Source: a bacterium
GTDB lineage: Bacteria; Pseudomonadota; Alphaproteobacteria; Rhodobacterales; Rhodobacteraceae
Reading direction: 5' to 3'
DNA length: 64,000 nucleotides
Assembly (NCBI GenBank): GCA_016124195.1
Contig: WGOE01000002.1
Span: forward strand, 434,001 to 498,000
Numbering within the stretch: position 1 is the stretch's first letter; each line of letters begins with the position of its first letter. Below are positions 1 to 64,000 of the stretch, piece by piece. The notes beneath the pieces are model-generated. The model saw only the letters and a program-made list of their open reading frames with translations, was not told where the DNA came from and made no database searches. The translations under genes and the position numbers were made by a program.

Positions 1-408
1 CGACCCGAAGGCGGCGGCGGCGGCGATCTCGCGGTCGGCCACGTCGAGCGGCACCGGCAGGGTCTGGGAAATCACGTAAAAGATTCCCTGCGCCTGAAAA
101 TCCAGATAGCTTTGCAGCGCGCCGGGGTTCATGCCGTAATGCAGGTCATTGCGTTCGGGCGCCTGACCGCCGGTCAGCTCCCACGAGCCGGCCGGGTCAA
201 AGAGGACGCGCTGGCTGCCGTTGATTATGAGTGCGCTGTGCGCGCCCGACCCGCTGCGCCCGTTGATCGAGGTGATCAGCGTGACGGATGCAGGCGGGCC
301 CGCGACATAGGTCGCGCGCGCCACATCGGCGTCGCTGGCCCATTTGTGATCGCCGCTGCACCCCGCAAGACAGGCGGCCGCGGCTAGGGCAAGAAGGCTG
401 CGCAGCAT
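1..408 (-). CDS. Putative lipoprotein, C-terminus cut by the window edge
   Basis: The reading frame is open from an ATG at 408 down to base 1 with no stop, so 136 codons are visible and the end lies outside the window. It begins with a short hydrophobic signal (LLALAAAACLAGC) whose LAGC lipobox would place the lipidated cysteine at about residue 19. The mature part is soluble-looking, with a segment around SGAHSALIINGSQRVLFDPAGS near residues 55-76. It looks like a conserved Rhodobacteraceae envelope lipoprotein, but I do not recognise a function. It runs the same way as the oxidase subunit gene upstream of it. Confidence 0.75.
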   Translation of the reverse strand, partial: MLRSLLALAAAACLAGCSGDHKWASDADVARATYVAGPPASVTLITSINGRSGSGAHSALIINGSQRVLFDPAGSWELTGGQAPERNDLHYGMNPGALQSYLDFQAQGIFYVISQTLPVPLDVADREIAAAAAFGS

Positions 409-450
409 GGGTCACCTGCATGTCGTAAAAGAAAAGGGCGTGGATCTGGC

Positions 451-585
451 TCAGGCGTCGGCCAGGGCCATGACGATCAGCACGAGGATCGCGATGACGG
501 CCCCCCAGGTGACCATCTTCAGGAAACCGTTGAACGTCTTTTCCTGTGCGCGGATGTCCATGCTGCCCGGAACGTGTTCGTTCAT
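451..585 (-). CDS. aa3-type cytochrome c oxidase subunit IV (small bacterial type)
   Basis: This 44-residue protein begins MNEHVPGSMDIRAQEKTF, followed by one transmembrane helix (WGAVIAILVLIVMALADA) that ends at the C-terminus. That pattern, including the basic/aromatic stretch before the helix, is the small proteobacterial COX subunit IV family (COX4_pro_2). In Rhodobacter/Paracoccus the subunit sits beside subunits I and III of the aa3 oxidase, where its role is accessory. A strong ribosome-binding site, GGAGGT, lies just upstream on the minus strand (591-600), fixing the ATG at 585. No other oxidase subunit gene is nearby. Confidence 0.9.
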   Translation of the reverse strand: MNEHVPGSMDIRAQEKTFNGFLKMVTWGAVIAILVLIVMALADA

Positions 586-760
586 CTTGCCAACCTCCAA
601 ATTGTCAATGTCTCGAGGGTCCTGGGACCGTTGCTGTGGCCTTACCCGATTAGCCTGCCCCTGTCACGGGGGCAAGTGGTGCCGGGCGGCCCGTGGTGGC
701 GGTCTGGCCCGGCCCGAGCCATTGCCTGCCGCAACTTTGCCCGGATCGGGGCGTTGCCGG

Positions 761-1789
761 TCAGGTGGCGCGCCAGACCCAGGCGCCATCCGGGCCCAGC
801 TGGCGCGCGGCCCGGCCGGCCTTGCGCAGGCAGTTCAGATGGGCCACCGTCTCGGCCAGGGCGAGGTTGAACGTGTCGGGCCCGATGTCGCGCTTGAAAA
901 GCGGCGCGAAACATTCGACAGCGCGCGACGGCGTTGTCAGGTGGGCCTGCAGGCGGTCCAGCGCCTCTTCCTGTTCGGCGATCATCTCGTCGAGCCTGCG
1001 CGGCAGGCCGGTGAAGGGCAGCTTATGCCCCGGCAGGACCAGCTGATCCTCCGCCGCCAGCGGGCGAAAGCGGCGGCACGAGGCCAGCCATTCGGTCAGC
1101 GGATCGGCCTCGGGCTCGGTCGCATAGACCCCGATGTTGGGCGAGATGGTCGCCAGAACCTGATCGCCCGCCAGAACGATCGGGTCATCGAGGCTCCACA
1201 GCGTTGCATGGTCGGGCGCGTGGCCCTGACCAAGGCGCACCAGCCAGCGCCGTCCGCCCGCCTGCAGCTCATCGCCCTCGTCGATCCGGGTGAAGCCCAG
1301 CGGCATTGGCGATACGACATCGCAGAAGTTGAAGGGGCGCTGCCCGGCGCGCGCGCTGGTGATGTCCTTGCCGACGCCGGCGCGGGTCAGGAATTGCAGC
1401 GCCTCGGGGACATGGCTTTGATGTTCGTCCAGCGTCAGCATGCGGCCGTAAAGCCAGGCAGTGCGCGGGATCAAAAGCTCGACCCCCTGATCCTGAAACC
1501 AGCCGGCCAGGCCCAGATGGTCGGGGTGATGATGTGTGGCAATCAGCCGCGTGACCGGCTTGCCGGCCAGGGTGACGGCCATCAGGCCCTGCCAGATCGC
1601 CTTGGTCCGGCGCGAGGACATGCCGGTATCCACCAGGGTCCAGCTGTCGCCGTCATCCAGCGCATAGACATTCACATGGTCCAGCGCCATGGGCAGCGGC
1701 AGCCGCATCCATTTGATGCCCGCCGCCACGTCAATCGCCGTCAACTCCGCCGGCGGATCGGGAAACGGATAGGCCAGGGGTGCGGTCAT
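761..1789 (-). CDS. MBL-fold metallo-hydrolase
   Basis: This 342-residue protein has the metallo-beta-lactamase metal-binding motif HxHxDH at residues 86-91 (HHHPDH), followed by a further histidine in GQGHAPDH, so it should bind a dinuclear metal centre and hydrolyse an ester or thioester bond. No signal peptide is seen, so it is probably cytoplasmic. The ATG at 1789 overlaps the stop of the acyl-CoA dehydrogenase gene as ATGA, so the two are translationally coupled and the hydrolase may act on an acyl-CoA metabolite. A longer frame runs upstream to 2119, but that part is antisense-like arginine-rich shadow of the dehydrogenase. Confidence 0.88.
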   Translation of the reverse strand: MTAPLAYPFPDPPAELTAIDVAAGIKWMRLPLPMALDHVNVYALDDGDSWTLVDTGMSSRRTKAIWQGLMAVTLAGKPVTRLIATHHHPDHLGLAGWFQDQGVELLIPRTAWLYGRMLTLDEHQSHVPEALQFLTRAGVGKDITSARAGQRPFNFCDVVSPMPLGFTRIDEGDELQAGGRRWLVRLGQGHAPDHATLWSLDDPIVLAGDQVLATISPNIGVYATEPEADPLTEWLASCRRFRPLAAEDQLVLPGHKLPFTGLPRRLDEMIAEQEEALDRLQAHLTTPSRAVECFAPLFKRDIGPDTFNLALAETVAHLNCLRKAGRAARQLGPDGAWVWRAT

Positions 1790-3474
1790 GCCATCAGCGC
1801 TTCGGGCGTCAGGTCGAACAGGGTGGTCGCGCCATGGCGCACCTCGGCCGCCCAGGCGGCGTGGCGCGGCAGAAGGCGGGTGACGGCGAAACGGGCCAAA
1901 GGCAGCCGCGCCGGATCGGCCTCGGCCGCAAGCAGGTGGAAATGCGTTCCCAGCACCTGCGCGAAGGCGCGCTGATAGGCCACCGCCGAGCCGCCCCGGT
2001 CCAGCGGGCCCTGCGCCAGCAGGGCGGCGGTCGCCGCGCGCAGGGTGTCGATGGCGGCCAGCATCGGTGCGGACAGATCGGCCGGGGCGCGGGCTGCGGC
2101 TGCGGCCATCTCGTCGCACAGGCCATGGGCCATCGCGCCATCGTCCATCATCTTGCGGCCGACGAGGTCCAGCGCCTGGATCCCATTGGTGCCTTCGTAG
2201 ATCGAGGTCACGCGCACGTCGCGGGCATATTGCGCGGCGCCGGTGGCTTCGATGAAGCCCATGCCGCCGTGAACCTGCACGCCCAGCTGCGCCACGGCAT
2301 TGCCGGTGTCGGTGCCGTAAGCCTTGGCCAGGGGGGTCAGGAACGCGGCCCGCGCGGTCCAGCCCGCATCGCCGGTCGCCCGGCCCATGTCGATGGCCAC
2401 GGCGCAGGCGAGGCCGATGGCGCGGGCGGCAAAGGTCTCGGCCTTCATCTCCATCAGCATGCGGCGCACGTCGGGGTGGCCGATGATGCCAGCCTCGCCC
2501 GAGGCGGTCTTGCCCTGCTTGCGGCCCTCGGCATAGGCCAGCGCCTGCTGAAAGGCCGCCTCGGCGACCGAGACGCCTTGCATGCCGACGCCAAGCCTTG
2601 CGTTGTTCATCATGGTGAACATGGCCGCCATGCCCTTGCCGGGGGCGCCCACCATCCAGCCCTTGGCGCTTTCAAAGGCCATGACGGCGGTGGGTGATCC
2701 ATGCAGGCCCATCTTGTGTTCCAGCCGAACGACCTGAAGACTGTTGCGCGCGCCCAGCGAACCATCCGGGTTGGGCAGGAATTTCGGCACCATGAAGAGG
2801 CTGATCCCCCTCGTGCCCTCGGCCGCGCCGGGCAGGCGGGCCAGCACCAGATGGCAGGTGTTGGCGGTGAAGTCGCAATCCGCCCAGGAGATGAAGATCT
2901 TGTCGCCGGTCACCGCATAGGTGCCATCGCCCAGGGGCTCGGCCCGGGTGCGCAGGGCCCCCACGTCCGACCCCGCCTGCGGTTCGGTCAGGTTCATCGT
3001 GCCGTGCCATTCGCCCGACACAAGACGCGGGATGTAAAGCGCGCGCATCTCGGCATCGGCGTGATGTTCCAGCGCCTCAATCTGGCCTTGCGTCAGCAGC
3101 GGGTTCAGTTGCAAGGCCAGACAGGCCGAACCTGTCATCTCGTTCACACAGGTCGCAATGGTAATGGGCAAGCCCATGCCGCCGTAGTCTGCCGGCGCCG
3201 CCATGCCGATCCAGCCGCCCTCGGCGATGGCGCGAAAGCCCTCGGCAAAGCCGGGCGAGGTGCGCACCACGCCGTTTTCCACCACTGCCGGATGTTCATC
3301 GCCCGACCGGTTCAGGGGTGCCAGCACGGTCTGGGACAGGCGCGCCGCCTCGGTCAGGATCGCCTCGACCGTGTCGGGGGTCGCATCGGCGAAGCGGTCG
3401 GTTGCGGCGACCTGATCGAAACCCATGACCGACAGAAGCAGTCGGTAGTCGGCGAGGGGGGCGAGGTAGGGCAT
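1786..3474 (-). CDS. Acyl-CoA dehydrogenase of the long, DmdC-like class
   Basis: At 562 residues this FAD enzyme is longer than the classic 380-residue acyl-CoA dehydrogenases and carries the extra C-terminal domain of the DmdC (3-methylmercaptopropionyl-CoA dehydrogenase) type group. The flavin/substrate signature LTEPQAGSDVG lies near residue 160. IYEGTNGIQALDLVGRK near residue 430 contains the catalytic glutamate position of the family. The reaction would be alpha,beta-desaturation of an acyl-CoA with electrons passed to ETF. It is the first gene of a two-gene unit with the downstream hydrolase. The exact substrate cannot be told; dmdB or dmdD homologues are not adjacent, so a DMSP role is only a possibility. 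Confidence 0.88.
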   Translation of the reverse strand: MPYLAPLADYRLLLSVMGFDQVAATDRFADATPDTVEAILTEAARLSQTVLAPLNRSGDEHPAVVENGVVRTSPGFAEGFRAIAEGGWIGMAAPADYGGMGLPITIATCVNEMTGSACLALQLNPLLTQGQIEALEHHADAEMRALYIPRLVSGEWHGTMNLTEPQAGSDVGALRTRAEPLGDGTYAVTGDKIFISWADCDFTANTCHLVLARLPGAAEGTRGISLFMVPKFLPNPDGSLGARNSLQVVRLEHKMGLHGSPTAVMAFESAKGWMVGAPGKGMAAMFTMMNNARLGVGMQGVSVAEAAFQQALAYAEGRKQGKTASGEAGIIGHPDVRRMLMEMKAETFAARAIGLACAVAIDMGRATGDAGWTARAAFLTPLAKAYGTDTGNAVAQLGVQVHGGMGFIEATGAAQYARDVRVTSIYEGTNGIQALDLVGRKMMDDGAMAHGLCDEMAAAAARAPADLSAPMLAAIDTLRAATAALLAQGPLDRGGSAVAYQRAFAQVLGTHFHLLAAEADPARLPLARFAVTRLLPRHAAWAAEVRHGATTLFDLTPEALMA

Positions 3475-3620
3475 GGGGGGCTCCGTCTGGAAAGGGTCGG
3501 CGTAAAAGGCGTGGCGCGTGGCAAAGGTGGCTGCTTCACAAGGGCCGTGCCACAGGATATGGCAGCCGCATCTAGGCTTATCGCCGCCCGCGGTTCCAGC
3601 AAGAAAGACGCTGCGTCACG

Positions 3621-4604
3621 ATGCAAACGCCCGAAAGCTTTTCGGCCCCTTCCGCAGACGCGCCCGAGCGGACCGAGCTTCTGGCCCCTGATGCCGGCGG
3701 TCTGGCCCGCGCGGTGGATCTGTTGCGGCAGGGCAGGCTCGTCGCCTTTCCGACCGAGACGGTCTATGGCCTTGGCGGCGATGCGAGGGACAGTCTCGCG
3801 GTGGCGCGGATCTATGCCGCCAAGGGCCGGCCTCGCTTCAACCCCCTGATCGCGCATGTCAGCGACATGGAGATGGCGCGCGGCCTTGGCGTATTCGACG
3901 CGCGGGCCGAGGCGCTGGCCGCGCGGTTCTGGCCCGGCCCGCTGACGCTGGTGCTGCCCCTGGCGCAGGGCTCGGGCCTGTCCGATCTGGTCACGGCCGA
4001 TCTGCCGACGGTGGCGCTGCGCATGCCGGCCCATCCCGTGGCCCGCGCCCTGATCGCGGCCTTTGGCGGGCCGCTGGCGGCACCTTCGGCCAACCCGTCC
4101 GGCCGCGTTTCGCCCACGCGGGCCGCACATGTCATGGCCGGCCTGTCGGGCCGGATCGCCGCGGTGATCGACGGCGGCCCCTGCGCGGTGGGGGTGGAAT
4201 CAACCATCCTTGGCCTGTTCGACGAGACCGAACTGCTGCGCCCCGGCGGGATCGCCGCCGAAGAGATCGAGGCTTTCACCGGCCCGCTGGTGCGCCCCGG
4301 CCACGGCCCGCGGCCCAATGCGCCGGGGCAGCTGGCCAGCCATTACGCAACCCTTGCGCCGATCCGGCTGAACGCCAGCGACACGCGCCCGGGCGAGGTG
4401 CGGCTGGGCTTCGGCGCCGGGGCGGCCGATCTGAACCTGTCGCCGCAGGCCGATCTGGTCGAGGCGGCGGCCAACCTCTTTCACCTTTTGCACGAGGCCG
4501 ACCGGATCGCCCAAGGCCGCCCGATCGCCGTGGCCCCTATCCCCGACACCGGATTGGGGCGCGCCATCAACGACCGCCTGCGCCGGGCCGCGGCACCGCG
4601 GTGA
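3621..4604 (+). CDS. L-threonylcarbamoyladenylate synthase (Sua5/YwlC type)
   Basis: The enzyme makes threonylcarbamoyl-AMP from threonine, bicarbonate and ATP for the t6A37 modification of ANN-decoding tRNAs in the cytoplasm. The 327 residues contain the YrdC-domain landmarks TETVYGLG (about residue 46), the KGRPRFNPL substrate-binding basic patch (about 70) and PSANPSGRVSPT (about 150). A Sua5-specific C-terminal domain follows the linker NAPGQLASHYA. The length separates it from the short TsaC form. It is divergent from the acyl-CoA dehydrogenase gene, with about 145 bp between them. Confidence 0.93.
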   Translation: MQTPESFSAPSADAPERTELLAPDAGGLARAVDLLRQGRLVAFPTETVYGLGGDARDSLAVARIYAAKGRPRFNPLIAHVSDMEMARGLGVFDARAEALAARFWPGPLTLVLPLAQGSGLSDLVTADLPTVALRMPAHPVARALIAAFGGPLAAPSANPSGRVSPTRAAHVMAGLSGRIAAVIDGGPCAVGVESTILGLFDETELLRPGGIAAEEIEAFTGPLVRPGHGPRPNAPGQLASHYATLAPIRLNASDTRPGEVRLGFGAGAADLNLSPQADLVEAAANLFHLLHEADRIAQGRPIAVAPIPDTGLGRAINDRLRRAAAPR

Positions 4605-4696
4605 TGCCGCTGGCCGACCATCTGCGTCGCACATGGACCTGTCCGCGGGGGCCAATCGTCTTAACTAGGCTTTGAACCACACACAGGAATGCGCGA

Positions 4697-6694
4697 ATGG
4701 CCTATCTTCTGGGCGTCGATACCGGCGGCACCTACACCGACGCTGTGATCCTTGACGAGGCGGCCGATGCCGTGATCGGCAAGGCCAAGTCCTTGACCAC
4801 GCGGGCCGATCTGGCGCTTGGCATCGGCCGGGCGGTCGATGCCGCGCTGCAGGGCGCCGGTGTGGCGCCGGCGCAGATCGCCATGGTCTCGCTATCGACC
4901 ACACTGGCCACCAATGCGCTGGTCGAAGGGCAGGGCGGGCGCGTGGCGCTGATCTTCATCGGCTTTGATGCCGACGATCTGGAACGGGGCGGCCTGATCG
5001 AAGCCTTGAAAGGCGATCCAGTCGTGCGCCTGTCGGGCGGTCACAACCACGCCGGGGGCGAGGCCGCACCGCTGGACCTCGCCGCGCTGGAACGGGCCGT
5101 CACCGATCTGGCGGGCGATGTGATGGGCTTTGCCGTGGCCAGCCGCTTTGCCACCCGCAACCCCGCGCACGAGACCGCGGCGCGTGATCTGATCCGCAGG
5201 CTCTCGGGGCGGCCGGTCACCTGTTCGCACGAGCTTTCGGCCAAGCTCAACGGGCCGCGCCGCGCGCTGACGGCGGTTCTGAACGCCCGGCTTATCGGGA
5301 TGATCGACCGGCTGGTGGCGGCCTGCGAACGGCATCTGCAATCGGTGGGCATCACCGCACCCCTGATGGTGGTGCGCGGCGATGGGGCGCTGATCTCTTC
5401 CGCCATGGTGCGCGAACGCCCGATCGAGACGATCCTGTCGGGTCCCGCCGCCTCCATCGTCGGGGCGCGCTGGCTGACAGGGGCCTCGGACGCGCTGGTC
5501 AGCGACATCGGCGGGACCACGACCGATGTGGCCCTGTTGCGCAACGGCCTGCCAGAGATCGACCCAGAAGGCGCCCGGGTCGGCGGCCTGCGCACCATGG
5601 TCGAGGCGGTGGCGATGCGCACCTCTGGCCTCGGCGGCGATTCCGAGGTGCATGTGCTGACCGCCGGCCTGACCGGTGGCCTGCGCCTTGGGCCGCGCCG
5701 GCTGATCCCGGTCTCGCTTCTGGCGGTGGACCATGGGCCGATGGTGCATGCCGCACTTGACCGCTGGCTGGCCTCGGAAACGGCCGGTGAGTTCGACGGC
5801 CGTTTCGTCATGCCGATGCCGGGCCAGACCGGTGGCCTGACCCCGCGCGAGGCGGTGGTTCTGGCCCGCGTGCAAGAGGCGATGCCCCTGGCCCGCGCGC
5901 TGACCTCGCGGCTGGAAGTGGCGGCGATGGAGCGGCTGGTGGCGCGCGGTCTGGTGATGATCGCGGGGGTAACCCCTTCTGATGCCGCCCATGTGCTGGA
6001 GCGGCTGGACAGCTGGGACGCCTCTGCCGCGGCCAAGGCGCTGAAGCTGATGGCGCGTCGGCGCAACGGGTCGGGCGACCGGATTGCCCTTGACGCGGTG
6101 GTGCTGGCGCAATCCATCGTCGATCAGCTGACCGCGCAGACGGTGGAATGCCTGCTGGAAGCCGCGTTTGACGAGGATGACGGCTTTGATGCGCCCTCGG
6201 AAACCCTGGCCCGGCATCCTTTGACGACGGCCGGCCTCGACCGGCACCGCGGCGTGGTCGAGGTGACGGTGCGGCTCGGCGTGCCGGTGATCGGCCTTGG
6301 CGCCTCGGCCCCCAGCTATTACGGCGCGGTGGGCGAAAGGCTGGGCTGCGAGATGATCCTGCCCGAACATGCCGGCGTGGCCAATGCGATCGGCGCGGTG
6401 GTGGGCCAGGTGAGCCAGCGCGCCTCGGGGCTGGTGACCAGCCCGGGCGAGGGGCGCTTCACCGCCCATCTGCCCGAGGGTCTGCAGACCTTCAACGACC
6501 GCGATGCAGCACTTGACGCGCTGGAGGCCGCCCTTGTCGCCGAAGCCAGCGCCCGCGCCCGCGAGGCCGGGGCCGAGGATCTGCATGTCTCGACCACGCG
6601 CGACATCCGCGAGGCCAATGTCGAAGGCCGCGCGATGTTCATCGAGGCGACCGTGACCGCCGTCGCCTCGGGCCGGCCGCGCGTGGCGCATTGA
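4697..6694 (+). CDS. Hydantoinase/oxoprolinase A-like protein (orphan HyuA)
   Basis: The protein of 665 residues opens with the ATPase-type signature LLGVDTGGTYTDAVI of the hydantoinase/oxoprolinase N-terminal domain and has a second actin/ASKHA-like phosphate motif, SDIGGTTTDVALL, near residue 270. Members of this family carry out ATP-dependent opening of hydantoins, 5-oxoproline or ketones (acetone/acetophenone carboxylases), usually together with a HyuB subunit. No HyuB is encoded next to it, so the substrate is open. The gene stands alone, followed by about 290 bp of non-coding DNA and the tRNA. Confidence 0.88.
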   Translation: MAYLLGVDTGGTYTDAVILDEAADAVIGKAKSLTTRADLALGIGRAVDAALQGAGVAPAQIAMVSLSTTLATNALVEGQGGRVALIFIGFDADDLERGGLIEALKGDPVVRLSGGHNHAGGEAAPLDLAALERAVTDLAGDVMGFAVASRFATRNPAHETAARDLIRRLSGRPVTCSHELSAKLNGPRRALTAVLNARLIGMIDRLVAACERHLQSVGITAPLMVVRGDGALISSAMVRERPIETILSGPAASIVGARWLTGASDALVSDIGGTTTDVALLRNGLPEIDPEGARVGGLRTMVEAVAMRTSGLGGDSEVHVLTAGLTGGLRLGPRRLIPVSLLAVDHGPMVHAALDRWLASETAGEFDGRFVMPMPGQTGGLTPREAVVLARVQEAMPLARALTSRLEVAAMERLVARGLVMIAGVTPSDAAHVLERLDSWDASAAAKALKLMARRRNGSGDRIALDAVVLAQSIVDQLTAQTVECLLEAAFDEDDGFDAPSETLARHPLTTAGLDRHRGVVEVTVRLGVPVIGLGASAPSYYGAVGERLGCEMILPEHAGVANAIGAVVGQVSQRASGLVTSPGEGRFTAHLPEGLQTFNDRDAALDALEAALVAEASARAREAGAEDLHVSTTRDIREANVEGRAMFIEATVTAVASGRPRVAH

Positions 6695-6941
6695 GGCGCC
6701 CCGGGCGGCGGCCAGCGCCGTCGCACCCGGATCGCGCCATCCTGCCGCGCGGCTGAGGCATCGCCCCTGGTCCGAAATGACCCCTGCGATCTGCGCCGTG
6801 TCGGCCCGACCTGCGGTACCCCGGCAAGCTCTGTGGCATCAGAATGGGCCGCCTGATCTGCGAGAGGACCGCCCCGGGCCGCAGCACATGGGCCGAAGCA
6901 TCCGCCTGCATCGCAAGCGACGACCTGATGACGATTTTGCC
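6695..6941. other. Non-coding interval before the tRNA
   Basis: No reading frame here has start, codon use or similarity that I would accept as a gene; the short frames are shadows in high-GC sequence. No clear terminator with a T-run was found after the hydantoinase-like gene. Confidence 0.5.
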
Positions 6942-6970
6942 TTGACGCCAAAAGTCGGCTCCACTACTCC
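6942..6970 (+). promoter_or_regulatory. Candidate promoter of the tRNA gene
   Basis: TTGACG (6942-6947) is followed after 17 bases by TACTCC (6965-6970), placing a start site just before the tRNA at 6981. The -35 match is good and the -10 is weak, as is common for stable-RNA promoters in Rhodobacteraceae. Confidence 0.5.
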
Positions 6971-6980
6971 CCGCCGCAGT

Positions 6981-7057
6981 GGCTAGGTAGCTCAGCTGGT
7001 TAGAGCACGCGACTCATAATCGCGGGGTCGGGGGTTCGAGTCCCCCCCTCGCCACCA
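6981..7057 (+). tRNA. tRNA-Met (CAU anticodon), with an acceptor-stem mismatch
   Basis: The cloverleaf can be drawn completely: D-stem GCTC/GAGC, anticodon stem CGCGA/TCGCG with loop CTCATAA (anticodon CAU), T-stem GGGGG/CCCCC with loop TTCGAGT, and an encoded CCA at 7055-7057. The 5' acceptor strand GGCTAGG pairs with the 3' strand CCTCGCC at six of seven positions; position 4 (U) faces C at position 69, where A would be expected. Elongator tRNA-Met is the best reading, although tRNA-Ile2 with a lysidine-modified CAU cannot be excluded from sequence alone. A decayed integrase gene lies directly 3' of it. Confidence 0.9.
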
Positions 7058-7157
7058 CTTCCTCTATAACCTGTTTTTTTGTTGGCCCCCTTGCATCTCA
7101 GGGGCTATTCACAACTTTCGCTCCAAATCCTGCTACAAAACACAGGGGGGCGAGAGC

Positions 7158-7545
7158 ATGAAAAATGTGCGGATGATCCGGGGGGTTTGGGTCGCCCGGA
7201 TCGTGGTGCCCCAGGAGCTTCGACGCTTCATCGGCAGGAGCGAGCTGCAAGAGAAGCTGCCGCCTGAGGCCAGAGCTCGGGAACGGCAGGCTGTGATCGT
7301 GCTGAACCGATTTCACGCCTTGCTTGATGACGCGCGTGAGAAGCTCGTCGCATCCAGACCGATAGTCGCGTCTGCAGCGAAGTAACACTACCGAGCCGAA
7401 CTGGAAGCAGACGACCCTGAGCGAGAAAATGCGACGATGACGGATCGGCCCTTGTCGTATCGTTCGATTTACGCGCGCAAACTCCGTCTCCTGATTGCAG
7501 TAAAGCTCGAAACTGAAGAGGCAGAGGCTGCCCCCGGGTCTTACG
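7158..7545 (+). pseudogene. Tyrosine-type site-specific integrase, decayed remnant
   Basis: Translation starts MKNVRMIRGVWVARIVVPQELRRFIG, which matches the N-terminal DUF6538-type segment of phage/island integrases found beside tRNA genes in Rhodobacteraceae. A TAA stop at 7383-7385 interrupts the frame, yet the same frame continues with family-like residues (HYRAELEADDPE and later YARKLRLLIAVKLETEEAEA) until similarity fades near 7545. The catalytic C-terminal domain (R...HxxR...Y) is absent. The position, 100 bp after the 3' end of a tRNA, is where such genes sit after integration into tRNA 3' ends. I judge it a dead scar. Confidence 0.75.
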
Positions 7546-8003
7546 CCCTGCTGTTTCACGCGCCGCAACCGTCATGTTCTCTCCATGATGAGAGCGAGGT
7601 CCGACCCGAGACACGCCGATTGAAAGGTCATGATGTTGCACCCCGGATGCGAGTGCCACCTCTTTCGGATTTTCGCCGCTGTATCATGGCGTTGCGGGCG
7701 TCTGGCAGGGGGGCGCCCTGCGGCGCCGACGGCAGGGGCCCATGATCCGGACCGGCGGGTCGGGCCGATGGCACGATCATATGCCGGGCAGCGTCTGCCG
7801 TTTCATCTTGAGGCAGTCGCCATCGACGATGCGGCCGGATGGCGCGGGATCGGGGCGGACTTTTTCTTTGCCGGTGCTTGAACCTGCCGATCCTGCCGGC
7901 GTAGTCTCTTCCGGAAATACCGCGCCGGGCGATCTTGCCTCGGTGCGGGCAGATCCGATCACTCGACGACCGACAGGATGCGGCGCGACAAAGGGGAGTT
8001 GCC
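7546..8003. other. Gene-poor degenerate DNA after the integrase remnant
   Basis: Apart from short random frames I see no gene in this stretch. It may be the rest of the decayed element. I looked for a second copy of the tRNA 3' end (an attR-type repeat) and found no convincing one; the nearest partial resemblance is near 7647-7665. The MFS ribosome-binding site AGGGGAG lies at its right edge. Confidence 0.45.
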
Positions 8004-9173
8004 ATGCGCGCCGGACTTGCAAGCCTTGTGGCCGCCTATGTTCTGAGCCAGTTCTACCGCGCCTTCCTTGCGGTGCTGGCGCCGGTGCTCGCGCATGACA
8101 TCAGCGCCATGCCGGAGGATCTGGCCGCGGCCTCGGGCTATTGGTTCCTGGCCTTCGCGCTGATGCAATTGCCGGTCGGCTGGGCGCTGGACCATGTCGG
8201 GCCGAGGTTTACGACAGCCGGCCTCATGGCACTGGCGGCGCTGGGTTCGGCCGTCTTTGCCCTCGCCGACGGGCCGGGCCTGGTCAAGATCGCGATGGCG
8301 CTGATCGGGATGGGCTGTGCGCCGGTGCTGATGGCCTCGTATTACATCTTCGCGCGCACTTATGCCCCGGTGGTGTTCGGCACCCTGGCCGGAGCGATGG
8401 TGGGCATCGGCAATCTGGGCAACATCGCGGCCTCGGTGCCGATGTCGCTGGCAGCCGAGGCTCTGGGCTGGCGCGGGGCGCTCTGGGGGCTCGCGGCCGT
8501 GACGCTGGCGGTGGCGCTGGCGATCCTGGTCTTCGTGCGCGATCCTGGGCGGCTGGGGGGCGAGCGTCGCGGCAGCCTGCTGGACCTTTTGCGCATGCGG
8601 GCCTTCTGGCCGGTGCTGTTGATGATGGCGGCCTGCTATGCGCCGGCGGCCGGGCTTCGTGGCCTCTGGATCGGCCCCTATTTCGCCGAGGTTTACAGCG
8701 CGGATGCGGCGCGGATCGGGACGGTTTCGCTGATCATGGGGCTGGCCATGGTGGCGGGCAATTTCGCCTATGGGCCGCTCGACCGGTTGCTGGGCACGCG
8801 CAAATGGGTGGTGTTTGGCGGCAATCTGGCGCTGGTGGCCTGCCTTCTGCTGCTTTGGCGGTTTCCGGCGCAGGGCGGCTGGCTGCCGGTCGCGCTGTTC
8901 GCGGGCGTGGGGATTTTCGGATCGACCTATCCCATGGTCATGGCACATGGCCGCGCATTCCTGCCGCCGCATCTGGTCGGGCGCGGCGTGACGCTGTTGA
9001 ACCTGTTCGGCCTTGGCACCACAGGGATCATGCAGATTGTTACCGGGCGGTTGCACGCGGCCTTTCGTGGCCCTCCGCCAGAGACGCCCTATGCCGCACT
9101 TTTCATCTTTTATGCCGGGCTGGTCCTGGCGGGCCTGCTGATCTACGCGCTGTCCGAGGACCGGTCGAGCTGA
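8004..9173 (+). CDS. MFS transporter
   Basis: This is a 389-residue, very hydrophobic protein with about twelve predicted membrane helices and the major facilitator loop after helix 2 (QLPVGWALDHVGPRFTTAG), so it is an inner-membrane secondary transporter. The substrate is not predictable. The ATG at 8004 follows the ribosome-binding site AGGGGAG; an upstream extension to 7935 lacks family character. It stands alone, between the decayed integrase region and the efflux operon. Confidence 0.88.
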   Translation: MRAGLASLVAAYVLSQFYRAFLAVLAPVLAHDISAMPEDLAAASGYWFLAFALMQLPVGWALDHVGPRFTTAGLMALAALGSAVFALADGPGLVKIAMALIGMGCAPVLMASYYIFARTYAPVVFGTLAGAMVGIGNLGNIAASVPMSLAAEALGWRGALWGLAAVTLAVALAILVFVRDPGRLGGERRGSLLDLLRMRAFWPVLLMMAACYAPAAGLRGLWIGPYFAEVYSADAARIGTVSLIMGLAMVAGNFAYGPLDRLLGTRKWVVFGGNLALVACLLLLWRFPAQGGWLPVALFAGVGIFGSTYPMVMAHGRAFLPPHLVGRGVTLLNLFGLGTTGIMQIVTGRLHAAFRGPPPETPYAALFIFYAGLVLAGLLIYALSEDRSS

Positions 9174-9344
9174 CCCGCGGCTCGTCTCGGCCGGGCAAAC
9201 CCCCCGCCATGCCGCGTGCCGGGGTGAATTGACCAGATTGTGTTCCATCTGATTTGCGGGGCGGTTGACCTTGGCGCGAATAGCGCAAAGAACCATATGA
9301 CAGCCAGATCCCGGTTCGGCCCTTTGGTTTTGGAGATTGGAAGC

Positions 9345-10619
9345 GTGGCAGTCTGGAAGCAGATCCTCATGTCGCTGGTCGTGGTGGTGGTGGCCGGCGT
9401 GATCGGGCTGAAACTGTCGCCGTCCGCGGCCGGCTATCTGGCCAGTCACGGCTTTGCCGGGCCGATGGCGCGACTGGGCCTGATGCCTGCGCCGGCCTCT
9501 GACGCCGGGACGCCCGGGGCCAAGGGCGGCCGGCCCTCACACAAGGCGGTGGTCGTGCTGCAGCCCGCGGGCTCGGCCGTCATCAATGACAAGGTGACAG
9601 CGCTTGGCACCGGGGCGGCCTTGCAGGAGGTTACCGTGCTGCCCAAATCCAGCGGCACCCTGACCGATGTCCTGGTGCAATCCGGCGCGCGGGTGACGGC
9701 TGGGCAGGTGATTGCCCGGCTGGATTCAACGGTCGAAGAGATTGCCCGCGACAAGGCGAAGCTCGCCTTGGAAGACGCGCAGCGCACGATGGAGCGCAAC
9801 AAGGCGCTGTTGCAGAACGACGCCACGCCGGCCAGCCAGGTTCAGGCGGTCGAGCTGGCCGCCAAGGTGGCGGTCCTGTCGCTGCGGTCGGCCGAACAGG
9901 ATCTGGCCGATCGCAGCATCACGGCGCCGATCTCGGGCGTCCTGGGCATCATCCAGGTGACGCCCGGCAATGCCGTCACCGCCCAGACCCCGATCGTCAC
10001 GATCGAGGATTCCTCGGCGCTGCTGGTGAATTTCTGGCTGCCCGAACGGCTGTCGGGTCAGGTCAAGACGGGCGACAGTGCGGTTCTGGTGCCGGTGGCG
10101 CGGCCTGAACTGACGCTGACGGCCGTGGTGAGCTCGATCGACAACAGGATCGACCCCAACAGCGGCACCTTTCAGGTGCAGGCCCGCGTGGCCAATCCCG
10201 ATGGCAGCCTGCAGGCCGGCATGGCCTTCACCGTCGCGCTGAAATTCGCGGGCCAGACCTATGTGACGGTCAATCCGCTGGCCGTGCAATGGGGGTCTTC
10301 GGGGGCCTATGTCTGGCGCGTGGTGGATGGCAAGGCCGATCAGGTGCCGGTGCGCATCGTGCAGCGCAACACCGAAAACGTGCTGGTCGCCGGCGAGATC
10401 TCGGCCGGCGATGCCATCGTGACCGAGGGGCTGGACGGTCTGAAACCGGGCGCCGAAGTTCAGGTCTTTGGCGCGGACGCGGCCTCGGCCGATGCGGCCA
10501 GCCCGGGGGGCAAGCATGCCGATGCGGGCCTTGGCAGCGCAGAAGCGGCCGAAGTGCCCGCCGCGGCCTCACAGGGCGGCAAGCACAAGCCCGGCGCCAG
10601 CGCGCCCGCGGGGAACTGA
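9345..10619 (+). CDS. RND efflux periplasmic adaptor (membrane fusion protein)
   Basis: The protein has an N-terminal membrane anchor (ILMSLVVVVVAGVIGL), then the biotinyl/lipoyl-like segment around TDVLVQSGARVTAGQVIARLDS, a short alpha-hairpin coiled coil and beta-barrel sections (ITAPISGVLGI, NSGTFQVQARV) typical of HlyD/AcrA-type adaptors. The tail after about residue 385 is Ala/Gly/Lys-rich and low in complexity. I chose GTG 9345 because a GGAG lies upstream at 9332 and it leaves a short basic N-terminus before the anchor; ATG 9297 is the alternative. It is three bases from the pump gene, so the two form an operon. Confidence 0.9.
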   Translation: MAVWKQILMSLVVVVVAGVIGLKLSPSAAGYLASHGFAGPMARLGLMPAPASDAGTPGAKGGRPSHKAVVVLQPAGSAVINDKVTALGTGAALQEVTVLPKSSGTLTDVLVQSGARVTAGQVIARLDSTVEEIARDKAKLALEDAQRTMERNKALLQNDATPASQVQAVELAAKVAVLSLRSAEQDLADRSITAPISGVLGIIQVTPGNAVTAQTPIVTIEDSSALLVNFWLPERLSGQVKTGDSAVLVPVARPELTLTAVVSSIDNRIDPNSGTFQVQARVANPDGSLQAGMAFTVALKFAGQTYVTVNPLAVQWGSSGAYVWRVVDGKADQVPVRIVQRNTENVLVAGEISAGDAIVTEGLDGLKPGAEVQVFGADAASADAASPGGKHADAGLGSAEAAEVPAAASQGGKHKPGASAPAGN

Positions 10620-10622
10620 GCG

Positions 10623-13600
10623 ATGTCGCGCCGGGCCCCCGTCCAGCAAGGCGCGGCCCTGGCCGCCCTGTTCGTGCGCCGGCCCGTCATGGCCTTTGTC
10701 ATCAATGCCATCATCTTCGTGGCGGGCCTTGCGGCGCTCCTGGGCTTGCAGGTGCAGCAGCTGCCCAATGTCAGCCGCCCCGTCCTGACCATCTCGACCG
10801 ATTATCCCGGCGCCTCGGCGGATAGCGTGGACACCGAGATCACGGCCCCGATCGAGGGCGCGGTGGCGCGGGTTCCGGGGGTAACGGGGGTGTCGTCAAC
10901 CTCGCGCTACGGCAACAGCAGGACGACGGTGGAATTTTCCGAAGCCACCGATCTGAACGTGGCGGCCTCGGATGTGCGCGATGCGGTGTCGCGGTTGCGG
11001 GACAACCTGCCGAGCGATGCCAAGGACCCGGTCGTGGTCAAGGCCGACAGCAATGCGCAGGCGATCATCCGGATCACGGTCACCGCCACCACGCTGGGGC
11101 TGGGGCCGCTGACCGATCTGGTCAACAACACGATCGTGGACCGGCTGCGCGCGGTTGATGGCGTGGCCGATATCCAGACCTATGGCGATGCGGCGCAAAT
11201 CCTGACCATCGACATCAATCCGGCGGCGCTGGCGGCGCGCGGCCTGACGCTGGCCGATGTCAGCAAGGCGCTGGCCACGGTGTCCTTCGACAGCCCGGCC
11301 GGCACGCTGAACGCCACCAACCAGAACATCATCGTGCGGGCGACCTCCAAACTGGTGACGCTGGATCAGGTCGATACCCTGGCCGTGCGCAAGGGCGTCT
11401 ATCTGTCCGAGGTCGCCACGGCCTTCCTGGCTCCCAATCCGAGCGGCACCAAGATCAGCGCCGAAGGCAAGGCCGGCGTGGGCCTCGGCGTGATCGGTCA
11501 GGCGCAGTCGAACACCATCGAAATATCGAAAGGCATCAACCGCGCGCTGGACGAGATCCGCCAGAACCTGCCCAAGGGTGTCGACATCTCGATCAGCACC
11601 GACGACGCGATCTTCATCCAGGGCGCCGTGACCGAGGTGATCCGCTCGATGGCGATTTCCGTCGCCGTGGTGACGGTGATCATCTTTCTGTTCCTGCGCG
11701 ACTGGCGCGCCACGCTGATCCCGGTCGTCTCGATGCCCATCGCGCTGTCGGGGGCGCTGGCCGGCATGTATGCGGCGGGCTTTTCCATCAATATCCTGAC
11801 CTTGCTGGCCTTGGTCCTGGCCACGGGCCTTGTGGTCGATGACGCCATCGTGGTCTTGGAAAACATCGTGCGGCTCAGGCACGGCGGCATGGGCGCGCGG
11901 GCGGCGGCGGTCAGCGGCACGCAAGAGGTCTATTTCGCCGTTATCGCCACTTCGATCACGCTTTGCGCGGTCTTCGTGCCGATTTCTTTCCTGCCCGGCC
12001 AGGTCGGCGGCCTGTTCCGCGAGTTCGGCATGACGCTGGCCATTGCGGTCATGGTCTCGACCGTGGTGGCACTGTCCCTGTCGCCGATGATGGCCGCCAA
12101 GGCCCTGCAGCGCGAGACGGGCCCGGCGCACGAAAACCCGAGCCGGCTGGGCGCCGCCCTGGTGCGGGGCTATGGCCGGCTGCTGCATGGCGCCCTGCAG
12201 GCGCCCGTCGTCATCCTGGTGGCGGCGGGGATCTTTGCCGGCATGGCCTGGATCGCCTTTCCCTCGCTCAAGCAGGAACTGACCCCGCCCGAGGACCGCA
12301 GCCGCATCCTTGTGATCGTGCAGGCACCGCAGAACGTGAGCCTCGACTACACCAACGTGCAGATCAAGAAGATCGAGGCCATGCTCTCGCCGCTCAAGGC
12401 CGCGGGCGAGGTGTCGAACATCTTCTCGATCACCGGGTTCGGCGGGTCGACCAACCGGGGCTTCATGTCGATCTCGCTGGTGCCGCAGGATCAGCGCAGC
12501 CGCACCCAGCAAGAGATCGCGGTCGATGTGAACAAGGTGATAGCCCAGGTGCCGGGGGTGCGCGCCTTTGCCGTGCAGCCCAACAGCCTGAACATCCGCG
12601 GTGGCGGCAACGGGCTGCAATTCGCACTGGTGGGGTCAAGCTATGACACGCTGGCCAAGGCCTCGGACATCGCGGTGGCGGCCCTGTCGTCGGACCCGCG
12701 TTTCGGTCAGGTCCGGTCAAGCTATGACGCCACCCAGGCGCAGGTCAGCGTGCAGATCGACCGTTCGCGCGCCGATCAACTCGGGGTCGATGTCTCGGGC
12801 CTTGGCACCACGCTTCAGGCCATGCTGGACGGCAAATCGCTGGGCAATGTCGATCTGAACGGCACGAGCTACCCGATCTATCTGCAATCGACCAGCCAGC
12901 CGATCAACGACCCGACCGACCTGCAGAACATCTTCGTCAAGGCCGGAGACGGGCGCTTTGTGCCGATGGCCTCGCTGGTCACGCTGCAAGAGGGGGCGGC
13001 CTCGCCCGCGCTCAACCGGGAATCGCAGCAGCGCGCGGTCGATATCACGGCCGGCCTGACCGATGGCTTCCCGATTGGCGATGCCTATGCCCAGGCCCGC
13101 GCGATCCTGCTGCCGCAACTGCCCGCCGGCGTCGGCATCATCCCATTGGCCGAGGCCGCCACGATCGGCCAGAACTCGAACGGGCTGGCCACGACCTTCG
13201 GCTTTGCCGCGCTGGTGATCCTTCTGGTGCTGGCCGCGCAGTTCGAAAGCTTCATCAGTGCAGCGATCATCATGGTCACGGTGCCCTTTGGTCTGGCCTG
13301 CGGCGTCTATGCGCTGCTGATCACCGGCGGGTCGCTGAATGTCTATTCCGAGATCGGGCTGGTCCTTTTGGTCGGCATCATGGCCAAGAACGGCATCCTC
13401 GTCGTCGAATTCGCCAACCAGCTGCGCGATCAGGGGTTGGCCGTGCGTCAGGCCATCGAACAGGCCAGCCTCGTGCGGCTGCGCCCGATCATGATGACCA
13501 AGCTGGCCACGATCCTTGGCGCCGTGCCGCTGGTCTTTGCCTTCGGGCCGGGGGCCGAGGCGCGGATAGCACTTGGCTATGTCATCGTTGGGGCCCTGGG

Positions 13601-13748
13601 CTTTGCCGCGATCTCGACCCTGTTCCTGACGCCCGCGACCTATCTGCTGCTGGCTCCGCTCAGCAAGGCGCGCGCGCATGAACAGGTGGAACTGGAGCGC
13701 GAGTTGCTGCGTGCCGCCGCCGGACGGGCCGAGATGCCGGGCGAATGA
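10623..13748 (+). CDS. RND efflux transporter permease (AcrB/MexB family)
   Basis: At 1041 residues this has the full length of hydrophobe/amphiphile RND pumps, with an N-terminal helix (FVINAIIFVAGLAALLGL), two large periplasmic loops and two sets of six membrane helices. The proton-relay region carries GLVVDDAIVVLENI near residue 405, containing the paired aspartates of the family, and a lysine-bearing segment GIMAKNGILVVEFANQLRDQ near 920. It would export drugs, solvents or lipids by proton motive force with the preceding adaptor. No outer-membrane TolC-like gene is adjacent. Confidence 0.94.
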   Translation: MSRRAPVQQGAALAALFVRRPVMAFVINAIIFVAGLAALLGLQVQQLPNVSRPVLTISTDYPGASADSVDTEITAPIEGAVARVPGVTGVSSTSRYGNSRTTVEFSEATDLNVAASDVRDAVSRLRDNLPSDAKDPVVVKADSNAQAIIRITVTATTLGLGPLTDLVNNTIVDRLRAVDGVADIQTYGDAAQILTIDINPAALAARGLTLADVSKALATVSFDSPAGTLNATNQNIIVRATSKLVTLDQVDTLAVRKGVYLSEVATAFLAPNPSGTKISAEGKAGVGLGVIGQAQSNTIEISKGINRALDEIRQNLPKGVDISISTDDAIFIQGAVTEVIRSMAISVAVVTVIIFLFLRDWRATLIPVVSMPIALSGALAGMYAAGFSINILTLLALVLATGLVVDDAIVVLENIVRLRHGGMGARAAAVSGTQEVYFAVIATSITLCAVFVPISFLPGQVGGLFREFGMTLAIAVMVSTVVALSLSPMMAAKALQRETGPAHENPSRLGAALVRGYGRLLHGALQAPVVILVAAGIFAGMAWIAFPSLKQELTPPEDRSRILVIVQAPQNVSLDYTNVQIKKIEAMLSPLKAAGEVSNIFSITGFGGSTNRGFMSISLVPQDQRSRTQQEIAVDVNKVIAQVPGVRAFAVQPNSLNIRGGGNGLQFALVGSSYDTLAKASDIAVAALSSDPRFGQVRSSYDATQAQVSVQIDRSRADQLGVDVSGLGTTLQAMLDGKSLGNVDLNGTSYPIYLQSTSQPINDPTDLQNIFVKAGDGRFVPMASLVTLQEGAASPALNRESQQRAVDITAGLTDGFPIGDAYAQARAILLPQLPAGVGIIPLAEAATIGQNSNGLATTFGFAALVILLVLAAQFESFISAAIIMVTVPFGLACGVYALLITGGSLNVYSEIGLVLLVGIMAKNGILVVEFANQLRDQGLAVRQAIEQASLVRLRPIMMTKLATILGAVPLVFAFGPGAEARIALGYVIVGALGFAAISTLFLTPATYLLLAPLSKARAHEQVELERELLRAAAGRAEMPGE

Positions 13749-13863
13749 CGCGGACCTCTTGGGGCCGGACCGGCGCCGATCTGACCCAGGTCAAGTCACA
13801 AGCCTATCATCTTGCGCTAGACTGGGGCATTCTTTCGCGACCTGCAAAGCCCGAGGTTTGCCC

Positions 13864-14814
13864 ATGAACGATCCCTATGCCGTGCTTGGCCTGACCAAAT
13901 CGGCCACGGCGGACGACATCAAGAAGGCCCATCGCAAGCTGGTCAAGACCAGCCATCCTGACCTCAACCCCGACGATCCCGCGGCCGAGGCGCGGTTCAA
14001 GGCGATCTCGGCCGCCTATGACCTGTTGAAGGACCCCGCCACGCGCGCCCGCTTTGACGCCGGCGAGATCGACGCCTCGGGCCAGGAAAAGCCCGAACGG
14101 CGCTATTACCGCGATTTCACCGATGCGCCGGGCAATGCCTATCAGCAGGGGCGCGGCTTTGAATCCCAGGTCGATCCGGCCGATATCTTCGCCGAGATGC
14201 TGCGCCAGCGTAGCCGGCAGGGGGGACGCGGCGGCGGATTTTCCCCCTTTGGCGAAGAGGCCTTTGCTATGCCCGGCCGCGATCTGCATTTCTCGCTCGA
14301 GGTCGCATTTCTGGATGCGGCGCGCGGCGCCCGGACCAAGATATCGTTGCCGGGCGGCGGCGATGTCGAGGTGCAGATCCCCAAGGGTGCTGCCGATGGC
14401 CAGACCCTGCGCCTGCGCGGCAAGGGTGAGCCCGGACCCGGCGGCGGGCCTGCGGGCGATGCGCTGATCACGCTGGCGGTGCGCCCCCATGCCGTTTTCC
14501 GGCGCGAGGGCGATGACATCCACGTCACCCTGCCCATCTCGGTCGACGAGGCGGTGCTGGGCGGCAAGGTGCAGGTGCCCACCATCGACGGCCCGGTCAA
14601 TCTGACCATTCCCAAGGGCGCCAGCAGCGGCCGGACCCTGCGCCTGCGCGGCCGCGGCATCGCACGGGCCAAGGGCGAGCCGGGCGATCAACTGGTCGAA
14701 CTGCGCATCGTGCTGCCGCCCGTGATGGACGAGGCGCTGACCCGCTTCATGGAAGACTGGCGCAAGAGCCATCCGCAGGACCCGCGCAAAAACCTTTTCG
14801 AAGGGGAGATGTGA
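13864..14814 (+). CDS. DnaJ-type co-chaperone of the CbpA/DjlA class
   Basis: The 316-residue protein has a J-domain at its N-terminus with the HPD motif (SHPDLNPDD, about residues 33-41) that stimulates Hsp70 ATPase. The C-terminal DnaJ substrate-binding domain holds two similar segments, VQIPKGAADGQTLRLRGKG and LTIPKGASSGRTLRLRGRG. The zinc-finger CxxCxGxG repeats of true DnaJ are missing, which places it with CbpA. It overlaps the following small gene at its stop (TGATG), indicating coupling, as cbpA and cbpM are in other bacteria. Confidence 0.9.
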   Translation: MNDPYAVLGLTKSATADDIKKAHRKLVKTSHPDLNPDDPAAEARFKAISAAYDLLKDPATRARFDAGEIDASGQEKPERRYYRDFTDAPGNAYQQGRGFESQVDPADIFAEMLRQRSRQGGRGGGFSPFGEEAFAMPGRDLHFSLEVAFLDAARGARTKISLPGGGDVEVQIPKGAADGQTLRLRGKGEPGPGGGPAGDALITLAVRPHAVFRREGDDIHVTLPISVDEAVLGGKVQVPTIDGPVNLTIPKGASSGRTLRLRGRGIARAKGEPGDQLVELRIVLPPVMDEALTRFMEDWRKSHPQDPRKNLFEGEM

Positions 14815-15164
14815 TGCCGGACTATTTCAGCGAAACCGAACTCTTCAGCGAGACCGAGGTTCTGGTGGCGGTGCCGCGCCTGACGCAACTGCGCTTGTCG
14901 GCCTTTGTCGCGGCGGGGATCGTGCTGCCCTTGTCAGCCAAGGCGGGGCTGGCCTTCCGCCGCATCGACCTCGCCCGGATCGAGCTTTTGTGCGAACTGG
15001 TCGAAGAATTCGATCTGGACGATGACGGCCTCGGCCTCGTGATCCGGCTGGTGGATCAGTTGCACGCCGCCCAGCGTGACCTCACCCGGCTTTGCGCCGC
15101 CGTGGCAGCGGAGGATGCCGAAGTGCGCGCGCGCATCGGTGCGCGGCTTTCGCCCGCGGATTGA
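14814..15164 (+). CDS. CbpM-like chaperone modulator
   Basis: This is a 116-residue soluble protein with an N-terminal MerR-like helix-turn-helix-like part (PRLTQLRLSAFVAAGIVLPL) and a C-terminal helix (IRLVDQLHAAQRDLTRLCAAV), the architecture of CbpM, which binds the J-domain of CbpA and inhibits it. I place the start at ATG 14814, which shares its A with the preceding TGA and has AAGGGGAG 6-13 bases upstream. The context directly after a CbpA-type gene supports the assignment; sequence similarity alone is modest. Confidence 0.7.
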   Translation: MPDYFSETELFSETEVLVAVPRLTQLRLSAFVAAGIVLPLSAKAGLAFRRIDLARIELLCELVEEFDLDDDGLGLVIRLVDQLHAAQRDLTRLCAAVAAEDAEVRARIGARLSPAD

Positions 15165-15244
15165 ACGCATCAGCCCGGCCGACCACAGAGGGCCAGCCGG
15201 GCGTGACACTGGCCGCCGGTCCTGCGACCGGCAGCCATTTTCGA

Positions 15245-15496
15245 TTAGCAATGCGCGGTATAGCGCGAGCCATCCGGGCGCTGGTAGAGGCAGCTGCCGT
15301 TCGAGGCGCGGCCGATGTAGGTGCCGGCCAACAGGCCGACAGCGCCGCCAATGGCCGCGCCCTGCACCGGGTTGTTCGGTGTCACCAGGGCTCCGACCGC
15401 AGCGCCGCCAACCGTGCCGATCTGCTGGTTGGGCGTCATCGTATCACAAGCGGCCATCATGCCAAGTATCGGCAGCATAAGAAGAATTTTTTTCAT
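15245..15496 (-). CDS. Small glycine-zipper lipoprotein
   Basis: This is an 83-residue protein with signal MKKILLMLPILGMMAAC, where the cysteine is a probable lipidation site. It has a glycine-zipper helix (GTVGGAAVGALVTPNNPVQG, then AAIGGAVGLLAGTYIG) and a short C-terminal YQRPDGSRYTAHC. Such proteins are common in Rhodobacteraceae envelopes; the function is unknown. A GGAT ribosome-binding site lies ahead of the ATG at 15496. The start is AT-rich compared with the rest of the window, which also applies to the neighbouring 15.5-15.9 kb stretch. Confidence 0.82.
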   Translation of the reverse strand: MKKILLMLPILGMMAACDTMTPNQQIGTVGGAAVGALVTPNNPVQGAAIGGAVGLLAGTYIGRASNGSCLYQRPDGSRYTAHC

Positions 15497-15681
15497 TTTT
15501 TGGATCCTTTTCAGACGACGACAGTCGTCGCTCTTACATATCAACCTGCGGGGTGCTGGAAGGTACTCAGCGTTCGCCCGCCGCGGCGGGATCAACCTGC
15601 AGTAGTGTGCAGGTCCCGATTTCCCGCTTTGTGAGGCCATGTCGCGCGCAAAAGTCCGGAACGTCAACAAAAGAATTGCAA

Positions 15682-15852
15682 ATGAGCCGGATTGTGCCTT
15701 TCCTGATAATTTTACTTCCCACGGTCGCAAGCGCAGTGTACGGGTGATCTGGCGATCATCACCGGGCCACATCGGTCAGCAAGATCGACATCAACCAGCT
15801 CAAAGATTTCATCTCGTCCAGCTGCGCGCCGCGTCTTGGTGCGCGGGCCTAA
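15682..15852 (+). pseudogene. Small secreted protein interrupted by an in-frame TGA
   Basis: From ATG 15682 the frame gives a clean signal peptide (MSRIVPFLIILLPTVASA) with an ASA-type cleavage site, then a TGA at 15745-15747 and, still in the same frame, 34 more residues of protein-like sequence (ending VSKIDINQLKDFISSSCAP... and a TAA at 15850-15852). The part after the stop has ordinary codon use, so I read one 56-codon gene broken by a nonsense mutation. Readthrough is possible but unsupported. It lies 22 bp before the DUF3309-like gene. Confidence 0.5.
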
Positions 15853-15874
15853 TCTTTTGCAAAGGATCAACACC

Positions 15875-16039
15875 ATGTCACTCGGTACAATTCTTCTTGT
15901 CTTGCTTATCATCTTTCTGCTCGGCGGCTTCAGTGGCAGGTTCGGCGGCTATGGCTACGGCTTTGGCCACAGTGGCATTGGCGTGATCGGGGTCGTGGCT
16001 ATTGTTGTGCTGGTCTTGGTCCTGACCGGGCGCCTGTAG
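15875..16039 (+). CDS. DUF3309-like small membrane protein
   Basis: The product is 54 residues with a membrane helix (SLGTILLVLLIIFLLGGF), a Gly/Tyr-rich loop (GYGYGFGHSGIG) and a second helix (VIGVVAIVVLVLVLTG). This layout is that of the short DUF3309 family of inner-membrane proteins, whose role is unknown; several members are stress-associated. AAAGGA at 15861-15866 precedes the ATG at 15875. Confidence 0.75.
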   Translation: MSLGTILLVLLIIFLLGGFSGRFGGYGYGFGHSGIGVIGVVAIVVLVLVLTGRL

Positions 16040-16179
16040 CGCCGCCAAAGGCCGGGGCTCCAGGTCATCCGGGGCACCTCAGGCGGTTCGGGCAGGGGGC
16101 CCTGACTGTCATACGACTGTTGCGAAGGCTGTCTAGACCGGCTCCGGAAGACAGCGTGACGCTGCGGCAGACCGGTTTC

Positions 16180-16201
16180 GATCGGGGGCCTCGCCCCGAT
16201 C
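16180..16201. repeat. Hairpin in the leader of the ABC importer operon
   Basis: An 8-bp perfect stem, GATCGGGG (16180-16187) with CCCCGATC (16194-16201), encloses a six-base loop. No T-run follows, so it is not a classic terminator. It lies 115 bp before the substrate-binding protein gene and could be a leader element or chance in GC-rich DNA. Confidence 0.4.
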
Positions 16202-16316
16202 CGACGCCCTGCTGCCGCACCGAACGGGTCCGATCCAGAAGACGCGGTCATGGTGCCCGGGGATGACCCGGGTGGCCGGAGACGCGGCTTGTCGCAACCG
16301 ACTTCGGAGCTTTGAG

Positions 16317-17321
16317 ATGACCGCAAGACGCCTGCTCGCCGCGACGATCCTGATGGGATCGGCCGCAGTCTCGTTTCCCGCCCTGGCCGCCGATCTGGTC
16401 GTTTATGACGCGCTGGATTTCTCGGCCACGGTCGTCAAGGCCTTCGAGGCCAAGACCGGGCTGACGGTCGATGTCGTCGAACCGGGCAGCACCGGCGAGA
16501 CCCTGGGCAAGATCGCCGCCGAAGGCACCAATCCGCAGTTCGACATCGTCTGGCTCGACGGCTCTGCCGTGTTCGAACGGATGTTGCAGGACAAGGTGCT
16601 GCAACCCGTGCCGGACGCGACCTATGCCGCGACCAAGTATAGCCAGCTTGGCACCTCGCTGATCCCGGCCAGCCATGCCTGCCTGCCCACCAGCGCCTCG
16701 ACCACCGCCATCGAGGTGAACACCGCCAAGGTCGCGCCCGCCGACCTGCCGAAAGCCTGGAGCGACCTGCCGAAATTCGCAGGCTTCGTTGCGGCGAAGG
16801 ACCCCAACCTGTCCGGTCCGGCCTATCAATTCGTGGCGGGCCTGTTCCAGACCGATGGCGCCGAGGCCGGCAAGACCATCCTGAAGGATGCGCTGACAAA
16901 CAAGGCGATGGCCGGTCTGGCCAGCGGCGGCAAGGTGACCAAGGCGTTGCTGACCGGCGAGGCCAAGGTCGGCATCAATCAGGACAGCGGCATCTACGCC
17001 AAGATCGCCTCGGGCGAGCCTTTGACGGCGGTCTATCCCGCCGAAGGGTCCGTCGCACTGCCGTCCTGCCTTGGCATCGGCGCCAACACCAAGCACATGG
17101 AAGCCGTCGCCAAGTTCATCACCTATGTGACCAGCCCCGAAGGTCAGGCCCAGATGCAGAACGGCGACGACACCGATTTCTGGCTGATCCCGATCATCGA
17201 GGGCGTCGCGGCCAAGCCGGGCCGCAAGACCGACATCCCCTTCGTGGTGCTGGACGACAAGACCGCCTCGGCCCATGAGACCGAGTGGAAGCAGTGGTAC
17301 AAAGACACCTTCGTTCAGTGA
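16317..17321 (+). CDS. ABC transporter periplasmic substrate-binding protein (ferric-iron-like family)
   Basis: The 334-residue protein has a signal peptide (MTARRLLAATILMGSAAVSFPALA, cleavage after ALA near residue 24) and the fold of extracellular solute-binding proteins (LVVYDALDFSATVVKAFEAKTG at the mature N-terminus). The family covers Fe3+ (FbpA/AfuA) and 2-aminoethylphosphonate binders. It is the first gene of an importer operon with a fused permease and an ATPase, five bases apart from the permease. Iron is the best guess from the operon type, not from ligand residues. Confidence 0.85.
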   Translation: MTARRLLAATILMGSAAVSFPALAADLVVYDALDFSATVVKAFEAKTGLTVDVVEPGSTGETLGKIAAEGTNPQFDIVWLDGSAVFERMLQDKVLQPVPDATYAATKYSQLGTSLIPASHACLPTSASTTAIEVNTAKVAPADLPKAWSDLPKFAGFVAAKDPNLSGPAYQFVAGLFQTDGAEAGKTILKDALTNKAMAGLASGGKVTKALLTGEAKVGINQDSGIYAKIASGEPLTAVYPAEGSVALPSCLGIGANTKHMEAVAKFITYVTSPEGQAQMQNGDDTDFWLIPIIEGVAAKPGRKTDIPFVVLDDKTASAHETEWKQWYKDTFVQ

Positions 17322-17325
17322 CCGG

Positions 17326-19107
17326 ATGAGCGTCGTCCATGATATCGGCGCTGCGGGCAGGTCCCGCGGCGCAATCGCGGCAGGGCCGGGACGGGTGCGC
17401 TGGCCCGATCTGGCCTCTGTGGTGATCTACGGCCTTTTTGCCGTGCTGATCGGGTTGCCCCTGCTGACGGTTCTGGTGCAGGCGGTGATCCCGGGCCTGT
17501 TTGATCCGTCGCATCCTGACTTTGCCCTGAACGCGGCGCCCTTGTTGCGTGCCTTCGGCAGCTTGCGGGTGGGCACTGCGGTTCTGCATTCGTTGCAGAT
17601 GGGGGCAGGGGTGGCCGTGCTGGCCACCACGCTCGGCGGACTGTTCGCCGTGCTGGTGCAGCGCTTTGACCTGCCGCTGCGGCCCTTGATCGTGACCGCG
17701 CCCTGGCTCGTCTTCCTCGTGCCCGGCTATCTCAAGGCGATGGCCTGGGTGCTTTTGATGTCGCACGGCGGCTATCTTGCGCAACTGGGACTGATGCCGC
17801 CGGGACTGGAAACGGCGTTCTTCGGCTTGGGCGGTCTGGTCTTCGTTCACACGCTCAGCCTGTTTCCCCTGGCGAGTTTCGTAATCGGCGGCGCGCTTGC
17901 GGGGCTTGGCAGCGATCTGGAGGATGCGGCGCGCCTGTCGGGCGCTTCGGTCTGGCGGGTCTGGCTTTCGGTCAACCTGCCGCTCTTGCGCCCCGCGATC
18001 ATGCTGTCCTGCATCGCGATCTTTGCCGAGGTCCTGTCGGATTTCGGCATGGCCACCACCATCGCGCGAACCGCCAATTTCGGTGTCCTGACCTATGGCA
18101 TCCATGCGGCGGCGAGCGACTATCCGGTGGATTTTCCCATGGCGGGCACGCAGGCGCTGATCCTGCTGAGCCTGATCCTCGCGGTCGTGGCGACAGAGCG
18201 CGCGGTGCGGCGCAAGGCCGACCCGCGGCTCATCTCGGGTCGCTCGCGCGGCGTGCGGCCTTACGCCTCGGGCCGGGGGCGCTGGATCGCCACGGGCCTT
18301 GCGCTGTCGATCGCGGTGCTGGCGCTGTATCTCCCCTTGGCCGCGATCCTGGTGCGCGCCTTTACCGCGACGCTGGGTCATGGGCTGGCCTGGTCGAACT
18401 TCACCCTTGCCAACATGGACAAGGCCCTGCAGGCCGGAGCCCCGGCGAGTGCTGCGCTGGCCCGTTCGCTCGTCTATGCCGGGATCACGGCGGTTCTGTC
18501 ATGCGGGGCGGCGCTGATCATCTGTGCCCGGCTGGATCGCGCAAGCGCCACCACGCGCGCCGCCGTAAGCGGGCTGGCCATCGGCAGCATCGCCATACCT
18601 GGCATCGTGCTGGGCTTTGGCTATATTCTGGTCTGGAACCGTCTGCCCGGCTTTCGCGACTGGGCCTTTCCGCACTACGGCGATGCCTCGTTGCTTGTGA
18701 CGGGGTATGTCGCGACGGCACTTCCCTATTGCCTTGTGGTGATCCTTTCGGCGGTCGGGCAACTGGCGCCCAGCCTTGGCGATGCCGCGCGGGTGCATGG
18801 GGCAGGGGCCACGGCCCGGCTGTTGCGGATCACGCTGCCGCTGGTTTTGTTGTCGGTGGTGACGGCCTTGCTTCTGAGCTTCATCCGCACCGTGTTCGAA
18901 CTGCCGATCTCGCAGCTTTTGGTGCCGCAAAGCGGCAGTCCGGTGCCGCCCTATGTGGTGCGCCTCCTCGGCCATGACGATGACGGGCCGGCGGCGGCCC
19001 TGTCGCTGGTGTCCATGGTCGTCGCTGGCGGCCTGGCCGCCGCGGTCTGGAGCCTCGCCCGCCGCCATTTGACATTCGGCGCAGCGCCGCAGAAAGGGTC
19101 CGCATGA
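17326..19107 (+). CDS. ABC transporter permease, fused double-domain (ferric-iron-like)
   Basis: This inner-membrane protein of 593 residues carries two complete permease domains in one chain, as in FbpB/HitB. Two EAA-type loops can be seen: LEDAARLSGASVWRVWLSVNLP near residue 200 and LGDAARVHGAGATARLLRITLP near residue 485, which contact the ATPase. The start ATG 17326 follows the binding-protein stop closely, and its stop overlaps the ATPase start as ATGA. A weak ribosome-binding site suggests coupling to the upstream gene. Confidence 0.9.
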   Translation: MSVVHDIGAAGRSRGAIAAGPGRVRWPDLASVVIYGLFAVLIGLPLLTVLVQAVIPGLFDPSHPDFALNAAPLLRAFGSLRVGTAVLHSLQMGAGVAVLATTLGGLFAVLVQRFDLPLRPLIVTAPWLVFLVPGYLKAMAWVLLMSHGGYLAQLGLMPPGLETAFFGLGGLVFVHTLSLFPLASFVIGGALAGLGSDLEDAARLSGASVWRVWLSVNLPLLRPAIMLSCIAIFAEVLSDFGMATTIARTANFGVLTYGIHAAASDYPVDFPMAGTQALILLSLILAVVATERAVRRKADPRLISGRSRGVRPYASGRGRWIATGLALSIAVLALYLPLAAILVRAFTATLGHGLAWSNFTLANMDKALQAGAPASAALARSLVYAGITAVLSCGAALIICARLDRASATTRAAVSGLAIGSIAIPGIVLGFGYILVWNRLPGFRDWAFPHYGDASLLVTGYVATALPYCLVVILSAVGQLAPSLGDAARVHGAGATARLLRITLPLVLLSVVTALLLSFIRTVFELPISQLLVPQSGSPVPPYVVRLLGHDDDGPAAALSLVSMVVAGGLAAAVWSLARRHLTFGAAPQKGSA

Positions 19108-20141
19108 CCTCCGCCCTGACCTGCAGCGGTGTTACCAAATCACTTGGTCGCCGTGTCATCCTGAACGCGCTGGACCTGTCGGTGCGCCCGGCGGAAGTCG
19201 TGGCGCTTCTGGGCGCCAGCGGTTCGGGCAAGACCACGCTTCTGCGGCTGATCGCGGGCCTTCTGATGCCGGACGCTGGCGAGATCACCTTGCAGGGCCG
19301 GGTGATCTGGTCGCCGCAGACCGTCGTCCCGGTGGAACGGCGCCAGATCGGCATGGTGTTTCAGGACTATGCGCTCTGGCCCCATATGACGGTCGAGGGC
19401 AATCTGTCCTTCGGCTTGCGCGCCCAGCGTCTGCCGGCGGCCGAGGCAAAGGCCCGCGTCGATCACGCGCTGGAGGTGACCCGCCTTGGCCCCCTGCGCG
19501 ACCGCCTGCCCGCCGCCCTTTCCGGTGGCCAGCAGCAGCGCGTGGCCATCGCCCGCTGCCTCGCCGCCCGGCCTGCGCTGATGCTGTTTGACGAGCCGCT
19601 CTCGAACCTCGACGCCGCCCTGCGCGAGGACATGCGTGTGGAGATGATGGAACTGGTCCGGCGCGAGGGCACGACGGTCGTCTATGTCACCCATGACCAG
19701 GCCGAGGCCATGGCCGTCACCGACCGCATCGCCGTGATGCGCGAGGGCGCCATCGCCCAGTTCGACACGCCCGAACGCATCTATGCCGCCCCCGCCGATG
19801 CCTTTGTCGCAAGCTTCATCGGGGGATTTTCGCTCTTGCCCGGTCAGGCCGGCGCGGGCCGCTTTCAGCCGCAGGTCGGCGCTTCCCTCATGACGGGCGG
19901 CGCGCTGAACGGTACGGCCCTGCTGGTCGTGCGCCCCGAAGACGCGCGCCCGGTGCAGGACCACCCCGCCACCAGCCTGACCGGCCGCGTGCTATCCGTG
20001 GCCTTTCAGGGGCGGTGCTGGCGGATTGCCGTGCAGATCGGCCCGACCCGGCTGCGCCTCGACTGGCCCGAGGCGGTTGCGGTCGGTTCCGATCTTGCCT
20101 TTTCCCTGCCGCCCGGGCGATGTGTTGTACTTGCCGCCTGA
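19104..20141 (+). CDS. ABC transporter ATP-binding protein (ferric-iron-like)
   Basis: The ATPase of 345 residues has Walker [10 protein letters not shown] (about residue 36), the signature [15 protein letters not shown], Walker [14 protein letters not shown] and the switch histidine in [12 protein letters not shown]-terminal TOBE-like regulatory region begins near residue 240. It energises import by the fused permease encoded immediately upstream, with which it overlaps by four bases. Length and order match FbpC/PotA-type importers. Confidence 0.93.
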
Positions 20142-20160
20142 GCTTTCCAAAGGACATCCC

Positions 20161-20901
20161 ATGCTGTCACCTTCCGTCATCTCAACCGTCACGGCGGCCT
20201 TTCTGGGGTCTTTTGTCGAGGTGGTCGAGGCCTTCACCATCGTTCTGGCCGTCGGCATCACGCGGAGCTGGCGCCCGGCGCTGACCGGGGCCGCGCTGGC
20301 GCTGGCGCTGCTTGTCGTGCTGGTCCTGATCTTCGGGCCGCTTTTCGCGCTGATCCCGTTGCAGGCGCTGCAATTCGTGGTGGGGGTCCTGCTGTTGCTG
20401 TTCGGGATGCGCTGGCTCAGGAAGGCTATCCTGCGGTCGTCGGGCTTCATTCCGCTGCATGACGAGGCCAAGGCCTTCGCCGAGGAGACCGACCTTTTGA
20501 AACGCCAGGCCGCCGACACGCGCGCCGACCGTCTGGCCATGCTTGCCGCCTTCAAGGCGGTCCTTCTGGAGGGCGTCGAGGTGGTCTTCATCGTCATCGC
20601 CACCGGCACCGCGCATGGGCTGACCTTTTACGCGGGGCTGGGGGCGCTGGCGGCGGTGGTCCTGGTGCTGCTGATCGGCCTGATGGTGCACAGGCCCTTG
20701 ACGCAAGTGCCGGAAAACGCGCTAAAATTCGCGGTGGGTCTGATGCTGACCGCCTTCGGCATCTTCTGGACGGGCGAGGGGCTGGGTGCGGCTTGGCCGG
20801 GCGCGGACCTCACATTGCCGGGGCTGCTGGTGATCCTGGGCGCGGCCTCGGCGCTGGCGGTCAAGATGAAACGGGACACGCTGCAAGGAGCGCTGCAATG
20901 A
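20161..20901 (+). CDS. COG4280-like membrane protein with duplicated E-x-x-E motifs
   Basis: This is a 246-residue polytopic membrane protein with about six helices in two related halves. Each half opens with a helix bearing paired glutamates: FVEVVEAF (E20, E23) and LLEGVEVVF (E137, E140). The second resembles the REGLE iron-binding motif of FTR1 permeases. A charged cytoplasmic-looking loop (residues 100-125) joins the halves. It follows the ABC operon by 19 bp and overlaps the next small gene as ATGA, so it is probably co-transcribed with the importer. A cation-handling function is my inference; the family is uncharacterised. Confidence 0.7.
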   Translation: MLSPSVISTVTAAFLGSFVEVVEAFTIVLAVGITRSWRPALTGAALALALLVVLVLIFGPLFALIPLQALQFVVGVLLLLFGMRWLRKAILRSSGFIPLHDEAKAFAEETDLLKRQAADTRADRLAMLAAFKAVLLEGVEVVFIVIATGTAHGLTFYAGLGALAAVVLVLLIGLMVHRPLTQVPENALKFAVGLMLTAFGIFWTGEGLGAAWPGADLTLPGLLVILGAASALAVKMKRDTLQGALQ

Positions 20902-21107
20902 ACCTGATACGCCTGATCTGGGATGAACTCATCGGCATGTTCATCGACGACGGGGCCTTGGCCACGCAGGTGGCACTTCTGGTGGCGCTGGTCACGCTTG
21001 CCGTCAAGGTGGCGCAGGTGCCGCCGCTTTGGGCCGCATCCCTCCTGATCCCCGGCTGCGTGGCCATCCTTGGCGCGAGCGTGATGCGCGCTGCCAGGAA
21101 GGGCTGA
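20898..21107 (+). CDS. Small two-helix membrane protein
   Basis: The product is 69 residues with a short amphipathic N-terminus (MNLIRLIWDELIGMFIDD) and two hydrophobic helices (ATQVALLVALVTLAV and LWAASLLIPGCVAILGASV). It begins inside the stop of the E-x-x-E membrane protein gene (ATGA) and is the last gene of the operon. The pairing suggests a subunit or stabiliser of that protein. I do not recognise the family. Confidence 0.72.
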   Translation: MNLIRLIWDELIGMFIDDGALATQVALLVALVTLAVKVAQVPPLWAASLLIPGCVAILGASVMRAARKG

Positions 21108-21191
21108 GCCCGCAGCCAGGCGATGCGCATTGGGGTGGTGTCTGCCTGTATCAGAAGCTAGCCTCCCCGCCAAACTGGATGGAGGTGTCAC

Positions 21192-22172
<981 letters not shown>

Positions 22173-22215
22173 CCGGGCCCGACACTGATTTACGCATGAT
22201 GGAAAGGACGACAGC

Positions 22216-23052
22216 ATGACCCATCCCGCATTCGCCAAGGGCCGCACCGCGGTCATCACCGGGGCCGCATCGGGCATAGGCTTTGCCGCGGCCGAGGCGG
22301 CGGCTGGCTTTGGCATGGGCGTTCTGATGATCGACCTGCCCGGCCCGGCGCTGGAGGCCGCGGCCGAGCGTCTGGCCGCCACGGGCGCCACGGTCTGGGC
22401 GCAGGGGGCCGATGTCTCGGACCTTTCGGCGCTGGAGATGATCGCCGCCGCCGCGGTCGACCTGCCGCCGGTGACCTTCCTGATGAACAACGCCGGCATC
22501 CAGCCGGCCTCCTCCACCCTGGGCGGGGCCAGGGTCTGGAGCCGGATTCTGGGTGTGAACCTCTGGGGGGTGATCCATGGCACCATGGCCTTTTCCGCGG
22601 GCATGATGGCGCATGGCGAGCCGGCGCTGATCGTCAACACCGGGTCGAAACAGGGCATCACCACGCCACCCGGCAATCCGGCCTATAACGTGTCGAAAGC
22701 CGGGGTGAAATCCTATACCGAGACGCTGGCGCATGAATTGCGCAACACCGAAGGCTGCAAGGTCACGGCCCATCTGATGATCCCGGGCTGGGTCCACACG
22801 CCCCTCACCGCGCCGCCGGGCTCGCCCAAGCCGGCCGGGGCCTGGTTGCCCGCGCAGGCGGTGGAGTTCATGCTGGCAAGCCTTGACCGGGGCGATTTCT
22901 ACATCCTCTGCCCGGACAACGACGTGCCGCGTGCGCTTGATGAAAAGCGCATCGCCTGGGCTGCGGGCGACATCATCCACAATCGTCCCGCCCTGTCGCG
23001 CTGGCATCCCGACCATGCCGAGGCCTTCAAGGCGCATCTGGCCAGGGACTGA
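22216..23052 (+). CDS. Short-chain dehydrogenase/reductase
   Basis: The 278-residue Rossmann protein has the cofactor motif TGAASGIG (about residues 17-24), NNAG near residue 92, the catalytic serine in NTGSKQG and the YxxxK pair in AYNVSKAG near residue 157. The substrate is unknown. The C-terminal part after residue 200 is less typical. AAAGGACGAC upstream supplies a ribosome-binding site. Confidence 0.92.
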   Translation: MTHPAFAKGRTAVITGAASGIGFAAAEAAAGFGMGVLMIDLPGPALEAAAERLAATGATVWAQGADVSDLSALEMIAAAAVDLPPVTFLMNNAGIQPASSTLGGARVWSRILGVNLWGVIHGTMAFSAGMMAHGEPALIVNTGSKQGITTPPGNPAYNVSKAGVKSYTETLAHELRNTEGCKVTAHLMIPGWVHTPLTAPPGSPKPAGAWLPAQAVEFMLASLDRGDFYILCPDNDVPRALDEKRIAWAAGDIIHNRPALSRWHPDHAEAFKAHLARD

Positions 23053-23133
23053 TCCCGCGCGTCAAAGGAGCCGCCCCTTGCGGCAGGGGGCGGAAGCGGC
23101 TAATCGGGCAGGCTTTCCAGACCGGGGCCGCCC

Positions 23134-24393
23134 ATGTCCAACGCCACGCTTGCCATCGACTTTGGCACTTCGAATTCGGCCGCAGCCATTGTGGAGGATG
23201 GCAAGGTGCGTCGCCTCGCCTTGGAGAGCGACGCCGATACCGTGCCCACGGCAGTCTTCTTTCCCGGCGACCGCGCACCGATGCGGATCGGGATTGCCGC
23301 GGCCACGGCCCTGATCTCGGGGGAGGAGGGGCGCTACATGCGCGCGCTCAAAAGCGTGCTGGGCACCAGCCTTATGCACGAGGCGCGCGTGATTGGCGGC
23401 AAGCGGCGCAGCCTGTCCGACATCGTCGCAGCCTTTCTGGCCGAGGTCAAACAGCGCGCCGAGGCCGTCGCTGGCCGCCGGTTCACCCGCGCCCTGTCGG
23501 GCCGGCCGGTGCATTTTCACACCGCTGACCTCGCGCGCGATGCCAAGGCCGAGGCTGACCTGCGCGCCTGCTATCTGGCCGCAGGCTTCGAGACGGTCGA
23601 TTTTCTCTTTGAACCCGAGGCCGCCGCGCTGGCCACGCATGGTCTGGGCCGGGCCGGCGCCACCGGGCTGATCTTTGACATCGGCGGCGGCACGTCGGAC
23701 TTTTCGGTCTTCCGGGTCGAGGCCGGTCAGGTGCGCATCCTGGCCAGCCACGGCATCCGTCTGGGCGGCACGGATTTCGATCATGCCGTCTCGATGGCGC
23801 ATGCCATGCCGCGGCTTGGCTATGGCGGCGAGCTGCGGCGCGAGATGGGTTCGGGGCATTTGCCGGTGCCCAATCACCTTTACGTCGACCTTTCGACCTG
23901 GGCCAAGATCCCCTTCCTTTACACGCCCGAAACCCGGGCCGAGGTGGCCAAGATGGTCAGGCTGGCCGTCAAGCCGCGCCTCATGCGCCGGCTCGCCACG
24001 GTCTTGCAGAACGAACTGGGCCACGACCTGGCCTTTGCGGTCGAACGCGGCAAGATCAATGCCAATGCCGGCCGCGAAGGGGCCCGCATCCGGATGGAGC
24101 GGATCGAGCCCGATCTGGCCGTGGCCGTGACACCCGCCTCACTGGACGCGGCGCTGGCGCGCTACCGCGCGCCGCTGCGTGAAGCTGCCCTGCAGACCTG
24201 TCAGATGGCCGGCGTTCCGCCCGAGGCGATCGGCACGGTGGTTCTGGTCGGCGGATCAAGCCTGATGGCCATGGTGGCAGCCGAGGCGCAGACGCTTTGC
24301 CCCAACGCCAGCCTGCGGAATTCGGACCCTTTCACCGCGGTGGTGGACGGTCTGGCACTGGCCACCCATCTGCCGCAGTTCGCGCGGGCCTGA
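23134..24393 (+). CDS. Hsp70-like protein of the YegD class (no substrate-binding domain)
   Basis: At 419 residues it holds only the actin-like ATPase domain. Phosphate-1 is AIDFGTSNSAAAI at the N-terminus, phosphate-2 is GLIFDIGGGTSDFSVF near residue 180, and the adenosine motif is TVVLVGGSSLM near residue 370. DnaK is about 640 residues because of its peptide-binding domain, which is absent here. YegD-like proteins are putative chaperones of unknown substrate. No GrpE or DnaJ gene adjoins it. Confidence 0.88.
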   Translation: MSNATLAIDFGTSNSAAAIVEDGKVRRLALESDADTVPTAVFFPGDRAPMRIGIAAATALISGEEGRYMRALKSVLGTSLMHEARVIGGKRRSLSDIVAAFLAEVKQRAEAVAGRRFTRALSGRPVHFHTADLARDAKAEADLRACYLAAGFETVDFLFEPEAAALATHGLGRAGATGLIFDIGGGTSDFSVFRVEAGQVRILASHGIRLGGTDFDHAVSMAHAMPRLGYGGELRREMGSGHLPVPNHLYVDLSTWAKIPFLYTPETRAEVAKMVRLAVKPRLMRRLATVLQNELGHDLAFAVERGKINANAGREGARIRMERIEPDLAVAVTPASLDAALARYRAPLREAALQTCQMAGVPPEAIGTVVLVGGSSLMAMVAAEAQTLCPNASLRNSDPFTAVVDGLALATHLPQFARA

Positions 24394-24526
24394 GCCGCCC
24401 TGTCCCGATCTTTGCCGCGTCCTATTTGCCGCAGTGTTGCAGATTGGCGATAGGCAATGCGTTCCTGATTCGTTAACATTTTCGCACAAGACGACAAACA
24501 CCAAGAAACGAGCAGGCAGGACAGGC

Positions 24527-25597
24527 ATGCAAACGGGCTCCAAGGGCACGTTCGTCATTTCCTGGTCACAGACAGAAACGGATGGCGTGGCCTCCGCGCC
24601 GCTGGACCTTGTCGCGGTCGGCGCCCCGTGGCGCTGGCATGGCAGGGCGCTGCGGCTGGACGGACCGCAGGACATGCTGCGTCTGGATGGGGCGGAAGGA
24701 TTGGCAGAGATGCGGCGCAGGGCCGCGCGCGTCGTGCGGCGGCTGATCGGCCCCGTTGCCGGACAGCCCTTGGCCGATGAGAGAGAGGACCTCGGCGCCA
24801 CCCCGCCAAGCGACCAGAGCTTCATCGTGACGGATGGTCATGACGCCTACCAGATCGCCCTCGTGAGGGTAGCCGACAGCGGGGTGTTGCTGGCGCTGGT
24901 CTCGGGCGCCCTGCCGCCAAGGGACCGCGACCTTTGGGTGATGGGGACGGCCATCGACCTTTCGCGCCTGATGAGGCCTGCGACAGAGGCCCGCGGCATG
25001 ATCTGCTTCACGCCCGGCACCTGGATCGCCACGCCCTTCGGCCAGCGCCGGATCGAGGCCCTGCGCCCCGGTGACAGCGTGCTGACCCGTGACAATGGGG
25101 TGCAGCCGGTCCTGTGGCTCGGCCATCGTCGCCTGAGCGGCGCGCGGCTTCATGCCATGCCGCATCTGCGCCCGATCCGGTTTCGCCAGGGGGCGCTGGG
25201 GCGCGACCGTCCGGCGCCCGACCTTGTGGTCAGCCCGCAGCACCGGATGCTGCTCAAAGGGCGCGCGGCGCAGGCGCTGTTCAACACCGACGAAGTGCTG
25301 GTCGCCGCAGCGGATCTGGTCAACGACACCAGCATCCGCGTGGACCGGCTGCTGCGCGAAGTGACCTATCTTCATGCGCTTTTGCCGCAGCACAACGTGA
25401 TCTGGGCCAATGGGCTGGAGACCGAAAGCTTCCATCCGGCCCGGGCGGCGCCGGATTCGGTCGATCCCGGGCAGCGGGACGACCTTCTGCGCCTTTTGCC
25501 ACACCTGCGACGCAACCCGCAGACCTATGGCGAATATGCCCGCCGCGCTCTGTCGGCATCAGAGGCCGCGATCCTGCGCCATGAGATGACGCTTTAG
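24527..25597 (+). CDS. Hint (Hedgehog/intein) domain protein
   Basis: The protein of 356 residues has an N-terminal region of no clear family and then a Hint domain beginning near residue 160 at ICFTPGTWIATPFGQRRIEALRPGDSVLTRDNG, with the cysteine nucleophile position, followed by DLVVSPQHRMLL and HNVIWANGLETESFHP. Rhodobacteraceae encode many such proteins, often fused to exported repeats; here no exported domain or signal peptide is visible. It may autoprocess. The start ATG 24527 has AGGACAGG upstream. Confidence 0.85.
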   Translation: MQTGSKGTFVISWSQTETDGVASAPLDLVAVGAPWRWHGRALRLDGPQDMLRLDGAEGLAEMRRRAARVVRRLIGPVAGQPLADEREDLGATPPSDQSFIVTDGHDAYQIALVRVADSGVLLALVSGALPPRDRDLWVMGTAIDLSRLMRPATEARGMICFTPGTWIATPFGQRRIEALRPGDSVLTRDNGVQPVLWLGHRRLSGARLHAMPHLRPIRFRQGALGRDRPAPDLVVSPQHRMLLKGRAAQALFNTDEVLVAAADLVNDTSIRVDRLLREVTYLHALLPQHNVIWANGLETESFHPARAAPDSVDPGQRDDLLRLLPHLRRNPQTYGEYARRALSASEAAILRHEMTL

Positions 25598-25603
25598 AGC
25601 CTG

Positions 25604-25631
25604 TTGACTCCCGCGCCTCGGCCTGTATAAG
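25604..25631 (+). promoter_or_regulatory. rpsD promoter
   Basis: TTGACT (25604-25609) and TATAAG (25626-25631) are separated by 16 bases, a good sigma-70 match in otherwise GC-rich DNA. Transcription should start near 25637, giving a leader of about 165 bases before rpsD. Confidence 0.65.
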
Positions 25632-25641
25632 CCGCCGCAGT

Positions 25642-25769
25642 CCCGGAAGAAATTCCGGGGCTTTTCATTGGTGTTGGTGGCCCTCGCAAGAGGATGCCTG
25701 TCGGGTCGCAAGGCCAAAGGACAACGCCCTTTCGTAGCGCTCCGAGGCGCGGAAGGCCTGAACCTTCCG
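25642..25769 (+). promoter_or_regulatory. Structured 5' leader of rpsD
   Basis: Three stems are visible. CCCGGAA/TTCCGGG (25642-25659) has a GAAA tetraloop; CCTC/GAGG (25682-25693) has a GCAA tetraloop; CGGAAGG/CCTTCCG (25750-25769) has a six-base loop. Both tetraloops are of the stable GNRA kind. S4 represses its own synthesis through mRNA structures in other bacteria, so an autoregulatory leader is plausible. The first stem is followed by GCTTTTC and could also act as a weak terminator. Confidence 0.45.
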
Positions 25770-25802
25770 GACTGGCCGACAGAGCAACAAAGGAGATCAG
25801 CC

Positions 25803-26423
25803 GTGACCAAGCGCACGTCTGCCAAGTACAAGATCGACCGCCGCATGGGCGAAAACATCTGGGGTCGTCCGAAGTCCCCGGTGAACAAGCGGGAATACGG
25901 CCCCGGCCAGCACGGCCAGCGTCGCAAGAACAAACTGTCCGATTTCGGCACTCAGCTGCGCGCCAAGCAAAAGCTCAAGGGCTATTATGGCGACCTGACC
26001 GAAAAGCAGTTCCGCAAGATCTATTCGGATGCCGAACGCCAGCGTGGCGACACAGGCGAGGCGCTGATCGGTCTGCTGGAGCGTCGTCTGGATGCGATCG
26101 TCTACCGCGCCAAGCTGGTGCCGACCGTTTTCGCCGCCCGCCAGTTCGTCAACCACGGCCATGTCAACGTGAACGGCAAGCCGGTCAACATCGCATCCTA
26201 CCGCGTGAACGAGGGCGACGTGATCGAAGTGCGCCAGAAGTCCAAGCAGATGGCCGCCATCACCGAAGCCCTGGCTTTGACCGAGCGCGACATTCCCGAC
26301 TATGTCGAAGTGGACCAGCAAAAGCTGATCGTGAAGTTCGTGCGCACCCCGATGCTGGGTGACGTGCCCTATCCGGTCAAGATGGAACCGAACCTCGTCG
26401 TCGAATACTACGCCAAGAACTGA
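25803..26423 (+). CDS. rpsD: 30S ribosomal protein S4
   Basis: The 206-residue primary 16S rRNA-binding protein begins [15 protein letters not shown] and contains the S4 RNA-binding domain ([17 protein letters not shown] to [19 protein letters not shown]). The start is a GTG at 25803, directly after the ribosome-binding site AGGAGA at 25790-25795. The gene stands alone as in other alphaproteobacteria and ends in a strong terminator. Confidence 0.98.
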
Positions 26424-26447
26424 TCCCGGCCATTACAGGCCGGCCAG

Positions 26448-26474
26448 AAAGGCCCGCCGGTTGGCGGGCCTTTT
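26448..26474 (+). terminator. Rho-independent terminator of rpsD
   Basis: GGCCCGCC (26451-26458) and GGCGGGCC (26463-26470) form an 8-bp stem with a GGTT loop, flanked by AAA and TTTT. Confidence 0.92.
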
Positions 26475-26516
26475 CCGTTAAAGTCCCTTTGACCCTGAAA
26501 AGCCAAGGAGCGCACG

Positions 26517-27068
26517 ATGCCGACACCGAAACGCAAGGGCAGCCTCTACGCCGCAGAAAAAGGTTTCGAACAATTTCTGTTCGCCTCACGCTGGTTGATG
26601 GCGCCGATGTATCTTTGCCTGGTGATCTCGCTGGGCATGCTGACCGTGATCTTCGTGCGCGAAACCGCCCAGGTTCTGCCCCATGTCCTGGAAATGTCGG
26701 TGGACGAAGGCATCCTGTCGATCCTGTCGCTGATCGACATGTCCTTCGCGGCCAACCTGATGCTGGTGGTGATCTTTTCGGGCTACGAGAACTTCGTCTC
26801 CAAGCTCGATCTGGAGGATGTCACCGACCGGCCGTCCTGGATGGGCAAGGTGGATTTCTCGGGCCTGAAGATGAAGCTGATCGCCTCGATCGTCGCGATC
26901 TCGGGGATCCATCTGTTGAAGGTCTTCATGGAACTGGGACCGAACAACGCCCATCCCATCGACCTCGACACTTTGCGCTACATGGTGATCATCCATCTGG
27001 CCTTCGTGCTGTCGGGCGTGCTGCTGGCGCTGATGGACTGGCTGTCTTCGCGCGCGCCGGCGCATTAG
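26517..27068 (+). CDS. UPF0114 (YqhA/TIGR00645) family membrane protein
   Basis: This is a 183-residue inner-membrane protein with four helices: WLMAPMYLCLVISLGML, SLIDMSFAANLMLVVIF, LIASIVAISGIHLL and MVIIHLAFVLSGVLLAL. The opening EKGFEQFLFASRW is diagnostic of the family. The function is unknown. It begins 42 bp after the rpsD terminator and appears monocistronic. Confidence 0.9.
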   Translation: MPTPKRKGSLYAAEKGFEQFLFASRWLMAPMYLCLVISLGMLTVIFVRETAQVLPHVLEMSVDEGILSILSLIDMSFAANLMLVVIFSGYENFVSKLDLEDVTDRPSWMGKVDFSGLKMKLIASIVAISGIHLLKVFMELGPNNAHPIDLDTLRYMVIIHLAFVLSGVLLALMDWLSSRAPAH

Positions 27069-27166
27069 GGCCTGCCGGTCCGGGCCTGTGATCTCCCAGG
27101 GGCGGGAATAGGGCTAGCCTAAGCCGCCCCCCGCGACTAGAAAGCCCCGGAGAATTGGAGGCCTAT

Positions 27167-28252
27167 ATGTACGATGCGATCCGTCCGCAGCCCGGGATCC
27201 TGGACATAGCACTCTACGAAGGCGGCAAGGCCGCCGTCGCCGGGGTCAGCAATGTCGTCAAGCTGTCGTCGAACGAAAATCCGTTCGGCCCCTGCGACCG
27301 CGCCAAGGAGGCGTTCCAGCGCTCGGTCCACCAGATCCACCGCTACCCCTCGACCGACCATGCCGCATTGCGCCATGCGATTGCCGATGTGCATGGGCTC
27401 GATCCGGCGCGGGTGATCTGCGGCGTCGGCTCGGACGAGATCATCCATTTTCTCTGCCAGGCCTATGCCGGGCCGAAGGACGAGGTGGTCTATACCGAAC
27501 ATGGCTTCCTCATGTACCGCATCTCGGCCATGGCGGCGGGCGCCACGCCGGTCGAGGTGGCCGAACGCGAACGCACCACCGATGTCGATGCCATCCTGCG
27601 CGCCTGCAACCGGCGCACGCGGCTGGTCTTCCTCGCCAATCCCAACAACCCGACCGGCACGATGATCTCGGCGGCCGAGGTCGAGCGTCTGGCCGCGGGT
27701 CTGCCGTCTCAGGCCATTCTGGTGCTGGACGGCGCTTATGCCGAGTTCGTCGAGGGCTATGACGGCGGCGCCGCGCTGGTCGAGCGGCGCGAGAATGTGG
27801 TGATGACGCGGACCTTTTCGAAGATCTATGGTCTGGGCGGGCTGCGCGTCGGCTGGGGCTATGGTCCGAAGGCTATCATCGACGTGTTGAACCGGATCCG
27901 CGGGCCCTTCAACCTGTCGAACACGCAGCTGGACGTGGCCGAGGCCGCGGTGCGCGATCAGGATTACGTCAACCGCTGCCGGACCGAGAATGCCCGGATG
28001 CGCACCTGGCTCGCCCTGGCTCTGGGGGAATTGGGCGTGCCCTCTGACACCTCGATGGCCAATTTCATCCTCGCCCGTTTTGCCAGCCCCGAAGAGGCCG
28101 AGGCCTGCGATCTGTTCCTGCAGGCGCAGGGCCTGATCGTGCGGCGCGTCGCCAGCTACAAGCTGCCGCACTGCCTGCGCATCACGATCGGGGACGAGGC
28201 CAGCTGCCGGCGCATCGCCCATGCCATCGCGCAATTCAAGGGCATGAAATGA
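27167..28252 (+). CDS. hisC: Histidinol-phosphate aminotransferase (HisC; probably also aromatic)
   Basis: This fold-type I PLP enzyme of 361 residues shows the class signatures [20 protein letters not shown] and [17 protein letters not shown], where the lysine of SKIYG forms the Schiff base. It transaminates imidazole-acetol phosphate in histidine synthesis. Its overlap (ATGA) with a prephenate/arogenate dehydrogenase gene suggests it also serves tyrosine/phenylalanine synthesis, as in related bacteria. I prefer ATG 27167, which has TTGGAGG just upstream, over the TTG at 27155. Confidence 0.92.
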
Positions 28253-29193
28253 CCAAGGTCGAAAGTCGGGTGATCTACAACCGGGTGGCGCTGATCGGAC
28301 TGGGGTTGATCGCCTCGTCCATGGCGCTTGCGATGCGGGCGCAGGGGTTGGCCGGCGAGATCGTGGGCCACGCCAAATCGGCCGAAACCCGCGCGGTGGC
28401 GCTGGAACTGGGCCTGTGTGACCGGGTCTGTGCCACGGCGGCAGAGGCGGTTGCCGGTGCCGATCTGGTCGTTCTGGCCGTGCCGGTCGGCGCGATGGAG
28501 GCGATTGCGGCCGAGATCGGCCCGCATCTGGCCCCGGGCGCCACGGTGACGGATGTGGGTTCGGTCAAGCAGGCGGTGATCGCCGCCGTCGCACCCCATG
28601 TCCCGGCTGGCGTTCACTTCATTCCAGGCCACCCGATGGCGGGCACCGAATATTCGGGGCCGCGCGCCGGGTTTGCCACATTGTACCAGAACCGCTGGTG
28701 GCTTCTGACCCCCGATGCCGCGACCGATGCCGCGGCGCTGGCCCGCCTGCGCAGCCTGCTTGAGGCGATCGGCGCCAAGGTCGATACGATGGATGCCGCC
28801 CACCACGACCTCGTGCTGGCCGTGGTCAGCCACACGCCGCACCTGATTGCCTATACGATGGTGGGCGTGGCCGACCATCTGGCGCAGGTGTCGAACTCCG
28901 AGGTCATCCAGTATTCCGCCACCGGCTTTCGTGACTTCACCCGGATCGCCGCCTCGGACCCGACCATGTGGCGCGATGTCTTCCTGACCAACAAGGACGC
29001 GGTTCTGGACATCCTCGGCCGCTTTGCCGAAGAGCTTTTCGTGCTGCAACGCGCGATCCGCATGGGCGATGGCGAACACCTCTTCGACTATTTCACGCGG
29101 ACCCGGGCCATCCGGCGCGGCATCATCGAGGCCGGCCAGGACACCTCCGCCCCCGATTTCGGCCGGGGTGCGGCATCCAAGGCCGGGCGCTGA
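28249..29193 (+). CDS. Prephenate/arogenate dehydrogenase family protein
   Basis: The 314-residue NAD(P)-dependent enzyme oxidatively decarboxylates prephenate or arogenate on the way to tyrosine. It has a Rossmann motif [14 protein letters not shown] near the N-terminus, the substrate-site [11 protein letters not shown] and the helical-domain [18 protein letters not shown]. It is translationally coupled to hisC by a four-base overlap. No ACT domain for feedback control is seen. Confidence 0.93.
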
Positions 29194-29194
29194 G

Positions 29195-29977
29195 GTGCGC
29201 CTCGTGCAGGCCGCAGCGCTGGTCGTGCTGAGCGCGGGCCTCGCACGGGCCGAGGACGACCTGTCGCGCTTTCGCCCCATGCCGCGCCCGTCCCAGACGG
29301 CGGATGCGCCGGGGCCGATGATCCGCCCCCAGCCGCGCCCGACAGAGCTTGCGCCGGCACCAGAGATCGCGGCATTGGACGACATGCCCAAGATCCGCCC
29401 CATGCCACGGCCGCAAATCGTAGCGGTCCAGCCGGTCATCGCGGCGCCCGCGCCGCAAGGCAAGCCGCAGGCGCCGGTCAAGGGGGCCTTGTGCCAGCGC
29501 GCCGACCTCAGGGGCAAGGTCCTGCCGCCGATCGAGTCGTCCTTTCCCGGCTGCAGCGTGCCCGATGCGGTTCTGGTCTCGCAAGTGGCCGGGGTCCGGC
29601 TGAGCCCGCCCGCCACGATCAACTGCGAAGAGGCGGTGGCCCTGTCGAACTGGGTGAGCAAGGGCCTGCAGCCCGCCTTCAGCAACTCCATCGTCGCGCT
29701 GAACGTGGTGGACAGCTACGCCTGCCGGCCGCGCAACAATGTGCGGGGCGCGCAGACCTCGGTGCATGGGCTCGGGCAGGCCATTGATATATCCGGCTTT
29801 GTCACGAAGTCGGGCCGCACCTATACCGTGGCGCAGAACTACAACGCCCAGATCCGGGCCGCCCAGAAGGCCGGTTGCGGCACGTTCCACACCATTCTGG
29901 GCCCGGGCTCGGACGGCTACCACGAAAACCACATCCATTTCGACGTGGCCCATCACCACGGCGATTACTGTCACTGA
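29195..29977 (+). CDS. Extensin-like, probably metal-dependent, secreted protein
   Basis: The 260-residue precursor has a signal peptide (VQAAALVVLSAGLARAED), a Pro/Arg-rich linker with repeated RPMPRP/RPQPRP units (about residues 25-95) and a C-terminal extensin-like domain. That domain holds VHGLGQAIDISG and HENHIHFDV, the His/Asp pattern of D,D-peptidase-like metal sites, plus paired cysteines. It probably acts on cell-wall peptides in the periplasm. GTG 29195 starts one base after the dehydrogenase stop. The end overlaps the convergent DUF2125 gene by seven bases. Confidence 0.82.
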   Translation: MRLVQAAALVVLSAGLARAEDDLSRFRPMPRPSQTADAPGPMIRPQPRPTELAPAPEIAALDDMPKIRPMPRPQIVAVQPVIAAPAPQGKPQAPVKGALCQRADLRGKVLPPIESSFPGCSVPDAVLVSQVAGVRLSPPATINCEEAVALSNWVSKGLQPAFSNSIVALNVVDSYACRPRNNVRGAQTSVHGLGQAIDISGFVTKSGRTYTVAQNYNAQIRAAQKAGCGTFHTILGPGSDGYHENHIHFDVAHHHGDYCH

Positions 29978-30966
29978 GCCTGCACCAGCCGCGGCGCAGG
30001 CCCCAGCGGCAGGGGGCCGAGGCTCATGTAGCCGTCCTTGAAGGTCAAGGGCAGGTTCAGCACCGTGGGGTCGCCGCCAGAGGCCGCCAGAAACTCCAGC
30101 CCGCGCAGCACGGTCACGCGGTTGGCCGGCGGCACGAGGCCAAGTGCCACAACGACATCGGGCACCTTGCGCCAACCCTTGAGGCTGAGGTCGATCTTGC
30201 CCTCGGCCAGTCCCTGCGCATCGGGCTTGACCTGCCCTTCGCCCGTCAGCTCAAGGGCGCCCCAAACCATATGCAGCGCCGCAATGCCGGCCGCCACAAC
30301 ATCGGGGTTGGTCATGGCCAGATCCAGCGGCTGCGACAGGGTGACATGCGCATCCAGATGCACCAGCGCAATGGTGCCGCCCAGATCGGTGCCGGCCGCA
30401 AGGGCCGCAGGAAGCGCGAGGTTGGTCAGATCCGCGCCGAGCCGCAGGGTGTTCTTGCGCGTCGGGTCGTTTTCGGCCGCCAGCACCGCCTTTTCGGCCC
30501 CCGCCGTCCAGTTCGCATCCGAGGTCAGGTTCACCCCCTCGCCCTCGACAATCGCGCGGGTGAAGCCAAAGGTCAGTGCGGGCTGCATCAGAAGGCTGGC
30601 CATCAACCGGCTTGAGGCGATGGTGACCTTCTGCCCGTCGGGCAGGTCGGCCTCTTGCGTGTGGGGCAGGGCGGCGATCAGATGCCAGGGCTTCCAGGTC
30701 ATGGCCAGGACCTGCGCGAAGGGCGCCTTCCAGCCCCAGCCGCTGGCCGGATCGGCCAGATGCAGGCCCGAGACTGTCAGGTCGAACCGGTCGGCAAAGC
30801 CCGCGACCGAAACGCCCGAGGTCTCGGCCACAAGGCCCGCGGCGCTTTCATTGGCAAACCAGGCCCGCACATTGCTTTCGATGGCCCGCGCGCCCACGAA
30901 CCAATAGCCGCCCCAGAGCACCCCAAGCCCAAGACAGACCCACAGGATGTACCGCATCGAGCGCAT
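29971..30966 (-). CDS. DUF2125 domain protein
   Basis: This 331-residue protein has one N-terminal membrane helix (YILWVCLGLGVLWGGYWFVG) and a large periplasmic part rich in beta strands, the architecture of DUF2125 proteins conserved in alphaproteobacteria. Function is unknown. ATG 30957 (MRYILW) is an alternative start three codons downstream. It is convergent with the extensin-like gene. Confidence 0.85.
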   Translation of the reverse strand: MRSMRYILWVCLGLGVLWGGYWFVGARAIESNVRAWFANESAAGLVAETSGVSVAGFADRFDLTVSGLHLADPASGWGWKAPFAQVLAMTWKPWHLIAALPHTQEADLPDGQKVTIASSRLMASLLMQPALTFGFTRAIVEGEGVNLTSDANWTAGAEKAVLAAENDPTRKNTLRLGADLTNLALPAALAAGTDLGGTIALVHLDAHVTLSQPLDLAMTNPDVVAAGIAALHMVWGALELTGEGQVKPDAQGLAEGKIDLSLKGWRKVPDVVVALGLVPPANRVTVLRGLEFLAASGGDPTVLNLPLTFKDGYMSLGPLPLGPAPRLVQAQ

Positions 30967-31032
30967 GGCGATCTGCCCCTTTTCCTTTGCCGCCCGGGAT
31001 GCTTACAAGGAGCACGCAGAAAGGGCCAGTTG

Positions 31033-31569
31033 ATGTCGGATGCGCTTTGGGTCTTTGGCTATGGGTCGCTGATCTGGCACCCCGGATTTCCTGTCGCCGA
31101 ACAGGTGGTGGCGCGGGCGGCGGGCTGGCACCGCAGCTTCTGCATGCGATCCATCCACCATCGCGGCACGCCAGAGCGGATGGGCCTCGTCCTCGCGCTG
31201 GATTGGGCGGAGGGTGCGTATTGCGACGGCGTGGCCTTTCGCGTCACCCCCGGGGCCGAGGAGGAAACGCTGGCGGCCCTGCGCGAACGCGAATTGATCT
31301 CTTCGGCCTATCTGGAAAAGTGGCTGGCCCTGCATGCGCAGGACGGGCGCGATCTGACCGCGCTGGCCTATGTGATCGACCCCGACCATGTGCAATATTG
31401 CGGCGGCCTGCCGCTTGAGGAACAGGCCGCGATCATCGCCGCGGCGGTGGGAGGGCGGGGTCCCAACCGCGACTACCTTTATGCCACCGCCCGCCATCTG
31501 GCCGACCTCGACATCGCCGACCCCGACCTTGACCGTCTTGTCACAATGGTTCGCGAAATCAGCGGCTAA
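31033..31569 (+). CDS. Gamma-glutamylcyclotransferase, ChaC-like
   Basis: The 178-residue protein opens with VFGYGSLIWHPGF, the nucleotide-like YGSL motif of the gamma-glutamylcyclotransferase fold, and has a conserved acid region (LRERELISSAYLEKWL) where ChaC enzymes place the catalytic glutamate. It would release 5-oxoproline from glutathione or gamma-glutamyl peptides in the cytoplasm. It is divergent from the DUF2125 gene, with 66 bp between. Confidence 0.9.
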   Translation: MSDALWVFGYGSLIWHPGFPVAEQVVARAAGWHRSFCMRSIHHRGTPERMGLVLALDWAEGAYCDGVAFRVTPGAEEETLAALRERELISSAYLEKWLALHAQDGRDLTALAYVIDPDHVQYCGGLPLEEQAAIIAAAVGGRGPNRDYLYATARHLADLDIADPDLDRLVTMVREISG

Positions 31570-31643
31570 GCCGCTTTCTCTTGGCAGGCAGGGATTGACT
31601 GCTATTGTTGCGCCATAACAGCCAAACCGAGCTGAAAGCAGGC

Positions 31644-32819
31644 ATGACGCAACACGACACCGCCCCGATTTCCTTCACCCAGCCCTTCCGGCAGGTGATC
31701 GCCATGCTGATCGCCTGCGGGCTGGTGACGGGCGGCGTCTGGTTCATCAAATTGCAGGTCCTGCACATCCTGCAGACCAATCCCTACCTCAACGCCTTCA
31801 TCATCGGCGTGTTCACCTTGGGGATCCTGACCTGTTTCTGGCAGGTGCTGACGCTGATCCAGTCGGTGCGCTGGATCGAGAATTTCGCCAATGACGTGCC
31901 GGGCACCGATGACGCCCATCCGCCGCGGCTTCTGGCGCCCCTGGCCGCCTTGCTGAGGTCGCGCGAATCCAAGCGCCAGATCACCTCGGCCAATGCCCAT
32001 TCGATCCTGGATTCGGTGGCCACCCGGATCGACGAGGCGCGCGACATCACGCGCTATCTGACCAACCTCTTGATCTTTCTGGGCCTTCTGGGCACGTTCT
32101 ACGGCCTTGCCACCACGATCCCGGCCATTGTCGAGACGATCAAGAACCTGGCGCCGCAGGCGGGCGAAACCGGGGTCGAGATTTTCTCGAAGCTGATGGC
32201 GGGGCTGCAAGAACAGTTGGGCGGCATGAGCACGGCCTTCAGTTCGTCCCTGATGGGGCTGGCGGGCTCGCTGGTCGTGGGCTTGCTGGAACTGTTCGCC
32301 AGCCACGGCCAGAACCGGTTTTACCGCGAGTTGGAGGAATGGGTTTCCTCGATCACCCGGCTTGGCTTTGCCGGCGGCGAGGGCGAGACGGCCGATCAGG
32401 GCGTGCTCGTGCAGTTGCTGGACCATATGGCCGGCCAGATCGAGGTGCTGCAGGCGATCTATTCCCAGGCCGAGGCGAACCGCGCGCAAAGCGAAGACAA
32501 GGTGGGCGAACTTGCCGCGGCGATCCGGCGCCTGTCCAAGGGGATGGAGGCCGAGAAGGGCCAGGTCGCGGCGCTCGACCGGATCGCTGCGGGCCAGGAA
32601 AAGATACTCGCCGCGCTGACCACCACCGAAGGCGGCGCGCAGGGCTACACCGATGCCGAAAGCCGGATGCGGCTGCGGTCGATCGACGTGCAACTGCTGC
32701 GCATCCTTGAAGAAATCTCGGCCGGGCGCCAGGAAAGCATCGCGGATCTGCGCGGCGATCTGACTGCCCTGACGACGGCGATCCGCGCGCTGTCGCGCGG
32801 CACGGTCGGGCGGGGCTGA
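31644..32819 (+). CDS. MotA/TolQ/ExbB-type proton-channel subunit
   Basis: The 391-residue inner-membrane protein has two early helices (VIAMLIACGLVTGGVWFI and AFIIGVFTLGILTCFW), a third near LTNLLIFLGLLGTFYGLA and a fourth around FSSSLMGLAGSLVVGLLEL, the MotA/TolQ/ExbB channel core. A long helical cytoplasmic tail of about 150 residues follows. ATG 31644 is preferred over the TTG at 31605. It is three bases from an OmpA-type partner gene, so the pair forms a stator-like unit. Confidence 0.85.
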   Translation: MTQHDTAPISFTQPFRQVIAMLIACGLVTGGVWFIKLQVLHILQTNPYLNAFIIGVFTLGILTCFWQVLTLIQSVRWIENFANDVPGTDDAHPPRLLAPLAALLRSRESKRQITSANAHSILDSVATRIDEARDITRYLTNLLIFLGLLGTFYGLATTIPAIVETIKNLAPQAGETGVEIFSKLMAGLQEQLGGMSTAFSSSLMGLAGSLVVGLLELFASHGQNRFYRELEEWVSSITRLGFAGGEGETADQGVLVQLLDHMAGQIEVLQAIYSQAEANRAQSEDKVGELAAAIRRLSKGMEAEKGQVAALDRIAAGQEKILAALTTTEGGAQGYTDAESRMRLRSIDVQLLRILEEISAGRQESIADLRGDLTALTTAIRALSRGTVGRG

Positions 32820-32822
32820 GCC

Positions 32823-34460
32823 ATGGGCCTCAGCCGCCGCCGCCGCGAGGGAGCAAACATCTGGGCGGGCTTTGTCGACGCCGTCACGACCTTGCTGATG
32901 GTGTTGATGTTCGTACTGACCATCCTGACCGTGGCGCAATCGGTGCTGCGCGACACGATCACCACGCAAAGCACGGAATTGAGCCAGTTGAACGCGCAGG
33001 TGGCCCAACTGGCCGATGCGCTGGGGTTGGAAAAGGCCAAGGCCTCGGACCTGGCCAATCAGGTCGGCACCTTGCAAAGCAGCCTTGCGGCGGCCAACAC
33101 CAAGGACCAAAAGCAGACGGCGCTGATTGCGAGCCTGTCCTCGCAGTTGACCTCGACCCAGGGGCAGCTGGCCGACTCGCAAGGCCGGATCGCCAGTTTC
33201 GAGGCGCAGGTCGCGAGCCTTCTGGCGCAAAGTGCGGCGCAAAAGGGCCAGATCGGCGCTTTGACGGCCTCGGTCTCGGACCTGCAGGCTGCACAAAGCA
33301 AGCTGATCTCCGACAAGGAGGCGATGGATCTGGCACTGGCCAAGGCGCGCGACGAGGTCAATGCCAATGCGGAAACCGCCCGCTTGGCCGCCGCCCGCCG
33401 CGACGCGCTGGAGGCGCTGATCGCCGACCTCAAGCGCCAGGCCGCCGACAAGGACAGCACGATTGCCAGTGTGCAGGGCCAGGCCGCGACCTTGCAGACC
33501 CAACTCTCGGATGCCGAAAAGCAGCAGCTGGCCGATGCCGCCGCCGCCGAGGCGCTGCGTGAAAAGCTCAAGAATTCCGATGCGGAACTGACGGCGATGA
33601 CGCTGGCTCTGGAAGAACAGCGCAAGAAGGCCGAAGAGACGCTGACGCTGCTCGCCGCCGCCGATGCCGCCAAGGCCGCGCAGACCAATGGCGAAAACGC
33701 CAAGGATGCAGCCCTCGCCGAGGCGCAGAAGATCCTGTCGCAGAAGGATCAGCAGCTTGCCGAACAGGCGCGCAATGTGGCGCTGCTGAACCAGCAGCTG
33801 ATCGCTTTGCGCACGCAGCTGGGCGAATTGCAGGGAATGCTGGACGCCTCGGCCGCCAAGGACAGCGCCAACAATGTGCAGATCGAGGCGCTTGGCGGCA
33901 AGCTGAACGCAGCCTTGGCGCAGGTCGCCGCCGAACAGAAACGCCGCGCCGAGCTTGAGGCCGCCGAGGCCGATCGGCTCAAGGCGGAAAATCAGGACCT
34001 GTCAAAGTATCGGTCTGAATTCTTTGGCGAACTGTCGAAGCTGCTGGCGGGGCAGCCCGGCGTGCGCGTGGTGGGCGACCGCTTCGTGTTCTCTTCGGAA
34101 GTGCTGTTCAAGCCGGGTGCCGCCGATCTGGCGCCGGAGGGGCAGGCGCAGATCGCCTCGGTGGTGGCGACGCTCAAGCAGGTGGTGCCGCAGATCCCGC
34201 CCTCGATCAACTGGATCATCCGGGTCGATGGCCATACCGATGACACGCAACTGTCCGGCACCGGCCAGTATCGCGACAACTGGGAGTTGAGCCAAGCCCG
34301 GGCGCTTTCGGTCGTGCGCTACATGACGGATGTGCTGGGCTTCCCGCCCGAACGGCTGGCTGCGGCGGGGTTCGGGCAATATCAGCCGGTCGCAGCGGGC
34401 GATACGCCGGAGGCCCGCGCGCAGAACCGTCGGATCGAGTTGAAGCTGACCGAACGCTAG
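32823..34460 (+). CDS. MotB/OmpA-type peptidoglycan-binding protein with long coiled coil
   Basis: At 545 residues it has one N-terminal helix (FVDAVTTLLMVLMFVLTILTV), about 350 residues of Ala/Gln/Lys-rich coiled coil, and a C-terminal OmpA domain (IRVDGHTDDTQLSGTGQYRDN, LSQARALSVVRYM, AQNRRIELKL) that binds peptidoglycan. The coiled coil is far longer than that of MotB. It should assemble with the upstream channel subunit and span the periplasm. No flagellar, Tol or Zorya effector genes are nearby. Confidence 0.88.
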   Translation: MGLSRRRREGANIWAGFVDAVTTLLMVLMFVLTILTVAQSVLRDTITTQSTELSQLNAQVAQLADALGLEKAKASDLANQVGTLQSSLAAANTKDQKQTALIASLSSQLTSTQGQLADSQGRIASFEAQVASLLAQSAAQKGQIGALTASVSDLQAAQSKLISDKEAMDLALAKARDEVNANAETARLAAARRDALEALIADLKRQAADKDSTIASVQGQAATLQTQLSDAEKQQLADAAAAEALREKLKNSDAELTAMTLALEEQRKKAEETLTLLAAADAAKAAQTNGENAKDAALAEAQKILSQKDQQLAEQARNVALLNQQLIALRTQLGELQGMLDASAAKDSANNVQIEALGGKLNAALAQVAAEQKRRAELEAAEADRLKAENQDLSKYRSEFFGELSKLLAGQPGVRVVGDRFVFSSEVLFKPGAADLAPEGQAQIASVVATLKQVVPQIPPSINWIIRVDGHTDDTQLSGTGQYRDNWELSQARALSVVRYMTDVLGFPPERLAAAGFGQYQPVAAGDTPEARAQNRRIELKLTER

Positions 34461-34472
34461 GCTGCGCGGCAG

Positions 34473-34497
34473 GTGCGGGAGTTTCACACTCCCGCAC
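34473..34497. terminator. Bidirectional hairpin between the stator pair and lpd
   Basis: GTGCGGGAGT (34473-34482) and ACTCCCGCAC (34488-34497) form a perfect 10-bp stem with loop TTCAC. It lies between convergent gene ends and has no clear T-run. The loop is identical to that of the hairpin at 44560-44580. Confidence 0.65.
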
Positions 34498-34530
34498 CCG
34501 CGTTAAGGTAGTTCCGCCTGGATGAAGCGA

Positions 34531-35907
34531 TCAGGCGTGGATGGCGCCGTCCCCGCAGGCGAGCGCGGCTTCACGGACGGCCTCGCTATAGGTGGGGTGC
34601 GCGTGGCAGGTGAGCGCGAGATCCTGAGCCGAGGCGCCAAATTCCATCGCGACGCAGACCTCGTGGATCAGATCGCCGGCGCCCGGGCCGATGATATGGG
34701 CGCCAAGGATCCGGTCGGTTGCCGCATCGGCGAGGATCTTGACGAAGCCTTCGGCCTGAAAGACGGCCTTGGCGCGGGCATTGCCCATGAAGGGGAACTT
34801 GCCGGCCTTGTAAGCGCGGCCCTGTTCCTTGAGTTGCTCTTCGGTGGCGCCGACGCTGGCGACCTCGGGTGTCGTGTAGATCACGCCCGGGATGACGTTG
34901 TAATTGACATGGCCATGCTTGCCCGCGACGATCTCGGCCACGGCCATGCCCTCATCCTCGGCCTTGTGGGCCAGCATCGGGCCGGCCACGGCGTCACCGA
35001 TGGCATAGAGGCCCTTGATATTGGTGGCATAATGCGCATCCGTCTTGATCGTGCCGCGCGGCCCCATCTCGACCCCCAGGGCCTCGAGCCCGAGGCCGGC
35101 GGTATAGGGCCTGCGGCCTGTCGCCACCAGGACCACGTCCGAGGTCAGGCTGACCTCGCTGTCGTCCTTGCGCAGCTTGTAGCGCGTGGTGGTGCCGTCG
35201 ACCCCCTGCACCGCGGCGCCGAGGATGAACTTGAGCCCCTGTTTGGTCAGGATGCGCTGGAAGGTCTTTTGCACCTCGGCATCCATGCCGGGGGTGATGG
35301 CGTCGAGGTATTCGATCACGGTGACCTTGGTGCCAAGACGGGCATAGACCGAGCCGAGTTCCAGCCCGATCACGCCGGCGCCGATCACGGTCATGGTCTG
35401 CGGGATCGCGGGCAGGGCCAGCGCGCCGGTAGAGGTGACGACATTCACCTCGTCCACCGTCACGCCGGGCAGCGAGGACGGCTCGGAACCCGTTGCAATG
35501 ATGATGTTTTTGGCCGCGTGGACCTCGTCTGCGACCTTGACCTGGCCGGGGGCGGGGATGCTGCCCCAGCCTTTCAGCCAGGTGATCTTGTTCTTCTTGA
35601 ACAGGAACTCGATCCCCTTGGTGTTGCCGTTCACCACGTCTTGCTTGTAGGCCAGCATCCTGAGCCAGTCGACGGTGGGCGAAGCCCCCATCAGGCCCAT
35701 TTTCTCAAAGTTCTCATGGACTTCGTGCAGCTGGTGCGTGGCGTTCAACAGCGCCTTGGAGGGGATGCAGCCGATGTTGAGGCAGGTCCCGCCGAGGGTG
35801 TCGCGGCCTTCGACCACGGCGGTTTTCAGCCCCAGTTGGGCGGCGCGGATGGCGCAGACATAGCCGCCGGGGCCGGCGCCGATCACGATCACATCATACT
35901 CTGCCAT
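34531..35907 (-). CDS. lpd: Dihydrolipoyl dehydrogenase (E3 of the 2-oxoglutarate dehydrogenase complex)
   Basis: This 458-residue FAD/NAD enzyme reoxidises the dihydrolipoyl group of SucB. The FAD motif [16 protein letters not shown], the redox cysteines in [15 protein letters not shown] (about residues 38-52), the NAD motif [15 protein letters not shown] and the C-terminal [10 protein letters not shown] active-site base are all present. It ends the minus-strand run sucC-sucD-sucA-sucB. Its 5' leader contains a purine-rich GAAGAC repeat. Confidence 0.97.
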
Positions 35908-35927
35908 GGTCTTTTCCTTTGAATTTG

Positions 35928-35949
35928 GCGTCTTCTTTCCGTCTTCCTT
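35928..35949 (-). repeat. 22-base GAAGAC-rich repeat, copy in the lpd leader
   Basis: Read on the minus strand this begins AAGGAAGACGG and ends GAAGACGC. The identical 22 bases occur on the plus strand at 61259-61280. Further GAAGAC units flank it on both sides (35951-35957 and 35963-35971). Confidence 0.6.
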
Positions 35950-35976
35950 TTGTCTTCCCTTGAGGAAGACGAAAGG

Positions 35977-36372
35977 TCAGAACAAGGCGGCCAGCAGCAT
36001 CACAAGCGTTGCAAGAAAACCCGCAGACCAGATCACGGAGCGCCAGGGCGCCCAGCCCAGGGCGTAAGCCGGAACATAGAGGATGCGGGCGACGAGGTAG
36101 GTCCAGCCACAGGCGGCGGTCAATCCGCCGGACTGGTGCGAAAGGTTCACCACCAGAACGGCGATGGTGAAAAGGGTCAGGGCCTCGAAATGGTTGGCCA
36201 TCGCGCGTTGCAGGCGGGCAGTGACCCTGGACAGCGGCTGCGGCGGAGGCCGGTCGCGCGGGCTGCTGGTGTAGGCGGGCCCCAGTTCCAGATTGGCCGG
36301 CAGGGCGAAGACCATGTACTGCACGACCTGCACGAGGGCCGCGAGCGTCAGGGCGGTCAGTTCGGGGGTCAT
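35977..36372 (-). CDS. MAPEG family membrane protein
   Basis: The 131-residue protein has four helices (LTALTLAALVQVVQYMVF, FEALTLFTIAVLVVNL, YLVARILYVPAYALG and SVIWSAGFLATLVMLLAALF). YVPAYALG after an Arg is typical of the MAPEG superfamily (membrane-associated glutathione and eicosanoid metabolism). Its ATG at 36372 overlaps the stop of the HXXEE gene. Bacterial members of this type have no assigned substrate. Confidence 0.87.
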   Translation of the reverse strand: MTPELTALTLAALVQVVQYMVFALPANLELGPAYTSSPRDRPPPQPLSRVTARLQRAMANHFEALTLFTIAVLVVNLSHQSGGLTAACGWTYLVARILYVPAYALGWAPWRSVIWSAGFLATLVMLLAALF

Positions 36373-36926
36373 CTTGCGGCCCTCCGGTTCCATGCCACGC
36401 GGGCCAGGATGGCCGCGTGCAGCGCCACGACCAGCAGGATCGCCAGGGCGTGCTGTACCGGGCGGGCCGGCGACAGGACGACCGTCGCCAACCCCAGCGG
36501 CACAAAGAGCACGATCGAGGTCCAGAGCCCCGGATTGGGCCGCCGCAGTGCGATCGCCTGTCCGATATGGGCCAGCGCATTGACCAGAAGGAACCATCCC
36601 GCCGCTGCGCCCCAGCCCGGATCGAGCCGCAAGCTGGCCCAGAGGATTGCGGCCATCACGGCCCAGACCCCCACGACATTGATCCAGAACACATCGGCCT
36701 TGCTCAAGGCCTCGGCAAAGCCGGTGATCTGGCCGACAAAGCGGCGGAAGCGGTCGTCGTCATGTTCCTCGTACTGGTGGATCATGTAGGCGGGCAGGCA
36801 GAGGAAGGCGCAAAGCTGGTCCGCGCCCCATCCCGCCGCCAGGACAGGCGTCAGCGCCAGAAGGACAAGGCCCGCCAGCGTGCCGCCATAGACCCAGTTG
36901 GCCGACAGTCGGTCGAACCTTGCCAT
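36369..36926 (-). CDS. HXXEE domain membrane protein
   Basis: This 185-residue polytopic membrane protein carries the motif HQYEEH (HxxEE) at about residue 49 between its first helices, with later helices ending in ILLVVALHAAILARVAW. The histidine and glutamates could bind metal, but the family is uncharacterised. It lies between sucB and a MAPEG gene and overlaps the latter by four bases, so it is likely in the same transcript. Confidence 0.85.
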   Translation of the reverse strand: MARFDRLSANWVYGGTLAGLVLLALTPVLAAGWGADQLCAFLCLPAYMIHQYEEHDDDRFRRFVGQITGFAEALSKADVFWINVVGVWAVMAAILWASLRLDPGWGAAAGWFLLVNALAHIGQAIALRRPNPGLWTSIVLFVPLGLATVVLSPARPVQHALAILLVVALHAAILARVAWNRRAAR

Positions 36927-36951
36927 GCTGATGCCCCGTGCCCGTCCTGCC

Positions 36952-38193
36952 TCAGAGATCCATCAGCAGGCGGCGCGGATCTTCCAGCGCCTCCTTCACC
37001 CGGACGAGGAAGGTCACGGCACCCTTGCCATCGACGATGCGGTGATCGTAGCTCAGCGCCAGATACATCATCGGGCGGATCACGATCTGGCCGCCCACGA
37101 CCACCGGCCGGTCCTGGATCTTGTGCATGCCCAGGATGCCCGATTGCGGCGGGTTCAGGATGGGCGAGGACATGAGCGAGCCATAGACCCCGCCGTTCGA
37201 GATGGTGAAGGACCCGCCCTGCATGTCGGCCATCGTCAGCTTGCCGTCGCGGGCGCGCAGGCCCAGTTCGGCGATCTTCTTCTCGATGGCGGCAAAGCCC
37301 ATCTGGTCGGCATCGCGCACCACCGGCACGACGAGGCCCGAAGGCGTGCCTACGGCCACGCCCATATGGACATAGTTCTTGTAAACCACGTCCTGCCCGT
37401 CGATTTCGGCGTTGACCTCGGGCACTTCCTTCAGGGCGTGGATGCAGGCCTTGACGAAGAAGGACATGAAGCCAAGCTTGACGCCGTGCTTTTTCTCGAA
37501 CTGGTCCTTGTAGGTGTTGCGCAGCTCCATGATGCCCGACATGTCGACCTCGTTATAGGTCGTCAGCATCGCGGCGGTGTTCTGCGCATCTTTCAGACGC
37601 TTGGCGATGGTGGCGCGCAGGCGGGTCATCTTGACACGTTCTTCGCGGGCGGCATCGTCGGCCGGGATCGGCGCGCGCGGGATCGACACTGGCGCCTGAG
37701 CCACCACGACCGGGGCGGGGCCGGTGGCGGCCCTGGCGACATCTTCCTTCATGATGCGTCCGTCGCGGCCGGTGCCTGTGACCTGATCCGGCGTCAGGCC
37801 GGCCTCTGCCATGGCTTTCCTGGCGGAGGGGGCGTCCTCGACATCGCGCGGCACGGTGGGTTCAGGCCCGCCGATCGGGGCGAGCGAGGGTTCGGCCACC
37901 GTGGAGGGCACATTTTCCAGCGCCTTCGTCACCTTGTCTTTGGCGGCCGGTGCGGCGGCGCCCTCGGTCACGATGGCGAGGCGCGCATTGGCCGCGACGG
38001 TGACGCCCTCGGCCGCCAGGATCTCGGACAGAACGCCGGTCACCGGGCTTGGCACCTCGACCGAGACCTTGTCGGTCTCAAGCTCGCACAACATCTCATC
38101 CTGTTTCACCGCGTCGCCGGGCTTCTTGAACCAGGTCGAGACGGTGGCTTCGGTAACACTTTCGCCCAGGGTGGGCACCATGACGTCGGTCAT
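36952..38193 (-). CDS. sucB: 2-oxoglutarate dehydrogenase E2, dihydrolipoyl succinyltransferase
   Basis: The 413-residue E2 transfers succinyl groups to CoA. The N-terminal lipoyl domain has the modified lysine at about residue 42 ([11 protein letters not shown]). The subunit-binding domain lies near 127-160 ([29 protein letters not shown]). The catalytic domain ends with [16 protein letters not shown], holding the active-site histidine. It follows sucA by 10 bp. Confidence 0.97.
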
Positions 38194-38203
38194 ACTCTTC
38201 TCC

Positions 38204-41149
38204 TCAACCCAGCGCGTCGTTCACGAGGGCAACTTGTTCGGCTTTGTGTTTGCTGGCCAGACCCGTGGCGGGGGCAGCCGAGGCGATCCGTCCGGCATAG
38301 CGCGGGCGGGTGTGGGTTGCGCCGATCTTGGTCAGCAGGGCTTCCAGTTCCGGCTCGATGAATGACCAGGCGCCCTGATTGCGCGGCTCTTCCTGGCACC
38401 AGACCACTTCGGCGCCCTTGAAGCGCGAAAGTTCCGTGTTCAGCGACACGACCGGCACCGGGTACAACTGTTCGACACGCAGAAGATAGGTGTCGGTCAA
38501 CCCGCGGGCATCGCGTTCGGCCAGAAGGTCGAAATAGACCTTGCCCGAACACAGCACGACGCGCTTGATCTGGTCGTCGGGCTTGAGGGCGAGGGTCGAA
38601 TGGCCCTTTTGCGCATCGTCCCACAGCACGCGGTGGAAGGTCGATCCATCGGTGAAATCCGCCGCATCCGACACGCACATCGGATGGCGCAGCAGGCTTT
38701 TCGGCGTCATCAGGATCAGGGGCTTGCGGAAGTCGCGGTGCAGTTGGCGGCGCAGGATGTGGAAGTAGTTGGCCGGCGTCGTGCAGTTGGCCACGATCCA
38801 GTTGTCATGCGCCGAATTCTGCAGGAAGCGTTCCAGCCGGGCCGAGGAATGTTCCGGCCCCTGGCCTTCAAACCCATGCGGCAGAAGGCAGACAAGGCCC
38901 GACATCCGCAGCCATTTCGATTCGCCCGAGCAGATGAACTGGTCGAACATGATCTGCGCACCGTTGGCGAAATCGCCAAACTGCGCCTCCCACATGGTCA
39001 GGGCATTGGGTTCTGCCAGCGAATAGCCGTATTCAAAGCCCAGCACCGCATATTCCGACAGCATGGAGTCGATGACTTCGTAACGGGCCTGACCGGGGCG
39101 GATGTGGTTCAGGGGGTAGTAGCGTTCCTCGGTCACCTGGTCGATGAAGGCGGAATGGCGCTGGCTGAAGGTGCCGCGCGTGCAGTCCTGCCCGGCCAGA
39201 CGCACCGGGAAGCCTTCGATGGCCAAGGCGCCGAAGGCCAGAGCCTCGGCGGTCGCCCAGTCGAAACCGCTGCCGGTGGCGAACATCTGGGTCTTGGCCT
39301 CCAACTGGCGGGCGACGGTCTTGTGGATGTCGAAGCCCTCGGGCACCCGGGTCAGGGCAGCCCCGATTTCGGCCATCGTCTCCGGCTTGATCCAGGTTTC
39401 GCCGCGCTGGTAGTTTTCCAGCGTGGTGGGCTGCATGTTCTTCCAGCGCCCGTCGAGCCAGTCGGCCTTGTTGGGCTTGTAGGTCTTGCCGGCCTCGTAT
39501 TCCTCGTTCAGCTTGGCCTGGAAGGCGGCCTTCATGTCCTCGATCTCGCCTTCCGGGATCAGGCCGTCCTTGACCAGCCGTTCGGCATAAAGCGACAGCG
39601 TGGTCTTTTGCTTGCGGATGCGGGTGTACATGGCCGGGTTGGTGAACATCGGCTCGTCGCCTTCGTTATGGCCAAAGCGGCGATAGCAGAAGATGTCGAT
39701 CACCACATCCTTGTGGAACTTCTGCCGGAATTCGGTGGCGAGTTTGGCGGCATGGACCACGGCCTCGGGGTCGTCGCCATTGACGTGGAAGATCGGTGCC
39801 TCGACCATCAGGGCGATGTCGGTGGGGTAGGGCGAGGAACGGCTGTAGGACGGCGCGGTGGTGAAACCGATCTGGTTGTTCACCACGATATGGATCGTGC
39901 CGCCGGTGCGGTGGCCCTTCAGACCCGACAGGCCAAAACATTCGGCCACGACGCCTTGGCCGGCAAAGGCCGCATCGCCATGCAGCAGCACCGGCAAGAC
40001 CTGATGACGGTCGGTGTCGTTGTACTGATCCTGCTTGGCGCGCACCTTGCCGAGGACGACCGGGTTGACCGCCTCAAGGTGGCTGGGGTTTGCCGTCAGG
40101 CTAAGGTGCACCGTGTTGCCATCGAAATTGCGGTCGGACGAGGCGCCGAGGTGGTATTTCACATCGCCCGAACCATCGACGTCTTCGGGCTTGTAGGAAC
40201 CGCCCTGGAATTCGTTGAAGATCGCCTTGTAGGGTTTTTGCAGCACGTTGGCCAAGACGTTCAAGCGGCCGCGGTGCGGCATGCCGACGTTGATCTCCTT
40301 GACGCCCAGATTGCCGCCGCGCTTGATGATCTGCTCCATCGCCGGGATCAGCGCCTCGGCCCCGTCAAGGCCAAAGCGCTTGGTGCCCATGTATTTGACA
40401 TGGAGGAATTTTTCGTAACCCTCGGCCTCGACCAGCTTGTTCAGGATCGCCTTGCGGCCCTCGCGGGTGAAGGCGATTTCCTTGCCATAGCCTTCGATGC
40501 GCTCCTTCAGCCAGCCCGCCTGTTCGGGGTCAGAGATGTGCATGTATTGCAGGGCAAAGGTGCCGCAATAGGTGCGTTTGACGATCTCGACGATCTGGCG
40601 CATCGACGCCATTTCCAGCCCCAGCACCATGTCGATGAAGATCGGGCGGTCCATGTCGGCTTCGGTGAAGCCATAAGAGGCGGGGTCAAGCTCGGGGTGA
40701 TTGCCGCGCTCGACGATGCCCAGGGGGTCCAGATCGGCGGCCAGGTGGCCGCGGATCCGGTAGGCGCGGATCAGCATGATGGCGCGGACGGAATCGAGCA
40801 CCGCGCGGCGCACCTGGGTATCGGTCAGCGAGATGCCTTTCTCGGCCGCCTTTTCGGTGATCTTCTTCGGGATCGCCTTGGTCTCGACCGGCCATTCGCC
40901 GGTCATCGCTGCGGTCAGATCGTCATTGGGCTGCGGCGGCCAATCCTTGCGGGCCCAGGACGGGCCCTGCGCGGCCCGCTTCTGTTCGAGCCCGCTGTCG
41001 CCCAGCAGCCGGAAGAACTCGGCCCATTGCGCATCGACCGCGGCCGGATCATCGGCATAGCGCGCGGCGAGGTTGTCGATGTAATCCGCATTGGTCCCCT
41101 GCAGGAACGAAGAGGCGTTGAAGGCGGCGTTGGGGGTCTGTTCGGTCAT
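38204..41149 (-). CDS. sucA: 2-oxoglutarate dehydrogenase E1 (thiamine-diphosphate dependent)
   Basis: This 981-residue subunit decarboxylates 2-oxoglutarate and succinylates SucB. It has the E1o N-terminal segment ([17 protein letters not shown]), the [11 protein letters not shown] region, the TPP-binding [19 protein letters not shown] ... [10 protein letters not shown] and a transketolase-like C-terminal half ([12 protein letters not shown]). ATG 41149 has GGGAGAG upstream on its strand and overlaps the lipoprotein stop by four bases; the frame open to 41272 is an artefact of that overlap. Confidence 0.98.
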
Positions 41150-41511
41150 TTGGTCTCTCCCGGTATGGGGGCACAGTCTGCGATGACAACTTTGGAATTG
41201 GGCCGTTCGATGTAATCCGGTGTCGGATTGATCAAACGAGAGGCGGTCAGGCGCGGCGCCTCGGGCGGACAAAGCCGCCCGGGCAGCCTTGCCAGGGCGG
41301 CGGGGGGTACTTGGGCCAGATCGACCTGCAGGAAGTTGCGCTCCTGCCCGCCCTTGAGCCTTTGGCCGCCCGACATCAGGATGGCACTTTGCGGAATGCC
41401 AAGACCCGCCAGAAATGCGTCCGGCGGGGGCTGCGACACGCAGGCGCAGTCCTGTCCGGCCGCGCAGGCCGACAGGAACAGGACACTTCCAAAGGCGGAG
41501 GCCAGGCGCAT
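41146..41511 (-). CDS. Small lipoprotein embedded in the suc operon
   Basis: This is a 121-residue protein with a lipobox signal (MRLASAFGSVLFLSAC, cysteine near residue 16) and a mature part rich in Pro and Gln with several cysteines. I do not recognise the family. It begins 4 bp after sucD and its stop overlaps the sucA start as ATGA, so translation of sucA is probably coupled to it. An envelope lipoprotein coupled to a cytoplasmic enzyme gene is unusual. Confidence 0.72.
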   Translation of the reverse strand: MRLASAFGSVLFLSACAAGQDCACVSQPPPDAFLAGLGIPQSAILMSGGQRLKGGQERNFLQVDLAQVPPAALARLPGRLCPPEAPRLTASRLINPTPDYIERPNSKVVIADCAPIPGETK

Positions 41512-41515
41512 CCGG

Positions 41516-42400
41516 TCAGCCCTTGATCGCCTTCAGGACGGCCTCGCCCAGCGTCGCGGGGCTGTCGGCCACGATGATGCCCGCGCGCTTCATGGCCTCG
41601 ATCTTGCTGCCGGCGTCGCCCTTGCCGCCCGAGACGATGGCGCCGGCATGGCCCATGCGGCGACCGGCGGGGGCAGTGCTGCCGGCGATGAAGCCGGCGG
41701 TGGGCTTCCAGCGGCCGCGCTTTTTCTCATCGGCGAGGAACTGGGCGGCGTCCTCTTCGGCAGCCCCGCCGATTTCGCCGATCATGATGATCGAATGGGT
41801 CTCCGGGTCGGCGAGGAACATCTCGAGGATGTCGATATGCTCGCTTCCCTTGATCGGGTCGCCGCCGATGCCCACGGCGGAGGATTGGCCAAGGCCCACG
41901 TCGGTCGTCTGCTTGACCGCCTCATAGGTCAGGGTGCCCGAGCGGGAGACGACGCCGACCGAGCCGCGCGAAAAGATGCTGCCCGGCATGATGCCGATCT
42001 TGCATTCGCCGGGGGTCATGACACCGGGGCAGTTCGGCCCGATCAGCCGGGATTTGGAATTCAGAAGGGCGCGCTTGACCTTCATCATGTCCAGGACCGG
42101 GATGCCTTCGGTGATGCAGACGATCAGCTCCATCTCGGCGTCGATCGCTTCGAGGATGCTGTCGGCGGCGAAGGGCGGCGGCACATAGATCACCGTCGCG
42201 TCGGCCCCGGTCGCCTTTTTCGCATCATGGACGGAATCGAAGACCGGCAGATCCAGGTGCAGCGTGCCGCCCTTGCCGGGTGTGACGCCGCCGACCATCT
42301 GCGTGCCATAGGCGATGGCCTGTTCGGAATGGAACGTGCCCTGGCTGCCGGTGAAGCCCTGACAGATGACGCGGGTGGATTTGTTGACGAGAACGGACAT
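41516..42400 (-). CDS. sucD: Succinyl-CoA synthetase alpha subunit
   Basis: This is a 294-residue protein with a CoA-binding N-terminal domain ([16 protein letters not shown]), [12 protein letters not shown] near residue 155 and the phosphorylated active-site histidine in [14 protein letters not shown] near 245. With SucC it converts succinyl-CoA to succinate with nucleotide triphosphate formation. It starts 4 bp after sucC. Confidence 0.98.
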
Positions 42401-42404
42401 GCGA

Positions 42405-43598
42405 TTAACCCTTCACCGCTTTGACAATCTTCTGCGCGCCATCCTTCAGGTCGTCGGCGGCGATGACATTCAGGCCGGATTTGCGGATGATATCCTTGCC
42501 CAGTTCCACGTTGGTGCCTTCAAGCCGCACCACCAGCGGGACCTTGAGGCCCACCTCCTTCACCGCGGCGATCACGCCCTCGGCGATGATGTCGCAGCGC
42601 ATGATGCCGCCGAAGATGTTGACGAGGATGCCTTTGACGTTGGGGTCGGAGGTGATGATCTTGAAGGCCTCGGTCACCTTTTCCTTGGTGGCGCCGCCGC
42701 CCACGTCGAGGAAGTTGGCGGGCTCGGCGCCGTAAAGCTTGATGATGTCCATCGTGGCCATCGCAAGGCCCGCGCCGTTCACCATGCAGCCGATCTCGCC
42801 ATCGAGTGCGATGTAGTTCAGGTCGAACTTCGAGGCGGCAAGCTCCTTGGGGTCCTCTTCCGTCTCATCCCTGAGGGCCGCGATTTCGGGGTGGCGGAAC
42901 ATGGCGTTGCCGTCAAAGCTCATCTTGGCGTCCAGGAGCTTCAGCCCGCCGTCCTTCAGCACGACGAAGGGGTTGATCTCCAGCATGTCCATGTCTTTTT
43001 CGGTGAAGAGCCGGTAGAGGTTCTTCACGATGGCCACGCAGGACTTGACCTGCGCGCCCGACAGACCCAGCGCATAGGCGACACGGCGGCCGTGGAATTC
43101 GGAAAAGCCGGCGGCAGGGTCGATCGAGAAGGACAGGATCTTCTCGGGCGTCTCATGCGCCACGTCTTCGATGCTCATCCCGCCTTCGGTCGAACAGACG
43201 ATCGAGATGCGCGAGGTTTGCCGGTCGATCAGCAGGGCGAGGTAGAATTCCTTGGCGATGTCCGAACCGTCTTCGATGTAGATGCGGTTCACCTGCTTGC
43301 CATGCGGGCCGGTCTGCACGGTCACAAGGGTACGGCCCAGCATCTGACGGGTGAATTCGGCTGCCTCTTCGACCGAACGGGCAAGTCTCACGCCGCCCTT
43401 TTCACCAGCCTCAGGCTCGATGAAATGGCCCTTGCCGCGACCGCCGGCGTGGATTTGCGCTTTCACGACCCAGAGCGGACCGTCCAGTTCGCCCGCCGCA
43501 GACTTCGCCTCTTCTGCACGCGTCACGGCGCGCCCGTCAGAGACGGGAATGCCGTAGCTGCGCAGCAAGGCCTTGGCCTGATATTCGTGAATGTTCAT
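42405..43598 (-). CDS. sucC: Succinyl-CoA synthetase beta subunit
   Basis: The 397-residue ATP-grasp subunit opens [22 protein letters not shown] and contains [17 protein letters not shown] (nucleotide-binding) and [11 protein letters not shown]. The C-terminal SucC ligase domain includes [16 protein letters not shown]. It is the first gene of the sucCD-lipoprotein-sucAB operon. About 95 bp upstream lie two GTGATCAC palindromes 21 bp apart. Confidence 0.98.
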
Positions 43599-43693
43599 CT
43601 TGCGCCCCGTTCAGGTGGATTTGGGGGCGTGATGGCACAATTTGCAGAGGCGGCAAAACAGGAAACCGCCGGGTTTGCCGGAAAAGCGACATT

Positions 43694-43724
43694 TGTGATC
43701 ACACGAAAAAATTCTGTGATCACG
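43694..43724 (-). promoter_or_regulatory. Paired GTGATCAC operator upstream of sucC
   Basis: Two perfect 8-bp palindromes GTGATCAC lie at 43695-43702 and 43716-43723. The first is extended to TGTGATCACA. Start-to-start distance is 21 bp, two turns of B-DNA, which suits a dimer of dimers. The linker is AT-rich. The same arrangement occurs upstream of sdhC. Confidence 0.7.
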
Positions 43725-43852
43725 CTTAAGAATTGAGCAAGCTTGGTACGCCGGATTTGGCCCAGGCACGCCGATCCGCCGGGCCACGATGGCGGGGCGG
43801 GGCGGCATCGACCAGCGAAAATGGCCTGAGACGGGCCGAGTCGCTGGGCCTC

Positions 43853-44536
43853 TTACACCGCATCCGGCCGGGGCAGGGCGATGCAAAGACGCTGGCCGCG
43901 CGGCAGATAGGGGTCGGACAGGGTGGCGGTGAAGCCTGCGGCGCTGGCCGCGGCCAGGACATCGCCGGGCACGAAGTGATAGGGCGCGCGGTCGGCATGG
44001 GTGACCACGCCATCGGGCTGGCGCAGGGGGGTGCGGGCGGCCTCGGCGTCGGGGGCGAGAAAGACGGTGAAAAGCAGCTTTTGCAGGCGGGGAAACCGCG
44101 CGCGGATATTGGGCAGGGCGCTGGCGAGGCTGGCGAGCGGCAGGTGGGTGAAGACGGCGAAGGCCATGGCGAAGTCGATCTCGGCCGGCACGCCGGGAAA
44201 GGCGAAATCGGCGTCCTCGATCAGGTGATCGGTTGGCAGGCGCGATTTGTCGGCCAGTTCAAGGTCAAAGCCGCGCCGCAAGAGCGCGCCGGACAGATCG
44301 GTGGCCCAATAGCGGCCCGGATCGAGGTAGGGCACGGCGCGGCACCCAAGCCGCAGCGCGCCGGCCCCGATGTCGAGGAGGCTGTGATGCCGGTCGAGCC
44401 CCGCGGCCAGCAAGAGTTGCATCTGCACGAGGCCCGTCTCTTCCCAGCGGCCACCCACGATGTCGCGGTGGCGACCGCGGGCGAGCGCCTCGTCGTAAAA
44501 GCCGGGCTTGTGATAGGGCGAGATGGGGCGGGACAT
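43853..44536 (-). CDS. Class I SAM-dependent methyltransferase
   Basis: The 227-residue protein has the SAM-binding motif I LLDIGAGALRLG near residue 52 and a motif II acid in YWATDLSGALL. The substrate is unknown. ATG 44536 is chosen because residues upstream of it are unrelated GC-rich sequence within a hairpin repeat. It is transcribed in the same direction as pepT, about 110 bp away, and separated from it by the hairpin repeat. Confidence 0.85.
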   Translation of the reverse strand: MSRPISPYHKPGFYDEALARGRHRDIVGGRWEETGLVQMQLLLAAGLDRHHSLLDIGAGALRLGCRAVPYLDPGRYWATDLSGALLRRGFDLELADKSRLPTDHLIEDADFAFPGVPAEIDFAMAFAVFTHLPLASLASALPNIRARFPRLQKLLFTVFLAPDAEAARTPLRQPDGVVTHADRAPYHFVPGDVLAAASAAGFTATLSDPYLPRGQRLCIALPRPDAV

Positions 44537-44559
44537 GGCGGTCTTTTCGGGGCGGGCCG

Positions 44560-44614
44560 CCGGGGGTTTCACACCCCCGGACCCCTGTGGGATATATGGG
44601 AACAAATGAATGGG
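44560..44614 (-). repeat. Hairpin-plus-tail intergenic repeat (after pepT)
   Basis: CCGGGGGT (44560-44567) and ACCCCCGG (44573-44580) make an 8-bp stem with loop TTCAC; the tail on the far side contains ATATATGGGAACAAATGAA. Read along pepT transcription, the order is TTCATTTGTTC, an AT-rich stretch, then the hairpin. The same order follows the DUF1989 gene at 59828. It probably works as a terminator for pepT. Confidence 0.65.
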
Positions 44615-44644
44615 GGGCGGGGCCGGCAGTCAGGTGGCGGGCAG

Positions 44645-45901
44645 TCAGGTGGCGGGTGGCAGGGCGGCGGCGTTTTCGATGATCTTGAGCATCAGGGCGG
44701 TCGCGGTGGCCATGTCCTGGACCGAGATCCATTCGAGCGGCCCGTGGATTTCCTGCATGCCGGTGAAGAGGTTGGGGGTGGGCAGGCCCATTTCGGTCAG
44801 CCGCGATCCATCGGTGCCGCCGCGGATCGGCCGGGATACCGGCTCGATGCCGATGGCGCGGCAGGCCTGCAGGGCAAGCTCGACCGGCCGCATGTCCTGT
44901 TCGAGCCAATAGCGCATGTTGCGGTATTGCGGGGTGATGGCGATCTCGACCCGGGCGCGCGGCTCGGCGGCGGCGATGGCGGCGCAGGCCTGGCGCAGGG
45001 CCGCGCCCTTTTCCGCGAGGCCCGCGCGTTCGAAATCGCGCAGGATGAAGCGCAGCGTGACCTCGGCCGCGTTGCCGGTCATGTCGGTCAGGTGGAGAAA
45101 GCCGTCGCGCCCCTCGGTCACTTCGGGGGTCATGGTGGCCAGGGGCAGGCTCTGGATCAGCTGGGCGGCGAGGTAGAGCGCGTTCACGAGCTTGCCCTTG
45201 GCCCAGCCCGGATGGGCCGACACGCCGGTGATCTTGACCACGGCGCCATCGGCCGAGAAGCTTTCGTATTCGATCTCGCCCACTGTCGAACCGTCGAACG
45301 TATAGGCGAAGGCGGCGCCGATGTCGGCGGGCAGGCGCTTGTCCACGCCGCGGCCGATTTCTTCATCCGGCGTGAAGGCGAGGCGGATCTTGCCGTGCTT
45401 GAGGTCGGGATGGCTCAAGAGGTGGCGCGCCGCCGTCATCAGGATGGCGACGCCCGCCTTGTCGTCGGCGCCGAGCAGCGTTGCCCCGGAGGCCGTGATG
45501 ATCGTGTGACCGCGCTTGCGGCCGAGTTCGGGAGAGTTTTCCGGCGACAGGGTCAGGGGCGCGTCGGGATAGCTGATCTCGCCGCCGTTATAGCCGCGAT
45601 GGACGCGCGGCTTGACCCCGGTGGCGTGGTAGGCGGGGGCGGTGTCGACATGGGCGAGGAAAGCGACCGTGGGCCCCGGCGCGGTGGCGGGCAGCGTCGC
45701 CAGGACCGCGCCGTATTCGGTCAGCGTGACCTCTTCGGCGCCCATCTCGGTCAGTTCGCGGACCAAAAGGCGCAGCATGTCGAACTGCACTGCGGTCGAG
45801 GGCGCGCTGGCGCTGTCCTGATCGCTCTGGCTGTCGATCGCGGCATAGCGCACCAGGCGGGTTTCAAGCTCGTCGTCGAACGGGGTGTGAATTTGGGTCA
45901 T
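44645..45901 (-). CDS. pepT: Peptidase T (tripeptide aminopeptidase)
   Basis: The 418-residue M20 metallopeptidase removes N-terminal residues from tripeptides. Zinc-site motifs are VAFLAHVDTAPAYHATGV, GATLLGADDKAGVAILM and FTPDEEIGRGVDK, with a dimerisation domain (GVSAHPGWAKGKLVNA) between and RGGTDGSRLTEMGLPTPNLFTG near the end. GGAGG lies just before ATG 45901. It is downstream of mdh but separated from it by a terminator. Confidence 0.95.
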   Translation of the reverse strand: MTQIHTPFDDELETRLVRYAAIDSQSDQDSASAPSTAVQFDMLRLLVRELTEMGAEEVTLTEYGAVLATLPATAPGPTVAFLAHVDTAPAYHATGVKPRVHRGYNGGEISYPDAPLTLSPENSPELGRKRGHTIITASGATLLGADDKAGVAILMTAARHLLSHPDLKHGKIRLAFTPDEEIGRGVDKRLPADIGAAFAYTFDGSTVGEIEYESFSADGAVVKITGVSAHPGWAKGKLVNALYLAAQLIQSLPLATMTPEVTEGRDGFLHLTDMTGNAAEVTLRFILRDFERAGLAEKGAALRQACAAIAAAEPRARVEIAITPQYRNMRYWLEQDMRPVELALQACRAIGIEPVSRPIRGGTDGSRLTEMGLPTPNLFTGMQEIHGPLEWISVQDMATATALMLKIIENAAALPPAT

Positions 45902-46004
45902 GCCGCCTCCGGATTTTGGGGAAATCTGGGCGGCTTGGCGGGGGAAGTCAACGCGGGGCGGGGAATTCGGCGCATGGGGGGCGCGGCCCGCCGGGTGCGG
46001 CAAA

Positions 46005-46029
46005 AGGCCCCGCCGTGCGGGCGGGGCCT
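46005..46029 (-). terminator. Rho-independent terminator of mdh
   Basis: GGCCCCGCC (46006-46014) and GGCGGGGCC (46020-46028) pair perfectly with a five-base loop, and an A-T pair extends the stem. Read on the minus strand the stem is followed by TTTT, 16 bp after the mdh stop. Confidence 0.9.
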
Positions 46030-46044
46030 CGGTTTCAGGATGGT

Positions 46045-48050
<2,006 letters not shown>

Positions 48051-48055
48051 GGGCC

Positions 48056-48370
48056 TCAGGCCGGATCGCCCTTGGCCTGCTGCGCCGGCACCACGGTTTC
48101 AAAATTCCCGCCCGAGGCCACAAGGCAGGACAGGCCGCTCGGCAGGGTGACGGTCAGGGTCCAGGTGCCCGTCCGGGCCGAGGCGTAGAGTTCCATCACC
48201 GTATCGTCCTGACCAAGGCCGATCGAGCGCGCCTCTTCGCCGAAATCCTTGGCGAGTTGGGCCGCGATCGCGTCATGGGCGGCGCATTGCGCGGGGGTGG
48301 CCCGGGCCAGCGCCGGGATCAGGATCATGCCGGCGAGGCCGAGCGACAGGGCAAAGAGATTGCGTTCCAT
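48056..48370 (-). CDS. Small secreted hypothetical protein
   Basis: The product is 104 residues with a signal peptide (MERNLFALSLGLAGMILIPALARA, cleavage after ARA). The mature part has two cysteines and a beta-like segment (ASARTGTWTLTVTLPSGLSCLVASGGNFE). The pattern is common in Rhodobacteraceae hypothetical proteins. It is convergent with the TauE-type gene, five bases away. Function unknown. Confidence 0.75.
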   Translation of the reverse strand: MERNLFALSLGLAGMILIPALARATPAQCAAHDAIAAQLAKDFGEEARSIGLGQDDTVMELYASARTGTWTLTVTLPSGLSCLVASGGNFETVVPAQQAKGDPA

Positions 48371-48578
48371 GGTCTGCCTTTCCGGGCGAGGCTGCGCCCT
48401 GACAGTGACGCCGATCCCCCGGCGACAGGCTCAGGCTGCGACCAAAGCGCCAAGATCGGGTTAACGGCGCGGCCGCGGGCCCGGGGCCGGACCGCGCTCG
48501 CTGCGGCGCGGCAAAATGGCTCTTGCGGAAAGTGGCGAAATGCTGCCACGTGACGCAACAAAATTGCTTGGTGGAATC

Positions 48579-49433
48579 ATGGAAAGCGTTCAACCCGTCC
48601 GGTCAGTGCTGTATATCCCGGCCTCCAAGCCGCGCGCGCTGGAAAAGGCGGCTGGGCTTGCGGCCGATGCGATCATCTTCGATCTGGAGGACGCGGTGGC
48701 GCCCGGCGAAAAGAGTGCCGCGCGCACCACGCTGGCCGAATGCCTTTCCGGGACCGATTATGGCGCAAGGCTGCGGCTGGTGCGGATCAACGCGCTCGAC
48801 ACGGCCTGGGGCCGGGCGGATGCGCTGGCCTTTGCCGGCCATCCCGGGGTGGACGGCATCGTGGTGCCCAAGGTGAATGGTCCGGCCGACCTGGCCTCGG
48901 TGGCGCTGATGGCGCCGGAAAAGCCGCTCTGGGCGATGATCGAGACGCCGATGGCCCTGTTGAACGCGGCGGCGATTGCGGGTCATGCGCGGCTTTGCGG
49001 CATGGTGATGGGGACCAACGATCTGGCCAAGGATCTGGGCGCGCGATATCGCGCCGACCGCCTGCCGCTGGCCGCGGGCCTTGGCCTTGCGGTGCTGGCG
49101 GCGCGGGCCCATCGGCGGCTGATCGTGGACGGCGTCTTCAACGCCTTTCGCGACGCGGCGGGGCTTGAGGCCGAATGCGAACAGGGCCGCGACATGGGCT
49201 TTGACGGCAAGACGCTGATCCATCCCGACCAGCTGGAGGTGGCCAACCGGGTCTTTGCGCCCTCGCCCGCCGAACTGAGCCTGGCCCACCGCCAGATCGA
49301 GGCATTCGAGGCAGCGACCGCCGCGGGGCAGGGCGTTGCAGTTCTGGATGGAAAGATCGTCGAGAACCTGCATATCGTTACGGCGCGCGCCTTGATCGCC
49401 AAGGCCCGCGCCATCGCAGACAGGCAGGGGTGA
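48579..49433 (+). CDS. HpcH/HpaI-family CoA ester lyase, probably (3S)-malyl-CoA thioesterase
   Basis: This 284-residue TIM-barrel enzyme has the magnesium-binding FDLEDAVAPGEK near residue 33, the base region WAMIETPMALLNA near 128 and MGFDGKTLIHPDQLEVAN near 205. Length and position beside mesaconyl-CoA hydratase and sdh match the Mcl2 thioesterase of the Rhodobacter sphaeroides ethylmalonyl-CoA pathway, which hydrolyses (S)-malyl-CoA to malate. A malyl-CoA lyase or citrate lyase beta activity is the alternative. ATG 48579 is preferred over the upstream frame opening at 48516. Confidence 0.78.
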   Translation: MESVQPVRSVLYIPASKPRALEKAAGLAADAIIFDLEDAVAPGEKSAARTTLAECLSGTDYGARLRLVRINALDTAWGRADALAFAGHPGVDGIVVPKVNGPADLASVALMAPEKPLWAMIETPMALLNAAAIAGHARLCGMVMGTNDLAKDLGARYRADRLPLAAGLGLAVLAARAHRRLIVDGVFNAFRDAAGLEAECEQGRDMGFDGKTLIHPDQLEVANRVFAPSPAELSLAHRQIEAFEAATAAGQGVAVLDGKIVENLHIVTARALIAKARAIADRQG

Positions 49434-49435
49434 AG

Positions 49436-49984
49436 ATGCTGTTACTTGTACTGGGGGTCCTGCTCTGGGCCTATTCCCATCTGATGAAGCGGGTCACGCC
49501 CGGATTTCGTGCCGGGCTTGGTGACGGGCCGGGCAAGGGGGTGGCCACGGTCTTGAGCTTTGCAGCCCTGGCGCTGATCATCTGGGGCTATCGGTCGGCC
49601 GATGTGGTCGTGGTCTGGTCGCCGCCGGCCTTCATGCGGCACATCAACAACCTCTTGATGCTGATCGCGGTGATCCTGCTGTTCATGCAGGCCAACCGCG
49701 GCAGCCTGCGCAGCGTGATGCGGCATCCGATGCTGACGGCGGTCAAGACCTGGGCGCTGGCGCATTTGCTGGTCAATGGCGATCTGGCCTCGATCATCCT
49801 CTTCGGCGGGATGCTGGCCTGGGCGGTGGTCGATGTGATCTTCATCAACCGGATGGAGCCGGCCTGGACGCGGCCCGCCAAGGGGCCGGTGCTGAACGAC
49901 GTGATCTATGTCGCAGGCGCGCTTGTCGCCTTTGCCGCCATCGTCTGGGTGCATACCTGGATGGGCTATCCGCCGCTGGGGTGA
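49436..49984 (+). CDS. NnrU family membrane protein
   Basis: This is a 182-residue inner-membrane protein with about five helices and the NnrU-type motifs LLWAYSHLMKR and KTWALAHLLVNGDLASIILFGGMLAWAV. NnrU is linked to nitrite/nitric oxide metabolism in Rhodobacter, but most homologues are found outside denitrification loci, as here. I take ATG 49436, with AGGGG upstream; a GTG at 49430 overlapping the upstream stop is the alternative. Confidence 0.87.
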   Translation: MLLLVLGVLLWAYSHLMKRVTPGFRAGLGDGPGKGVATVLSFAALALIIWGYRSADVVVVWSPPAFMRHINNLLMLIAVILLFMQANRGSLRSVMRHPMLTAVKTWALAHLLVNGDLASIILFGGMLAWAVVDVIFINRMEPAWTRPAKGPVLNDVIYVAGALVAFAAIVWVHTWMGYPPLG

Positions 49985-49988
49985 CGGG

Positions 49989-50192
49989 ATGAGACTCTAT
50001 CGCTTCTTGTCGGAAGACGACACTTCGGCCTTCTGCCACAAGGTCTCGGCCGCGCTGAGCAAGGGGTGGCAGCTGCATGGCGACCCGACCTATGCCTTCG
50101 ACGCCGGGCGCGGCGTGATGCGCTGTGGCCAGGCGGTGGTCAAGGACGTACCGGGCGACTATGCGCCCGATCTGAAGCTGGCCGACCAGTAA
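49989..50192 (+). CDS. DUF1737 protein
   Basis: The 67-residue protein begins MRLYRFLSEDDTSAFCHKVSAALSKGWQLHG and ends with CGQAVVKDV, the DUF1737 pattern. It is soluble and of unknown function. It sits five bases after the nnrU-like gene and 60 bp before mesaconyl-CoA hydratase, apparently in the same operon. Confidence 0.85.
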   Translation: MRLYRFLSEDDTSAFCHKVSAALSKGWQLHGDPTYAFDAGRGVMRCGQAVVKDVPGDYAPDLKLADQ

Positions 50193-50251
50193 GATGGGCA
50201 GATTGCCCATCCTACCCCAGGCAAAGGCCGCTTGTGCTGAAAGGATCCGGG

Positions 50252-51280
50252 ATGAAAACCAATGCGGGGCGCTTTTTCGAGGATTACCGGCTGGGCGAGG
50301 TGATCGCCCATGCCGTGCCGCGCACCCTGTCGGGCGGTGAGCGGGCGCTCTACCACGCGCTTTATCCGGCGCGCGGGGCGCTTTATTCGTCGGACGCCTT
50401 TGCGCGGGCTTGCGGGCTGGCGCAAAGCCCGATGGACGACCTGATCGCCTTTCACGCCGTGTTCGGCAAGACCGTGCCCGATGTCAGCCTGAACGCCGTG
50501 GCCAATCTGGGTTATGCCGAGGGGCGCTGGCTGGCGCCGGTCTGGCCGGGCGACACGCTGCGCGCCGAAAGCACGGTGATCGGCCTGAAGGAGAATTCCA
50601 ACGGCGCCTCGGGCGTGGTCTGGGTGCGCACGCGCGGGCTGAACCAGCATGGCCACACCGTGCTGGATTATGTGCGCTGGGTCATGGTCAAAAAGCTCGG
50701 CCACGGGCCTGCGCCCGAACCTGTGGTGCCCGATCTGGCCGCTTCGGTGGCCGCCGATCAACTTGTCATCCCGCAAGGGCTTGATTTCTCGCGCTACGAC
50801 TTCGCCCATGCGGGCGAAAGGCATCGGTGGGGAGACTACCGGATCGGCGAGACGATCGACCATGTCGATGGCGTCACGGTCGAAGAGGCCGAACACATGC
50901 TGGCGACCCGGCTTTGGCAGAACACGGCCAAGGTCCATTTCGACGCCACCCAGCGCCCTGATGGCAAGCGGCTGATCTATGGCGGCCATGTCCTCAGCCT
51001 CGCGCGGGCGCTGTCGTTCAACGGTCTGGCCAATGCGCAGATGCTGGTGGGGCTGAACGCCGGCACCCATGCCAACCCGTGTTTTGCCGGCGACACGGTG
51101 CGGGCCTGGAGCCAGGTGCTCGACCGGGCCGAGACCGCAGCACCCGGCGTGGGCGCCTTGCGGCTGCGGCTGGTCGCGGTCAGGGACGGCACACCGCCCT
51201 TCGAATTGCGCGATGCGGCCGGCAAATACCTGCCCGGCGTTCTGCTGGACCTGGATTATTGGGCGCTGGCGCCGCTTTAG
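50252..51280 (+). CDS. mch: Mesaconyl-C1-CoA hydratase (double hot-dog MaoC protein)
   Basis: The 342-residue protein is two MaoC hot-dog domains in tandem: LAQSPMDDLIAFHAVFGKTVPD in the first and FDATQRPDGKRLIYGGHVLSLAR in the second, the latter with the Asp/His hydratase pair. It hydrates mesaconyl-C1-CoA to beta-methylmalyl-CoA in the ethylmalonyl-CoA pathway for acetate assimilation. Placement between malyl-CoA thioesterase and sdhC matches R. sphaeroides. AAGGATC is its ribosome-binding site. Confidence 0.88.
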   Translation: MKTNAGRFFEDYRLGEVIAHAVPRTLSGGERALYHALYPARGALYSSDAFARACGLAQSPMDDLIAFHAVFGKTVPDVSLNAVANLGYAEGRWLAPVWPGDTLRAESTVIGLKENSNGASGVVWVRTRGLNQHGHTVLDYVRWVMVKKLGHGPAPEPVVPDLAASVAADQLVIPQGLDFSRYDFAHAGERHRWGDYRIGETIDHVDGVTVEEAEHMLATRLWQNTAKVHFDATQRPDGKRLIYGGHVLSLARALSFNGLANAQMLVGLNAGTHANPCFAGDTVRAWSQVLDRAETAAPGVGALRLRLVAVRDGTPPFELRDAAGKYLPGVLLDLDYWALAPL

Positions 51281-51288
51281 ACGAGAAT

Positions 51289-51298
51289 TGTGATCACA
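51289..51298. promoter_or_regulatory. Single TGTGATCACA palindrome after mch
   Basis: A perfect 10-bp palindrome begins nine bases past the mch stop and 270 bp upstream of the paired sites before sdhC. It may be an auxiliary site for the same regulator. Confidence 0.5.
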
Positions 51299-51558
51299 GG
51301 GGGGCGGGGCCGCAGATCGCCGCGCGAAACCTCGCGTCCGATGCGGGATGGGCGGCGGTCAGGATCCCGCCGGGCTTGCCGCGTGCATTGCGGGGTGAAA
51401 AAACACAAATCAGGCGGTGCCGCCATTTCCGACCAACCTCTTTCGGGGTAACGATTGGACAGGAAACTTGCGCTAGAAGACGGGCCGAGACTCGGTGGAT
51501 CGGTCGGGCCGCGTGCCGGGGCCCAGGCGGTTCCGCTTGGCCAGAGAGAGGGAAATAC

Positions 51559-51589
51559 TGTGATCACGAAATTTATTTCAGTGATCACA
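51559..51589 (+). promoter_or_regulatory. Paired GTGATCAC operator upstream of sdhC
   Basis: Perfect palindromes GTGATCAC lie at 51560-51567 and 51581-51588, start-to-start 21 bp, the same spacing as upstream of sucC. The flanks are TGTGATCACG and AGTGATCACA with an AT-rich linker. They lie about 155 bp before the sdhC start. Confidence 0.72.
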
Positions 51590-51598
51590 AAGTGAAAA

Positions 51599-51742
51599 AT
51601 CTTGCACCGATCCGGGCGACTGGTCGGTTTTGCCGCAGCTTGGGGGCGTGACAGCGCAAATTTGGGCGCTATTGAAAGACCAAGGCAACTCTGCGCCGCA
51701 GCAAGGCTGGGGCAGCATTTCGACAACGGGGAAGGGCAAACC
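51599..51742 (+). other. Leader region of the sdh operon
   Basis: No gene is seen here. TTGGGGGCGTGA at 51640-51651 matches 43621-43632 in the sucC leader, but in the opposite orientation relative to transcription. AGCGC and GCGCT at 51653-51657 and 51666-51670 could form a small stem. No confident -10/-35 pair is visible. Confidence 0.4.
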
Positions 51743-52153
51743 ATGGCCGAGACAACGGGGTCTGCAAAACGGGTCGATCGGCCACACGAACGACCCTTGT
51801 CGCCGCATATCCAGATCTACAACATGTACCAGATCAACTCGGTCTCCTCGATCCTGACGCGGATCACCGGGCATGCGCTGATGGCGGGGGTGATCCTCGG
51901 CGTCTGGTGGCTGCTGGCCGCCGCCGTCTCGGACCGCTATTTCGCCGTGGCCAATGCGGTGGTGACCTCGTGGTTCGGCAAGCTGGTCTTCACGGGTTCG
52001 CTCTGGTCTGTGTGGTATCACTATCTTGCCGGCCTGCGGCATCTGTACTTTGACGCGGGCCACGGGCTCGAGATGCAGATGGCCGAGCGTCTGGGCTGGG
52101 CCTGCGTCATCGGATCGGTCCTTTTGACCCTACTGACCATCGCCATCGTATGA
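51743..52153 (+). CDS. sdhC: Succinate dehydrogenase cytochrome b556 subunit
   Basis: The 136-residue membrane anchor begins with [10 protein letters not shown] and has three helices. [20 protein letters not shown] near residue 95 carries the haem-ligand histidine region of SdhC. It binds ubiquinone and haem b with SdhD in the inner membrane. First gene of the sdh operon; its stop overlaps or abuts sdhD. Confidence 0.96.
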
Positions 52154-52161
52154 GGGACACC

Positions 52162-52533
52162 ATGCGCTATCTGACCGACCGCAAGCGTGCCGTGGGGGCT
52201 GGCTCCGCCCATTCCGGAACCGCGCATCACTGGTCCATGACCCTGTCCAGCGCGGCCCTGGCCTTTCTGGTGCCGGTCTGGCTTTATGTCTTCGGCCACG
52301 CCCTGGGCGCCAGCCGTGCCGATGTGATGGCCACCTTCGCGCGCCCGTTCCCGGCGATCGTGACCGGCCTCGTCCTCGTGATCGCGATGCGCCATTTCGC
52401 CAAGGGCTCGACCATGATGCTGCAGGACTATACCCATGGTTCGGCGCTGAAATGCGGCATCGTCTTCGTCTATTCGCTGGCCGCCGTGATCGCGGCCACC
52501 GGGCTTTACGCCCTGATCAAGATCGCGCTTTGA
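52162..52533 (+). CDS. sdhD: Succinate dehydrogenase hydrophobic anchor subunit
   Basis: This is a 123-residue, three-helix anchor beginning [24 protein letters not shown], with [12 protein letters not shown] near residue 90. I choose ATG 52162, with GAGGGA just upstream, since SdhD proteins of this group start [13 protein letters not shown] 52150 overlapping the sdhC stop is the alternative. Confidence 0.95.
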
Positions 52534-52541
52534 GGCTCATG

Positions 52542-54344
52542 ATGAACGCTTACCCTTATGAAGTGCACGACTATGACGTGGTGGTGGTGGGGGCCGGCGG
52601 CGCGGGCCTGCGCGCCACGCTGGGCATGGCCGAACAGGGCCTGCGCACGGCCTGCGTGACCAAGGTCTTCCCGACCCGCAGCCACACCGTGGCCGCACAG
52701 GGCGGCATCGCGGCCAGCCTTGGCAACATGGGGCCGGACAGCTGGCAATGGCACATGTACGACACCGTCAAGGGTTCGGACTGGCTGGGCGACACCGACG
52801 CGATGGAATATCTGGCTCGTGAGGCGCCCAAGGCGGTTTACGAGCTGGAACATTACGGCGTCCCCTTCAGCCGCACCGAAGAGGGCAAGATCTACCAGCG
52901 CCCCTTCGGCGGCCACACCACCGAATATGGCGAAGGCCCGCCGGTCCAGCGCACCTGTGCCGCGGCCGACCGCACCGGCCATGCCATCCTGCACACGCTC
53001 TATGGCCAGAGCCTCAAGAACAACGCCGAGTTCTTCATCGAATATTTCGCCATCGACCTGATCATGACCGAGGGTCGCTGCACCGGCGTGGTGGCCTGGA
53101 AGCTGGATGACGGCACGATCCATGTCTTCAACGCCAAGATGACCGTGCTTGCGACCGGCGGCTATGGCCGGGCCTATTTCAGCGCCACCTCGGCCCACAC
53201 CTGCACCGGCGACGGCGGCGGCATGGTGGCGCGCGCAGGGCTCCCCCTGCAGGACATGGAGTTCGTGCAGTTCCACCCCACCGGCATCTATGGCTCGGGC
53301 TGCCTGATCACCGAAGGCGCGCGCGGCGAGGGCGGGTATCTGACCAATGCCAACGGCGAACGTTTCATGGAACGCTATGCGCCGCACTACAAGGACCTCG
53401 CCCCCCGCGACTACGTGTCTCGCTGCATGACGCTGGAAATTCGCGAAGGCCGCGGCGTGGGGCCGAACAAGGACCACATCCACCTCAACCTCAACCACCT
53501 GCCCAAGGCGACGCTGGACCTGCGCCTGCCCGGCATTTCGGAATCGGCCCGCATCTTCGCCGGTGTGGATCTGCAGAAAGAGCCGATCCCCGTGCTGCCG
53601 ACCGTGCATTACAACATGGGCGGCATTCCGACCAACTACATGGGCGAGGTGTTGAACCCCACCCACGACAATCCCGACGCCGTCTTCCCCGGCCTGATGG
53701 CGGTGGGCGAGGCGGGCTGCGCCTCGGTGCATGGCGCCAACCGTCTGGGATCGAACAGCCTGATCGACCTCGTCGTCTTTGGCCGGGCGGCCGCGATCCG
53801 CGCCGGAGAGATCGTGAACCCCAAGGAACGCTTCGCCCCGGTCAACGTGGTCGAGGTGGACCGCGCCCTGTCGCGCTTTGACGCGCTGCGTCATGCCAAT
53901 GGCGCCGTGCCCACCGCGGAACTGCGGCTGGAGATGCAGCGCACCATGCAGGCCGATGCGGCCGTGTTCCGCGCCGACAAGACGCTGGCCGATGGCGTGG
54001 TGAAGATGGAGGCTGTGGCCAGGAAGATGCCCGACATCAAGGTCACCGACCGCAGTCTCGTGTGGAACTCGGACCTGATGGAGACGCTGGAGCTGACCAA
54101 CCTGATGCCCAACGCCCTGGCCACCATCGTCGCGGCCGAAGCGCGCAAGGAATCGCGCGGCGCCCATGCGCATGAGGATTACCCCGCCCGCGACGACGTG
54201 AACTGGCGCAAGCACTCGCTGGCCTGGGTCGACGGGCCGCAGGTCCGGCTCGACTACCGCGCCGTCCATGTCGACCCGCTGACCTCCGAGGCCGATGGCG
54301 GCATCAGCCAGAAGAAGATCGCACCGGCCGAGCGGAAGTTCTGA
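52542..54344 (+). CDS. sdhA: Succinate dehydrogenase flavoprotein subunit
   Basis: This 600-residue subunit oxidises succinate to fumarate at a covalently bound FAD. The dinucleotide motif is [28 protein letters not shown] has the FAD-linked histidine, [22 protein letters not shown] lies in the active site, and [16 protein letters not shown] contributes substrate residues. There are adjacent ATGs at 52539 and 52542; the second is better spaced from GAGG. The stop overlaps the next gene as TGATG. Confidence 0.98.
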
Positions 54345-54799
54345 TGGCAGGGCAGGGCCGTTCCAGCACGTCCCTGTCGCGCCGGCTTGGCCTTCGGGCC
54401 GGGCAGGCGGTGGCTTTCGTGCGCCTGCCCGAAAGCCTAGATCACCTGAAAGAGGCGGCGGTCTTCCGCCGCATCGAGCTTGCCCCCGACTGGCGCGCCT
54501 TGCCCGAAGGGACGCGCGATGTGATCCAGGTCTTCACCACCTCGTCCAGCGAACTTGCCGCCGCCTTGCCGGTGCTGCGCGATCTGATCGGGCCCGAGGG
54601 GGCGCTTTGGGTCTGCTGGCCGAAGAGGGCCAGTCCTCTGCCCACCGACCTCGGCAAAGATGTGATCCGTGCCCTGGCCTCGTCGGATATATGGGTGGAG
54701 GAGAGGACCTGCGTGCTGGACGCGGTCTGGTCGGGTTTGAAACTGGCCCTGCGGGTCGAGTCCCGCGGGTCTCATGTGAACAACGGGGTGGCGGCATGA
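54344..54799 (+). CDS. DUF3052 protein inside the sdh operon
   Basis: The 151-residue soluble protein shows the DUF3052 pattern (LGLRAGQAVAFVRLPES, GALWVCWPKRAS and DIWVEERTCVLDAVWSGLKLALR). It shares one base with the sdhA stop and overlaps the next gene as ATGA, so it is translated as part of the sdh transcript. Function is unknown. Confidence 0.85.
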   Translation: MAGQGRSSTSLSRRLGLRAGQAVAFVRLPESLDHLKEAAVFRRIELAPDWRALPEGTRDVIQVFTTSSSELAAALPVLRDLIGPEGALWVCWPKRASPLPTDLGKDVIRALASSDIWVEERTCVLDAVWSGLKLALRVESRGSHVNNGVAA

Positions 54800-55086
54800 A
54801 GCGTATTGCTCTTCTTCTTCTGGCTTTGGCGGCCTGCGATCCCAAGGTGGTGGTCGACAAGACCATCGCCCGCACCGCCGAAACGGTGATATCCGATGTC
54901 ACGGGCTCTGCCGTGGCCAATTGCGTGGTGGACAATGCCCAGCCGGTCGAGCTGGAGATCCTCGCGCGTGACGTGGGCGTCGAGGCCGGCACGAGGACCA
55001 AGGCGATCATCCGCGGCATCCTGGCCCGGCCGGAGACGCAGAAATGCCTGACCCGCGGCGGCCTTGTCGCGCCGAGCCTGACATGA
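54796..55086 (+). CDS. Small lipoprotein inside the sdh operon (first)
   Basis: This is a 96-residue protein with a short lipobox signal, MKRIALLLLALAAC, cysteine at residue 14. The mature part (KVVVDKTIARTAETVISDVTG, then CVVDNAQPVELEILARDVG) is helical with two further cysteines. Four-base overlaps join it to both neighbours. I do not recognise a family. Confidence 0.75.
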   Translation: MKRIALLLLALAACDPKVVVDKTIARTAETVISDVTGSAVANCVVDNAQPVELEILARDVGVEAGTRTKAIIRGILARPETQKCLTRGGLVAPSLT

Positions 55087-55397
55087 TCCGCGCCCCGCAG
55101 GCCCTCTGTCTGCTGTTGCCCGGCGCCCTGACGGCGCTGGCCTCCTGCGGGCCGATGGCCTTGCCCGATGCCGAGCGGTCCTGCATCGCCGATGCGCAGC
55201 TGGCCCAGCACCCGCGCGGCACCGTGGCGCTTGGCCTGGGTTCGGGCGGCCGGTCGGCGGCGGGCTTCGGCATCGACATCTCGTCCGATTATCTTCTGGG
55301 GCGCGACCCTGATGCGGTCTATGCGTCCTGCGTGCAAAGCCGGGCGGGCCTGCCGCCCACCCAACCCTTCTCTTCCCTGCCCGAGTCCCGGATGTGA
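55083..55397 (+). CDS. Small lipoprotein inside the sdh operon (second)
   Basis: This is a 104-residue protein with signal MIRAPQALCLLLPGALTALASC (lipobox cysteine near residue 22) and a mature part with two cysteines (SCIADAQLAQHPRG, YASCVQSRAG) around a Gly/Ser-rich beta-like stretch. It begins inside the stop of the previous lipoprotein gene and ends 27 bp before sdhB. Function unknown. Confidence 0.73.
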   Translation: MIRAPQALCLLLPGALTALASCGPMALPDAERSCIADAQLAQHPRGTVALGLGSGGRSAAGFGIDISSDYLLGRDPDAVYASCVQSRAGLPPTQPFSSLPESRM

Positions 55398-55424
55398 CGG
55401 CTCGAACCCGTGAAAGGCTGAAAA

Positions 55425-56201
55425 ATGGTCCAGTTCTCCCTGCCAAAAAACTCCAAGGTCCGCACGGGCAAGACCTGGCCGCGACCGCAAGCCGGCAACG
55501 TGCGCAAGTTCCAGATCTACCGGTGGAGCCCGGATGACGGGGAAAACCCGCGCATCGACACCTATTTCCTCGACATGGACAAATGCGGGCCCATGGTTCT
55601 GGACGCGCTGATCAAGATCAAGAACGAGATCGACCCGACCCTGACCTTCCGGCGCTCCTGCCGCGAGGGGATCTGCGGGTCCTGTGCGATGAACATCGGC
55701 GGCATCAACACGCTGGCCTGCATCCATGGCCTCGACGAGGTCAAGGGCGACGTCAAGATCTATCCCCTGCCGCATATGCCCGTCATCAAGGACCTGATCC
55801 CGGACCTGACGCATTTCTACGCCCAGCACGCCTCGATCATGCCCTGGCTGGAAACCAAGACCAACCGCCCCGCGAAAGAGTGGCGCCAGTCGATCGAGGA
55901 TCGCGCCAAGCTCGATGGGCTTTATGAATGTGTCATGTGCGCGTCCTGCAGCACATCCTGCCCCAGCTACTGGTGGAACAGCGACAAATATCTTGGCCCG
56001 GCGGCGCTGCTGCACGCCTACCGCTGGATCATCGACAGCCGCGACGAGGCCACCGGCGAAAGGCTCGACGCGCTTGAAGACCCCTTCAAGCTTTATCGCT
56101 GCCACACGATCATGAACTGCACCAAGACCTGCCCCAAGGGCCTGAACCCGGCCAAGGCGATTGCCGAGATCAAGCACATGATGGTCGAACGCATGGTCTG
56201 A
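55425..56201 (+). CDS. sdhB: Succinate dehydrogenase iron-sulfur subunit
   Basis: The 258-residue electron-transfer subunit has cluster ligands in order: [12 protein letters not shown] and C in NTLACIHG for the 2Fe-2S centre, [16 protein letters not shown] for 4Fe-4S and [17 protein letters not shown] for 3Fe-4S/4Fe-4S. It passes electrons from SdhA to ubiquinone in SdhCD. It is separated from sdhA by three small genes. Confidence 0.98.
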
Positions 56202-56205
56202 CGTC

Positions 56206-56829
56206 TTGGCGGCGCTGATCCTCGCCGGTCTGACGCTGACCTGCCTTGGCATCTTCGGCTGGCTCTGGCTATGCGGCGGGGCCGGTCAGGCGGGTTGGCG
56301 CGGGTTTGTCGGCAAGCAGGCGGTCCAGTTGTCCGGCGTCTGTCTGGCCCTGGGGCTGGTGACCGGCCATCCGATCAACGGGGTCTTCATGGCCAGCTTC
56401 CCGCCGCTCGCCCTGGGTGAGGTGGCCAGGGCCCGCCCCTTCGCACCCTTCCTGGCCGAGGTGGCCTGGCACCTGGCGCCCTTTGCCGGCGCGGCCCTGC
56501 TGGTCAGCCTCATCCTGCCGCCCCTGCGGGTCTGGAGCCTCGGTGTCACGCTTCTGGCTGCGCTGGCGGCATCGCTCTGGGTCGGGGATCAGGTCAGCCG
56601 GGACGCGATGTGCCGCGCCGCCCTCAAACGCGGCTTTGCCGGGTTCGAGCGCAACAGCTTTGCCTATAGCCTGGCCAACACCCGTGGCGACCCGGTTTAT
56701 GACAGCCCGCACGCCGTGGCCCGCGCCGCCGGCCAGACCTTGGGGTGGAGCTACCGCGACATGGACTGGTTCGTCCTGCCCCGGGGCATCGCCGGGTCCG
56801 AACCCGCCTTCACTTGCGCCAAGGCCTAA
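56206..56829 (+). CDS. Hypothetical membrane protein after sdhB
   Basis: The product of 207 residues has about four helices (LILAGLTLTCLGIFGWLWLC, LSGVCLALGLVTG, LAPFAGAALLVSLILPPL and LGVTLLAALAASLWVG) and a soluble C-terminus of about 80 residues. The frame has no ATG near its start; TTG 56206, four bases after sdhB, is the best candidate and its ribosome-binding site is weak. I do not recognise the family. Its stop overlaps the convergent LuxR-domain gene. Confidence 0.65.
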   Translation: MAALILAGLTLTCLGIFGWLWLCGGAGQAGWRGFVGKQAVQLSGVCLALGLVTGHPINGVFMASFPPLALGEVARARPFAPFLAEVAWHLAPFAGAALLVSLILPPLRVWSLGVTLLAALAASLWVGDQVSRDAMCRAALKRGFAGFERNSFAYSLANTRGDPVYDSPHAVARAAGQTLGWSYRDMDWFVLPRGIAGSEPAFTCAKA

Positions 56830-57302
56830 AGGTGGCGCAGCTTGTCCTGCACCTTCTTCGGGAAATCGTCGAAATGGGTGGTCAGATCATGAATCCCATT
56901 CACAATCCCTTCGATCTCGGCGACCTCCTCCAGGCTGTGCGCCCGGGTCGAACGGGTCAGCCCGCCGATGGTGCGCGAATTGACAGGGCCCACCGCATAG
57001 GTCCAGCCATGCGTGAGCCCAAAGGAATTGGCCGCGGCGATCACGCCTTCCGGGTCTTCGCCGGTCAGGCTGTCCCACATGACGCGGCCCGTGTTGGTCA
57101 GCCCCCAGCGCACCACGGGATCGAACAGCATGAAGCCCTTGATCGTGTAGTGGTCGGCCCAGGCCTGCGAATAGGTCTGGTACAGCAAGGTCGGAGCGGC
57201 CATGCGCAGATGCACCGCCAAGGCGTATCCCGTGTCGCACATCTCCCCAAGCCTGTTCAAATGCTTGGCAATCTGTGTTGGAATATCTTCGTAGTCTGCC
57301 AA
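56826..57302 (-). CDS. LuxR-type autoinducer-binding domain protein without DNA-binding domain
   Basis: The 158-residue protein aligns by eye with the N-terminal ligand-binding domain of LuxR/TraR regulators: Trp and Tyr of the acyl-homoserine-lactone pocket in AWADHYTIKG and the Asp-Pro in FMLFDPVVRWG. AAANSFGLTHGW follows. It stops before any helix-turn-helix, and the adjoining DNA encodes another gene, so there is no HTH remnant. The best start is TTG 57302, with AGGTGAG upstream. It is divergent from a complete luxR-luxI pair and may bind or buffer the signal, or form inactive dimers with LuxR. Confidence 0.8.
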   Translation of the reverse strand: MADYEDIPTQIAKHLNRLGEMCDTGYALAVHLRMAAPTLLYQTYSQAWADHYTIKGFMLFDPVVRWGLTNTGRVMWDSLTGEDPEGVIAAANSFGLTHGWTYAVGPVNSRTIGGLTRSTRAHSLEEVAEIEGIVNGIHDLTTHFDDFPKKVQDKLRHL

Positions 57303-57413
57303 GATTCTCACCTTTGGGATGCTTGGTGTTGCATGAGACACGTGGACCGTGCATTGGTTAACGTGGGCGAAACTACGGTGGCGGTACGGGTTACTCAACC
57401 TGTTTAAAAGTAG

Positions 57414-58025
57414 ATGGTAATCCAGCAAACCATGCGAGACCAGATTGAACAGATCGCACCGGCCGGCTTCTACGTGGCGCTGAGGGTCGGATTCTCATTC
57501 CCTGAGGAAGAATACAACGAACTTCCTCCGAATTGGGTAGAATTCTACACCACTCATGGACTGGTCGTCCATGACCCCGCCATGAAGTGGGTCTATGGCA
57601 ACACAGGCGTCGTGCGGATCAACGATATCGGCCTGCCCGACCCGCATCAGGTCCGGGCGCGGGCCGCGATCTTTGGCCTGTCGCATGGCGCCGCGGTTTC
57701 GGTCATGACGCCGGCGGACCGCGGTCGGCGCAGTTACGGGCTGTTCTTTCGCGCCGCCACCGATTTTGCCGAACCCGACCTGACCACGCTGCACGGCATC
57801 CTCAAGCGCCTGCACATCGGCGAAAGCGACGAACCCAGCCTGACCGCCGCCGAAATCGAGGCGCTTCAGATGCAGGCCGCCGGCTTGCGGCTCAAGCAGA
57901 TCGCCGGCGAACTGAACATTTCCGAAAGCGCCGTGAAGGCGCGCCTTAATAATGCCAAGAAGAAATTGGGTGCCAAGACGCTGACCCAGGCGTCCTCCAT
58001 CGCGGCAGCCCGCCGCATAATCTGA
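57414..58025 (+). CDS. LuxR family quorum-sensing regulator
   Basis: The 203-residue regulator has an autoinducer-binding domain with pocket residues in NWVEFYTTHGLVVHDPAMKW and IFGLSHGAAVSV. The C-terminal LuxR helix-turn-helix is LTAAEIEALQMQAAGLRLKQIAGELNISESAVKARLNNAKKKLGAKT. It should bind an acyl-homoserine lactone made by the adjacent synthase and control target promoters. ATG 57414 has only a weak ribosome-binding site; ATG 57432 is the alternative. Lower GC at the 5' end than its neighbours. Confidence 0.92.
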   Translation: MVIQQTMRDQIEQIAPAGFYVALRVGFSFPEEEYNELPPNWVEFYTTHGLVVHDPAMKWVYGNTGVVRINDIGLPDPHQVRARAAIFGLSHGAAVSVMTPADRGRRSYGLFFRAATDFAEPDLTTLHGILKRLHIGESDEPSLTAAEIEALQMQAAGLRLKQIAGELNISESAVKARLNNAKKKLGAKTLTQASSIAAARRII

Positions 58026-58095
58026 CAGATAATTCAGCCCCTTTGGCAACACTCGGAAAACTTCCACCGAGGGTAACTTTTTGCCTAGTTGACAC

Positions 58096-58109
58096 AACCT
58101 CAGGAGGTT
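58096..58109. promoter_or_regulatory. Candidate lux box upstream of luxI
   Basis: AACCTC (58096-58101) and GAGGTT (58104-58109) form an inverted repeat with a two-base centre, right after a TTGACA hexamer at 58089-58094. A related half-site AACCTGTTT lies at 57398-57406 before luxR. The -10 is not clear, as expected for an activator-dependent promoter. Confidence 0.5.
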
Positions 58110-58153
58110 TAGAACTGAACTTACTCTAAACACTGTTGTCTTGGGGGACACAT

Positions 58154-58858
58154 ATGGAAAACGTTCGGTTCGACTTCTCTGACCTGCACCGCCATGGCCG
58201 TGCCTTTTATGAGTTTTTAGCCCTCCGCAAGCAGGTTTTCGTCGATGAATTGAAGTGGGACGTGCCTCACAATGATTCGGTCGAGATGGACCAGTACGAC
58301 ACGCCGATGGCTCATTACTCCATCGTGTTGCATGAAGGCCGGGTGATCGGCGGGGCCCGCGCGATGGCCACGACAGCGACCTGGGGCGAACACACCTACA
58401 TGTTGCGCGACGCCTATTCGGGCAAGCTCAAGCATATCCCGCCGCATATCATGTCGGTGGACATCGCCTCGCCCAAGGTCTGGGAATGCACCCGGCTGGT
58501 CATCGCCAGCAACATCGCCACCCAGGCCGAGCGCGCCGAATGCATGCGCCTCATCGTGGATGGCCTGGTCGAGACCGTGCAGCGTCACGGCGCGGAAGAG
58601 ATGATCTGCCTGTCCTCGCTGCATCTGATGCGGGCGCTGCGCCAGTTGGGCTACAAGGTCGATCGTCTGGGAGAGACCTACCAGAACGGCGAGGATGGCC
58701 GCACCTATGGCGTGTTGCGGATGCCGGCGGAGTATTCGAACGCGCGCAAGGCGCTGATGCGGTCCTATCCGGCCATGCCGCTGGCCTCTGTCGCGCGTCC
58801 GCGCATCGAACTGCCGCTCGTGGCTCCGGTCGCGGCCGGTCTTTCGGCCGTCATGTGA
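58154..58858 (+). CDS. Acyl-homoserine-lactone synthase (LuxI family)
   Basis: The 234-residue enzyme makes the diffusible signal from SAM and an acyl carrier. LuxI landmarks are LRKQVFVDELKWDVP (invariant Arg, Phe, Trp), EMDQYDTPMAHYSIV, VIGGARAMATT (Arg) and VWECTRLVI, the counterpart of the ELSR motif. It is about 30 residues longer than typical LuxI, with an extra C-terminal tail. GGGGGA precedes ATG 58154. The gene follows luxR by 128 bp. Confidence 0.92.
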   Translation: MENVRFDFSDLHRHGRAFYEFLALRKQVFVDELKWDVPHNDSVEMDQYDTPMAHYSIVLHEGRVIGGARAMATTATWGEHTYMLRDAYSGKLKHIPPHIMSVDIASPKVWECTRLVIASNIATQAERAECMRLIVDGLVETVQRHGAEEMICLSSLHLMRALRQLGYKVDRLGETYQNGEDGRTYGVLRMPAEYSNARKALMRSYPAMPLASVARPRIELPLVAPVAAGLSAVM

Positions 58859-58960
58859 TGGCCCGCAATCTGGATCGCCCCTGTCCCCTGACCATGCCGC
58901 GCGCTTGCGGTCAGGGGGCACAGCCCTCCCCCGGAAGTCACCTGCCGAAAGTCCGCTCCG

Positions 58961-59821
58961 ATGAAGCCCGATAGGCCTCGCCACGCGCTACCCGCCGACG
59001 CCGCCGGCCGCAAGGCTGTCCCCCCTGTCATCTGCTATCCGGTCGAGCGCCTGCCGCGCCCGGATCTGACCCCCTACCTGGCCGCGCGTGACGGCTGGTC
59101 CCGGGTGTCGCAGGTGCTGATCCCCCCGCGCGAGGCCGCGACCTTCGCCGTGCCCGCCGGCCATTTCTTCCGGATCATCAGCGTCGAGGGCCCGCAGGTC
59201 GGCGATCTGAACCTGTGGTCCGCCGCCAATCCGGCCGAGCGTTTTTTCTCGGGCAAGACGCGCGCGCTGCACGGCACCCATCTCTCCGCCGGCGACCGGA
59301 TGTGGTCCAGTCTGCCCCATCTGCGTCCCATGGCCCTGATCACCGAGGACACGCTGGACTGGTACGGCTTCGATGCGTTCGGCGGCGCGGTGCATGACGT
59401 GATCGGCACGCGCTGCGATCCCTATACCCACAACCTTCTGTCAGGCGGCCAGTATCACCACTGCTGCCATTCCAACCTGACCCGCGCCTTTGCCCGCCAC
59501 ACGGGCCTGCCGCTGGCCGAGGCGGAACTCGCCGTGCATGATGTGCTCAACGTCTTCATGTGCACCGGCTTCACCCGCGACACCGGCCAGTATTTCATGA
59601 AGGCGAGCCCGGTGCGCCCCGGCGACCATCTGGAATTCTTTGCCGAGATCGACCTGATCGGCGCCCTCTCGGCCTGTCCGGGCGGCGATTGTGCCGCCGA
59701 ACATTCCTCGGATGGCGCCGCCTGCCATCCCCTTCTGGTCGAGGTGTTCCGGCCGCGTCAGGCACCCGCCGGCTGGCGCCCGCCCGCCGCCAATGGCTAC
59801 GACCGCAGCCACGGCCTCTGA
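58961..59821 (+). CDS. DUF1989 (urea carboxylase-associated family) protein
   Basis: The 286-residue protein has the cupin-like DUF1989 core (FAVPAGHFFRIISVEGPQVGDLNLW, ALHGTHLSAGDRMWSSLPHLRPM). It also carries a Cys/His-rich segment, GTRCDPYTHNLLSGGQYHHCCHSN, that could bind metal, and CPGGDC near the end. Related proteins are encoded with urea carboxylase or guanidine/amino-acid genes; no such partner is next to it. The substrate is unknown. Confidence 0.88.
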   Translation: MKPDRPRHALPADAAGRKAVPPVICYPVERLPRPDLTPYLAARDGWSRVSQVLIPPREAATFAVPAGHFFRIISVEGPQVGDLNLWSAANPAERFFSGKTRALHGTHLSAGDRMWSSLPHLRPMALITEDTLDWYGFDAFGGAVHDVIGTRCDPYTHNLLSGGQYHHCCHSNLTRAFARHTGLPLAEAELAVHDVLNVFMCTGFTRDTGQYFMKASPVRPGDHLEFFAEIDLIGALSACPGGDCAAEHSSDGAACHPLLVEVFRPRQAPAGWRPPAANGYDRSHGL

Positions 59822-59827
59822 ACCCCT

Positions 59828-59871
59828 TTCATCTGTTCAAAAATATCCCGGGGTCCGGGGCAGCGCCCCGG
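59828..59871 (+). repeat. Hairpin-plus-tail intergenic repeat (after the DUF1989 gene)
   Basis: TTCATCTGTTC, an AT-rich stretch AAAAATATCCC and then CCGGGGC/GCCCCGG (59855-59871, three-base loop). The order from gene end to hairpin is the same as after pepT. Probable terminator. Confidence 0.6.
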
Positions 59872-59921
59872 GGCCGTGCCGGTGCCAGACCGGCCCCCGG
59901 CCCCGGGGCGCCCGGGCGATG

Positions 59922-60761
59922 TCAGCGCAGCGCCTCCGCCACCGTTTGCGCCATCGGCGTGGTCGGGCGCCCGATCAATCGCGACAGCGTGCCCGAAGTG
60001 TCCAGCAGCGCCCCGCGCGAGGCCTGATCGTCGCTGTCGGCCAGCACGAAGGCAAAGCCGGCCGGCAGGCCGAAGCCTTCCAGCACCTTGGCATAATCGG
60101 CCACCGGCAACGACTGGTAGGGGATCGTCTTGCCGGTCCTTTCGGAAACCACCGCCGCCATTTCGGCCATGCGATAGGCCGTGTCGCCGGCCAGTTCATA
60201 GGTCTTGCCGAGCTTGGCCGGATCGAACAGAACCGCTGCGATCGCCTCGGCATAGTCCTTGCGCGCCGCCGTCGCGACAAGCCCCGTGCCGACCGCACCG
60301 ACCATCGCGCCATGCGCCACGGCGCCGGCCAGCGCGCCCGTGTAATTCTCGGTGTACCAGCCGTTGCGCAACAAGGTATGCCCGATGCCCGAGGCGGCCA
60401 GATAGGCCTCGGTCCCCTTGTGATCCTCGGCCAGAATCAGGGGCGAGGCCGGCCCCTTCAGGATCGAGGTATAGACGATATGCCCCACGCCGGCCGCCTT
60501 GGCCGCGTCGATCACCGCCTTGTGCTGGCCCAGCCGGTCGTTGAAATCGTTCGAGGATATCAGCACCAGCGTGGTGACCCCCTTCAACGCCCCGGCCATT
60601 CCGGCGGGTTTGGTATAGTCGAAGGCGCGGGTCTCGACGCCCAGATCGGCGGCCTTGGCCGGGTCGCGGACAAGGGCAATGGCGGTGCCGCCGCGCGCCT
60701 GCAGGGCGGCCAGGGCAAGGCGGCCAAGGTGGCCGGTGGCTCCGGTGATGGCGATGGTCAT
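59922..60761 (-). CDS. NmrA-like NAD(P)H:quinone oxidoreductase (QorB/YtfG type)
   Basis: This 279-residue atypical short-chain reductase has the nucleotide motif ITGATGHLG at its N-terminus and lacks the YxxxK pair of classical SDRs. LISSNDFNDRLGQHKAVIDAAKAAGVGHIVYTS and LRNGWYTENY fit the QorB group that reduces quinones. It is divergent from an HxlR regulator gene, the arrangement of ytfG/ytfH (qorB/qorR). Confidence 0.9.
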   Translation of the reverse strand: MTIAITGATGHLGRLALAALQARGGTAIALVRDPAKAADLGVETRAFDYTKPAGMAGALKGVTTLVLISSNDFNDRLGQHKAVIDAAKAAGVGHIVYTSILKGPASPLILAEDHKGTEAYLAASGIGHTLLRNGWYTENYTGALAGAVAHGAMVGAVGTGLVATAARKDYAEAIAAVLFDPAKLGKTYELAGDTAYRMAEMAAVVSERTGKTIPYQSLPVADYAKVLEGFGLPAGFAFVLADSDDQASRGALLDTSGTLSRLIGRPTTPMAQTVAEALR

Positions 60762-60814
60762 GGTGGTCTCCTCTTGGTTGATGTGGCGATGCTACCGTGA
60801 TACAGACGAAAAAG

Positions 60815-60837
60815 AAGTACACACATTTTGGTAAGTA
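60815..60837. promoter_or_regulatory. AAGTA direct repeats between qorB-like and hxlR-like genes
   Basis: AAGTA occurs at 60815-60819 and again at 60833-60837, 18 bp apart, in an AT-rich 83-bp divergent promoter region. HxlR/QorR regulators bind such short repeated sites, so this is the likely operator. Confidence 0.4.
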
Positions 60838-60844
60838 TAACGCA

Positions 60845-61210
60845 ATGCCGCACACTGAACTCTCCAATCCCGCACCGGGGCCGGCCAATGTCCTCGACAG
60901 CAACTGCCCCTCGCGCCGCATCCTGCAGCATGTCACCAGCCGCTGGGGCACGCTGGTCCTGATCGCCCTGTCCGACGGCACCTTGCGCTTTTCGCAGGTG
61001 CGCCGCCGGGTCGACGGCATCAGCGAACGCATGCTGGCCCAGACCCTGCAAGTGCTGGAATCCGATCATCTCGTGCAGCGCCAGTCGCATGACGTGGTGC
61101 CGCCCCATGTCGATTACACGCTGACCCCGCTTGGCCACGAGCTCACGGCGCGGGTCCGTTCTCTCGCCACCTGGATTGAGGAGAACCTCGCCGCCCTGAC
61201 CGCGACCTGA
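60845..61210 (+). CDS. HxlR family transcriptional regulator
   Basis: The 121-residue winged-helix protein has the HxlR layout: a cysteine near the N-terminus (SNCPSRRILQHVTSRWGTLVLIALSDG), the recognition region RFSQVRRRVDGISERMLAQTLQVLE and the wing VDYTLTPLG. The cysteine could sense quinones or electrophiles as in QorR. It probably represses the divergent reductase gene. Confidence 0.92.
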   Translation: MPHTELSNPAPGPANVLDSNCPSRRILQHVTSRWGTLVLIALSDGTLRFSQVRRRVDGISERMLAQTLQVLESDHLVQRQSHDVVPPHVDYTLTPLGHELTARVRSLATWIEENLAALTAT

Positions 61211-61258
61211 GTCGCAAACATGGTTAACGCCGGCTTGCCGCGCCGTGCGTACAGACAG

Positions 61259-61280
61259 AAGGAAGACGGAAAGAAGACGC
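61259..61280 (+). repeat. 22-base GAAGAC-rich repeat, second copy
   Basis: Identical to the complement of 35928-35949. Another AAGGAAGAC follows at 61281-61289. It lies between the convergent HxlR and phosphatase genes. Confidence 0.6.
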
Positions 61281-61353
61281 AAGGAAGACCGGCGTCCCTT
61301 GCGGATCGGCCCCGGTTAACGCAGCGTCCCCAAGGGCTTGCGCCGCGATCTTG

Positions 61354-61809
61354 TCACGGCTGGTCGGGCGGTCCGAAACGGGCGACGACCCTCTCGCGGA
61401 TCTGGTCGCGCGCCTGCCGATAGGCGGCGAGCTTGGCTTCGCGCGTCTCGCCCAGACCGGTCGGGTCGAGGATCGGCCAGTATTCCACGCTGATGTGGTA
61501 ATGCGGCGTCAGGTCCAGCGCCATGCGCTGGCTGGCTGGCGTCAGCGCGATGATCAGGTCGAACTGGCCCAGATCGTCGCCCCATTGCTGCATCTCTTCA
61601 AAGGACCGCGAGCGGTGCCGCGACAGTTCCACCCCGATCTCCTGACAGACGGCGATGGAAAAACCGTCGATCTCCATATCGTTGCGCACCCCGGCCGATT
61701 GCACGTAAACCTTTTGGCCGTAATACTTTTTCATGATCCCTTCGGCCATGGGAGAGCGGACGGCATTGTGATCGCAGCAAAACAGGACAGCGGTCGGGAG
61801 TTTGCCCAT
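61354..61809 (-). CDS. Low-molecular-weight protein-tyrosine-phosphatase-like protein
   Basis: The 151-residue protein has the P-loop Cx5R at residues 12-18 (CDHNAVR) followed by SPMAEGIMK. PILDPTGLGE bears the general-acid aspartate position. It may be a tyrosine phosphatase or arsenate-reductase-like enzyme. It is the third gene of hisD-UPF0262-phosphatase, an arrangement widespread in Rhodobacteraceae. Confidence 0.9.
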   Translation of the reverse strand: MGKLPTAVLFCCDHNAVRSPMAEGIMKKYYGQKVYVQSAGVRNDMEIDGFSIAVCQEIGVELSRHRSRSFEEMQQWGDDLGQFDLIIALTPASQRMALDLTPHYHISVEYWPILDPTGLGETREAKLAAYRQARDQIRERVVARFGPPDQP

Positions 61810-61810
61810 C

Positions 61811-62281
61811 TCAGCCCCAGTGCATCACGCAGATCAGCGTGAACAAGCGGCGCGCCGTGGCGGCGTCCAGCACCGCCTTGCCCTCCAGCCGCTCTTGCAG
61901 GACGCGCGCCCCCTCGTTGTGGATGCCGCGCCGCGCCATGTCGATCGCCTCGATCTGGCTGGGCGGCAGGCGCTTGACCGCCTCGAAATAGCTTTCGCAG
62001 ATCTGGAAATAGTCCTTCACGACCTGGCGGAAGGGGCCCATCGACAGATGGAACTCCGCCACTTTCTGGCCCGCCTCGTCGGCCACGCCAAAGACCAGCC
62101 GCCCCTCGCGGATCGCCAGATCCAGCCGGTAGGGGCCGGGGAATTCGGCGGCGCGCGGAATGGAAAAACTGTTATCTTCCAAGAGGTCATAGATCGCGAC
62201 CTTGCGCTCCTGGTCGATTTCGGGCGTGGGGGCGGCAAGGCCCGTCTCGTCGACATCGATGGCAAAAATGCGGTTGCTCAT
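61811..62281 (-). CDS. UPF0262 family protein
   Basis: The 156-residue protein contains the family-typical RIFAIDVDE, DLLEDNSFSIP, SMGPFRQVVKDYFQICESYFEAVKRL and IDMARRGIHNEGARVLQERLEGKA. It is cytoplasmic and of unknown function. Its start overlaps the hisD stop as ATGA and its end is one base from the phosphatase gene. Confidence 0.95.
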   Translation of the reverse strand: MSNRIFAIDVDETGLAAPTPEIDQERKVAIYDLLEDNSFSIPRAAEFPGPYRLDLAIREGRLVFGVADEAGQKVAEFHLSMGPFRQVVKDYFQICESYFEAVKRLPPSQIEAIDMARRGIHNEGARVLQERLEGKAVLDAATARRLFTLICVMHWG

Positions 62282-63588
62282 GCCTGGCCTCCGTTCAGCG
62301 CATCCAGCCGCGCGCGCACCGACAATCCATGCGCTTCAAGGCTTTCCGAGATGGCCAGCCGTTCGGCCGCAGGCCCGATGGCAGCCAGCGCCTCGGGTGT
62401 CATGCGGGCCATTGTGGTGCGCTTGATGAAATCCATGACCGACAACCCGCTGGAGAACCGCGCCGAACGGGCCGTGGGCAAGACGTGGTTCGGCCCGCCA
62501 ACGTAGTCGCCGATGGCCTCGGGAGTCCATGCCCCAAGAAAGATCGCGCCGGCGTGGGTGATCTGGCGCGACAGGGCCTCGGGGTCGGCCACGCAAAGCT
62601 CCAGATGTTCGGGGGCGACGCGGTTGGACAGGGCCGCTGCCTCGTCAAGGCTTTGCACCGTGATCACGGCCCCGTTCCGCGCCCAGGAGGCGCCGGCAAT
62701 CGCCCGGCGCTGCAAGGTTTCCAGCCGCCGCTCCACCGCCGCTGCCACCGCCCGGCCAAAGCCCGCATCGGTGGTGATCAGGATGGCCTGCGCGCTTTCG
62801 TCATGTTCGGCCTGGCTCAGCAGATCCAGCGCCACCCAATCGGGGTCGTTGTCCGCATCGGCGATCACCAGGATCTCGGAGGGCCCCGCGATCATGTCGA
62901 TGCCGACCCGGCCAAAGACTCGCCGTTTGGCCGCCGCCACAAAGGCATTGCCCGGACCGGTGATCTTGTCGACCGGCGCTATGGTTTCCGTCCCATAGGC
63001 CAGGGCTGCAATCGCCTGGGCGCCGCCGATCCGGTAGATCTTGTCCACTCCGGCAATCCGCGCGGCCATCAGCACCAGCGGATTGACCGCGCCGCCCGGC
63101 GTCGGGCAGGCGATCACCAGATTCCGCACCCCCGCCACCTTGGCCGGAATGGCGTTCATCAGCACTGAAGACGGGTAAGAGGCCGTCCCGCCCGGCACAT
63201 AAAGCCCCGCCGCCGAGACCGGCGTCCAGCGCCAGCCGAGTTGGGCGCCCGCCCCATCGGTCCAGCTTTCGTCCCGCGGCATCTGACGGCTGTGATAGGC
63301 CCGGATCCGCTCGGCCGCGAGTTCCAGCGCGGCGCGGTCCTGGGGTGACACAAGGGCGCAGTGCGCCTCGATCTCGGCCGCCGAAAAGGCCAGAGTGGCC
63401 GGGGTCAGGTCCATCCGGTCAAAGCGCGCGGTCAGTTCGATCACCGCCGCATCGCCACGCGCCCGCACATCGGCAATGATGGCGGCCACCGCCTGGTCGA
63501 CATCCTCGGCCTCTTCGCGCTTCATCCCAAGCAGGGCTGCAAAACGCACTTCGAAATCGGCATCTCGGCTGGAGAGGAACTGTGGCAT
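62278..63588 (-). CDS. hisD: Histidinol dehydrogenase
   Basis: The 436-residue zinc enzyme oxidises histidinol to histidine in two NAD-dependent steps. Landmarks are VPGGTASYPSSVLMNAIPAKVAGV, KITGPGNAFVAAAKR, IDMIAGPSEILVIAD, LLSQAEHDESAQAILIT (Zn-ligand Gln/His, Glu) and APEHLELCV. ATG 63588 is chosen because the upstream extension is arginine-rich shadow sequence; it has GGATCC upstream. Note that hisC lies elsewhere in the window. Confidence 0.97.
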   Translation of the reverse strand: MPQFLSSRDADFEVRFAALLGMKREEAEDVDQAVAAIIADVRARGDAAVIELTARFDRMDLTPATLAFSAAEIEAHCALVSPQDRAALELAAERIRAYHSRQMPRDESWTDGAGAQLGWRWTPVSAAGLYVPGGTASYPSSVLMNAIPAKVAGVRNLVIACPTPGGAVNPLVLMAARIAGVDKIYRIGGAQAIAALAYGTETIAPVDKITGPGNAFVAAAKRRVFGRVGIDMIAGPSEILVIADADNDPDWVALDLLSQAEHDESAQAILITTDAGFGRAVAAAVERRLETLQRRAIAGASWARNGAVITVQSLDEAAALSNRVAPEHLELCVADPEALSRQITHAGAIFLGAWTPEAIGDYVGGPNHVLPTARSARFSSGLSVMDFIKRTTMARMTPEALAAIGPAAERLAISESLEAHGLSVRARLDALNGGQA

Positions 63589-63688
63589 GGCGGATCCTTT
63601 CGATTGCCGCCTGCTTAGCGATGCTGCCCCAGACCTGCAAGGCTGGGACCTGCAAGACTTGGGCCCGCCCTCATCGGGAGGTCCCGTC

Positions 63689-64000
63689 TCAGGCCGCGAC
63701 CCCGAAATGCGAGAAGCGGTGCGGCGAAAGCCCGTATTTCTTGCGAAAGCTCTTGGAAAAATGCGAGGCCGAGGCAAAGCCGCAGGCCACCGCCACCTCT
63801 GTCACCTTCATGTCGGTTTCCGCGAGCAAGGCACGACCGCGTGCCAGCCGCAGATCGTTCATGTAGCGCACCGGCGTGACACCCAGATGGGCCGCGAACA
63901 GCCGTTCGATCTGGCGTCGCGACAGGTTGAGATGGGCGGCACAGGCGTCCAGATCGAAATCCTCCTCGATGCGCGCCTCAAGAAAGGCCGCGGCCTGCAA
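63689..64000 (-). CDS. AraC/GlxA-type transcriptional regulator, C-terminus only
   Basis: The visible 103 residues are an AraC double helix-turn-helix: LDACAAHLNLSRRQIERLFAAHLGVTPVRYMNDLRLARGRALL, then VTEVAVACGFASASHFSKSFRKKYGLSPHRF. The frame stays open to the window edge, so the start and any N-terminal sensor domain are outside. Rhodobacteraceae GlxA-type regulators often end like this. Confidence 0.9.
   Translation of the reverse strand: MQAAAFLEARIEEDFDLDACAAHLNLSRRQIERLFAAHLGVTPVRYMNDLRLARGRALLAETDMKVTEVAVACGFASASHFSKSFRKKYGLSPHRFSHFGVAA

Follow-up and report, generated by a model that had tools for sequence, protein, structure and literature searches.

What protein reads the two identical pairs of palindromes that stand before sucC and sdhC in this stretch of rhodobacterial DNA, and to what effect? 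Within the window, by which we mean the whole 64,000-nucleotide stretch analysed, the palindrome GTGATCAC begins at 43695, 43716, 51560 and 51581, and these 4 copies form 2 exact pairs at a 21-bp spacing, just as the preliminary description had claimed. The putative sucC operator, on the minus strand, is made up of a proximal palindrome (43695..43702), an AT-rich 13-bp linker (43703..43715) and a distal palindrome (43716..43723), the last being its upstream half because sucC is itself on the minus strand. That gene (42405..43598; NCBIfam, succinate-CoA ligase beta) heads the order sucC-sucD-(small ORF)-sucA-sucB. The putative sdhC operator has the same build on the plus strand, with its distal palindrome at 51560..51567, an AT-rich 13-bp linker at 51568..51580 and its proximal palindrome at 51581..51588, and is followed by sdhC (51743..52153, plus strand; NCBIfam, succinate dehydrogenase cytochrome b556 subunit), the head of the sdh operon. 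NCBIfam names sucC, sucD, sucA and sucB behind one pair and sdhC, sdhA and sdhB behind the other, with the second sdh membrane subunit recognised by Pfam Sdh_cyt. When the entire genome of 4,256,655 bases was scanned for GTGATCAC-N13-GTGATCAC, the check that had been proposed earlier, only these 2 exact pairs were returned, both before TCA operons, and the reversed-pattern control gave 0. Shuffling the window produced an exact pair in 0 of 100 trials, against 2 pairs with 13-bp linkers in the real sequence.

The window also holds 2 lone copies of GTGATCAC, at 51290 and 62660, which the preliminary description did not list. The first (51290-51297) shares its intergenic region with the sdhC pair, which begins 270 bp further on; in 8 sdhC-side regions from the genus, no comparable copy turned up within 500 bp of the pair. 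Upstream of sdhC there is also a mesaconyl-CoA hydratase-like gene (50252-51280), and nearby a gene for an HpcH/HpaI-type lyase (48546-49433).

Absence of the pair from close relatives, named in the preliminary description as the outcome that would speak against it, did not occur: 15 of the 16 genomes of the genus, this one counted, carry the exact pair. At the level of the family, where 199 genomes from 198 genera were sampled, the exact 21-bp pair is present in 165 and its reversed control, as in the genus, in 0, and the pair is therefore not a chance occurrence. Two pairs per genome is the usual number (113 of the 165), with one in 49 and three in 3. Outside the family the pair is rare; a class-wide draw of 289 genomes yielded 6 that have it, comprising 4 of 5 from the same family and 2 of 284 from other families. 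A reading in which no protein binds the pair, making it a product of chance or of DNA structure, found no support and has next to no probability. The empty window shuffles and the linkers tell against it as well, since most linker positions vary between pairs, and do so between palindromes that are exact, as the search design makes them. In the 79 pairs of the 21-bp register used for composition, the positions flanking each palindrome favour T before it and A after it, and AT letters prevail midway along the linker.

The palindrome is already associated with a named protein. A passage of PMC6365646 reports that AkgR, a Rhodobacter sphaeroides activator, has GTGATCAC among its sites, and the earlier remark that no named regulator was known was, for the palindrome, mistaken. 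Passages of PMC4344238 predict that RSP_0981, a GntR-family protein of R. sphaeroides, controls succinyl-CoA synthetase, 2-oxoglutarate dehydrogenase and succinate dehydrogenase. Our genome has 29 GntR-domain matches at E <= 0.001, with 0 of them in the window. We take AkgR to be RSP_0981, which fits the passages of both papers together; with that, the known system shares the GTGATCAC site, the GntR family and the suc, OGDH and SDH targets with what is seen here. Very probably, then, the paired palindromes serve as operators for AkgR, an activator of the GntR family and FCD subfamily whose candidate gene lies in another part of the genome (G000:C2:175556-176218), a reading that includes the two-dimer mode of activation set out below.

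The candidate gene has both a PF00392 (GntR) and a PF07729 (FCD) domain, and its product is 76.5% identical to that of a GntR gene lying 0.75 kb beyond sdhB in another genome (G061), whose closest named match is from Cereibacter ovatus (95%); the next GntR protein of our own genome reaches 37.5%. An akgR-type gene is likewise found 1.9 kb from sdhB in Fertoeibacter niger and 2.5 kb from it in Rhodobacter sp. SW2, in agreement with the numbering RSP_0974-6 and RSP_0981, whereas our candidate is on a different contig from the sdh operon and sdhB is absent from the 10 kb examined in many other akgR loci. Motif, family and synteny fit orthology of the candidate to RSP_0981. By sequence, its best match of solved structure is McbR (YncC), an E. 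coli GntR/FCD protein of different function (PDB 4p9f, residues 27-210, E 8e-20). Many FCD domains carry the canonical metal ligands D-x3-H, H, H. At positions assigned by eye, N142, H146, H189 and D211 are each conserved across 110 aligned sequences at a level of at least 98%, and two of the canonical ligand letters seem to differ. No autoregulatory GTGATCAC is present in the 3.2 kb around our akgR.

Could another protein be the reader, for instance the LacI-type CceR or a member of the CRP/FNR type? We judge this very improbable. In its favour, RSP_1663 (CceR) is predicted in passages of PMC4344238 to control sdh in R. sphaeroides, and the distribution comparison given below covers AkgR alone among regulators. 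However, the motif predicted for CceR, [A/G/T]GTT-N6-8-AAC[A/C/T] (PMC4344238), does not appear on reading through the two 29-bp pairs, and SDH and OGDH are reported in PMC11323563 to be outside the CceR regulon of Paracoccus denitrificans, which leaves room for another regulator. A single GntR/FadR- or LacI-class regulator over suc and sdh had been proposed earlier; the GntR half of that proposal fits the motif, the family and the AkgR co-occurrence, and the LacI half is not supported, the motif predicted for CceR being a different one. CRP half-sites require a 6-bp spacer, which counts against a CRP/FNR-type reader, and the presence of the pair tracks AkgR across the family genomes.

This last point deserves numbers. 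With a match at E <= 1e-45 taken as presence, AkgR was found in 180 of the same 199 family genomes, and the exact 21-bp pair in 163 of those 180 versus 2 of the 19 without a match (Fisher 2e-13). When the 34 pair-less genomes were searched with two mismatches allowed, most gave many matches each (the reversed control, among the matches listed, gave 1-2 in three genomes), and this search was replaced by a gene-anchored look at sucC and sdhC, the only setting in which spacings other than 12 and 13 were scanned. Upstream DNA of sucC was readable in 27 of the 34. All 11 of these that have AkgR also have a pair at sucC, 10 of them exact at 20 bp and one (G050) matching at 15/16 at 21 bp; in the 16 without AkgR, G064 included, no spacing between 8 and 44 bp scored above 13/16. 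On the sdhC side the 14 AkgR genomes of this set divide into 7 with 15-16/16, 1 with 14/16 and 6 with no pair, and none of 15 genomes without AkgR exceeded 13/16.

Counting these relaxed matches, at least one pair accompanies AkgR in 176 of 179 genomes versus 2 of 20 without it (Fisher 1.4e-20; the genomes are not independent), a tally whose criteria were loosened after the data had been seen, in which G050 and G205 count by 15/16 only and G071, G153 and G192 enter as pair-less though undetermined. G064 was moved to the no-AkgR group after its result had been seen, its match standing at 4.3e-47 versus 1e-78 or better for the other best matches. The discordant genomes are few: G033 and G119 have a pair and no AkgR match and are fragmented assemblies, G192 has AkgR and no sdhC pair and its sucC region is truncated, and in G071 and G153 neither sucC nor sdhC was found. 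The same two genes were not found in G120 and G166, which have no AkgR and in which the 20-bp register was outside coverage. On a midpoint-rooted tree of a single protein, SucC, from 63 genomes enriched for pair-less ones, parsimony requires 8 changes of AkgR state, or 9 with G033 and G119 included, versus a shuffled mean of 15.9 and minimum of 11. The states are thus clustered on the tree, and for this reason the genomes cannot be treated as independent; even so, the joint absence of AkgR and pair is, by these sequences, not a single event.

How might AkgR act from such a site? For position relative to the genes, 93 pooled pairs were assigned, comprising 58 sucC rows (56 loci) and 35 sdhC pairs; 5 unassigned pairs were left out (L030, L033, L091, L044 and L045, with L033 and L091 representing one site in G171). 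All 93 lie 83-167 bp before a predicted start codon. Before sdhC, GTGAC[AT] recurs in 32 of 35 promoters, compared with a mean of 0.8 and a largest value of 5 in 200 Markov runs, and by a two-block fit a TA-rich block follows it at 16 bp in 28 of 35. By anchoring on GTGAC[AT] and by the two-block search, the putative sdhC -35 in the window is GTGACA at 51648..51653 (plus strand), +60 after the pair, and the putative -10, beyond a 16-bp spacer, is TATTGA at 51670..51675 (plus strand). The palindrome centres would therefore fall near -97 and -118.

The distance is kept widely. A composite of the pair and GTGACW at +53 to +83 occurs in 195 of the 295 family genomes searched, many of them shared with the 35 pooled sdhC promoters; three genomes are listed twice, and thus at least 3 composite matches may be chance matches on the sucC side. 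Of 150 matches among those listed, 132 have cGTGAC[AT] starting +56 to +62 beyond the pair, and the other 18 are at +70 to +72 (8), +78 to +83 (8) and +67 (2), so that 16 of these 18 are displaced by roughly one or two helical turns. Closeness of the listed matches to a 10.5-bp lattice was reached by 0 of 20,000 uniform draws, though the period of the displaced promoters is only loosely fixed, with a resultant of 0.54-0.58 across 9.5-11.5 bp. This near-fixed distance between pair and promoter at sdhC suggests two same-face dimers that activate RNA polymerase.

The picture at sucC is less sharp. Candidate core-promoter blocks of weak consensus, TCCTGTTT and TGTGCCAT separated by 16 bp, were fitted by a two-block search to 43632..43663 (minus strand), with block 1 at +32 after the pair. 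Such blocks are tentatively placed in 51 of 55 promoters, at +31..34 (17) or +41..44 (34), one turn apart, and the +32 group is mostly from the window's own genus. When the DNA from pair to start codon was scanned for generic sigma-70 promoters, the real sequences did not clearly exceed Markov shuffles, the mean scores being 7.07 versus 6.95 shuffled for sucC and 7.17 versus 6.92 for sdhC.

These distances also bear on the sign of control. Many GntR/FCD proteins are repressors, and AkgR could in principle bind the pair and repress, its upstream dimers looping or blocking the promoter until an effector releases them. We consider this improbable, since about 59 bp separate the end of the pair from the putative sdhC -35, leaving the pair outside the usual footprint of polymerase and mostly at a near-fixed distance, and since AkgR is termed an activator in the passage of PMC6365646. 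It is from the wording of that citing paper that activation by AkgR is inferred.

Activation by AkgR, then, could proceed as follows. One AkgR dimer would occupy each GTGATCAC; with two helical turns between the sites, both dimers would face the same side of the DNA and might contact each other across the AT-rich linker; and, stationed near -97 and -118 at sdhC, they would touch RNA polymerase on the same face, raising expression of the operons for the steps from 2-oxoglutarate to fumarate. The cooperative dimer of dimers envisaged in the preliminary description agrees with the two-turn spacing, and the two-dimer arrangement itself is the conjectural part. What can be read from the DNA itself comprises the exact dyads, their conservation, the 20/21-bp register, the near-fixed distance to a promoter-like element and the co-occurrence with AkgR. 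The scheme resembles class I activation, as by CRP, in which the activator binds upstream, on the face that RNA polymerase occupies, and its site can be moved by whole turns; here, in contrast, there would be two GntR-type dimers on a near-invariant operator, and the polymerase contact is conjecture.

For R. sphaeroides the regulator and the palindrome are already in print, and the targets as a prediction, in the passages cited above. The AkgR literature passages searched, among which the primary AkgR paper was outside coverage, did not contain the 20/21-bp pair, the triple arrays, the promoter phasing or a fumC target, and TGTGATCACA returned no literature match. The newer part is hence the strict spacing within the pair and from pair to promoter, for which no claim of first description is made. 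A parallel in those passages is PS417_07240, a regulator of the deoxyribonate cluster of Pseudomonas simiae with 32% identity to AkgR and a conserved GTGATCAC (PMC6365646), but the site reported there is one palindrome, at -47 to -40 from the start codon, and the pathway is another. The value of the pair is that it links a named activator with little literature coverage to a paired operator of striking conservation and provides a natural experiment on the helical phasing of activator versus RNA polymerase. It would also be usable within the family to mark genomes with this kind of TCA-cycle control, with clear mutants to test.

The array is extended in some genomes. Runs of three GTGATCAC copies at 21-bp steps are found at L246:19903-19952, L256:20188-20263, G136:C8:374318-374367 and G184:C11:327609-327658. 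Those of Pseudotabrizicola sediminis and a Gemmobacter nectariphilus MAG precede sucC, those of G136 and G184 appear as overlapping pairs, and L256 has a fourth GTGATCAC 26 bp beyond the triple array. Other targets are seen as well. The third exact 21-bp pair of G052 (L030:1501-1529) is 150 bp before fumC, the next step of the TCA cycle; as a general target fumC was rejected, with a pair in 1 of 28 fumC upstream regions and a lone palindrome in one more. In G171 the pair (L091:6433-6461) has mdh on one side and, on the other, an ORF judged sucA-like by eye; the 20-kb locus gives no SucC match, and the operator seems to have remained with OGDH after the loss of sucC. It is somewhat more probable than otherwise that AkgR approximates a single-purpose switch, with mostly 1-2 full two-dimer operators per genome, a 20/21-bp register and promoter shifts of about whole turns, the platform being gone where AkgR is gone in several separate lineages, and some lineages adding a third palindrome or a fumC site or retaining the platform before sucA where sucC has been lost.

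Two genomes outside the family have the pair. That of G381 is inside an ORF, chance-like, and was set aside. In G338 (L044:992-1020) 7 bp separate the pair from the GntR/FCD gene that follows, taken at its longest ORF, whose product is only 27.8% identical to our AkgR candidate and 35.5% to another paralog of our genome; the paired operator is perhaps wider than TCA use. Neighbours of the G338 pair include a TonB-receptor-like and a dehydrogenase-like ORF, both named by eye.

Elsewhere in the window, at 57414-58858 and 56826-57428, Pfam identifies a LuxR-type regulator (autoinducer-binding and GerE domains) followed by a LuxI-type synthase (Autoind_synth), together with a divergent protein that has the Pfam autoinducer-binding domain alone.
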